Source of the DNA: Chlorobiota bacterium
Lineage (GTDB): Bacteria; Bacteroidota; Bacteroidia; Bacteroidales; F082
DNA: 37,164 nucleotides
Assembly: GCA_013151215.1 (NCBI GenBank)
Contig: JAADIS010000154.1
Span: 1 to 37,164, forward strand
Direction: 5' to 3'
A program made the translations under genes and the position numbers. Shown here one piece after another: positions 1-37,164 of the stretch; position 1 is the stretch's first letter, and every line of letters begins with the position of its first letter. The notes under the pieces are model-generated. The model was not told the DNA's origin, did not search any database, and saw only the letters and a list, made by a program, of their open reading frames with translations.

Positions 1-481
1 ATTTTTGGTCGTTTTCAATTTGTTTCAATTCCACTTTTTCGAGACGATTAAACAAGAGGGCATTGGTAGCAATAAACTTTTTCATTTCAACGAAGGCCTG
101 CATAATCTGTATGCTTACATTAACAGCGGTATCGCTGCGGAGTACTGCCGAAAGCATGGCTACACCTTGTTCGGTAAAAGCATAAGGAAGGTATTTCCTA
201 TGCTTCCCACGTTGACTCTCTATGGTCACATTTTGTGACCTTAAAGGATTAACCTTATTTGAGGTCGCAAATTGTGACCTCAAGTGATCCCACTCATTTT
301 CACTAAGTTGAAACCGGAAATTCTCAGGAAACCTATTGCTGTTTCTTTTAACTGCCTGGTTGAAAACCTTAGTTTGAACTTGGTAAATTTCGGCTAAGTC
401 ATTGTCGAGCATTACCTGAACGCCCCGTATTGTATAAATTCGATTTTGAATACTATCACTATTTAAAAGTTGCTTATTCAT
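1..481 (-). CDS. ORF6N domain protein, partial (C-terminus off the left edge)
   Basis: The reverse strand reads open for 160 codons from an ATG at 481 to the window edge. The product begins MNKQLLNSDSIQNRIYTIRG and continues with the pattern typical of ORF6N (KilA-N-related) DNA-binding proteins: a 'RGVQVMLDNDLAEIY' segment, 'NQAVKRN...RFPENFRFQL', then 'KYLPYAFTEQGVAMLSAVL' near residues 100-120. ORF6N domains come from phage antirepressors and are common in Bacteroidota beside restriction genes; the cellular role of these copies is not established. Its start codon overlaps the stop of the helicase/nuclease gene upstream (ATGA, 4 bp), so the two are very likely co-transcribed and translationally coupled. 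Between the two conserved blocks the protein carries two copies of an RSQ(F/N)(A/V)T peptide, encoded by palindromic DNA. The C-terminal part is not visible. Confidence 0.85.
   Translation of the reverse strand, partial: MNKQLLNSDSIQNRIYTIRGVQVMLDNDLAEIYQVQTKVFNQAVKRNSNRFPENFRFQLSENEWDHLRSQFATSNKVNPLRSQNVTIESQRGKHRKYLPYAFTEQGVAMLSAVLRSDTAVNVSIQIMQAFVEMKKFIATNALLFNRLEKVELKQIENDQK
224..281. repeat. Two palindromes inside the ORF6N gene
   Basis: Positions 224-240 read GGTCACA-TTT-TGTGACC, a perfect dyad. Positions 261-281 read GAGGTCGCAA-A-TTGTGACCTC, a dyad with one mismatched pair. Both encode a variant of the peptide RSQ(F/N)(A/V)T on the minus strand. They could be only a short tandem duplication of coding sequence, or a site with a separate function. 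Confidence 0.6.
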
Positions 482-3141
482 CTCTCAACCTTAAAAATTC
501 TAATTACATCGTTGAAGGATTTTAAATCGTTCTTTACCTCTTCCCATTTTTCCTGCTTTACGTAAATTGGTGTGTAAGTATAATCGGATTGCACCTTGTT
601 TATGTCTTTGCACCAGGTTGCCAGGCGTTTTATTTTAAGCAGGTCGTCTAAATCTTCACGCCCTTTTGTTTCTAAAATAAAAAATGTGTCGGGCTGGGTT
701 TTTACAAAAAAATCGGGATAATATTCTCTGATATTTCCATCTTTGGCTTGATATTCAATTTTAAAATTTACACCACCTTCCCCCATTGTATTTTTTGCGT
801 ACGAAACAACATCGTCAAATTTGTTCTCTAAAAACGAAGCCAGTTCCAATTCAAATGGATTATCGCCAATAATTTTATTGAACACTGATTTTTTTGGGAT
901 AAGGAAAGGCTGGTTTTCGGCTATTTTTGGTTTGGTCAGTTTTAGTGAAATATAATTCTTTACTTCAGCGGTTCCTTTATCGGTTACGGTTAATTCGTCA
1001 ATCGCTTTTTTGAAAGTTGTTTTTAGGATTTCTTTGGGTTGTAATTCAGAAAGATTTCGCAGAGTTTGAGGGTCGCTTAGTTCAACTTCCTTGGTAAACA
1101 GCTGGTATTTAATAAAGCTCTCAACCTTGGGATATAAAATATCGAACCCGCTAACCAACCGGCTATCCTTTAAAATTGCAGAAGTGAAAAAGCCAATCAC
1201 ATTGCGGTAATCGGGAACGGTATCTTTAAAAACGGTTTTATGTGAAAAATCTCCTTCAATGTCATTAAAAACTATTTCCTTCAATTCATTACTGTTGAAT
1301 TTTTTCAATGATGCTTTTTCGTTTCTGAATATACTTACATCAATTAATTCAAGATTCTTAAACTCCCTGTAAATTCTTGGGCTCATTTGCGGAATTGGAA
1401 TATCCAATTCGTCTAAATCTTTATTCGGATTTTCTTTGTCCACTTCCACAATAATAGGTGTTTTGCCTTTAGAGCCTTTTCCCATCGGGCTGTATTGAAA
1501 TTCAACACCTTCGGTTTTCAAACTTTCAACAAACTCTAAAAAAGCAGGAGTACCAACCACTACCAGGTTTTCAGGAGTGTCTAACGGAAACATTTTTCGC
1601 AAACCACGCCCGATGGTTTGTTCGGGCAATATTTTGGAATCAGCACCGAAAGGGCGAAGCCCTACAACGGTTGTTACATTTTTAACGTCCCAGCCTTCAC
1701 GAAGCATTAAAACTGAAACTACAGCTTTATAAGGCGAAGTATCCTTGTCAATATCATCAGCGGCTTTTCGAAGCTTTTCTAATTCTTCTTTTGCTTTTTT
1801 TGTTGTTGCAGTTTCTTTGATTTCACCTGAATTATTTGTGTGAATTGTTAAAACTGAATTTTTCATTTTAGTGTAATTGCTTTCCAAAAATGCAGCTGCT
1901 TTGTCTGCTTCTTTGGTGCTCATAGTCATAATAAAAAGAATTGGTGTTTTGTGATTCTTCAATTCTTCATATTGTTGTTCCCATTCTAAATAACCTAAAT
2001 GAATGAAATCTTTGTATCTTTCTATAAAATCCGAAGAATCTTTTTCCTGAATTTTTTGTCGTGAAGCTTCATCGGGCAAAACAGGAGATTTTACAACATT
2101 CTGTTTTATGGCTTCAACTAATGGATAGTCGCAAATTGTTTGAACGAAGATTGCCCCGTTATTATGTTTTGGCGTTGCTGAAAAATCGGTTTGCAAACCA
2201 ATTCCATATCCGTTTTTGAGCTTTAATTTATTGCTGATATCTTCAATGCTCTTAAACCAGGCCAGAGAACTATCGTGTATGTGATGGGCTTCGTCATTCA
2301 ATACCACCAAGTCTTTTATTTTGTCACTGCGCAACACTTTTCCCAAGTCCAGGCCTTTTGAAGTGTCGGCATCAGGTTTTGGTTTTACTCCCAAAAAAGT
2401 GTTTTCGAAACTTTGTTCAGTTTCTTCGTTAAAAAATACCCTGTGAATATTCGTAAGAAAAATATTTCCCGTCTCTGTAATTGGTTTAAGCTCGTCCTGA
2501 ATGTGTAAGGTTAATTGAAAATCATTTTTCCAGTCTTTTTCGTCAAAGCCATTTTCCGGTAAAAATGGTTCTTCAAAAAACATTTTTAAACCGTCAAAGT
2601 CTTTTCTCAATCGGTTCAAGACAATAATGTTTGGAGCAATTACCAAAAAGTTTTTTGAAAGAGGGCTGTCAGTTTCATAGAGATTGTGAAAATAACTCCA
2701 GACCAAAACCAAACCCATAACTTTTGTTTTGCCGGCACCGGTTGCCATTTTTACAACATACCTTGTCCAGTTTTCGTCAAACATTCCGGTACTTACACGC
2801 TCGGAAGAATCAAAACGCATTAATTCGTATTTGTCTTTTGCATTAGCAATTTCGTACAAATAAATTATTGATTCAATGGCCTCTCGTTGCGAAAAGAAAA
2901 AACCGAATTTTGTTTGTCCAATTAAATGCTCTTGATTAAACCAAAAATTCATTAGTGATTTTGAAGTCTCGGACGCACCTTGATAGTCATTTTCTCTCCA
3001 ATTTGTAACCGCCAAACGAATTTTGTACACCAATGGAGGTAAAAGCTTTTCATAAGCATCTTGAAAAGCATCTATTTGGCTTTGTGTCGGAGCCCATCTT
3101 TCGTTGGGTGTCAATATTTTAAATGGGTCTGAATATTTCAT
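478..3141 (-). CDS. Type III restriction Res-like helicase/endonuclease
   Basis: The 887-residue protein is an SF2 helicase of the type III restriction 'Res' class with a nuclease tail. Visible motifs are a Walker A loop (MATGAGKT, about 132-139), a DEAH box (NDEAHHIHD, about 282-290), 'REGWDVKNVTTVVGLRP' and the arginine-finger motif 'QTIGRGLRK' in the second RecA lobe. A PD-(D/E)xK site near the C-terminus is formed by PDFF (D about 810) and ETK (E about 824, K about 826). It would translocate on DNA and cut it in concert with a methyltransferase, as Res subunits do. No methyltransferase gene lies upstream; one could lie beyond the left edge, after the ORF6N gene. It resembles the group some annotators call BPTD_3080-type restriction endonucleases (from memory). 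Base composition looks more AT-rich than in the neighbours, consistent with transfer. The ATG at 3141 follows a good promoter. Confidence 0.85.
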   Translation of the reverse strand: MKYSDPFKILTPNERWAPTQSQIDAFQDAYEKLLPPLVYKIRLAVTNWRENDYQGASETSKSLMNFWFNQEHLIGQTKFGFFFSQREAIESIIYLYEIANAKDKYELMRFDSSERVSTGMFDENWTRYVVKMATGAGKTKVMGLVLVWSYFHNLYETDSPLSKNFLVIAPNIIVLNRLRKDFDGLKMFFEEPFLPENGFDEKDWKNDFQLTLHIQDELKPITETGNIFLTNIHRVFFNEETEQSFENTFLGVKPKPDADTSKGLDLGKVLRSDKIKDLVVLNDEAHHIHDSSLAWFKSIEDISNKLKLKNGYGIGLQTDFSATPKHNNGAIFVQTICDYPLVEAIKQNVVKSPVLPDEASRQKIQEKDSSDFIERYKDFIHLGYLEWEQQYEELKNHKTPILFIMTMSTKEADKAAAFLESNYTKMKNSVLTIHTNNSGEIKETATTKKAKEELEKLRKAADDIDKDTSPYKAVVSVLMLREGWDVKNVTTVVGLRPFGADSKILPEQTIGRGLRKMFPLDTPENLVVVGTPAFLEFVESLKTEGVEFQYSPMGKGSKGKTPIIVEVDKENPNKDLDELDIPIPQMSPRIYREFKNLELIDVSIFRNEKASLKKFNSNELKEIVFNDIEGDFSHKTVFKDTVPDYRNVIGFFTSAILKDSRLVSGFDILYPKVESFIKYQLFTKEVELSDPQTLRNLSELQPKEILKTTFKKAIDELTVTDKGTAEVKNYISLKLTKPKIAENQPFLIPKKSVFNKIIGDNPFELELASFLENKFDDVVSYAKNTMGEGGVNFKIEYQAKDGNIREYYPDFFVKTQPDTFFILETKGREDLDDLLKIKRLATWCKDINKVQSDYTYTPIYVKQEKWEEVKNDLKSFNDVIRIFKVER

Positions 3142-3164
3142 CTAATGTTTTTAATATCATTCCT

Positions 3165-3197
3165 CAAAGTTAATATATTAATTTGTGTGACGGCAAA
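3165..3197 (-). promoter_or_regulatory. Bacteroidota-type promoter for the Res-like gene
   Basis: On the minus strand TTTG at 3197-3194 is followed after 21 bases by TAACTTTG at 3172-3165. This matches the -33 TTTG / -7 TAnnTTTG pattern of Bacteroidota primary promoters. The start codon lies 23 bases downstream. Confidence 0.65.
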
Positions 3198-3357
3198 ATG
3201 AAGGCTCTTTTGGTTTTTTTCGTATTTGCCTGTGTGCCGGCAAAAACCGAAAGTGCCTGAAAGTGCGGTGGGTTTCCAATTCGTTTTTTCATTTTGCGGC
3301 AAATTTTACATTGTAGTTGTCTTTTTTTTTCAGCTTGCTTGTAACTTATGATAGATA

Positions 3358-6300
3358 TTATTTTTTCTCCATAAAACTCTTTTTGTCGGTAATATGAAAC
3401 GGAGTTATTTGTGCTTTTCGGAGTTTTTTGTCGAAGGAAGGCAATTTGTTTTTTATAATGTCATCAACTTGCTGCTCGAAACTTTTCTTTTGCAGCTTCA
3501 GTTCCTTCAGGCCTTCGATTTGCGATTTGGTCGGCATGCCGTTGTAGCCCATAACACCTCCGTAAATCTCGCCCAAGCGTTCCCTCAGTCTTTCCTCACC
3601 GGTTATCCTGCCTTCTTTGGTTGCCAGCATTCTTGTGCGCAGATCATTCATTTCTTTTGATAATGATTTAAGTTTTTTTGATGTGGGGTCCGGAACGGAA
3701 TCAGCCTTTTGCATTGCCTGATCCCTAATTTCGATTATCTTATTGTCGAGATAGGCAAGGTCTTCGAGCATATTATACGCTTCCATCAATACTTCGTGCC
3801 GCTTGTCGCGATCGGCAATGGTATGATGAGGGTTATCATAATACTCTACTTTTAAGTTGCCCTGTATAGTATCTTTGTTCTTGATTATTTTAACAAAATA
3901 ATCCCCGGGAGGATATTCCGGGCCGACCATGGCATTTCCAAGCAGCTGAACAGAGGAAGGAACCTTTGGTTTTTCCATCCGCATCCGCCATTTCACTCTG
4001 TTGATACCTTTGCGCTTTCCGGCCGGGAGAGTTTTTATCATCTCCCCATTGGAATTATAGATTTCCAAGCTCATATCGCCGAAAATATGGCGCTTTTTCA
4101 TATAATAATTGATCATCAACGATTCGGAGGGGTTGCTGCCGCGGAAACCGTCGTCCCCGGTAGAGCCTCCCATGCCATAGTTGAATCCCATTTTATATGG
4201 GCGTGAATTTAAAAAAGCAATATTTTTTTGCGTTTTCTCAAGAGTTAGGTCCTGAAGCGGGCTTAGGTCGTCGAGTATGAAAATACCCCTACCGTGGGTG
4301 GCTATCACCAAATCGTTTTCCCTTGCTTGAAAAGCCATGTCCCTAACGGCCGCTTTTGGCATGTCCCCGCTAAACCTTGTCCAGCCGCTACCACCGTCAA
4401 TACTTATAAAAAGGCCATATTCCGTTCCTAAAAACAATAAATTGGGGTTTAGCAGGTCCTCTTTAATGATATGGCAGTAGGCATCAATGTTCTCATCGGC
4501 AATGTTTTGCCAGGTTTTGCCAAAATCGGTGGTTTTATAAACATAAGCATTCCTGTCGCCATAGCGATGCCCGTCGAAGGTAATATAGGCGGTAGCGATG
4601 TCGTGATTCGACGGTTCTATATACGAAACCCATGTCGTGGGCGGGACTCCCTGAATATTTACATTTAGTTTTTCCCATGATTCACCGCCGTTTCTTGTAA
4701 GCTGAACATTGCCGTCGTCAGTGCCGACCCACACAATATTCTCGTCGAAGGGCGATTCGGCAATCGTAAAAATAGTACAATGGTTCTCGGCTGCCGAATT
4801 GTCGATGGTAAGCCCTCCGGTTTCCTCTTGATTCAACTTTTGCGGGTCGTTGGTAGTTAGGTCGGGCGAGATTTTGCGCCATGAGTTCCCTTTGTCGGAA
4901 GAAGTAAAAAGGAATTGGCTGCCCATATATAAATTACCTGATTTAGAGCCGATTACCAAAGGAGTATTCCAGTGGAACCTGAGCTTGGTGCCGTCGTCGG
5001 AATATGGTTTTATATCTTTAAGCTCGCGCGTGTCGAGGTAGGCCCGGCGTGTTCCTCCCCCTTGCCATTGCCAATACATAATGTTGTCATCTGCCGGGTC
5101 GCGCAATACGTTGAAGCCATCGCCCCACCCAACACGCTTCCAGTCGTTGTTTGTTATTCCGCCTGCCGATTTGGAGGGGGCTATCCAGGATCCGTTGTCT
5201 TGTAAACCTCCAAAAACATTATATGGTTTTGCGTTGTCAACACTTACATGATAGAATTGAGAAACAGGAATGTTGCGACAAAACTCCCAGCTGTTTGCCG
5301 CATCGCGGGAGATAAACAGGCCCCCGTCAGTGGCCATATACATAAAACCATTATCGGAGGGTGATATCCAGAGGCCATGGACATCGCTATGGAAGTTCCC
5401 TCCTTTTATCGATGGGCTCATGAAAGTTTTGCCTCCGTCATCACTGACCTGCAATGCGAACCCCGGTTTGTAAACCCTGTTTGTGTCGATGGGGTCAGGG
5501 ACGAAAAAACCAAAATAAAACGGGCGTTCCCCAACCATATTGCTGTTGTTGTTCATCAGTTCCCATGTTTTCCCTTTGTCTTTTGAGCGGTAAAAAGAAG
5601 TTTTTTTTGCTTCTATCAGGAGGTAAACGATATTATTGTCCAGAGGGTTTATCTCAACATGAACCCTGCCCCAGATTCCCTTAGGAAGGCCTTCGGTAAT
5701 TTTATTCCATGATTTCCCACCATCGTCGGAAATGAAAAAGCTACTGCCATCTCCGCCTGAGCGGAAGAACCATGGCTTGCGGCGGAAATCCCAAAATCCT
5801 GCATATAATCTTTCCGGGTTATCCGGGTCGATGGCTATGCTCGAGCAACCAGTTTTTTCATCAATATAAAGCACTTTGTCCCAATTTGCGCCTCCGTCGC
5901 TGGTCTTAAACAGGCCTCTTTCCGGGCTGTCGCTCCATAGCGGGCCCAGGGCGGCGGCATAAACAACATTAGGATTTTTTGGGTTAATGGCGATATATGA
6001 AAAACGCTCGGTTTTCCTCAGCCCTTTATTTTCCCAGGTTTTTCCACCGTCGTGGGTTACATAAACCCCGTCGCCTACCGAGGTGCTATTTCTTGTCCAT
6101 GGTTCGCCGGTGCCAACCCATACAGTGTCGGGATGCTGCTGGTCGATACTTATGGCGCCTATGGCTTGTATGTTTTTTTTAAAAACTTGCTCGAAGGTAG
6201 TTCCCCCGTTTTTTGATTTCCAGACCCCACCTCCGGCAGTACCTACATATACGATACGAGGGTCGGAATTTACTGCCTCAACGGCTGCTATTCGACCACT

Positions 6301-6426
6301 CATGCTTGCAGGGCCTATGCTTCTTACCGTTACATCACCAAAAGTGTTCTTGTCTATCTTGATTTGGGCCAAAACACCGAGGTTTATGATCATCGCTGAT
6401 ATTAAAAGGAAATAAATTTTCTTCAT
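3358..6426 (-). CDS. Secreted sortilin/BNR-like multi-Asp-box protein (paralog 1)
   Basis: This 1022-residue protein starts with a signal peptide (MKKIYFLLISAMIINLGVLA-Q). About eleven Asp-box repeats of the form S-x-D-G-G-x-x-W follow, for example SDDGGKSWNKI, TSDGGANWDKV and TRNGGESWEKL; such repeats build the blades of sialidase- or VPS10-type beta-propellers. After a 'LVIATHGRGIFILDD' block comes a beta-rich module and then a charged, helical tail. Relatives are annotated as glycosyl hydrolase, VPS10 or BNR-repeat proteins, but I see no proven catalytic residues, so no substrate can be named. There is no T9SS sorting tail, so it is probably periplasmic or exported in another way. The protein at 22741-26022 shares the layout block by block and is a paralog. 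Many long reading frames on the opposite strand are shadows of this gene. Confidence 0.85.
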   Translation of the reverse strand: MKKIYFLLISAMIINLGVLAQIKIDKNTFGDVTVRSIGPASMSGRIAAVEAVNSDPRIVYVGTAGGGVWKSKNGGTTFEQVFKKNIQAIGAISIDQQHPDTVWVGTGEPWTRNSTSVGDGVYVTHDGGKTWENKGLRKTERFSYIAINPKNPNVVYAAALGPLWSDSPERGLFKTSDGGANWDKVLYIDEKTGCSSIAIDPDNPERLYAGFWDFRRKPWFFRSGGDGSSFFISDDGGKSWNKITEGLPKGIWGRVHVEINPLDNNIVYLLIEAKKTSFYRSKDKGKTWELMNNNSNMVGERPFYFGFFVPDPIDTNRVYKPGFALQVSDDGGKTFMSPSIKGGNFHSDVHGLWISPSDNGFMYMATDGGLFISRDAANSWEFCRNIPVSQFYHVSVDNAKPYNVFGGLQDNGSWIAPSKSAGGITNNDWKRVGWGDGFNVLRDPADDNIMYWQWQGGGTRRAYLDTRELKDIKPYSDDGTKLRFHWNTPLVIGSKSGNLYMGSQFLFTSSDKGNSWRKISPDLTTNDPQKLNQEETGGLTIDNSAAENHCTIFTIAESPFDENIVWVGTDDGNVQLTRNGGESWEKLNVNIQGVPPTTWVSYIEPSNHDIATAYITFDGHRYGDRNAYVYKTTDFGKTWQNIADENIDAYCHIIKEDLLNPNLLFLGTEYGLFISIDGGSGWTRFSGDMPKAAVRDMAFQARENDLVIATHGRGIFILDDLSPLQDLTLEKTQKNIAFLNSRPYKMGFNYGMGGSTGDDGFRGSNPSESLMINYYMKKRHIFGDMSLEIYNSNGEMIKTLPAGKRKGINRVKWRMRMEKPKVPSSVQLLGNAMVGPEYPPGDYFVKIIKNKDTIQGNLKVEYYDNPHHTIADRDKRHEVLMEAYNMLEDLAYLDNKIIEIRDQAMQKADSVPDPTSKKLKSLSKEMNDLRTRMLATKEGRITGEERLRERLGEIYGGVMGYNGMPTKSQIEGLKELKLQKKSFEQQVDDIIKNKLPSFDKKLRKAQITPFHITDKKSFMEKK

Positions 6427-6492
6427 GGGATTAGTTTTTTATTGCATAATTTAATCAATTGTAAGTTTCTCAGGTATGGGGCATGAAAATAT

Positions 6493-6532
6493 ATCATGAG
6501 ACGGCCATATAAAAAAGGGTCGCCTCATGATA
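6493..6532 (-). terminator. Possible weak terminator after the LolA-like gene
   Basis: ATCATGAG at 6493-6500 pairs with CTCATGAT at 6525-6532, extended imperfectly inward by CG/CG and CC/GG pairs. On the minus strand it follows the stop of the 6550-7293 gene, but the T-run after it is poor. Confidence 0.35.
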
Positions 6533-6549
6533 GGCTAAATTATAAAAGT

Positions 6550-7293
6550 TTATTTTGCTTCCGGTACAGGCTTGGGCTCCGGTTTGTTGAAAATGCCCGA
6601 ATCAATTTCGGTATTGTACTTAACAGCCTCAATGACTACTGATTGTGAGATTTGCCCGCCCATTTTTACCTGAAAGCTATGAGCCATCAGCATATTGCCC
6701 TCGGGTTTGAAATCGCTAAAATACATTTCGGACTTCACTTCCTGGCCACGCATGTTTGTAGTGCTTTCTACCTTAAGAATGACAAAATTTTCACTATCGA
6801 TAAAATACAGTTCGTTATCGCCATCGGGATAAGTTAGCTTAACCTTATAAACATCGCTTCCTTCCATATCCTCTTTCCCGATTAGCTCAACCGTATTTCC
6901 TTTTTCTTTATAATTATAAAGAGGCCCTTCCATATCGGCCTGCCGTTTCATTGACTTTAGCTGTTCGGCTGGAATATCCTGTGCGTCGAGGCTTCCGCTC
7001 CACGGGGCAACCATCCAGCCCGTGCCCGAATTATAAACCTGAAGCATCAACTGGCCTTGAATTGGAACTTCAAGACGATATTTGTCGGGCCTGACGTTAT
7101 AAATGGTGAATGGTGTTTCCATTCCGCCATTTACTGATTTGCCTGTCATCACCATATTGCTTACGTCTTTTAGGTTGTCTATGCCCATTACCTCATAGTA
7201 ATTCTTCAGTATTTGGTCGAGGCTTAAATCCTGTGCATAGGTCGGTATGCTTGCAAAAATTATTGCAAAAATTAATGTTGAGATCTTCTTCAT
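6550..7293 (-). CDS. LolA-like periplasmic/outer-membrane lipoprotein-sorting protein
   Basis: The 247-residue product has a signal peptide (MKKISTLIFAIIFASIPTYA-Q), then a short helix with 'ILKNYYEVMGIDNLKDV', typical of LolA/LolB-fold proteins of Bacteroidota. After that comes an all-beta body with 'TPFTIYNVRPDKYRLE', 'YNSGTGWMVAPW' and 'YFIDSENFVILKVE'. LolA-fold proteins bind acyl chains of lipoproteins or other lipids in the periplasm. Whether this one sorts lipoproteins or has another lipid-binding role cannot be told, because this subgroup is broad. It is followed after 123 bp by the large Asp-box gene on the same strand, with a weak hairpin between, so co-transcription is uncertain. 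The C-terminus is rich in proline and charged residues. Confidence 0.7.
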   Translation of the reverse strand: MKKISTLIFAIIFASIPTYAQDLSLDQILKNYYEVMGIDNLKDVSNMVMTGKSVNGGMETPFTIYNVRPDKYRLEVPIQGQLMLQVYNSGTGWMVAPWSGSLDAQDIPAEQLKSMKRQADMEGPLYNYKEKGNTVELIGKEDMEGSDVYKVKLTYPDGDNELYFIDSENFVILKVESTTNMRGQEVKSEMYFSDFKPEGNMLMAHSFQVKMGGQISQSVVIEAVKYNTEIDSGIFNKPEPKPVPEAK

Positions 7294-7456
7294 TTTATAT
7301 TACGTTTTTTGGTTATTAAAAACAGATTGATTTCAAAAATCATGCAATATAATATAAAATCCAATAAATCAAACAAATACGAGAAATAATCTAAATATTT
7401 ATTTTTGTCTTGTCCGTTTTTGTACAGTTTTTGTTCGTTGGTGGGCGGGCAAAAAC

Positions 7457-7837
7457 TTATACTTTTCTAGTCTTGCCCTCTTTTTTGCCGTTAAAAATAT
7501 TATCTAAACGTTCTTTGGCTTTTTCGCTCACTTCTTTTGTGATATGATCGCGGCCAACAGTAATCGCATAAGTAATAAATGCCAGGTCATCGGTAAATCC
7601 AAGCCCCGGTATAAGGTCGGAAATAATATCCATAGGGAGAATAAAATAACCCAAGGCGGCCATAAAAACCAGGCGGGTGTGCATAGGGATTTCTTTATCG
7701 CTTATCAAAAAGTATAAAATCAAAGCGTTGAACAAGATGTTGACACCTAGTTTTCTTGCAAGTCGATAAATCTTTATTAAAAATTTATCTTCGCTGAAAT
7801 GATTCGAGTATTCACTTTTCAGTTCAATAGGATCCAT
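7457..7837 (-). CDS. YkvA family (DUF1232) small membrane protein
   Basis: The 126-residue protein carries the DUF1232 signature 'YFILPMDIISDLIPGLGFTDDLAFITYAI' in its middle; split into its parts this is the IxPxDxIPD/LG-type core of YkvA proteins. A hydrophobic stretch (about 35-55) lies before it, and the tail is highly basic (KEGKTRKV). The biochemical function of the family is unknown; members are small membrane-associated proteins. It is the last gene of a likely three-gene unit with the IPExxxVDY protein (24-bp gap) and the LptF/G permease. Confidence 0.8.
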   Translation of the reverse strand: MDPIELKSEYSNHFSEDKFLIKIYRLARKLGVNILFNALILYFLISDKEIPMHTRLVFMAALGYFILPMDIISDLIPGLGFTDDLAFITYAITVGRDHITKEVSEKAKERLDNIFNGKKEGKTRKV

Positions 7838-7861
7838 GTTGCAGTTGATTGATAATTAGAT

Positions 7862-8359
7862 TTATATATTTGGTTTTATGTATTTTTTACTTGCTTGTTT
7901 TGCCGGTTTTAGTATTTCCTCTATCTCGTGGAGCTCTATATTCTCGATGAATAGATCCGCATCTTTTATACTGTTTAGGTCCAAATTAAAGACAGCCATA
8001 ACATTATTGATTTTCCGAATATTTTGTATTGATGATGTTGCAAGATCAACATTGGAAAAGTCCTTGAAGAGCATAAAATAATCCATTTGCTTTTTGGAAG
8101 GGATCAGTCTTGCGGTAGCCGATTTATTTGATATCAGATATATTTTAGCCGACAAAAGATGATTGAAGAAATAATACCAGGAAAAGCCATAAATATTATC
8201 GGATTTATCGCTAAACCTAATATCGTTATATTTTTTAAGTTCAATATCAAGCTTGGTATTAATATGAAATGCCAGGGCATAGTCTTTTAACGGGCTAACT
8301 ATCCCAAGCATTTGGTAGCCCTCGAAGTAGTCGATATCAATACTTAGTTTTTTGGCCAT
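7862..8359 (-). CDS. IPExxxVDY family protein
   Basis: This 165-residue protein has the two features I associate with the Bacteroidota-specific IPExxxVDY family. One is an N-terminal beta segment leading to 'PLKDYALAFHINTKL'. The other is a version of the naming motif, here 'LIPSKKQMDYFMLF' at about residues 85-100; the Glu of IPE is Ser and the Val of VDY is Met. The role of the family is unknown; in other Bacteroidota it is often found beside pyruvate kinase, which is not the case here. It lies 45 bp downstream of the LptF/G gene and 24 bp upstream of the YkvA gene, all on the minus strand. No signal peptide or membrane segment is visible, so it is probably cytoplasmic. Confidence 0.75.
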   Translation of the reverse strand: MAKKLSIDIDYFEGYQMLGIVSPLKDYALAFHINTKLDIELKKYNDIRFSDKSDNIYGFSWYYFFNHLLSAKIYLISNKSATARLIPSKKQMDYFMLFKDFSNVDLATSSIQNIRKINNVMAVFNLDLNSIKDADLFIENIELHEIEEILKPAKQASKKYIKPNI

Positions 8360-8404
8360 CTGTTGAGCGTTTTCCCTATTTTAAACTTAAATCAGGATGT
8401 TATA

Positions 8405-9856
8405 TTATTTCTTTTTAAAAATCATCAATATTTTACCGAAGCGGGCGAAGAACCTACCCCAGCTTTCGGAATCGAGCAAAGGTGCGTCGGTGGTTGCTTT
8501 CCATGTGAGGAACAAGCCCATGGGCAATATTACAAGGGTTGACAGCCAAACGCCGAAAACAACATTCCATTCGCCGGTTAGGGCTGCCTTTTCGCCCGTT
8601 ATTGAAGTAACGTGGTAAACCACAAAAAACAGTACCGAAATCACTACGGGAAACCCCAGTCCGCCTTTTCTTATTATTGCCCCCAAAGGCGCCCCTATAA
8701 AAAAGAATATTAGGCAAGCCAGCGATAATTTAAACTTTTGATGCCAGACAACTTCATGCTTTTTCAGTATTAGTTCCCTGTTGTCCACCTCTTTTTTGTA
8801 GTAAATCACATTCTCCTTTAGCGTACGTACGGTTTTGAGTGTAGTTGCCAGTATCTCTGTTGCTTTTGAATGGTCGAAATTGTTGATGAGCGGATATTTT
8901 AAGCCGGCTTGCAAAACGCTGTCCTTAACCACAACGGTATCCATGAGCGTGCTGTCAAGCTTGTCGATATAAGAATATCGCTTAAGGTATTTCTTTTTGT
9001 AAAACTCGACCCTCTCAACTTTGTTCTCGCTTAGGCTGTCGATGGAATGGTTAAGCTGCTGGATATTCAACATGGAATAATGCGAGCGGAATAAATCTTC
9101 GTTTGTCCTGTTCAGCTGAAAGTCGCCAAGGTCGAAAACCAGTATTTGTTTCTCGAATCCCGTACTTTGAAACGGCCTGTTCTTCCTATAAGCCCGCTCA
9201 TTTATTTCTGAATATGAATTACCGTCGTAAAGCGTGAAAACCAACCGTTGCTTGTCGGGCGAGAGTTCCATAACCCCTTTTTTAGCCAGTGTGATTTGTG
9301 TGTTCCCCATCCTCTGGGTATGGTCGTAGATTTTTACGTCATAAATGGTTTTATTGTCTTTGTCTTTACGGCCTACCTGAATTACGACATTATCAAGGCC
9401 GTTATAAAAAATGCCTTCGTTGATATTAAAAGCCAGTTTCTGTTGGCGGACATCGTAAAGCAAGGAGCCGAATTTTAAATTGGCGACGGGAAGAACGTAA
9501 TTCGAGAACAAAAAAGCGGCTATGCTGATGAAGACCGCCAGGATGGCAAGTGGTTTCATGGCCTTGCGAAGGGATATGCCGGCAGCCTTTATCGAAACAA
9601 GCTCATAGTTTTCGCCAAGGTTGCCAAATGTCATCAACGACGACAACAATATTGCCAAGGGCAGGGCAAGAGGCACGAATGTTGACGACGCATAGAATAA
9701 CAAGCGGGCGATAATATGCCATTCCAGGCCTTTCCCAACCAGGTCGTCGATGTATTTCCACAAAAACTGCAAAAGCAGGATAAACAAAGCAATGAAAAAG
9801 GTAAACACAAACGGCCCCAGGAACGACTTTAACATATATGTCTGTAACTTCTTCAT
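8405..9856 (-). CDS. LptF/LptG family lipopolysaccharide export permease
   Basis: The 483-residue product has the layout of YjgP/YjgQ (LptF/G) permeases. Three N-terminal membrane helices include the start 'MKKLQTYMLKSFLGPFVFTF' and the conserved 'PLALPLAILLSSLMTFGNL...ELVSIKAAGIS' coupling segment (about 60-95). A large periplasmic domain follows (about 130-385), and then three C-terminal helices ('FFIGAPLGAIIRKGGLGFPV' onward). With LptB and the Lpt bridge this family extracts LPS from the inner membrane. The periplasmic domain is longer than in E. coli LptF/G, with a charged helical part near 265-300, which is usual in Bacteroidota. It is the first gene of a unit with the IPExxxVDY and YkvA genes. 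I cannot tell LptF from LptG, so no symbol is given. Confidence 0.88.
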   Translation of the reverse strand: MKKLQTYMLKSFLGPFVFTFFIALFILLLQFLWKYIDDLVGKGLEWHIIARLLFYASSTFVPLALPLAILLSSLMTFGNLGENYELVSIKAAGISLRKAMKPLAILAVFISIAAFLFSNYVLPVANLKFGSLLYDVRQQKLAFNINEGIFYNGLDNVVIQVGRKDKDNKTIYDVKIYDHTQRMGNTQITLAKKGVMELSPDKQRLVFTLYDGNSYSEINERAYRKNRPFQSTGFEKQILVFDLGDFQLNRTNEDLFRSHYSMLNIQQLNHSIDSLSENKVERVEFYKKKYLKRYSYIDKLDSTLMDTVVVKDSVLQAGLKYPLINNFDHSKATEILATTLKTVRTLKENVIYYKKEVDNRELILKKHEVVWHQKFKLSLACLIFFFIGAPLGAIIRKGGLGFPVVISVLFFVVYHVTSITGEKAALTGEWNVVFGVWLSTLVILPMGLFLTWKATTDAPLLDSESWGRFFARFGKILMIFKKK

Positions 9857-10010
9857 TTAAAAACTGTTGTCATTTAAATTTTTGAAATACCAAATTTGCG
9901 GGGCTCTAAATTCCACTGCCTAACATAACTTTGACGACTTTCTATTAGTATCTTTCATTTAAAATAAGCATTTGCAAAATTAAGAATTAATGCCATTGGG
10001 AGTAATTTTA

Positions 10011-10018
10011 TAAATTTG
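10011..10018 (+). promoter_or_regulatory. Possible -7 box (TAAATTTG) before the rnpA cluster
   Basis: TAAATTTG matches the Bacteroidota -7 consensus TAnnTTTG. I find no clear TTTG at the right distance upstream. It would drive the DUF481 remnant, rnpA, yidD and the protease gene. Confidence 0.4.
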
Positions 10019-10037
10019 CATAAAAATAATTACGTTT

Positions 10038-10292
10038 TTGAAACTTATCTTATCTGCAATGTTTGTTTTTATCGGCCTTTCGGCTTTTAGCCAGAAAACC
10101 GACACCATAATACATATAAACGGCAATGTGCTTACGGGCGAGATCAAGCGCCTCGACTATGGCATAGTTACTTATAAGATTGACGGTATGGGAACCGTTA
10201 ACTTCGAAACGGATAAAATAAAGCCTCTTAATTCAGATGCTGCACATCAGGACTGGGGAGTCTCGACAACCATAAGCTATTCGTTCCACTAA
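10038..10292 (+). pseudogene. DUF481-type outer-membrane protein remnant with internal deletion
   Basis: The frame starts with TTG at 10038 and gives an 84-residue product. It has a signal peptide (MKLILSAMFVFIGLSAFS-Q) and the small beta domain typical of Bacteroidota DUF481-like proteins ('HINGNVLTGEIKRLDYGIVT', 'DGMGTVNFETDKI'). Family members normally continue for several hundred residues into a second small domain and a beta-barrel. Here the sequence jumps at about residue 63 to 'DWGVSTTISYSFH', which looks like the last strand of the barrel with its terminal aromatic signal. I infer an in-frame internal deletion that joined the N-terminal domain to the final strand. The stop codon is directly followed by the ATG of rnpA (TAAATG), with no gap. 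An intact small protein is the alternative, but a lone terminal barrel strand would make little sense. Confidence 0.65.
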
Positions 10293-10694
10293 ATGTCTTA
10301 TATGGATTATTCGCTAGGAAAAAAAGAAAGGTTGAATTCCAAAATGATGATTGGCCGCTTGTTTAGCGGGGGTAGTGCATTTTATAAGTATCCTTTCAAA
10401 GTAATGTTTTTATGCGTTGGCGATGATAAGATCCGCAATAACGCGATATTGGTTTCGGTATCTAAACGAAATTTCAGGAAAGCTGTTGACAGGAACAGGA
10501 TAAAGAGGTTGATACGTGAGGCATATAGGTTGAACAAGCATATTTTAGGTGTTGGGGGAGCAGAGGCGCAAAGGTATTTTTTAGTCGCGTTTATTTATAC
10601 CGGGCGATCAATACTTTCTTTTAAGGAGATAGAACGGAAAATAATCTTAATTTTGCAATCCATAAAAAAACAGGATGAAGTTTCTGCTGTCTAA
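10293..10694 (+). CDS. rnpA: Ribonuclease P protein component
   Basis: The 133-residue basic protein binds RNase P RNA and helps it cleave the 5' leader of tRNA precursors. Diagnostic is the RNR region '[24 protein letters not shown]' (about 58-82), here given in two parts: [17 protein letters not shown] and IREAYR. The N-terminal '[18 protein letters not shown]' matches the start of other RnpA proteins. Two starts are possible, ATG at 10293 and ATG at 10302; the second ([11 protein letters not shown]) fits the usual N-terminus at least as well. The last 20 bp overlap yidD, a frequent arrangement. The familiar rpmH neighbour is absent; the gene follows the DUF481 remnant instead, which may supply its promoter and leader. 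Confidence 0.92.
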
Positions 10695-10896
10695 ATTGTT
10701 TATTTTACTCATTAGGGTATATCAATATACCCTTTCGCCTTTTATAGGCCGTTCGTGCAGATATACTCCAACTTGCTCGCATTATAGCGTGGAAGCAATT
10801 CAAAAACATGGGCCGTTCAAAGGCGGTTGGATGTCATTAAAGCGTATCGGGTCGTGCAATCCCTGGGGTGGCAGCGGTTACGACCCGGTTCCTTGA
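10675..10896 (+). CDS. yidD: Membrane protein insertion efficiency factor YidD
   Basis: The 73-residue protein shows the complete YidD signature: an amphipathic N-terminal helix '[15 protein letters not shown]', then '[19 protein letters not shown]' with the conserved cysteines, and '[18 protein letters not shown]' at the C-terminus. YidD sits at the inner face of the cytoplasmic membrane and aids YidC/Sec-dependent insertion of membrane proteins. It overlaps the end of rnpA by 20 bp and is followed after 22 bp by the S41 protease gene, so all three are probably one transcript. Confidence 0.93.
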
Positions 10897-10918
10897 TCTA
10901 AATTTGATATTAAAAAAT

Positions 10919-12580
10919 ATGAAGATAAAACTCTTGTTCGTCGCACTGTTGTTAAGCAGTATAATAATAGCACAAAACAATAATAATTTCGAGCTTTCAA
11001 AAAACCTGGAGATCTATGGCGACATAATGCGCAAGCTGAACCTGCAATATGCCGATGATATAAACCCCGGCGATTTGACAAAAACAGCCATCGACGCAAT
11101 GCTCCAGCAACTTGACCCTTATACTGTTTATGTTCCCGAATCGAAGCTGGAGGACTTTGAGCTGATGACAAAGGGCGAATATGGCGGAATAGGGGCCTTG
11201 ATACAAAAACAGGGGGATTATGTCGTTATCACCGAACCCTACGAAGGTTTTCCGGCACAGAAGTCAGGCTTGAAACCCGGCGACAGGATAGTTGAAATCG
11301 GTGGCGAGTCGGCAATTGGCAAAACATCTTCGCAGATCAGTGAAAAACTCAAGGGCGTCCCGGGTTCCGTGTTGAAGATAAAAACAATTCCTTTTAACGA
11401 TACGCTTGTTACCGAGCATGAGCTGGTTCGCGAAAAGATAAAGTTCCCCAACATTCCTTATTCGGGAATGCTTGATAAGCAGATTGGGTATATCAGTTTG
11501 TCGCAGTTTAACCCTAATTCTGCCGCCGATGTGAAAAATGCCTTTCTTGAGCTTAAAAAAAACAAGGACTTGAAAGGGCTGATCCTGGATCTGCGAAACA
11601 ATGGGGGCGGACTGCTCAACGAGGCCGTCGATATCGTAAACACTTTTGTGCCAAAGGGCGAAACTATCGTCATCACTAAAGGAAAGCTCAAGAAGAGCAC
11701 AATGATACACAAGACAAAGTCGGCCGCGCTTGACAAAAAAATCCCGGTTGTCGTTCTCGTGAACGAGAATACCGCCTCGGCATCAGAAATTGTTTCGGGA
11801 TCACTGCAGGATCTTGACAGGGCAGTTATAATTGGCCAGAAAACATTCGGCAAAGGCTTGGTCCAGAACATATTAATGCTCCCTTACAATTCCAAGCTTA
11901 AAATCACGGTGGCGAAATATTATATTCCCAGCGGAAGATGCATACAGGCGATCGACTATTTTGAGCCTGGGAACAATGGCGATGACGGCAAGATCCCTGA
12001 TTCCGTGCTTAGTGTTTTTAAAACAAGGGGCGGCAGGGAAGTTTTTGACGGGGCTGGCATTTTCCCCGATATAAGCATCCGGCCAGAACTCTTCTCGCAG
12101 ATAAGCGCTGACCTTTATGCAGGTAATTATATCTTCAATTTTGCTAACGCCTTTTTTGCAGGGCATGATAGCATCAGCAAGGCCAAAGACTTTTCAATAG
12201 ATGACGAAACCTACAATAAATTCAAGGAAAGTGTTGAAGAACAAGGGTTTGATTATCTGACCGAAACGGAAACCATACTTGACAGAATGCAGAAAAGCGC
12301 AGAAAGAGAGCATTACCTTGATGCAATTAGTGCCGAGATCGACCAACTAAAGGAATCGATCAAAATGGAGAAGAAAAAAGATATTGATAAGTTCAGGACA
12401 GAAATCGAGGAAATGCTCAGAATCGAGATTATATCGAGATACTACTATCAAAAAGGGAAAATCATTGCCTCTTTGCAAAATGATAAAGAAGTTAAAAAAG
12501 CCATAGATGTACTTAACGATACCGAACTATACCATTCTATCCTCAAAGGCACTTATAAAGAAACCGAAACTAAAGAATAG
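10919..12580 (+). CDS. S41 family C-terminal processing protease
   Basis: Starting at the ATG at 10919, the 553-residue protein begins with a signal peptide (MKIKLLFVALLLSSIIIA-Q). The frame is open further upstream, but that would add 17 residues that overlap yidD and hide the signal. A PDZ domain ('YGGIGALIQKQGDYVVITEP', 'GLKPGDRIVEIGG') spans about 80-165, followed by the tail-specific protease core. 'LILDLRNNGGG' is conserved, and the catalytic dyad is probably Ser in 'NENTASASE' (about 287) with Lys in 'GQKTFGKGLVQ' (about 312). The C-terminal 130 residues are helical and charged. Such CtpA-like enzymes cut C-termini of periplasmic proteins. The O-antigen-ligase-like gene begins 6 bp after the stop. 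Confidence 0.9.
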   Translation: MKIKLLFVALLLSSIIIAQNNNNFELSKNLEIYGDIMRKLNLQYADDINPGDLTKTAIDAMLQQLDPYTVYVPESKLEDFELMTKGEYGGIGALIQKQGDYVVITEPYEGFPAQKSGLKPGDRIVEIGGESAIGKTSSQISEKLKGVPGSVLKIKTIPFNDTLVTEHELVREKIKFPNIPYSGMLDKQIGYISLSQFNPNSAADVKNAFLELKKNKDLKGLILDLRNNGGGLLNEAVDIVNTFVPKGETIVITKGKLKKSTMIHKTKSAALDKKIPVVVLVNENTASASEIVSGSLQDLDRAVIIGQKTFGKGLVQNILMLPYNSKLKITVAKYYIPSGRCIQAIDYFEPGNNGDDGKIPDSVLSVFKTRGGREVFDGAGIFPDISIRPELFSQISADLYAGNYIFNFANAFFAGHDSISKAKDFSIDDETYNKFKESVEEQGFDYLTETETILDRMQKSAEREHYLDAISAEIDQLKESIKMEKKKDIDKFRTEIEEMLRIEIISRYYYQKGKIIASLQNDKEVKKAIDVLNDTELYHSILKGTYKETETKE

Positions 12581-12586
12581 ATACGT

Positions 12587-14260
12587 TTGTTAAAGCCAAA
12601 TTCAAATATACACTCTGCAGCTTATTTTTTCGCTCTGGTATTACTTGTGATAAGTATCCCATTATCGAAGTTCATGATGAGTGTCAGCGAGTTCATGATA
12701 CTTTTCCTGTGGGTATGGTCGGGGTTTTCGTTCAGCTTGGCGAAAAGGTTCTTTAAGCTTGGCGGATTTATAAAAGGCTCTGTGCATTTTGTCAAATACT
12801 TTCTCAACCTGGCCTATACCAACCTCATTGATAAGTTCAAGTTGTTTTTCCAGAATAAGGCAGCAGTTGTTTTTGCCTTGATCTATTTAATGCACGTTCT
12901 CGGGTCAGCAATGTCGAGCGATATGGATTATACCCTAAAAGAGCTGCGGGTCAAGCTTCCGCTATTGCTTTTTCCGGTAGTTTTTTCCACAACGCAAAGA
13001 ATGAAGTACAGGCAGTTCCGGATTTTGATGTTGTTTTATGTCATGGCGGTGTTTGCCGGCACATTGGTAAGCTTATATCTGCTTATAAGCAAGGATTTCA
13101 TGGATATCAGGGAGATATCCCCGTTCATTTCTTCCATTAGGTTTGGGCTGAACATTAGTTTTGCGTTCTTTGTTTTGCTGTATTTTATTCTGGCCGACCA
13201 TAAATTCAGCCTATGGGTAAAGGTATTTTTTGTTGCCCTGAGCCTATGGCTTTTGGTGTTTATCGTATTAATCGAGTCGGTAACTAGCTTTACCATCATA
13301 CTCTTTATGAGCTTAGGCTTGCTGATCTGGAATATGATCCGGTCGCGGAGACTGATGTATAAAGTATTGATACTGTTATTAATAGCCCTTATTCCTGCAA
13401 CATTGGTCTATAAAATCAGCGATACCGTGAAAAAGGCCACCACTGCTCCGTCGATTGTTGTCTCACAATTGGACAAGGTTACGGCAAACGGAAATAAATA
13501 TATGCACGATACTATTTCGCGCAAAATCGAGGATGGGCGCTATGTTGGTATTTATATCTGCGAACCGGAACTCAAGAAGGCATGGAACGAGAGAAGCAAG
13601 AAGAAATTCAATGAGCTGGACCAGGATGGGAACAGCATCAAGGAAGGACTGATAAGATATATGACCTCCAGGGACCTGAGAAAGGATTATGAGGGTGTTT
13701 ACAAACTAAGCGAATGGGACATCAAGATGATTGAAAACGGCTGTGCCAATGTCAATTATATCAAAAATCCCGGCTTTAAGACAAGGATCCTGAAAATCAT
13801 TAAAGGATACGAGGTTTATAAATTAACAGGAAACCCGAGCGGAAGCTCAGTTATGCAGCGCCTAGAGTATTTAAAAGCATCGCTGGCAGTGATAAAAGAA
13901 AACTGGGCCTTTGGCGTCGGTACGGGGGACTTGGAAAAAGCACTCTATAAGCAGTACGACAAAATGAAATCCCAGCTTAAGAATGAGTTTAGGTATCATG
14001 CGCATAATCAGTACTTTGCTATATTTATTGCTTTCGGGGTCATAGGGTTTGCCATTTTTATCACGGCACTATTATACCCGGCCTTTAAAACAAATAGCTT
14101 CACCGATTATTTTTTCAGCGTGTTTTTTATGATAATGACCATATCGATGCTCTCCGACGATACTTTGGAAACACAGGCGGGCGTTACACTGTTTGCATTC
14201 TTTTATTCTTTTTTAATGTTTGGGAAAAACCGGGCAAATGCCTGGAAATTTATATTTTAG
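12587..14260 (+). CDS. O-antigen ligase family (Wzy/WaaL-like) membrane protein
   Basis: The 557-residue protein has about ten to twelve membrane helices and a large hydrophilic loop (about 285-455) between the central and last helices. The loop ends in 'GVGTGDLEKALYKQY' and 'RYHAHNQYFAIFIAFGVIGF', the His-x-His-Asn-x-Tyr pattern that marks the Wzy/WaaL ligase loop. Proteins of this class join or polymerise lipid-linked glycans on the outer face of the inner membrane. The long loop with 'KAWNERS' and 'ENGCANV' is, from memory, normal in a Bacteroidota-specific branch whose substrate is unknown. The start is TTG at 12587, 6 bp after the protease stop; no better start is seen upstream in frame. 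No other glycan-synthesis genes are nearby. Confidence 0.82.
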   Translation: MLKPNSNIHSAAYFFALVLLVISIPLSKFMMSVSEFMILFLWVWSGFSFSLAKRFFKLGGFIKGSVHFVKYFLNLAYTNLIDKFKLFFQNKAAVVFALIYLMHVLGSAMSSDMDYTLKELRVKLPLLLFPVVFSTTQRMKYRQFRILMLFYVMAVFAGTLVSLYLLISKDFMDIREISPFISSIRFGLNISFAFFVLLYFILADHKFSLWVKVFFVALSLWLLVFIVLIESVTSFTIILFMSLGLLIWNMIRSRRLMYKVLILLLIALIPATLVYKISDTVKKATTAPSIVVSQLDKVTANGNKYMHDTISRKIEDGRYVGIYICEPELKKAWNERSKKKFNELDQDGNSIKEGLIRYMTSRDLRKDYEGVYKLSEWDIKMIENGCANVNYIKNPGFKTRILKIIKGYEVYKLTGNPSGSSVMQRLEYLKASLAVIKENWAFGVGTGDLEKALYKQYDKMKSQLKNEFRYHAHNQYFAIFIAFGVIGFAIFITALLYPAFKTNSFTDYFFSVFFMIMTISMLSDDTLETQAGVTLFAFFYSFLMFGKNRANAWKFIF

Positions 14261-14273
14261 CAAAAAAAACAAA

Positions 14274-14762
14274 GTGAAGGAAAAAACACTAACAATACAT
14301 TTTACCGAGTTCGACAGTCCCGACGACTTGTCTTTGGCGGAACAAGAGTTAATTAAGTCGGCCACAAAGGCGACGGATACTTCTTATGCGCCTTATTCCC
14401 AGTTTAAGGTAGGTGCTGCGGTCTTGCTGGAGAACGGCGAAATCATTATGGGCAGCAATCAGGAGAACACTGCCTACCCTTCAGGTTTGTGTGCCGAGAG
14501 GGTTGCCGTATTTACCGCTAAAGCCAATTTCCCCAAGCTGAAAATAAAAGCAGTTGCCGTTACGGCAAAAACCAAGAACTTTAGCGTTGATACGCCGATC
14601 ACACCTTGCGGTGCTTGTCGCCAGGTTATAGCCGAGACCGAAAAACGTCAGCAAAGCAAGATAAAGATATTAATGAAAGGGCAAAAAGGGCCCGTACTAA
14701 GCGTTGAAGGAATAGAGAACCTTCTTCCGCTCATGTTTCATGAAGAAAAATTGAAGAAATAA
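14274..14762 (+). CDS. cdd: Cytidine deaminase
   Basis: The enzyme converts cytidine and deoxycytidine to uridine and deoxyuridine for pyrimidine salvage. Zinc-site motifs are clear: 'GLCAERVAVF' (C-A-E with the catalytic Glu) and 'TPCGACRQV' (P-C-x-x-C). Substrate-binding 'SYAPYSQFKVGAAV' precedes them. I choose the GTG at 14274, which gives 162 residues beginning MKEKTLTIHF. This matches the usual start of Bacteroidota homologs and avoids overlap with the previous gene. A longer frame from ATG at 14220 would overlap the ligase gene by 41 bp and add 18 unrelated residues. ChaN-family and ligase genes flank it closely. Confidence 0.92.
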   Translation: MKEKTLTIHFTEFDSPDDLSLAEQELIKSATKATDTSYAPYSQFKVGAAVLLENGEIIMGSNQENTAYPSGLCAERVAVFTAKANFPKLKIKAVAVTAKTKNFSVDTPITPCGACRQVIAETEKRQQSKIKILMKGQKGPVLSVEGIENLLPLMFHEEKLKK

Positions 14763-14780
14763 ACCAATAAAAATTAAAAT

Positions 14781-15644
14781 ATGAATAAGATTGTTGTTTC
14801 CCTTCTCATAGTCCTCGGACTGAGTTCATTTACAGGCGATAAGCCTGCCTATAGAATTTATAACAGCCATGGCAAGAACGTTAAGTATAAAAAGTTGTTG
14901 GAGGCTGCCAAAGATGCCGATGTTGTTTTTTTTGGAGAACTGCACGACAACCCGATCTGCCATTGGCTTCAGATTGAGCTCACAAAGGATTTGTACAATA
15001 CAAAAAAAGGGGCTGTAATTCTTGCCGCCGAGATGTTCGAAGCTGATAACCAACTAATTCTAAACGAATATCTAGAAGGCAAGATATCCAAGAAAAGCTT
15101 TGAGGCGGAAGCGCGCCTCTGGCCGAATTATAAAACCGATTATAGGCCGCTGGTAGAGTTTGCCAAGGATAGCAACCTGATATTCGTGGCTTCGAATATC
15201 CCGCGCCGTTATGCGTCCATTGCCTATAAAAAAGGTTTCGAGGCCCTGGATTCGCTATCGGCTGAGGCCAAATCGTATATTGCCCCCTTGCCAATTGAAT
15301 ACGATGCTGAACTAAAAGGCTATTCCGATATGATGAAGCAAATGGAATCGATGGGGCATGCAAACCCGAACCTGCCTAAGGCTCAGGCGATAAAAGATGC
15401 CACTATGGGTTATTCAATTGCCGAATTTGCAGGAAACGGGAAAACACTAATTCATTATAACGGGGCTTATCATTCAAATAATCATGAGGGAATAATCTGG
15501 TATTTAAATAAATACAAACCCGGCCTGAGGATAATCACTATAACTTCCGTTGAACAAAGCGATGTTGAACAACTTGAAGAGGAATACGATAATCTTGCCG
15601 ACTTTATTATCGCCGTTGACGATGATATGACCAAAACGAGGTAG
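14781..15644 (+). CDS. ChaN family putative iron/haem-binding protein
   Basis: The 287-residue protein carries both ends of the ChaN/Tiki-like (erythromycin-esterase-related) fold: 'DVVFFGELHDNPICHWLQ' at about 49-66, with the conserved Glu and His, and 'LIHYNGAYHSNNHEGIIWYL' near 223-242. 'IFVASNIPRRYASIAYKKG' is also typical of the family. Campylobacter ChaN binds haem; whether this protein does is not known. The N-terminus is hydrophobic (MNKIVVSLLIVLGLSSFTG) and acts as a signal peptide; I see no lipobox cysteine, so it is not an obvious lipoprotein. It begins 18 bp after cdd and is the last gene of this plus-strand run. Confidence 0.82.
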   Translation: MNKIVVSLLIVLGLSSFTGDKPAYRIYNSHGKNVKYKKLLEAAKDADVVFFGELHDNPICHWLQIELTKDLYNTKKGAVILAAEMFEADNQLILNEYLEGKISKKSFEAEARLWPNYKTDYRPLVEFAKDSNLIFVASNIPRRYASIAYKKGFEALDSLSAEAKSYIAPLPIEYDAELKGYSDMMKQMESMGHANPNLPKAQAIKDATMGYSIAEFAGNGKTLIHYNGAYHSNNHEGIIWYLNKYKPGLRIITITSVEQSDVEQLEEEYDNLADFIIAVDDDMTKTR

Positions 15645-15734
15645 TAATCAGCTGAAAACGCATTGGATTCCGCACGACCATTACTCTTGCTTATGGCAAT
15701 AACATTTGGGCTGCGGTTCGAGACGACAGGGGGG

Positions 15735-15770
15735 CTGCCGGGGGATTAGCCTCGGGCAGACAGTTTTCTC
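15735..15770 (+). terminator. Possible terminator after the ChaN-family gene
   Basis: A GC-rich stem (15735-15759) formed by CTGCC...GGCAG with an inner GGGG/CCTC pairing is followed within a few bases by TTTTCTC. The distance from the stop codon (about 90 bp) and the short T-run keep this tentative. Confidence 0.4.
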
Positions 15771-16333
15771 TCCCGGTATAGGTTCATTGGTGTCAACTAG
15801 GGCATCAAATCAGCAGGTGTTCTAATGCATTCAAGCTGCTTTTCCGGGATTCATATTGACACGACTATAATACTCCTTTTATTAGTATTGATGGCGATTT
15901 GTTCTGTGCGGCGATTGCCATTTTGCTTGATATGAAAGAGGCTGTTATTATTATGCTCAAGTATTTTTTTTGAACACCGAACGCTGATCAACGATTTTAG
16001 ATTTTGGAAGTGGTTGACAAGCCTGAACAAAAAGGCGCAGCGCACCGCTCCCTGTCATATATGGAAACAAGACAATCGGGTCGCATCAAGGTTATTGAGG
16101 GGGAAGTGCCAATTTGCCCAAAACCTCTAAACCATTATCCCATTGCACCATTAAATGCCGAGGCCTTGGAACCTGCTTGTGGGTTGTGCCTATATCACGG
16201 ATGCCAAACGAAATTAGCCGCAGGGCGCACTTCTTTATACTGGCTAGATCAGACGGACAAAACTTGCGAACAGGAACTATGCCGTACCGATAGCATCAGA
16301 ACCTAATAGGGTTGGGGAATATTTCGCGGCAAA

Positions 16334-16366
16334 TTGATTAATCCTTTGCATTAAAGATTACTTTTG
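16334..16366 (+). promoter_or_regulatory. Bacteroidota-type promoter for the ClC gene
   Basis: TACTTTTG at 16359-16366 fits the -7 consensus TAnnTTTG, with TTG at 16334-16336 about 22 bases upstream as a -33 element. The GTG start lies 57 bp downstream. Confidence 0.55.
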
Positions 16367-16423
16367 CAAAAATTCACAAAAGGGATTTTTTCTTAATTTC
16401 GGAGGTGCAAAAGATCATAAGAC

Positions 16424-18184
16424 GTGAACCGCAAGTATTATAGAATAGTGCGCACAAAAGCCAACCAAAAACGACTGGTACTGATTTTGAGCTTATTCAT
16501 CGGCCTGGTCAGCGGCTTGGCGGCAGTATTGCTTAAAAACACCGTTCACTATACCAACTACCTTATTACGCACGGCTTCGATTTCACTCAGGGGAACTAT
16601 CTTTATCTTGCTTTTCCCTTGGTTGGCATAGGACTGACGATACTCTTTTCCAAATACATTGCCCGCGACGACATCGGCCATGGCGTAAGCAGGATTCTAT
16701 ATGCCTTGTCCAGAAAAAAAGGAAGGCTGGAACCTCACAATATGTACTCGTCGATGATAGGCAGCACCTTTACAATCGCATTCGGGGGATCTATGGGCTT
16801 GGAGGCTCCTATTGTGTTAACGGGCAGTTCCATAGGCTCTTATCTTGGACGCAGGTTTCATTTGAGCTATAAAACAATAATGATTCTTGTTGGAGCAGGT
16901 GCCACGGGGGCCATCGCCGGAATTTTCAAGGCGCCCATCGCGGCGGTGGTTTTCTCGCTGGAAGTGTTGATGCTCGACTTGACGATGGTAACGCTGATAC
17001 CATTGCTGATCTCGGCAGCAACGGCAGCAACGGTCTCATATCTTTTTCTGGGAAACGGCGTTTTGTTCTCCTTCGACTTCGTTCAACAGTTCAAGGTGGG
17101 CCATTTGGTGTATTATGCAGGCCTGGGTGTTTTTACGGGCATGATCTCCATATATTTTACAAAGACGACTTTGCTGGTAGAGACCAAAATGGGCCTGCTC
17201 CACAAAAAGTGGCAACGATGGTTGCTGGGCGGGCTGTTGCTGGGTTTGCTGATTTACGTTTTCCCTTCGCTATACGGCGAGGGATACGAGTTTATGCATC
17301 AGTTGATAAACCAGCGCACCGATGGCTTGATAAACGAATCCCTTTTTGGTGACATCAACAGCATCTATTGGCTTTCGTTGTTCCTATTGCTGATTTTGGT
17401 TTTCAAAGTCGTTGCCATGGCTGTTACAGGAGGTAGCGGCGGCGTTGGCGGCATTTTTGCGCCTTCATTGTTCATGGGCGCGGTCTCAGGAGTGTTATAC
17501 AGCAAAATACTAGAGACTTTCCCTTTCCTTCACAACGTTCCCGAAAAAAGCCTTGCCCTGGTGGGCATGGCGGGGGTTATGGCGGGGGTAATGCATGCCC
17601 CGCTCACAGGAGTGTTCTTAATAGCCGAGTTTACAGGCGGTTACGAACTGTTTACCCCATTGATAATAACTTCCGTGATATCATATCTAACAATAATGAT
17701 TTTTGAGCCTCATGGCATTTATACCAAGCGCCTGGCCAAAAGGGGCGAGCTGATGACTCATCATAAGGACAGGAACGTTTTGCAGATGATGAGCGTTGAA
17801 AAACTAATAGAGAGAAATTTCAAGACCGTTAACCGGGAAGGTAACCTGGGTGATTTGGTAAGGATAATCTCGGAATCGGAGCGTAACGTTATTGCCGTTG
17901 TTGACGAGGAAAACAATTTTTACGGCGTAGTATTCGTGAACGATATCAGAAACATCATCTTCAAGCCCGAGCTTTATGAGAAAACACTGGTGGAGGATGT
18001 TATGTTTATGCCCGAAACATTTGTAAGCCCGGATGACAGCATGGAATCCGTAGCCCAAAGATTTCAGGAAAGCGGCAACTTCAACATACCCGTCATCGAT
18101 GACGGAAAATATATCGGCTTTGTTTCCAGGGCCAGGATTTTCTCGAACTACAGGAGGCTGCTCAAAGAGTTTAGCGACGAATAA
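16424..18184 (+). CDS. ClC family chloride channel/antiporter with CBS domains
   Basis: The 586-residue protein has the multi-helix ClC core, with selectivity-filter motifs in order: 'DIGHGVSR' (about 83-90, replacing GSGIP), 'GGSMGLEAP' (about 121-129, with the gating Glu in the GKEGP position) and 'GGSGGVGGIFAPS' (about 336-348, the GxFxP motif). Two CBS domains (about 450-586; 'NVIAVVDEENNFYGVV', 'FNIPVIDDGKYIGFVSRARI') form a cytoplasmic regulatory tail that in relatives binds adenine nucleotides. The retained gating Glu suggests Cl-/H+ exchange, but this cannot be decided by eye. The start is GTG at 16424; an in-frame stop lies just upstream, so no earlier start exists. A GGAGG at 16401-16405 is present but sits too far (about 18 bp) from the GTG for a standard ribosome site. 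Confidence 0.9.
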   Translation: MNRKYYRIVRTKANQKRLVLILSLFIGLVSGLAAVLLKNTVHYTNYLITHGFDFTQGNYLYLAFPLVGIGLTILFSKYIARDDIGHGVSRILYALSRKKGRLEPHNMYSSMIGSTFTIAFGGSMGLEAPIVLTGSSIGSYLGRRFHLSYKTIMILVGAGATGAIAGIFKAPIAAVVFSLEVLMLDLTMVTLIPLLISAATAATVSYLFLGNGVLFSFDFVQQFKVGHLVYYAGLGVFTGMISIYFTKTTLLVETKMGLLHKKWQRWLLGGLLLGLLIYVFPSLYGEGYEFMHQLINQRTDGLINESLFGDINSIYWLSLFLLLILVFKVVAMAVTGGSGGVGGIFAPSLFMGAVSGVLYSKILETFPFLHNVPEKSLALVGMAGVMAGVMHAPLTGVFLIAEFTGGYELFTPLIITSVISYLTIMIFEPHGIYTKRLAKRGELMTHHKDRNVLQMMSVEKLIERNFKTVNREGNLGDLVRIISESERNVIAVVDEENNFYGVVFVNDIRNIIFKPELYEKTLVEDVMFMPETFVSPDDSMESVAQRFQESGNFNIPVIDDGKYIGFVSRARIFSNYRRLLKEFSDE

Positions 18185-18400
18185 CAAGCTATGCGATTCG
18201 GGCAGTGCATAGCGGGAAAACAAAAAAGTATATGCCGGACCCGCTAGAGCCTTCTTTCTAAATAGGGTCTGCTGAAAAAGTCTGTAACACGATCAGATGC
18301 AATGTGCTTGTTCCAAGAATACCGGCTTTTTACTATATCAATTAAGAAAAATTAAAACAGCTGCATTAATTTTTTTCCAACCTTTGCAAAAAATAATAAC
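18185..18400. other. Intergenic region with a likely insertion-sequence end
   Basis: The region holds an inverted repeat TAGCGGG (18210-18216) / CCCGCTA (18240-18246) after the ClC gene. At 18263-18282 it holds a sequence reading GGGTCTGCTGAAAAAGTC with a leading TA. The latter resembles the terminal repeats of several insertion-sequence groups as I remember them. No transposase or second end is visible. A weak -7-like AACCTTTG precedes the pterin gene. Confidence 0.4.
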
Positions 18401-18811
18401 ATGATTTATATCACCCGCAGGGAGCGTTTTAATGCAGCACATCGTTTGTATAGAAATGATTTCTCTGACGAGAAAAACCTCGAAGTATTCGGCAAATGCT
18501 CAAACCCCAACTGGCACGGGCATAATTACGAGCTTTTCGTTACGGTAAAGGGGGAGACTAATCCCGAAACAGGTTTCCTGGTGAACTTAAAAACCCTGAG
18601 CAAGCTGATAAGGGAAACGGTAATAGTTAAGCTTGATCATAAAAACATAAACGTGGAAGTGGATTTTATGCAGGGCAAGCTTGCCTCAACGGAAAATCTG
18701 GCAGTAGGCATCTGGAACGAAATTGAGGAAGAAATCAGATTATTAGGTGCTGATCTCCACTGTGTTAAGGTAAGCGAGTCGGAGAACAACTCGGCAGAAT
18801 ATTATGGCTGA
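18401..18811 (+). CDS. 6-carboxytetrahydropterin synthase / 6-pyruvoyl-tetrahydropterin synthase
   Basis: The 136-residue protein has all hallmarks of the PTPS/QueD family. The zinc ligands are His in 'FNAAHRLYR' (about 14) and the two His in 'NWHGHNYEL' (about 39 and 41). The catalytic Cys is in 'FGKCSNPN' (about 33), and the conserved 'LDHKNIN' and 'PETGFLVNLKTL' are present. It acts on dihydroneopterin triphosphate, the product of GTP cyclohydrolase I, whose gene starts 60 bp downstream. Two pathways are possible: queuosine precursor (QueD) or tetrahydrobiopterin-type pterins. No queC, queE or queF lies in the window, so I leave the symbol open. The family is cytoplasmic. Confidence 0.88.
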   Translation: MIYITRRERFNAAHRLYRNDFSDEKNLEVFGKCSNPNWHGHNYELFVTVKGETNPETGFLVNLKTLSKLIRETVIVKLDHKNINVEVDFMQGKLASTENLAVGIWNEIEEEIRLLGADLHCVKVSESENNSAEYYG

Positions 18812-18870
18812 TGTTCAAATAAGCATACTGGCACTTTATTTGACTAAGGCAAATTCATTATTTCAATAAG

Positions 18871-19488
18871 ATGGAAAAGAAAAAAGAATTAATTGGATAT
18901 GAAAGGATAGACTCTTTTGCTCCCGACAAACTGGAACAACTGAAATACCATTATTCGGAAATACTGAACCTTATAGGTGAGGATGCGCAAAGGGAAGGTT
19001 TGTTGGAAACACCGCTGAGGGTAGCGAAATCAATACAGTTCCTTACTCAGGGATACGACCACAACCCGGAGGAAATATTGCTTTCGGCCAAGTTCAAAGA
19101 AAATTACCGCGAGATGGTAATAGTTAAGGACATTGAAATATTCTCGATGTGCGAGCATCACATGATTCCGTTTATCGGCAAGGCACATGTTGCCTATATC
19201 CCGAACGGCTATATCACCGGATTGAGCAAAATAGCAAGGGTTGTGGAAGCTTATGCACGCAGGCTACAAGTGCAGGAAAGGCTTACCACACAAATAAAAG
19301 ATGCCATCCAGAACACTTTAAACCCTTTGGGCGTGGCGGTTGTCATCGAGGCTAAGCACCTCTGCATGGCTATGCGGGGGGTGCAAAAACAGAATTCAGT
19401 GACAACCACCTCCGATTTTACCGGTGCTTTTAAAAGAGTTGAGACGCGAAACGAGTTTATAAACCTTATTTCTTCCAATTTATCATAA
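18871..19488 (+). CDS. folE: GTP cyclohydrolase I
   Basis: The 205-residue enzyme converts GTP to 7,8-dihydroneopterin triphosphate, the first step for folate and other pterins. Signature blocks are '[20 protein letters not shown]' (zinc ligands Cys 94 and His 97) and '[20 protein letters not shown]', followed by '[20 protein letters not shown]' with the third zinc ligand Cys 165. The length and motif order are those of the FolE (type I) family. It directly follows the PTPS/QueD-like gene on the same strand, and the pair suggests one pterin-supplying unit. Start is the ATG at 18871. Confidence 0.95.
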
Positions 19489-19534
19489 CCACAAAATACA
19501 AATAGCAAATAAACGTTAACAATAAAATAAGACA

Positions 19535-20260
19535 ATGAACACTTTTAATAAGAATTTAGGTTATCAACAACGCGGGCTGGCAATGCCGATAGCCAGGACA
19601 TATCTGGCAAACGTTTTCTCATGGATGTTCCTGGCCCTGGGGATAACAGCTGCAACATCATGGCTTTTTGCCGGCTCCCCGAACCTTATGTCCATATTGA
19701 TAAACCCCGAAACAGGATCGATGTCGATAATGGGGTGGATAGCCATGCTGGCCCCATTTGGCCTTGTAATTTGGATGTCGGCCGGGTTTCAGCGGATGTC
19801 GGCCTCAACAATGGTATTGGTTTTTATTGCCTATTCCGTTTTAATGGGGATTAGCCTAAGCTTTATATTTTTAGCATACACCGGGGCCTCCATAGCAACA
19901 ACTTTTTTAATAACGTCGGGCATGTTCGGGTCTATGGCCATTCTGGGTTATACCACCAAAACCGATCTTACGAAGTTCGGAAGCATAATGATAATGGGCG
20001 TGTTTGGAATTATCATTGCCAGCGTGGTAAACATGTTTATGGGAAGTTCGACCCTCGACCTCATTATTAGCATTGGCGGGGTATTGGTGTTCACAGGTCT
20101 TACGGCCTATGATGTCCAGAAACTTAAACGTATTGGTTCTCAAATAAATACGGAAAACGATACAACTAGAAAAATGACAATAATGGGAGCCTTGACTTTA
20201 TATCTCGACTTTATAAATTTATTCCTATTTTTGCTGCGACTTTTTGGAAACAGAAAATAA
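19535..20260 (+). CDS. Bax inhibitor-1 / YccA family membrane protein
   Basis: The 241-residue protein has seven hydrophobic segments and the family patterns 'ARTYLANVFSWMFLALGITA', 'GISLSFIFLAYTGASIATTF', 'FGSMAILGYTTKTDLTKFG' and, near the end, 'FTGLTAYDVQKLKRIG' with 'LYLDFINLFLFLLRLFG'. The last block contains the aspartates that in bacterial homologs form a pH-sensing pair in a calcium leak channel. Its role in this organism is unknown. It lies 46 bp after folE and 50 bp before fabD on the same strand. Confidence 0.9.
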   Translation: MNTFNKNLGYQQRGLAMPIARTYLANVFSWMFLALGITAATSWLFAGSPNLMSILINPETGSMSIMGWIAMLAPFGLVIWMSAGFQRMSASTMVLVFIAYSVLMGISLSFIFLAYTGASIATTFLITSGMFGSMAILGYTTKTDLTKFGSIMIMGVFGIIIASVVNMFMGSSTLDLIISIGGVLVFTGLTAYDVQKLKRIGSQINTENDTTRKMTIMGALTLYLDFINLFLFLLRLFGNRK

Positions 20261-20310
20261 GAAATCAACCAACCGTAATAATTAAATTAAAGTAGATTTA
20301 AACATAAAAT

Positions 20311-21192
20311 ATGAAAGCCTACGTTTTTCCCGGTCAGGGAGCCCAATATATTGGAATGGGCAAAGATTTGTATGAATCGTCTTCTAAATTAAGGGATATG
20401 TTCCATAAAGCGAACAGCATCCTGAAGTTTAAGATCACTGATATCATGTTTGATGGTAGCGAAGATGATTTACGACAAACAAATGTAACACAACCTGCTA
20501 TCTTTATACATTCGGCAATTCTGGCCCATGCCTTGGGCGAGGATTTTAAACCCGATATGGTCGCAGGGCATTCCCTGGGGGAATTTTCCGCCCTTGTCGC
20601 CAACAGGACGCTGAGTTTTGAAGATGGCCTGAAACTGGTTGCCAAGCGCGCCCATGCCATGCAGAAAGCCTGTTTGGTTGAGCCTTCCACTATGGCAGCC
20701 ATACTCGGCCTGGAAGATGAGGTAGTTGAGAGTATCTGCCACCGCATTGATGATGTTGTTGTCCCGGCAAATTATAACAGCCCTGGCCAACTGGTCATCT
20801 CGGGCTCGATAAAAGGCATCGAAAGAGCCATTGCCAAATGCAACGAAGCCGGTGCGAAAAGAGCCTTGCGGCTAAACGTGGGCGGTGCCTTCCACTCTCC
20901 CCTTATGGAGCCGGCAAGAGTTGAGCTCGCAGAGGCAATAAACTCGACAAAATTCCAAAAAGGTATATGTCCTATCTATCAAAATGTTACAGGTCAGTCG
21001 GTTAACGATCCCGAAATTATTAAGTCGAACCTTATTTCTCAGTTGACCGCCCCGGTTATGTGGACTAAAATCATGCAGAACATGATTGCCAGCGGTGCCA
21101 ACGAGCTTGTTGAAGTTGGCCCGGGAAAAGTTTTACAGGGATTGTTCAAGAAGATAGACCGCAAGTTCAACGTTAGCAGCGCATCAGTGTGA
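20311..21192 (+). CDS. fabD: Malonyl-CoA:ACP S-malonyltransferase
   Basis: The 293-residue enzyme moves malonyl from CoA to acyl carrier protein for fatty-acid synthesis. Seen are 'FPGQGAQYIGMG' at the N-terminus, the nucleophile elbow 'GHSLGEFSALVA' (Ser about 88) and the catalytic His in 'GGAFHSPLM' (about 195), with 'NYNSPGQLVISG' and 'EVGPGKVLQGL' as further family marks. Length is normal. It is the last gene of the plus-strand run and converges on the minus-strand Spy-like gene 40 bp away; no clear terminator lies between. Other fab genes are absent from the window. Confidence 0.94.
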   Translation: MKAYVFPGQGAQYIGMGKDLYESSSKLRDMFHKANSILKFKITDIMFDGSEDDLRQTNVTQPAIFIHSAILAHALGEDFKPDMVAGHSLGEFSALVANRTLSFEDGLKLVAKRAHAMQKACLVEPSTMAAILGLEDEVVESICHRIDDVVVPANYNSPGQLVISGSIKGIERAIAKCNEAGAKRALRLNVGGAFHSPLMEPARVELAEAINSTKFQKGICPIYQNVTGQSVNDPEIIKSNLISQLTAPVMWTKIMQNMIASGANELVEVGPGKVLQGLFKKIDRKFNVSSASV

Positions 21193-21232
21193 CGGTATGC
21201 TTTGAGCGGGTTTATGATACGGGCGCTGTTGG

Positions 21233-21661
21233 TTAGTTCCTGTTTCCCATTCCTCTCCTGTGTTTGTTGCCCCATCTGTCCTTATGCCTCCTGAAGCCGG
21301 GGAATTCGTTACCGAAGTTTCGTTTTATCCTTTCCATTTTGTCCAATTGGCGCGGTGAGAGATAAGGACGCAGTTCCGATTCGAACTCGCCGAATATCTG
21401 CCTTTGCTTTTCAAGGTGTTCTTCAAATTGCTCGCGGCGTATTTCATTGTACTTATCAAATATCGGCCTTATATCCTCCAATTGTTCCGGGCTGGGCTTC
21501 AAAGCGCGCATAAAACGGTAGTCCATCCCCTGACGGGCAAAATCCTGTCGCATATTTTCAATGCGCATCCTGGTCAATCTGCCGCTGACCAAAAACCCTA
21601 TTACCACTCCCAAAAGGAGTGTCCCTACAATTACCAATGTGTTTTTCAGACGTAAATTCAT
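21233..21661 (-). CDS. Membrane-anchored Spy/CpxP-like periplasmic protein
   Basis: From the ATG at 21661 the product is 142 residues. It has one N-terminal membrane helix ('NTLVIVGTLLLGVVIGFLVSG') and then a helical, Arg/Glu/Gln-rich periplasmic part: 'LKPSPEQLEDIRPIFDKYNE' and 'LRPYLSPRQLDKMERIKR'. The L-x-P-x-Q pattern repeated in two helices is that of Spy/CpxP and metal-resistance (CnrX-like) proteins. A histidine- and arginine-rich tail (RRHKDRWGNKHRRGMGNRN) might bind metal or anionic surfaces. An upstream TTG would add three residues but is less likely. It follows the anti-sigma gene by 11 bp and probably acts as a periplasmic sensor or chaperone in the sigma circuit. Confidence 0.72.
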   Translation of the reverse strand: MNLRLKNTLVIVGTLLLGVVIGFLVSGRLTRMRIENMRQDFARQGMDYRFMRALKPSPEQLEDIRPIFDKYNEIRREQFEEHLEKQRQIFGEFESELRPYLSPRQLDKMERIKRNFGNEFPGFRRHKDRWGNKHRRGMGNRN

Positions 21662-21672
21662 GATTCCCAATA

Positions 21673-22050
21673 TTAAAAGTTAAGCATTGAGTAGAATTCC
21701 TCCTCAATGGGATAGGCATGCAGGCCAAATAGCGAATCCAGGCTCAAACTCCCGTCCATCAGGTAAACGCTCCCTATTAAAATCGCAATGGCTGCTGCCG
21801 AGGCAAAGGCTATCCTCTTGAAGCTACCGAAAAGGTCCGACGGGTTTTGAATCCGGCCAAGCAGTTTTCCGGTAAAATCATCACCGAATCTATATTCCAG
21901 GCGCGCTAGACCTTTGCGCAGGGTTTCATAATCTTTCAGCTCATTCCTCAGTCCTTCGGATGCTTTAATTTTATCATCCAAAAATGTTTTTTCCTCTTTT
22001 GAAAGATCGCCTTCAAGAGACTTGAGCATTATTTCCCTAATTTTATCCAT
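21673..22050 (-). CDS. Putative anti-sigma factor (single-pass)
   Basis: The 125-residue protein has a cytoplasmic helical N-terminus ('MLKSLEGDLSKEEKTFLDDK', a pattern common in anti-sigma proteins that count 'L.G.L...E...' near the start) and one membrane helix at about 80-100 (FASAAAIAILIGSVYLM). A short periplasmic tail ends in 'EEEFYSMLNF'. There is no zinc-binding HxxxCxxC motif, so it is not a classical ZAS protein. Its start overlaps the end of the sigma gene by 8 bp. Position and topology support an anti-sigma role; sequence alone does not prove it. Confidence 0.65.
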   Translation of the reverse strand: MDKIREIMLKSLEGDLSKEEKTFLDDKIKASEGLRNELKDYETLRKGLARLEYRFGDDFTGKLLGRIQNPSDLFGSFKRIAFASAAAIAILIGSVYLMDGSLSLDSLFGLHAYPIEEEFYSMLNF

Positions 22051-22636
22051 GACTATATGTTTTATCGAAAGAAAGAATTACATCCCTTAATTTTTGCTGT
22101 GCCCTCGAAAGCCGCGAAAGAACCGTCCCAAGGGGGAGATTTAGGGTTTCCGCAACTTCTTTTGTTGAATAACCTTGTATCAGGCGCAATACCAATACGC
22201 TTTTAAATTTAGCCTCCAGCCGTTCCATGCCCATATCCACGACATCCTTTATTTCCTTATCCGAAAATTCGTCGGAGATACTCGCGCTTTCCCTTATCGT
22301 GTCGTCTATGCTGGACATATATTTCTTTTTGCGGCTCTTCAGCTCATTGAGCGACAAATTGATGGCAATGCGCGTGAGATATGTTTTTAAGTGCGAATCG
22401 CCCCGGAATTTAGAAGCCGAATTATAAAACCTGATAAAAACTTCCAGGCCAACGTCGTCGGCTTCAGGCACATCGCCGAGCATGCCTTTTACGACTGCGG
22501 CAACATCGTCTTTGTACTTGTTGACCAAAACCGCAAAGGCTTTGGCATTTGCCGCGGCACTAAGCTTAACCAATTTCTCGTCGCTGTATGTCGAAAAGTC
22601 TTTTCCCAACGGCTTTTTGAGATATTTGACAGTCAA
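22043..22636 (-). CDS. ECF-type RNA polymerase sigma factor
   Basis: The 197-residue protein has sigma region 2 ('FAVLVNKYKDDVAAVVKGML', 'ADDVGLEVFIRFYNSASKFR', 'LKTYLTRIAINLSLNELKSR') and region 4 ('FKSVLVLRLIQGYSTKEVAE', then 'LNLPLGTVLSRLSRAQQKLR'), joined by a short acidic linker. This is the ECF layout without regions 1.1 and 3. It would direct RNA polymerase to promoters with an AAC-type -35 and a GTC-type -10. It is followed by a putative anti-sigma gene (8-bp overlap) and a Spy-like gene. The only start found is TTG at 22636, just 24 bp after a strong terminator hairpin, so how this operon is transcribed is unclear. Confidence 0.9.
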   Translation of the reverse strand: MTVKYLKKPLGKDFSTYSDEKLVKLSAAANAKAFAVLVNKYKDDVAAVVKGMLGDVPEADDVGLEVFIRFYNSASKFRGDSHLKTYLTRIAINLSLNELKSRKKKYMSSIDDTIRESASISDEFSDKEIKDVVDMGMERLEAKFKSVLVLRLIQGYSTKEVAETLNLPLGTVLSRLSRAQQKLRDVILSFDKTYSHG

Positions 22637-22660
22637 AACCCGGTTTTTATTCCAATTTCA

Positions 22661-22704
22661 AAAAAGCAATATGGTCCAAAAACACATGGGCCATATTGCT
22701 TTTT
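22661..22704 (-). terminator. Strong intrinsic terminator after Asp-box paralog 2
   Basis: AAAAAGCAATATGGTCC (22661-22677) pairs with GGGCCATATTGCTTTTT (22688-22704) over 17 bp with a single G-T wobble and a 10-base loop. Read on the minus strand it ends in a T-run, so it would end the transcript of the 22741-26022 gene. The symmetric A/T flanks mean it could also work on the plus strand. Confidence 0.8.
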
Positions 22705-22740
22705 AAGATGCGATATTTTTAAACCTTGGTCAATCAAGTG

Positions 22741-25700
22741 TCAAAATTTCGGGACCCTGCCCGGCGTATAAGGTGCTTTTAATTTATCAAGCTCGGTTTC
22801 AAGCCCTTTCAAGGAAGCATCAATGGCTTTCAGCTTTTCCAAAACCGGGGGGAACTCCTCCATCAGGATTTTATAATTCTGAAGTTGGGTCTTGGTAGGC
22901 TCCGATGTTGATTGCCAGGCGACGAAAGCAATATTGTCGAACCTGTTGCTCAAGGGCATTTGTTCGGGCGGCACTTCTTCCCAGCTGGCCACGGCAGGTG
23001 TCCCGTCGAACAAAAACTTTATATCCTCAAGTTGATGGCTCAGTCCGTTGGCGGTGTTCTTCAGTTCAAGGCCTGCCTGTGGCGATTGCTGCAATGCTTG
23101 CTGTATAAAGGCGGTTTTCTTTTGCAGGGACTGAAAATACTCCTGTGCCCCATTGGTTACCCGCCATAAGTCGATGACTTTTTTGTAAAAACTATCAAGC
23201 GCAGCCCTGTCCTTGGCCGGAAGTGTGGTATTGTCCAGCACAACGGCATTGAATTCAACAGGGCCAGCAAGATGTTTTTCTTCCCCATTATGGAAAACCG
23301 ACATTTCAACACTATATTTCCCCGGCAGGGCCCTGAAGCTGCTCCCCGCGTTTTTTGTAGGGTTGAACTTATCGTCCTTTAAATGTACAGGGCCGGGGTT
23401 CTGATACCTCAAGTCCCAATAGGCCCTGTTAATCCCTTTCGATGCTTTTTTATAAAAACTCCTAACTATATCGCCCGTTGAATTTTTAATCTCGAATTTA
23501 AGCCATGGTCCCCTTTCCGCTTTTTCCTTATCAAGGATTTCCTTAGTGGGCTGCGGAATGGGGTCGCCCTTTTTAAATAACTCCTTTTCCTTTTTCAGCC
23601 TTTCCGACTTCAAGCTCTTAGGGACATCTTTGATAAAATAAGTGAACACGGCCCCGAACTTTGGGTTTTTGGCCTGGTAAATCCCCGATCCTGTTCCATA
23701 TCTGCTTCCCTCCTGAACATACATCAAGGCATCTTTGACAGGAAACAATATTGCATCCTCGCTTTTCAATTTATCCGCGTTTAGCTCACGGAGTGATGAA
23801 TAGTCGTCGAGGACATAAAAACCCCTGCCGAAAGTGGCAATTACCAAGTCTTTTTCCCTTTGCTGGACGGCAATGTCCCTTACAGCAACATCAGGGAGGC
23901 CGTTTGCGAACTTTGTCCATTCCTTTCCGCCGTCAAGGCTGAAATAAAACGAGAATTCCGTTCCTGCAAACAGCAGGTCCGGATTGACGGGGTCTTGCAT
24001 AATAGTATGTACGCTGCCATTCTCCGGCAGGTTGGAACTAATGGAGCTCCATGTCCTGCCCTTGTCGGCACTCTTTAGTACGTAAGGTTTAAAATCGTCG
24101 CTTTTTGTATTGTTAAAACTTGCGAAAACAAGGTTCTCATCGAAGGTAGAAGGGTAAATATCAGACACATAGGTGTATTCGGGAATGCCCGGGAAGGAAG
24201 AGACCTTTGCCCATGTTTTTCCGCTATCCCCTGTTATTTGAATAAGTCCGTCGTCGGTGCCGACATAGATCAGGCCTTCTTTAAGCTTGGATTCGGCAAG
24301 CGACACTATCGTCCCCCATTGCGATGTTGAAATATCTTTGGCAACGGCGTCAGATGGCCAATATTTTCCCATCACCTTAAACTGGTTCCTGTCCTCGTTT
24401 CGTGTCAGGTCCCCGCTTATTACTTCCCAGGAATTTCCCCTGTCGTCGCTTTTGAAGAGCTTGTTGGCTCCCATATAGAGCCTTGTATCTTTAAACGGGC
24501 TCAGGATAAAAGGAGCATCCCAGTTCCAGCGATATGTTAATTCACCTTTTCGCGGCGTTGGTTTAACTTTTATTTTCTCACCTGATCTTCTGTCGTAGCG
24601 ATAGATGTTCCCATACTGATACGCCGAATAAACGATATCGGGATTTGATTCCTCACTAGCTTGCCAAAAGCCGTCGCCACCAAGGGTTACCACCCATTCG
24701 TCGCTGCCAACGCCACCTGATTTAAGATTTCTGGAAGGTCCGCCCAGACTATTGTTGTCCTGTGTTCCCCCGTAAACCCAATAAAAGGGTTCGGTATTGT
24801 CAAGGCCTACCCGATAAAATTGGGTAACAGGCAGATTGTTTTTATATAGATAGGTTTTGCCCCCGTCCCATGATTCATATACTCCTCCGTCGCCACCTAT
24901 AAAAAAGTGGGTGGTATGTTCCGGGTCTATCCACATTGCATGGTCGTCAACATGGCGTTTGTTGTTCCCGACTTTTTTCCAGGTTTTTCCGGCATCAGTT
25001 GTATATTGCGATATGGTTTCAAGGCTATAAACTTTGTTCTCGTCTTTGGGGTCGCAAACCAGCTCGCTATAATATTGGCCGCTACTATTGTGCGAGCTCA
25101 TTTTCTCGAATGATCCCCCCCTGTTTGTAGAACGGTAAAATCCACCCTTGTCGTTAGATGCCTCAAACATAACATAAACGATATCAGGGTTTGCCGGCGA
25201 AACGACTATCTCCATTCCGCCCTTGTCAACTCCGGGGATGCCGTTTTTCAGCTTATCCCATGTTTTTCCGCCATCTCTCGACTTATAAAATGCCGATTCG
25301 GGGCCGCCGCCTATTTTTGTAAACTGCCGGCGACGCCTTTGTTCGGCCCCGGCATAAATAACATCGGGGTTCCCCGGCTCGAAACTGATATTTGCAACGC
25401 CAGTGTTCTCGCTGATATCCAGCACTTTATCCCATGTCTTCCCGCCATCGGAGGTTTTATACAACCCTCTGTCGCCCCCTGGGCCCCAGGCCGATCCCTC
25501 CGCAGCAACGAAAACCACATCAGAATTCCTGGGATCTATAATTATCTCCCCAATTTGGCGGGATTCCTTCAAGCCCATGTTTTCCCACGAAGCCCCTCCG
25601 TCAACCGATTTGTAAACCCCGTTGCCATAGCCCAGGGCGCGCTGATGGTTGTTTTCTCCTGTTCCGGCCCAAATTACCTCACTATTAGTTGGGTCCATGG

Positions 25701-26022
25701 CAAGGCATCCAATGGAATAGACTCCATAATTATCAAAAACAGGTTTGAATGTTGTGCCGTTATTTGTGGTTTTCCATATATGCCCGGACGCAGCTGCAAC
25801 ATAATACACACTGTGGTTATCGGGATTAACGGCAAAGTCGGCTATCCTGCCCGAGGTGAAGGCCGGCCCTATGCTCCTCCATTTGAGCCCGCTGAAAAGC
25901 GAGGATTCCACCTTGGGTTCTTTTTTGCCATTGTCCTTTTTCTTTTTTGCGTAAGAGGCATTTATCGCCAAAAGAAGGATTAAGCTGAGCAATGTTACTT
26001 TAATGTATTGAGTTTTGATCAT
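22741..26022 (-). CDS. Secreted sortilin/BNR-like multi-Asp-box protein (paralog 2)
   Basis: This 1093-residue protein has a signal peptide (MIKTQYIKVTLLSLILLLAI...YA), a lysine-rich stretch, and about eleven Asp-box repeats such as SVDGGASWENM, TSDGGKTWDKV, SDDRGNSWEVI and SLDGGKEWTKF. After 'LVIATFGRGFYVLDDYSSL' come a beta domain ('LPGKYSVEMSVFHNGEEKHL') and a helical tail. The propeller repeats resemble those of sialidases and VPS10/sortilin receptors. Function is unknown, and I see no catalytic site or T9SS tail. The number, order and spacing of the repeats equal those of the protein at 3358-6426, so the two arose by duplication. A strong terminator follows, then the ECF sigma operon. 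Confidence 0.85.
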   Translation of the reverse strand: MIKTQYIKVTLLSLILLLAINASYAKKKKDNGKKEPKVESSLFSGLKWRSIGPAFTSGRIADFAVNPDNHSVYYVAAASGHIWKTTNNGTTFKPVFDNYGVYSIGCLAMDPTNSEVIWAGTGENNHQRALGYGNGVYKSVDGGASWENMGLKESRQIGEIIIDPRNSDVVFVAAEGSAWGPGGDRGLYKTSDGGKTWDKVLDISENTGVANISFEPGNPDVIYAGAEQRRRRQFTKIGGGPESAFYKSRDGGKTWDKLKNGIPGVDKGGMEIVVSPANPDIVYVMFEASNDKGGFYRSTNRGGSFEKMSSHNSSGQYYSELVCDPKDENKVYSLETISQYTTDAGKTWKKVGNNKRHVDDHAMWIDPEHTTHFFIGGDGGVYESWDGGKTYLYKNNLPVTQFYRVGLDNTEPFYWVYGGTQDNNSLGGPSRNLKSGGVGSDEWVVTLGGDGFWQASEESNPDIVYSAYQYGNIYRYDRRSGEKIKVKPTPRKGELTYRWNWDAPFILSPFKDTRLYMGANKLFKSDDRGNSWEVISGDLTRNEDRNQFKVMGKYWPSDAVAKDISTSQWGTIVSLAESKLKEGLIYVGTDDGLIQITGDSGKTWAKVSSFPGIPEYTYVSDIYPSTFDENLVFASFNNTKSDDFKPYVLKSADKGRTWSSISSNLPENGSVHTIMQDPVNPDLLFAGTEFSFYFSLDGGKEWTKFANGLPDVAVRDIAVQQREKDLVIATFGRGFYVLDDYSSLRELNADKLKSEDAILFPVKDALMYVQEGSRYGTGSGIYQAKNPKFGAVFTYFIKDVPKSLKSERLKKEKELFKKGDPIPQPTKEILDKEKAERGPWLKFEIKNSTGDIVRSFYKKASKGINRAYWDLRYQNPGPVHLKDDKFNPTKNAGSSFRALPGKYSVEMSVFHNGEEKHLAGPVEFNAVVLDNTTLPAKDRAALDSFYKKVIDLWRVTNGAQEYFQSLQKKTAFIQQALQQSPQAGLELKNTANGLSHQLEDIKFLFDGTPAVASWEEVPPEQMPLSNRFDNIAFVAWQSTSEPTKTQLQNYKILMEEFPPVLEKLKAIDASLKGLETELDKLKAPYTPGRVPKF

Positions 26023-26091
26023 GATGTTGATTTTTAATGTGAAATGAAAAACATATTAAATTCTATTCGTCCATAAGTCTATTGTTCCCGG

Positions 26092-26928
26092 CTATGCGCC
26101 CCAAATTCTAATGGGGCTCAGCATGCTTAGATATAATACGACAGACAAAGCGAGCAAAATGCCCGATATCACCCAGTCGCAAATTGTGATCTCTATCTTT
26201 TTTGCTTCCATGTTCTTAATATCTTTCCCCTTATCATAAAAAAAAGGAAGCAGGATCAGGAAAGTGGGGACAGTGTTTATATGTATTCGTAAATCGAATG
26301 ATGAATGTGCGAAGGCAACGATCAGCAGCAAAGAAAAAAGCCATGGCAAAATTATCACAACAAGAACTGCCACTCCCCTGATATACAGTCCGGTTTTTTT
26401 CTTTTCGGGTAAGAGAAGGGAGAAAATGGTTGAATTTACCATGCCCAGCCTTATCATAATAAATGTGGTAATCGCAAGAGAGAAAATCATGGCAAGCATA
26501 TTGATCTTCATCCGCTCGGCGACATATACCAAACCGCTTTGGGCAATAAAATCATCGACAAAAAGCCCGAAGCATGCATTGAACGAGACTATGTTCATCC
26601 AGAGCAACAACAGAAAAAACGATATTTTCAGATTATTGATCAATAATAGAAGAGAGAGGCTTATTACGGCTATGGTCAAGGCGATCAAGGGCTTTGAAAG
26701 GAAGATCGTAACCTCCGCGTCATAAGTCCAGAGGGCGCTTCCCCTAAGTTGCTCGAAATAAACCCCCGATATGTCGAACCATGCCCCTATATCGAAATCG
26801 TAGGAGAAATACAAGACGGCATAGTTCCCGACAAAGAAAATAAGCAAATAAGAAAACAATACGGCAACAGTGGATATCACCATCATTTTCATATAACCGC
26901 TCAAATTAAAATTCTTCGTTAAACCCAT
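26092..26928 (-). CDS. Multi-pass membrane protein of unknown function
   Basis: I do not recognise this family. From ATG at 26928 it is 278 residues with about seven hydrophobic helices (for example 'ISTVAVLFSYLLIFFVGNYA', 'LALTIAVISLSLLLLI'-like, 'VAVLVVIILPWLFSLLLIVA' and a C-terminal 'GILLALSVVLYLSMLSPIRI'). A TTG at 26958 would add ten residues, but a -7 promoter box (TACTTTTG, 26963-26956) covers that codon, which favours the ATG. It is divergent from the first T9SS cargo gene and lies 70 bp upstream of the second Asp-box gene, so the two minus-strand genes may be co-transcribed. It has no motif that suggests an enzyme or transporter class. Confidence 0.6.
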   Translation of the reverse strand: MGLTKNFNLSGYMKMMVISTVAVLFSYLLIFFVGNYAVLYFSYDFDIGAWFDISGVYFEQLRGSALWTYDAEVTIFLSKPLIALTIAVISLSLLLLINNLKISFFLLLLWMNIVSFNACFGLFVDDFIAQSGLVYVAERMKINMLAMIFSLAITTFIMIRLGMVNSTIFSLLLPEKKKTGLYIRGVAVLVVIILPWLFSLLLIVAFAHSSFDLRIHINTVPTFLILLPFFYDKGKDIKNMEAKKIEITICDWVISGILLALSVVLYLSMLSPIRIWGA

Positions 26929-26955
26929 AAAAACAGGGGCTTGGTTGATTTTTAA

Positions 26956-26963
26956 CAAAAGTA
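26956..26963 (-). promoter_or_regulatory. -7 box for the membrane-protein gene
   Basis: TACTTTTG on the minus strand (CAAAAGTA on the plus) fits TAnnTTTG and lies 27 bp before the ATG at 26928. No good -33 element is seen at the expected distance. Confidence 0.4.
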
Positions 26964-26993
26964 ATAAAAATAACGTTTATTTACTTTTCAAGT

Positions 26994-27021
26994 GCAACCA
27001 ATAATAGCATCCTATGTCTTA
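26994..27021 (+). promoter_or_regulatory. ECF-sigma-like promoter before T9SS cargo gene 1
   Basis: GCAACC (26994-26999) and GTCTTA (27016-27021) are separated by exactly 16 bases. The same pair with the same spacing precedes the tandem paralog at 29304-29331. AAC-containing -35 and GTC-containing -10 elements with about 16-bp spacing are typical of ECF sigma promoters. The start codon is 78 bp downstream. No TAnnTTTG promoter is visible for this gene. Confidence 0.6.
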
Positions 27022-27099
27022 ATATAACAATTGCTGTCCAACTATTTTTAGTTGAATTGATAGTGAACATTATTAATAACCATTAAATAATTTTTTAGC

Positions 27100-29088
27100 A
27101 TGAAAAAAATATTACTTTTTGCTTTGGCCTTGGGTATGGGGTTTAGCACCATAGCCCAAAAAGCCTACAAATTTAAGATTGACACGAGAGAGCAGAAAAG
27201 AATCGAGGCTCCTGCCAACGGCATTGAACCTGTAAGTTCGGCTGCCGTAACCAAATCAGAGGTAAAATCGAGGATTATCACTCCTTCCGACAGGGATGCA
27301 CAGGTTGTAAACATAGTTCCCATAGGAACTGCGGCCAACGCTTATGGCTGGGGATTTGCGGGCGGACAAGAGTCGTTGATACCTGTTAGGCCCGATCTAA
27401 ACACAATTGCGGTAATACACCGCATGGGCGGGGACGAGGACCCGGGCGGATACTCAGGTGACCTGGGGTATGATATTTCAACCGATGGTGGCCTGACCTG
27501 GAAAACTCAAACCGAATTCTGGATTGCGACAGAAAACGATGGTGGCGATTATTATAAAGATGCTGCAAGATACCCGAACGCAGGCCTGTTCAAACCTGAG
27601 GGCGGCGATACCTATCTTACTTTTTTTGCCCCCATCTTATGGGGCTCCAACGGTGGTTGGGGAGGATATGGCTTTGGCGTTGCCAATACGGTCGATACCT
27701 CAAAACACACTAAGAACATGCTTGTATATCCTGACCAGACAGATATGATGCTTGCCATTCCCGGAGGCTACTTCCTTACTAGTCAAGGACTTTCTATTGC
27801 CGTTGACGATGATCAGGATATTGACGCTACTTCGTACAATGGTAATTTAATTATCACTAAAGGATATTGGAACGCCGACACTCAGGATTTCGACTATGCT
27901 TTAGAAAGCCTTGATGCACCTATGGATATCTCGGACGGCCCGGCCGATATCAAAGTTGCTTTTTCCCCCGACGGACAAACAGGATATATTTCTACCTTGG
28001 GCAATGACGGGGAAGCCACTCAGCAAAGCGGTTACAGCAACTATTATCCGATTTATTGGAAGACTACAGATGCCGGTCAAAGCTGGGAAGGCCCATTCTT
28101 CATCCAGCTTGACGGATCCAACGGTATCGAGGGCATCGTTTATGACCACCTTACCGACCAGTTGATCGCAGATCTTTTTGAAGCCCCTGTCCCTGCCCGC
28201 GAAGATATTTCTTATACTACTTCTTTTGATCATGATATTGTTGTTGACGCAAACGGGAATCTGCATATTGCCGTAATAATAGGGCCAACAGGCACCGACC
28301 CACAGTCTATCGTTTCAGCAAAAGGTTATATAGCAGCTGTTGATTTATTTACTACTGATGGCGGCACTTCCTGGTATGTTGAGGAAATGGGGCGCCCTGC
28401 TACCTTCCGCGGCACGTTCGGCGACATCTCGGAAGACAATAGAATTAGGATCACATCAAACGAATCTGCTGATAAAATATTTATTTCATGGCTGGATACC
28501 GATGTTGAAGATGCTGTTGACAACGACAAGCCCAATTTGTGGTGCCGCGGTTTCGAGCCGGCCACTTATCTGAAAACCAAAGACGGCTCAGGAGTTGACG
28601 GCCCTACGAACGTAACATTGTTCTCGGCAGGAATGTGGCAGGCTTACATGGGACAAGCCTCAAAAGTTTGTTTTACAAGTGGCGACACTTATACTATTCC
28701 TTTTGTTTACGAAGACATGGACCCCACCGACCCTGTTGCTGCCGTCAGGTTCCAGTATATTACGGATTTTTCTTTCTCCGATGCTGATTTCACCATTCAG
28801 GGCGTTGACGAATCCATGAGCGAAAGCAATATAGGCAGCGTCTCGCAAAACTACCCCAATCCCTTCGGCAAGCAAACTTATGTCAACGTCAGCTTGACTG
28901 AAGGTGCTGACTTGAGCCTTGAGGTCTTTACGCTTACCGGACAGAGGGTAGCAACAAGGAATTATGGCTATATGACCAATGGCAGCCATACCTTGACCAT
29001 CGATGGCGCCAACCTTGTACCTGGAGTGTATTTTTACACGGTCATCTCAGGATATGACAAAGTTACACGAAAAATGATTGTTGAATAA
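27100..29088 (+). CDS. Secreted beta-propeller-like protein with type A T9SS tail (tandem copy 1)
   Basis: The 662-residue protein has a signal peptide (MKKILLFALALGMGFSTIA-Q) and a short linker. A large beta-rich domain follows, with Asp-box-like repeats ('DISTDGGLTWKTQ', 'TTDAGQSWEGPFF', 'FTTDGGTSWYVEE'). A sorting tail of about 80 residues begins near 'GSVSQNYPNPFGKQTYV' and continues 'LSLEVFTLTGQRVATRNYG', 'GSHTLTIDGANLVPGVYFY' and 'KVTRKMIVE'. This is the classical type A T9SS signal, so the protein is carried across the outer membrane and probably attached to the cell surface. No function for the body can be given; 'HRMGGDEDPGGYSGDLGYD' is a striking conserved segment. The next gene is a close paralog with nearly the same length. 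A long hairpin follows the stop. Confidence 0.85.
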   Translation: MKKILLFALALGMGFSTIAQKAYKFKIDTREQKRIEAPANGIEPVSSAAVTKSEVKSRIITPSDRDAQVVNIVPIGTAANAYGWGFAGGQESLIPVRPDLNTIAVIHRMGGDEDPGGYSGDLGYDISTDGGLTWKTQTEFWIATENDGGDYYKDAARYPNAGLFKPEGGDTYLTFFAPILWGSNGGWGGYGFGVANTVDTSKHTKNMLVYPDQTDMMLAIPGGYFLTSQGLSIAVDDDQDIDATSYNGNLIITKGYWNADTQDFDYALESLDAPMDISDGPADIKVAFSPDGQTGYISTLGNDGEATQQSGYSNYYPIYWKTTDAGQSWEGPFFIQLDGSNGIEGIVYDHLTDQLIADLFEAPVPAREDISYTTSFDHDIVVDANGNLHIAVIIGPTGTDPQSIVSAKGYIAAVDLFTTDGGTSWYVEEMGRPATFRGTFGDISEDNRIRITSNESADKIFISWLDTDVEDAVDNDKPNLWCRGFEPATYLKTKDGSGVDGPTNVTLFSAGMWQAYMGQASKVCFTSGDTYTIPFVYEDMDPTDPVAAVRFQYITDFSFSDADFTIQGVDESMSESNIGSVSQNYPNPFGKQTYVNVSLTEGADLSLEVFTLTGQRVATRNYGYMTNGSHTLTIDGANLVPGVYFYTVISGYDKVTRKMIVE

Positions 29089-29101
29089 TGCTTTTTTCAA
29101 T

Positions 29102-29139
29102 TTAGTTTGCCCCAACACTTTGTGCTTGGGGCAAACTAA
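29102..29139 (+). terminator. Long hairpin after T9SS cargo gene 1
   Basis: TTAGTTTGCCCCAA (29102-29115) and TTGGGGCAAACTAA (29126-29139) form a perfect 14-bp stem, extended inside by CAC/GTG. There is no good T-run after it, so it may be a terminator or a 3' stabilising structure. Confidence 0.55.
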
Positions 29140-29303
29140 TTGTAAATCTACTGTTTATATCGATATATAAGCCTTTAACATAAAATCTGGCAAGGCCCTT
29201 AAAACTAAACCAATCAATCACATGCTTACTACCTAATATCTTACTTGCCGCGATTATTTATAATCAAGCACGTTATTTAACATTTTTCTTAACAAAGCTG
29301 CTT

Positions 29304-29331
29304 GCAACCATATTATTGCGTTGATGTCTTA
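29304..29331 (+). promoter_or_regulatory. ECF-sigma-like promoter before T9SS cargo gene 2
   Basis: GCAACC (29304-29309), 16 bases, then GTCTTA (29326-29331). The flanks also agree with the copy at 26994: a T before and an A after the first element, AT before the second, and TAT one base after it. It lies 134 bp before the ATG at 29466. Confidence 0.6.
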
Positions 29332-29383
29332 GTATTTGTAAGCACAAATATATTTTGACACTTAAAATTAATTGGATTATTAA

Positions 29384-29412
29384 TTGTAAGTTTCGGAATA
29401 ATAGTATATTTG
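29384..29412 (+). promoter_or_regulatory. Bacteroidota-type promoter before T9SS cargo gene 2
   Basis: TTG at 29384-29386 and TATATTTG at 29405-29412 are 18 bases apart and fit the -33/-7 consensus. This gene therefore seems to have a primary promoter in addition to the ECF-like one. Confidence 0.55.
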
Positions 29413-29465
29413 TTGCTTCAAAAAAAATAGAAAGTAAACCTTTGTTTAATTAAATGTTATTTAAA

Positions 29466-31454
29466 ATGAAAAAAATCTTACTAATTGTTTTGGCTTTGGG
29501 CATGGGCGCGAGCACCATGGCACAACAAGCCTACAAGTTCAAAATCGACACCAAAGAGCAAAAACGGATTGATGCCCCTAAAATTGGCATTGAGCCAATT
29601 AAAACTTTGGCGATTACTAGATCCGATGTCCAATCAGCAATGATCGCACCTACCGATCGTGATGTAAACATTGTAACTATTATCCCTACGGGAACCGCAG
29701 CAAACGCATACGGCTGGGGTTATGGCGGAGGACAGCAATCCCTTACTCCAGTCAGGAACGACCTTAACACAATTGCCATTATTCACCGCATGGGCGGCGA
29801 CCAGGATCCCGGTGGCTATTCCGGGGATATGGGTTATGATATTTCAACCGATGGAGGAATGACCTGGATAACCCAAACCGAATTTTGGATTGCTGTTGAA
29901 AATGACGGCGGAACATATTTTAAAGATGCTGCACGTTATCCGAATGCCGGATTATATAAGCCTGAAGGTGGCGACCTCCGCCTGGTGTACGATATGCCCA
30001 TACTCTGGGGTTCCAATGGAGGCTGGGGCGGTTATGGCCTTGGTGTTGTCAATACAGTTGACACTTCGGATCATACCAGGAATATGTTCACATATCCCGA
30101 AAATTCAGATTTCTGGATGGGTGTTCCTTCCGGTTATGCTTTGTCCGGCCAGGGATTATCACTTGGCGTGGATTTAGATTATGATATCGACGGCACAACC
30201 TATAACGACCAGCTAATCTTGACAAAAGGTTATTGGGACGATGGCGCACAGGATTTCGTTTTCTCACAGGAAGGCTTGGACGCAACATTTGATGTTTCCG
30301 TAACTTCAGCTGATGAAAAAGTTGCGTTTTCTGCTGACGGGCAAATCGGATATATCTGTACTCTTGCCAACGACGGTCAAGCCACACAACAAAGTGGATA
30401 TAGCAACTGGTATCCTGTTTATTGGAAATCGACCGATGCAGGTGAGTCATGGGACGGCCCATTCTTTATCCAGCTTGACGGCCCTGACGGCATTGGCGGC
30501 ATTGTTTACCACCATCTCACTGACCAGTTAATTGCGGATTTATTCGAGCCGCCGGTACCAACGCGCGAGGAGATTTCCTATACAACTGCCTTCGACCACG
30601 ATATTGCCGTTGACAATAACGGAAACCTGCACATTGGCGTTATTATCGGGCCAACAGGCTCCGACCCTCAGTCAATTATTACGGCAAATGGTTATCTTGC
30701 AGCAGTTGACCTGTTTACCGATGACGGTGGCACTACCTGGTATGTCGAGGAAATGGGCCGTCCGGCAACTTTCCGCGGTACTTTTGGCGATTTAACCGAA
30801 GATAACAGAATCAGGATCACTTCAACTCCCTCAGGAGATAAGATGTTCATTTCTTGGTTGGACACCGACATTGAAGATGCAACGGACAACGACAAACCAA
30901 ACTTATGGTGTCGCGGATTCGACTTCTCTTCATATATGAAAACACAAGATGCCTCAGGAAATGACGCACCGACTAATGTAACATTGTTCTCGGCAGGTAT
31001 GTGGCAGGCCTATTTTGGTCAGGCATCAAAATACTGCTTTGTAAATGGCGATACTTATACTATTCCTTTTGTTTATGAAGGCATGGATCCTACTGATCCA
31101 GTTCAACCGGTTACTTTCCAGTATATTCAGGACTTTGCTTTCTCAGATGCTGATTTTACCGTACAAAGTGTTAATGACCTTGCCGAGACAAATAATATAG
31201 GAAGCGTTTCGCAAAACTTCCCTAATCCTTTCAACAAAGAATCTTATGTTACTGTTAACCTCACCAAAGGCACAAACCTTAGCCTTGAGGTTTATACTTT
31301 AACAGGACAAAGGGTGGTTGCCAAGGATTATGGTTATACTACCAATGGCACGCATACATTGACCATTAATGCCGCCAACCTTACTTCGGGAGTTTATTTT
31401 TATACTGTAACCGCAGGTGAAAATAAAGTTACCAAGAAAATGATCGTTGAATAA
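29466..31454 (+). CDS. Secreted beta-propeller-like protein with type A T9SS tail (tandem copy 2)
   Basis: From ATG at 29466 (MKKILLIVLALGMGASTMA-Q) the product has 662 residues, the same as copy 1. An ATG four codons upstream is less likely because it spoils the match to copy 1. The bodies align without large gaps: 'ANAYGWGYGGGQQSLTPV', 'HRMGGDQDPGGYSGDMGYD', 'WGSNGGWGGYGLGVVNTVD' and 'DNDKPNLWCRGF' are shared nearly word for word. The Asp-box-like repeats ('DISTDGGMTW', 'STDAGESWDGPFF', 'FTDDGGTTWYVEE') and the sorting tail ('GSVSQNFPNPFNKESYV' to 'KVTKKMIVE') are kept. It is therefore a surface-exported T9SS cargo made by tandem duplication. Function is unknown. A perfect terminator follows. 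Confidence 0.85.
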   Translation: MKKILLIVLALGMGASTMAQQAYKFKIDTKEQKRIDAPKIGIEPIKTLAITRSDVQSAMIAPTDRDVNIVTIIPTGTAANAYGWGYGGGQQSLTPVRNDLNTIAIIHRMGGDQDPGGYSGDMGYDISTDGGMTWITQTEFWIAVENDGGTYFKDAARYPNAGLYKPEGGDLRLVYDMPILWGSNGGWGGYGLGVVNTVDTSDHTRNMFTYPENSDFWMGVPSGYALSGQGLSLGVDLDYDIDGTTYNDQLILTKGYWDDGAQDFVFSQEGLDATFDVSVTSADEKVAFSADGQIGYICTLANDGQATQQSGYSNWYPVYWKSTDAGESWDGPFFIQLDGPDGIGGIVYHHLTDQLIADLFEPPVPTREEISYTTAFDHDIAVDNNGNLHIGVIIGPTGSDPQSIITANGYLAAVDLFTDDGGTTWYVEEMGRPATFRGTFGDLTEDNRIRITSTPSGDKMFISWLDTDIEDATDNDKPNLWCRGFDFSSYMKTQDASGNDAPTNVTLFSAGMWQAYFGQASKYCFVNGDTYTIPFVYEGMDPTDPVQPVTFQYIQDFAFSDADFTVQSVNDLAETNNIGSVSQNFPNPFNKESYVTVNLTKGTNLSLEVYTLTGQRVVAKDYGYTTNGTHTLTINAANLTSGVYFYTVTAGENKVTKKMIVE

Positions 31455-31473
31455 ATAATATTCAAATAGAGTT

Positions 31474-31509
31474 AAAAAGCCGTCTTGCCTCAGGCAAGAC
31501 GGCTTTTTT
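31474..31509 (+). terminator. Strong intrinsic terminator after T9SS cargo gene 2
   Basis: AAAAAGCCGTCTTGCC (31474-31489) pairs perfectly with GGCAAGACGGCTTTTT (31493-31508) around a TCA loop, with T-runs on both strands. It ends the cargo transcript and may act in both directions. Confidence 0.9.
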
Positions 31510-31584
31510 GTTGTAGGGAATGGGATAGGGGAAATCGGGAAATGGAAGCTTAAGGACAATATTATTAGCGTGCCTAAGTTTTTA

Positions 31585-31592
31585 TAAATTTG
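31585..31592 (+). promoter_or_regulatory. -7 box for the GtrA-family gene
   Basis: TAAATTTG matches TAnnTTTG and lies 68 bp before the ATG. No convincing -33 TTTG is visible. Confidence 0.4.
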
Positions 31593-31660
31593 CAGCCGTG
31601 GATTTTTTACCACAAGGCAATAGGAACTAAGGATGTTTCTTTTTCAAATTCAAATTACTT

Positions 31661-32083
31661 ATGACAGATTTCTTCACACGGGAGTTAATTCAAAAATTCA
31701 TAAAGTTTGGCCTAGTAGGGTTCTCGGGTCTGTTTGTCGATTTCGGAATAACCTGGCTTAGCAAGGAAAAGATTGGGGTACCAAAATATCTTGCCAATGC
31801 CATTGGGTTTTCTTCGGCAGCCACAACCAATTATTTTTTGAACAGGACATGGACGTTTGAAAGCACCAACCCGGAAGTAATGGTAGAATACAGCGAGTTT
31901 TTCATGATATCGATGATAGGCCTAGCTGTAAACACACTGATTTTATACATTCTGGTAAGCAAGTTTAAATGGAATTTTTACTTGTCTAAGGTATTTGCGA
32001 TCGGAATCGTTACCATATGGAATTTCTTCGCAAATGCTTTTATTACCTTTAACCCAACAAGCTTAACGGCCTTTTTGTTTTGA
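31661..32083 (+). CDS. GtrA-like family membrane protein
   Basis: The 140-residue protein has four membrane helices and the GtrA pattern: 'IQKFIKFGLVGFSGLFVDFG' at the start, 'LANAIGFSSAATTNYFLNRT' followed by 'WTF' in the middle, and 'NFFANAFITF' at the end. GtrA-like proteins are thought to help move undecaprenyl-linked sugars across the inner membrane for glycan decoration. No glycosyltransferase lies next to it, so its substrate is open. Its last 21 bp overlap the end of purA on the other strand, leaving no space for a conventional terminator between them. Confidence 0.85.
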   Translation: MTDFFTRELIQKFIKFGLVGFSGLFVDFGITWLSKEKIGVPKYLANAIGFSSAATTNYFLNRTWTFESTNPEVMVEYSEFFMISMIGLAVNTLILYILVSKFKWNFYLSKVFAIGIVTIWNFFANAFITFNPTSLTAFLF

Positions 32084-33379
32084 TGGCGCTACTATGGTCT
32101 CGCTCCTGTCGGGGCCGATTGAGATAATGTTTACCGGTACATTGGTTTCGGTTTCAACAAATTTTACATACTCGGCAAGTGCTTTTGGGAACTGCGAATA
32201 CTCCTTGATTTCCGACAATTCTTGCTTCCAGCCATTGAAGGATTTATAAACAGGCTTGAAATCGGTATCTTCCATGCTGAATTCAAATGGGACTTCTGTT
32301 GTTGCCTCGCCATTGGCCTTATAATTAACACCGATATTTATCTTGTCGAAAGCGTTAAGCACATCGGCTTTCATCATTATCAGGTCGGTAACGCCGTTGA
32401 GCATAATTGCATATTTTAGGGCAGGCAGGTCGAGCCACCCGCACCTTCTCGGGCGCCCTGTGGTAGCCCCGAATTCATTGCCTGTTTTCCTGAGCTCCGC
32501 ACCGTCGGCATCAAAAAGCTCGGTAGGGAAGGGGCCGCTTCCGACGCGTGTGCAATAAGCTTTGAAAATGCCGAAGACCTTCCCTATTTTCGAAGGGGGA
32601 ATTCCTAAGCCGTTGCAAACCCCGGCAGATGTAGTATTTGAGGAAGTTACGAAAGGGTAAGAGCCGAAATCTATATCGAGCATGGTTCCCTGGGCTCCTT
32701 CGGCAAGTATTTTTTTGCCTTCGGCAAGAGCATTGTTAAGGAAGTACTCACTATTGATTTTATCAAGGCTTTTCAATGTCCCGAGGGCGTTCATCCATTG
32801 TTGTTCATATTCCTCGAATTTAAAGCCTTCGAATACAAAGTCGTTTATATCGGCATCGAACTGGCGTATAATATCAAGATGCCGTTTCCGGGCTTTTTGA
32901 TAGCGACCCTCGAATTCTTCCGATTCGATATCACCGACCCTTAGTCCGCTCCTGGAAACCTTGTCGGTATAAGTAGGCCCGATGCCCTTGAGCGTGGAGC
33001 CGATTTTATCCTTGCCCTTTGCTTGCTCATAAACGGCATCGAGCAGGCGATGTGTAGGCATGATCAGGTGTGCTTTGCGCGACACCAAAAGATTTTTACC
33101 TACTTCGACCCCTCCGTCAGTGAGCTTCTTGATTTCCGATCTTAAAATAAAGGGATCGATAATGACACCGTTCCCGATTACGTTTATGGATTTCTTGATG
33201 AAGATACCAGAGGGTATAGTGTGCAGGACAAACTTTTTTCCCTCGAACTCAATGGTATGCCCTGCATTAGGGCCACCTTGAAAACGGGCAACGATATCGT
33301 AACGGGGAGTCAAGACATCAACAATTTTCCCTTTGCCCTCGTCGCCCCACTGGAGGCCTAATAAAACGTCAACTTTCAT
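32063..33379 (-). CDS. purA: Adenylosuccinate synthase
   Basis: The 438-residue enzyme makes adenylosuccinate from IMP, aspartate and GTP, the committed step to AMP. The N-terminus 'MKVDVLLGLQWGDEGKGK' carries the GTP loop and catalytic Asp, with the catalytic His in 'GPNAGHTIEF' (about 41). 'GSTLKGIGPTYTDKVSR', 'EGAQGTMLDIDFGSYPFVTSS' split around its centre, and 'TTGRPRRCGWLD' are further family marks. It is downstream of fur and spoT on the same strand. Alarmones of the (p)ppGpp type inhibit PurA in E. coli, which gives the neighbourhood a metabolic logic. A promoter and a terminator-like hairpin lie in the 105 bp before the start. Confidence 0.96.
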   Translation of the reverse strand: MKVDVLLGLQWGDEGKGKIVDVLTPRYDIVARFQGGPNAGHTIEFEGKKFVLHTIPSGIFIKKSINVIGNGVIIDPFILRSEIKKLTDGGVEVGKNLLVSRKAHLIMPTHRLLDAVYEQAKGKDKIGSTLKGIGPTYTDKVSRSGLRVGDIESEEFEGRYQKARKRHLDIIRQFDADINDFVFEGFKFEEYEQQWMNALGTLKSLDKINSEYFLNNALAEGKKILAEGAQGTMLDIDFGSYPFVTSSNTTSAGVCNGLGIPPSKIGKVFGIFKAYCTRVGSGPFPTELFDADGAELRKTGNEFGATTGRPRRCGWLDLPALKYAIMLNGVTDLIMMKADVLNAFDKINIGVNYKANGEATTEVPFEFSMEDTDFKPVYKSFNGWKQELSEIKEYSQFPKALAEYVKFVETETNVPVNIISIGPDRSETIVAPSKQKGR

Positions 33380-33399
33380 TTCAAAAAGGTTTATGCATT

Positions 33400-33422
33400 A
33401 AAAAACCCTGTTGCACAGGGTT
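33400..33422 (-). terminator. Terminator or attenuator in front of purA
   Basis: On the minus strand AACCCTGT (33422-33415), loop GCA, ACAGGGTT (33411-33404) is followed by TTTT (33403-33400). It lies after fur and only 20 bp before the purA ATG. Because a promoter box sits upstream of it, it may act as an attenuator of purA as well as a terminator of fur. Confidence 0.6.
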
Positions 33423-33437
33423 ACGGATATTATCTGA

Positions 33438-33466
33438 CAAAAGTACTAAAATGAGAAGGCATCAAA
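33438..33466 (-). promoter_or_regulatory. Bacteroidota-type promoter for purA
   Basis: On the minus strand TTTG at 33466-33463 is followed after 17 bases by TACTTTTG at 33445-33438. The box lies just after the fur stop codon and upstream of the hairpin at 33400-33422. Confidence 0.55.
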
Positions 33467-33484
33467 CAGCATTGTTAATAACAA

Positions 33485-33961
33485 TTAGCTCTTTTTCCGG
33501 GTTTTTTTTGAATTGCCCAACTTGCATTTACCATAAAAAGTAAGCGAGTGGTATTGTACCTCCACGCCCAATAACTGCTCCACCGATTTTTGGATCTCCT
33601 GGAGCCTCGGGTCGCAAAACTCAAGGACTGTCCCGTCGTCGAGACAAACGAAATGATCATGTTGCTTGAATTTGAAGGATCGCTCAAATTGTGCGCAGTT
33701 GTTCCCGAACTGATGTTTAGTTACAAGGTTGCAATCCAGCAGTAATTCGATGGTGTTATATAGAGTGGCACGGCTGACGCGGTATTTGTTGTTCTTCATC
33801 TTGATATACAGGGTTTCTATGTCAAAATGACCCTCGGTAGCATAAATCTCCTTTAGTATGGTATATCTCTCGGGGGTCTTTCGATGACCTCGTGATTCAA
33901 GGTATTCCGTAAAAATCTCTTTTACCGATTCGTAAGTATCTTTTTTAGAATTTGACTTCAT
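33485..33961 (-). CDS. Fur family transcriptional regulator
   Basis: The 158-residue protein has the Fur winged helix ('[20 protein letters not shown]', '[18 protein letters not shown]') and a shortened dimer/metal domain ('[20 protein letters not shown]', 'CDPRLQEIQ', '[16 protein letters not shown]'). Fur proteins repress or activate genes according to Fe, Zn, Mn or peroxide. The histidines of the regulatory site (H-D-H) are kept. The usual CxxC structural zinc pair is C-L-D-D here, and the second C-terminal CxxC is absent. Which metal it senses cannot be said. It lies 76 bp after spoT and 105 bp before purA on the same strand. A hairpin with a T-run follows its stop. Confidence 0.85.
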
Positions 33962-34037
33962 ATTCTACGCTTTAAGGCTGTAAAAATACAAATTATATTT
34001 AAATGGTTTAAATATAAATAAAAAAGCTGCAAACGTT

Positions 34038-36290
34038 TTAAACCAGATCGTCCAAATTATCGACCCTAACAACTTTTACGACTTCCTTTATTTTTTTTAA
34101 TTTTTTGATAAGTCTTTTAAGAGACTGGGTATCAGGAACATATAACGATAAACTTATGTCTGTCAAGCCTTCTGAGCTCCTCAGGTACATATTTCTAATA
34201 TTCACTTTCATCTCGTTGCTGGCAACAACCGTCAGTTTCGAAAGCAGCCCTATCTTATCTACTGCCTTTATCTTAAGGCTTGCCAAAAAGGTGATGCCTT
34301 CCTTTTGTTTCCATTTTGTTTTAACGATGTTTTTCCCATAATGCGTCATTAGCTGGGTTGCCCTGCCACAGCCTGTACGATGGATTTGTATAGGTTCCCC
34401 AGGGAAAAACAGGCCTATGACATCATCGCCGGGTATGGGGTTGCAACATTTCTCGACAGTATAGTCGGGGCTTTGCAGCTTGTCGGGTGAATCATCGTTT
34501 TTCTTATCGTTTTGGTCGCCGCCGCCTGACCTTTCAGGGCTTTCTTTTTCAACGGCAGGTTTAAGGTTTAAATAAGGGATTTTTATGTTTTTGCGAAGCC
34601 AGCCGCTCCATCCTTCCCCGCTGGAAAACGAATCCTTGACGTCTTTAATGTTTATTTTATCGTGGAATACAAAATAAAATAAATCCAGGGGGCTGTTCAA
34701 TCTTTGAACCTGCATTAGTAAAGCCAAATTAGCTTTTGAGTACTGGATGTTAAGCTGGCTGAAAATTTCCCTTAGCTTTTCTTCCCCCTCCGCCCTGTAT
34801 TTCTTGCGCTCGTTTTTAATGGCCTGCTTTATCTTGGATTTCGAGCGGGCGGTATGAACATATTTATACCAATCGGGGCTGGGGCTTACCTTTTTAGAGT
34901 TTAGGATCTTAACCTGGTCGCCGGTTTTTAGGACATAGTGCAAAGGGTACAGCTTGTGGTTTATAGTTGCGCCAAGGCAATGATTCCCCAGGTCGGAATG
35001 TATTGAATAAGCAAAGTCCAGAACCGTCGAGCCCATTGGAAGCGATTTCAGCTCGCCGGTAGGCGTAAAAACCAAAATCTCATCAGAGAAAAGGTTGCTC
35101 TGGAAGTCATTGATAAAGCTTATCGTTTCTTCATTATCTTCGCTGAGCAGCTCACGCGTCCGTTTCAGCCAATCGTCCAAGCCAAGCTCGGCCGGCTTCC
35201 CGTCTTTATATTTCCAATGGGCGGCATAACCCTTGCTGGCTATTTCATCCATCCGCTTGCTGCGTATGTGCAAATCGACCCATTGCCCTTGCTTGCTCAT
35301 CACTGTCGTATGGATGGCTTCGTAACCATTTGCCTTTGGCGTACTTATCCAATCGCGCAAACGTTTTGAGTTCGGGCGGTAAATAGACGTGATTATGGAA
35401 TAGGCCGCCCAACAATTCATTTTTTCTGTCTGCGGGTCGGAATCGATTATTATGTCTATTCCTTCGGTATCGCTGATATCGTCTATAGTGAGCTCGCTTC
35501 TCTCCATCTTCTTCCACATCGAATAAACAGAGTGGATGTTGCGCCTTATCATATATTTAAGTCCGATACTATCGAAACCTTCTTTCAAAGGTTGGGTGAA
35601 CTCATTGAACAATACAGATTTGTCCTCTGAGACTTTATCGATTTGTCCTTTGATTTCGTTATACAGAGAAGATTGCAGATACCTGAACGACAAGTCTTCC
35701 AGCTCGCTTTTTATTTTATAAAGGCCCAATCTGTTTGCTAAGGGGGCATAAATATATTGTGTCTCGGAGGCTATCTTCATCTGCTTCTCGCGCGGCATGA
35801 TTTCCATAGTGCGCATATTGTGCAGCCTGTCGGAAAGCTTGATGAGGATTACCCTCACATCGTCCGAGAGCGTAAGTATGACCTTCTTTAAAGTCTCGGC
35901 CTGGGCTGTTGTGTTGCTATCCGATATTTCTTCGATTTTTGTAAGGCCGTCAATAATCCTGGCAACGTCGGCATCAAACATAAGCTCGATATCCTTCACT
36001 GTCATGTCGGTGTCCTCGACGGTATCGTGTAGCAAGGCCGAGATTATAGATGTCCTGCCCAATCCGATTTCACCTGCCGCAATAGTCGCCACTTCCAATG
36101 GATGATAAATAAAAGGCTCGCCGGTTTTGCGCCTCATGTCGCGATGCGCATCGGCAGCAACTTTAAAAGCTTTGCGGACCATCCAGCGGTCGCTGGTTTC
36201 TTTTCTCGTATGCCATACTTCGATCAAACGCCTATACTTACGAAGTATTTCAAGCCGTTCCGTTTCTGCTTTATTTTTTTTTGTTGGCAT
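34038..36290 (-). CDS. RelA/SpoT family (p)ppGpp hydrolase, synthetase domain apparently degenerate
   Basis: The 750-residue protein has the full long-RSH layout: HD hydrolase (about 40-190), synthetase-like domain (about 235-350), TGS (about 405-465), a Cys-rich segment ('CCNPIPGDDVIGLFFPG') and a C-terminal ACT domain. Hydrolase residues are intact: 'FIYHPLEV' (His 63), 'ALLHDTVEDT' (His 88, Asp 89, Glu 92, Asp 93) and 'LSDRLHNMRT' (Asp 154, Asn 158). In the synthetase domain several residues known to matter in Rel from Streptococcus seem replaced. The basic R-x-K pair is N-x-H in 'RRNIHSVYSMWKKM', the Arg of D-L-x-A-x-R is Asp in 'DTEGID', and the Glu of E-x-Q-I-R is Asp in 'VDLHIR'. The protein probably degrades rather than makes (p)ppGpp. 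It heads the cluster with fur and purA. Confidence 0.85.
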   Translation of the reverse strand: MPTKKNKAETERLEILRKYRRLIEVWHTRKETSDRWMVRKAFKVAADAHRDMRRKTGEPFIYHPLEVATIAAGEIGLGRTSIISALLHDTVEDTDMTVKDIELMFDADVARIIDGLTKIEEISDSNTTAQAETLKKVILTLSDDVRVILIKLSDRLHNMRTMEIMPREKQMKIASETQYIYAPLANRLGLYKIKSELEDLSFRYLQSSLYNEIKGQIDKVSEDKSVLFNEFTQPLKEGFDSIGLKYMIRRNIHSVYSMWKKMERSELTIDDISDTEGIDIIIDSDPQTEKMNCWAAYSIITSIYRPNSKRLRDWISTPKANGYEAIHTTVMSKQGQWVDLHIRSKRMDEIASKGYAAHWKYKDGKPAELGLDDWLKRTRELLSEDNEETISFINDFQSNLFSDEILVFTPTGELKSLPMGSTVLDFAYSIHSDLGNHCLGATINHKLYPLHYVLKTGDQVKILNSKKVSPSPDWYKYVHTARSKSKIKQAIKNERKKYRAEGEEKLREIFSQLNIQYSKANLALLMQVQRLNSPLDLFYFVFHDKINIKDVKDSFSSGEGWSGWLRKNIKIPYLNLKPAVEKESPERSGGGDQNDKKNDDSPDKLQSPDYTVEKCCNPIPGDDVIGLFFPGEPIQIHRTGCGRATQLMTHYGKNIVKTKWKQKEGITFLASLKIKAVDKIGLLSKLTVVASNEMKVNIRNMYLRSSEGLTDISLSLYVPDTQSLKRLIKKLKKIKEVVKVVRVDNLDDLV

Positions 36291-36309
36291 ACGATGCTGG
36301 ATGAATTTA

Positions 36310-36317
36310 CAAAATTA
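36310..36317 (-). promoter_or_regulatory. -7 box for the SpoT-like gene
   Basis: TAATTTTG on the minus strand fits TAnnTTTG, about 19 bp before the ATG at 36290. No clear -33 element is seen, and the leader would be very short. Confidence 0.35.
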
Positions 36318-36446
36318 AGAAGAATAGGCATCTGTTTTACATGTATAAAATAATTTTGAGCAACAATTTCGCATGCTCTACCAGCGGGTTCGGATGATTG
36401 AAAAAATTATTAGATAAAATTATGATTCGATTAGGCATAAGTTTTG

Positions 36447-36454
36447 TAGTTTTG
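36447..36454 (+). promoter_or_regulatory. -7 box for the gliding-associated cargo gene
   Basis: TAGTTTTG fits TAnnTTTG and lies 28 bp before the TTG start at 36483. An upstream TTCG at 36426-36429 is only a partial -33 match. Confidence 0.4.
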
Positions 36455-36482
36455 AAACTCTTAATTTTAAATAAAATCAGGA

Positions 36483-37164
36483 TTGAGATACAGATTTACA
36501 TCCTTAATACTATTACTGACTTTTTTATTGCTTGGATTGGGCAGCTTGCATGCTACACACCAGCGCGCAGCCGAAATAACATATAAGCATGTTAGTGGGT
36601 TGACATACGACTTCACCATCACTATGTACACGCTGACTTCGAGTCCTGCAGACGATGCTAGTCCTAAAATGCCGATTTTTTGGGGCGACGACACGAGTGA
36701 CGAGCTGAAGCGTATATATTTTCAGCCCATACCCGATGTTTACGATATGACATTGAATATTTATACCGGTTCACACACCTTCCCGGGTCCCGGGGATTAT
36801 AAAATAACAGTTGAGGATCCAAATAGAAACAGTGGCATCATAAATATACCGAACTCCGTTGACGTACCTATGTTTATCGAATCGGAACTCATAATAAACC
36901 CGTTTATCGGGAACAACAATTCTGTTCAATTACTAAACCCGCCCATCGACATGGGCTGCGTGGGCATCATGTTCATACATAATCCTGCTGCTTACGACCC
37001 TGACGGCGACAGCCTGTCGTATAAACTTGTAAACTGCAAAGGCGCAGGGGGTTACGATATCCCAGGCTATACTTTCCCCATGGCTAGCGAGTCGTTTGCT
37101 ATTGACGGGATAAGCGGTGATATTGTTTGGAAAAACCCCGTTATCCAAGGTGAGTACAATATTG
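36483..37164 (+). CDS. Gliding-motility-associated (type B T9SS) surface protein, partial (C-terminus off the right edge)
   Basis: An open frame runs from TTG at 36483 to the window edge (227 codons); a stop lies five codons upstream, so TTG is the first usable start. The product begins with a signal peptide (MRYRFTSLILLLTFLLLGLG...HA). It then has 'THQRAAEITYKHVSGLTYDF', 'MYTLTSSPADDASPKMPIFW', 'FIHNPAAYDPDGDSLSYKL' and 'SGDIVWKNPVIQGEYNI'. This is the N-terminal module I know from large Bacteroidota adhesin-like proteins that end in a gliding-motility-associated C-terminal (type B T9SS) domain. That domain lies outside the window, so the sorting class is inferred. Internal ATGs are all far downstream of the signal peptide. 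Confidence 0.8.
   Translation, partial: MRYRFTSLILLLTFLLLGLGSLHATHQRAAEITYKHVSGLTYDFTITMYTLTSSPADDASPKMPIFWGDDTSDELKRIYFQPIPDVYDMTLNIYTGSHTFPGPGDYKITVEDPNRNSGIINIPNSVDVPMFIESELIINPFIGNNNSVQLLNPPIDMGCVGIMFIHNPAAYDPDGDSLSYKLVNCKGAGGYDIPGYTFPMASESFAIDGISGDIVWKNPVIQGEYNI

Follow-up and report, generated by a model that had tools for sequence, protein, structure and literature searches.

The window, that is, the whole stretch of 37,164 nucleotides analysed here, carries two tandem T9SS cargo genes, and the elements that precede them, A and B, are probably ECF promoters of a small envelope and export regulon. Judging from comparative sequence analysis, the sigma factor that would use them is probably not the ECF factor encoded in the window (window ECF), but most likely an unlinked factor of the C71-type or, less likely, one of the C53-type. 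The features on which the argument relies are listed below, with positions in the window unless another location is given.

21233..21670, minus strand: third gene of the window ECF operon, with one N-terminal transmembrane helix, Spy/CpxP-like by eye
21673..22050, minus strand: probable anti-sigma factor, 125 aa, with one transmembrane helix predicted by hydropathy
22043..22636, minus strand: window ECF sigma gene (Pfam Sigma70_r2/r4), likely true start TTG near 22609
22625..22653, minus strand: GGAATAA-N15-TGTCAAA, from which the window ECF operon would be transcribed, with a -35 of another class than in A and B; GGAATAA-N15-TGTC, with few changes, recurs in 29/29 orthologs with upstream sequence
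26994-27021, plus strand: putative ECF-type promoter element A, GCAACCAATAATAGCATCCTATGTCTTA, exact pattern match
26993..27021, plus strand: element A, extended, with TGCAACC at 26993-26999, a 15-nt spacer, TGTCT at 27015-27019, then TA
27100..29088, plus strand: cargo gene A, 662 aa, with a T9SS type A C-terminal domain and a signal peptide recognised by eye
29304-29331, plus strand: putative ECF-type promoter element B, GCAACCATATTATTGCGTTGATGTCTTA, exact pattern match
29303..29331, plus strand: element B, extended, with TGCAACC at 29303-29309, a 15-nt spacer, TGTCT at 29325-29329, then TA
29405..29412, plus strand: TATATTTG, upstream of gene B, which fits TAnnTTTG, the -7 box of the Bacteroidota primary sigma factor
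29454..31454, plus strand: cargo gene B, listed with 666 aa but probably starting at the ATG at 29466, with a T9SS type A C-terminal domain
G000:C71:44251-44817: C71-type ECF, unlinked to cargo genes A and B
G000:C53:2129-2674: C53-type ECF, of own-promoter class TGCAACC-N16-TGTCA

The two copies of GCAACC-N16-GTCTTA that a preliminary description had placed upstream of the tandem cargo genes were recovered with the same coordinates and pattern, against 0.01 expected in the window from dinucleotide shuffles, and none of 100 such shuffles contained two. Moreover, they are the sole exact matches to GCAACC and GTCTTA with spacers of N14-18 in the 3.72 Mb genome, where the reversed pattern has none. 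Both elements combine an AAC-type -35 and a GTC-type -10 with N15 between TGCAACC and TGTCT; ECF-type promoters have such boxes at a fixed distance of about 15-17. The rest of the upstream DNA is dissimilar, as had also been noted: since flank alignments score under the shuffle mean and only 2/15 spacer positions are identical, the elements are not a relic of duplication. In the close relative G024, element A is unchanged and element B persists as an unbroken block 3' of diverged DNA. As for the products, both carry the Pfam domain Por_Secre_tail (36.7 bits in A and 47.9 in B, cut-off 27), supported for gene A by an NCBIfam-level scan, together with a signal peptide recognised by eye only, which is the make-up of T9SS type A cargo.

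Comparison among genomes yields TGCAACC-N15-TGTCT as the conserved core, to which the TTA tail does not belong. Thus, because TTA is not conserved, the hexamers as written were dropped as a test: the genome-wide search for them suggested in the preliminary description gave no enrichment (193 matches with up to two mismatches in the own genome, and 234 for the reversed control), and exact GCAACC-N15-17-GTCTTA had 63 matches in 149 family genomes, fewer than its reversed pattern. TGCAAC-N15..18-TGTCT has four matches in the own genome, one of them inside an ORF, against two for the reversed form. In upstream DNA of cargo homologs, KGCAAC-N15..18-TGTC is well above chance, being present in 12 of 41 regions (two of them near-copies in G024) with 0.065 expected from shuffles, and both its reversed and its reverse-complement forms are absent from the same 41 regions. 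This set leaves aside incomplete homologs and those with less than about 33% identity (G153, G168 and others), and the 29 members that lack the motif include the third own-genome copy, on contig C119. The spacing is N15 in 12 of the 14 cargo-type sites. In several genera the core is found again, mostly in non-ORF DNA, ahead of cargo homologs and of further proteins with a T9SS tail, which bears out the earlier reading of the AAC-type and GTC-type boxes, and the motif is very probably an ECF-type promoter preceding T9SS cargo. A literature search for TGCAAC together with sigma factor in Bacteroidetes found no paper, and one for GCAACC with sigma and Bacteroid had no title plainly on the motif among the matches listed.

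A refined pattern, KGCAACCW-N14-TGTCW, tuned on some of the sites counted afterwards, gave 36 matches in 15 chosen genomes against 8 for its reversed form, and 33 of the 36 lie outside ORFs of at least 100 aa (background 12%). By our own sorting, ten precede cargo homologs, nine serve as promoters of C71-type ECF genes and the remaining 17 are elsewhere, 14 of these outside ORFs; most of the 36 sit ahead of cargo, other exported proteins or C71-type ECF genes. The T9SS-tailed targets above the Pfam cut-off comprise an M14 peptidase, a BNR protein and two BACON/PKD proteins, joined by a C10 peptidase from the wider motif search in 173 genomes, and the tail of a gingipain-type C25 peptidase falls barely below it (26.6 against 27). 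The own genome contains three copies of the refined motif, one each ahead of A, B and the C71-type gene, and one of the reversed form. Furthermore, an own-genome gene on contig C110 and its 62% identical counterpart in G010 both have a site 40 nt upstream, and a 41% identical homolog in G023 has the GGCAACC form; sites of this family thus carry T or G, and the first -35 base looks interchangeable between the two.

The C71-type ECF emerges as the candidate from its own promoters, which read G(G/A)CAACY-N15-TGTC at 17/17 loci, with N15 in all; the cut-off of 182 bits was chosen after the scores were seen, and the two loci next below it (171-172 bits) have no such promoter. Cargo and C71-type promoters share AAC, N15 and TGTC and differ in the leading base, T in cargo and G in C71-type, and, in the window's genus, in the -10, TGTCT in cargo and TGTCA in C71. 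At all 14 cargo-type sites, a matrix of C71-type promoters scores 12 to 31 bits higher than that of the window ECF. The motif was found in 10 of 17 genomes with a C71-type ECF versus 9 of 155 without (p 2.6e-7, uncorrected for phylogeny), and, among genomes with the window ECF, in 9 of 14 with C71-type versus 4 of 35 without (p 4e-4). The motif search covered 173 genomes, and the window-ECF and C71-type ortholog searches 172; these statistics keep all 19 motif genomes, including four that an earlier Fisher test had excluded, with matches in genus g14 that lie inside ORFs (G178, G135 and G138) or outside ORFs, before an 80-aa frame (G120). Nine motif genomes have no C71-type gene at the cut-off used. 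Four MAGs, 77-95% complete, have motif sites and a C53-type gene but no C71-type gene at that cut-off (G006, G063, G017 and G023); G013, G032 and G019 have sites, and neither type was found in them. Taken together, the user of elements A and B would most likely be the unlinked C71-type ECF rather than the window ECF.

It is very improbable that the two matches arose by chance or were left over from a gene duplication and have no promoter function. Such a reading would fit the lack of enrichment of the hexamers as written, whether with two mismatches in the own genome or exact in the family genomes, the many cargo homologs without the motif and the primary-sigma -7 box upstream of gene B, but the low shuffle expectations in the window and in the cargo upstream regions, the unlike flanks and a core kept across genera, ahead of unrelated genes and mostly outside ORFs, stand against it. 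As for that box, TAnnTTTG occurs at chance level over the whole window and is absent from the plus strand between element A and gene A; TATATTTG suggests that gene B probably has a second, housekeeping promoter, and gene A seems to rely mainly on its ECF promoter. By eye, boxes resembling TAnnTTTG are also seen ahead of many cargo homologs.

The ECF gene at 22043-22636 is present as previously described, on the minus strand and 4.4 kb from element A; as the start listed for it overlaps the gene's own -10 box, the true one is likely the TTG near 22609. Neither downstream protein has a family match in Pfam or NCBIfam (above cut-off, for 21233..21670), and gene order around 21673..22050 is kept in the orthologs. 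The operon lacks the cargo element, as had been observed, and has GGAATAA-N15-TGTCAAA instead; with few changes, GGAATAA-N15-TGTC stands in the own promoters of 29/29 orthologs (row L204, with no upstream sequence, was left aside), GCAAC in 0/29. The GGAAT form matches once in the window, ahead of the sigma gene itself, and in 0/41 cargo upstream regions, so that cargo sites do not have the -35 expected of its regulon. The earlier proposal that an ECF factor, perhaps this neighbour, controls the cargo is thus supported as to the promoter type and not as to the neighbour, which was rejected as the cognate sigma on its own-promoter class. It is improbable that it would nevertheless drive A and B through a relaxed -35, or indirectly by a cascade or by read-through from its own operon. 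It is linked to cargo genes in four of five genomes of the genus, its operon lies directly upstream of a co-oriented cargo array in G037 and G047, where the neighbourhood may not be accidental, and its promoter shares spacing 15 and the TGTC -10 with cargo sites; ignoring C71-type, the motif occurs in 13 of 49 genomes with the window ECF versus 6 of 123 without (p 1.5e-4). However, among genomes without a C71-type ECF the presence of the motif does not clearly follow that of the window ECF (4 of 35 genomes with it, 5 of 120 without, p 0.12), its matrix gives elements A and B scores of -6 and -8 bits, and G036 and G063 have motif sites and no window-ECF ortholog at the cut-off. Moreover, the array in the window is divergent from the ECF operon and 4.4 kb off, thus read-through cannot apply there. 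It is unlikely, with rather more in its favour, that the C53-type instead of the C71-type ECF is the main user of the elements, or that both share them. In C53-type orthologs, looked for in 40 genomes, the own promoter is TGCAACC-N16-TGTCA in 22 of 23 cases (TGGAACC in the 23rd), with the cargo -35, leading T included; the type is present in the four site-bearing MAGs in which no C71-type was found, and it outscores C71-type at 2/14 sites. Against this, all own promoters found for it have a spacer of 16, whereas 12/14 cargo-type sites have 15, its -10 is TGTCA and not TGTCT, and G010 has motif sites and no C53-type ortholog found. A C119-type ECF (xxCAAC-N16-CGTCT), also considered as user, was rejected for a worse fit of -10 and spacing; it scores best at two of the 14 sites, G037_1 and G023_1, so it exceeds C71-type at those two.

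Returning to the C71-type ECF, both it and the C53-type have an operon partner of about 430-450 aa, in which a short N-terminal part is followed by one transmembrane helix and a long linker, and the C-terminal part looks like an outer-membrane barrel. In four partners examined by hydropathy and by eye, the helix lies near 44-64 and the linker is polar, and three of the four end in ..DF; two C71/C53-type partners had no match in Pfam. The sequences show the motif, where it lies and how it is conserved, and which class of own promoter each sigma group has; beyond this, we infer which sigma factor binds, inhibition by the partner and a signal: a surface change felt by the barrel end would release the sigma factor in the cytoplasm, the freed factor would transcribe the operon that encodes it together with the cargo genes, and the products would reach the cell surface via the T9SS.

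This layout, together with gene adjacency, resembles that of the Das/Dma pairs of Bacteroides thetaiotaomicron, to which the partners are likened by sequence layout; there, an ECF21 sigma factor is encoded next to a dual membrane-spanning anti-sigma factor, Dma, with an N-terminal sigma-binding part, a transmembrane helix, a long disordered tether and a C-terminal barrel (PMC13088901). The outputs given in the parts of that report considered here are vesiculation and polysaccharide loci, in contrast to T9SS cargo, and its main text has no occurrence of 'type ix' or 'motif'; no paper tying Dma pairs to T9SS cargo was found among the matches listed. In Porphyromonas gingivalis, the ECF sigma factor SigP (PGN_0274) is tied to the T9SS, is reported to be auto-regulated and controls machinery genes with PorXY, rSigP having bound upstream of porT, porV, porP and ruvA (PMC4800418, PMC7712824). 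In the portions of these papers considered, it is other ECFs whose downstream genes are named as potential anti-sigma factors. The likeness to SigP drawn earlier holds for the theme, an ECF sigma factor linked to the T9SS, but not for the motif: the one proposed for SigP is C(T)AAA(G/C/T)A(T)A(C)T(A/G)A (PMC4800418), whereas here it is GCAACC/TGTC, the targets are cargo and the candidate sigma factor has a Dma-like partner. Of the 25 best NCBIfam models listed for each protein, none but that of the general ECF superfamily scored above cut-off. The SM6 promoters of Flavobacterium psychrophilum, whose sigma factor is described as not settled, have an ECF-type -10 box, CGT, and their targets include T9SS genes as well as an ECF/anti-sigma operon (PMC9723704). 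They resemble the present case in these respects, the motifs having been compared by text description and not base by base; in the selection shown, however, their T9SS targets are components (GldN, PorU and a PG0189 homolog), whereas here they are cargo.

ECF control of the T9SS has thus been described for its machinery (SigP and SM6), and control of cargo by a defined ECF promoter, if true, would bear on how these bacteria choose their surface-bound proteins. A bolder proposal, quite possible though tentative, is that a Dma-type trans-envelope anti-sigma/ECF pair, with its sensor end in the outer membrane, may directly control T9SS cargo (gingipain-like C25, C10 and M14 peptidases and BNR/PKD surface proteins) in these Bacteroidota, in a loop where the state of the surface would set the supply of proteins exported to it, while the class of the -35 and a single base of spacing (15 or 16) would keep ECF paralogs of one cell apart. 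As this case illustrates, a sigma gene may be the closest one and yet the wrong guess; several ECF clades were examined, each with a conserved own promoter, which may allow ECF factors and their targets to be matched from sequence in uncultured Bacteroidota.

Four features of the window, which is contig 2 of a metagenome-assembled genome of 3.72 Mb in 154 contigs, are central here:

22043-22636, minus strand: ECF sigma factor gene (the window ECF)
22653-22625, minus strand: putative own promoter of the window-ECF operon, overlapping the listed TTG start
27100-29088: cargo gene A, in tandem with gene B
29454-31454: cargo gene B, in tandem with gene A

Proteins A and B are 73% identical and both carry a T9SS sorting domain. 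As the preliminary description had claimed, the same putative ECF-type promoter, GCAACC-N16-GTCTTA (elements A and B), stands upstream of each gene; the genome holds no further exact copy, and 0.01 matches are expected in the window from dinucleotide shuffles. The remaining upstream DNA does differ, the flank alignments not surpassing those of shuffled sequence and the spacers agreeing at 2 of 15 bases. Judged from these sequences, the match exceeds chance and is no relic of duplication. Compared with the close relative G024, element B is the start of an unbroken conserved block and the DNA 5' of it has drifted, while the region of element A is almost identical along the whole stretch, so that element A yields little footprint information. 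The genome-wide enrichment of the hexamers proposed as a check is absent, both in the own genome with two mismatches allowed (193 matches vs 234 for the reversed control) and for exact hexamers with N15-17 in 149 family genomes (63 matches, fewer than with the reversed pattern).

A conserved core emerged before cargo homologs of full length, taken from 61 genomes at an identity of roughly 33% or above. KGCAAC-N15..18-TGTC is present in 12 of their 41 upstream regions, two of which are G024 near-copies of A and B, against 0.065 expected per set of 41 from mononucleotide shuffles, and it is found in none of the reversed or reverse-complemented versions of these regions. The common core is TGCAACC-N15-TGTCT and the bases 3' of it vary (TTA, TAT, TAC, TGC); thus, the -10 box originally read as GTCTTA owes part of its length to an accidental likeness between the two copies in the window. 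A further site, outside the set of 41, lies in G047, before a cargo gene that borders the end of its contig. In G037, four tandem cargo homologs lie behind the window-ECF operon (L193 6817-15753, G037:C123), and the motif precedes three of them, once with a 17-nt spacer, but not the gene second from the 3' end. The third full-length cargo paralog of the own genome (G000:C119:22860-24854, minus strand; upstream region L090) has no motif and does have a TATATTTG box.

With refined patterns, enrichment is seen: TGCAACCWW-N13-TGTCT gave 23 matches vs 10 reversed in 173 family genomes, and KGCAACCW-N14-TGTCW gave 36 vs 8 in 15 genomes picked for having sites or the sigma genes. Some counted sites had shaped the pattern, so the enrichment is partly non-independent, and a fairer picture comes from the comparison with the reversed pattern and from the targets other than cargo. 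Outside any ORF of at least 100 aa lie 33 of the 36 sites (background 12%), one of them (L311) too close to a contig end for certainty. Our sorting gave 10 cargo homologs, 9 C71-type ECF promoters and 17 others, 3 inside ORFs and 14 outside, 12 of the latter with an ORF start at most 220 nt downstream. Por_Secre_tail exceeds its cut-off in 4 of these 12 genes (an M14 peptidase, a BNR protein and two BACON/PKD proteins) and reaches 26.6 bits (cut-off 27) in a C25 peptidase; the other seven are one GIN-domain, one AhpC/TSA and one lipoprotein-like protein, a PKD protein truncated by the limits of the stretch, a short open frame where a contig ends, and two proteins of a family 248 aa long. In the own genome (contig 110), a secreted protein of 248 aa has TGCAACT-N15-TGTCT 40 nt before it; its G010 counterpart (62% identical) has TGCAACC at the same distance and its G023 homolog (41%) GGCAACC-N15-TGTCT. 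The 173-genome search added a PspC protein and a tailed C10 peptidase. The PspC- and GIN-domain targets hint that the regulon has a part in envelope stress. TGCAACC-N15-TGTCT precedes both the PspC-domain gene L338 3406-3957 (minus strand) and the GIN-domain (DUF2807) gene L337 159-863, and GGCAACC-N15-TGTCT precedes a gingipain-type C25 peptidase with propeptide (L325 199-3957, G045:C43).

The own genome has 21 Sigma70_r2 matches; upstream DNA was read for 15 of them and for 40 ECF loci from relatives. Three other ECF groups, named after own-genome contigs, have promoters of their own: G(G/A)CAACY-N15-TGTC for the C71-type (17/17 loci of at least 182 bits, a cut-off chosen after the scores were seen, the next two loci being without this promoter), TGCAACC-N16-TGTCA for the C53-type (22/23 orthologs) and CAAC-N16-CGTCT for the C119-type (7/7 tree members; own-genome member L160 1435-1998, G000:C119). 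In a tree of 70 proteins these promoter classes fall on separate clades (ultrafast bootstrap/SH-aLRT 99/98, 91/98 and 98/95). C71-type promoters share AAC and the 15-nt spacer with the cargo sites, and in several genera TGTCT too, whereas C53-type promoters share the leading T and differ in spacer. Four of the 63 exact hexamer matches (G025, G036, G043, G048) are C71-type promoters, and the own genome has three copies of the refined motif, one each upstream of A, B and the C71-type gene (reversed pattern, one copy). With matrices built from 26 of 29 window-ECF-type, 13 C71, 22 C53 and 7 C119 sites, the C71-type matrix gives 19 bits to each of elements A and B and scores best at 10 of 14 cargo-type sites; the C119-type is best at G037_1 and G023_1 and the C53-type at G037_4 (by 0.4 bits) and G017_2.

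The nearby window ECF had been named as perhaps controlling the cargo. Of 172 genomes, 49 have an ortholog of it (at least 104 bits; next score 81), and 30 loci were retrieved, 29 with upstream sequence. The element had not been seen before the sigma operon, and the comparison agrees: GCAAC stands at the operon start in 0/29 loci, and GGAAT-N17-TGTC (GGAATAA-N15-TGTC with few changes) in 29/29. Where an ECF operon has a conserved promoter, its own sigma factor is commonly the user, and we take the GGAATAA class as the window ECF's own. Since it overlaps the listed start, the true start is probably a TTG near 22609, about nine codons later. This form occurs once in the window and in none of the 41 regions upstream of cargo homologs, and its matrix gives -6 bits for element A and -8 for element B, which argues against the window ECF as their user. 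Against this reading, its operon adjoins cargo genes in 4 of the genus's 5 genomes. G037 and G047 have these genes directly 3' of the operon, where read-through could matter; in the window the cargo array is divergent. A 1093-aa Sortilin/BNR-repeat protein gene (22741-26022, minus strand) lies immediately upstream of the ECF operon, as does a similar gene in several relatives.

The distribution of the motif also points to the C71-type. Counting all 19 motif genomes of the 173-genome search and ignoring phylogeny throughout, it occurs in 10/17 genomes with the C71-type vs 9/155 without (p 2.6e-7) and in 13/49 with the window ECF vs 6/123 without (p 1.5e-4). Among window-ECF genomes it tracks the C71-type (9/14 vs 4/35, p 4e-4), and among genomes lacking the C71-type it does not clearly track the window ECF (4/35 vs 5/120, p 0.12). 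Motif sites occur with the C53-type (searched in 40 genomes) and no C71-type gene found in G006, G063, G017 and G023, and with neither found in G013, G032 and G019.

In most loci with the next gene in view, the C71- or C53-type gene is followed by a protein of about 430-450 aa. In four such proteins a short N-terminal part leads into a single TM helix near 44-64 and a polar linker, and the C-terminal part by appearance resembles an outer-membrane barrel; a Pfam scan of two gave no match. This layout resembles that described for dual membrane-spanning anti-sigma (Dma) factors in PMC13088901, and the partner would keep the sigma factor bound until a surface change frees it. Sensor histidine kinase-like genes, recognized by eye, stand beside C53-type and C71-type operons (L170 2-1246 and L176 1916-3193). 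Upstream of gene B there is in addition TATATTTG at 29405-29412, resembling the primary-sigma -7 box TAnnTTTG (PMC9723704), weak evidence because the window contains TAnnTTTG about as often as chance predicts; no such box lies between element A and the start of gene A.

According to PMC4800418, PMC7712824 and PMC9723704, the cases of SigP and of the SM6 promoters show that the T9SS machinery can be under ECF control. The parallel drawn with SigP holds for the theme of ECF control and T9SS but not for the motif, that proposed for SigP being unlike elements A and B. The present case is a variant of known ECF control, in which, as far as sequence comparison indicates, T9SS cargo is probably controlled by an ECF factor with a Dma-like partner.
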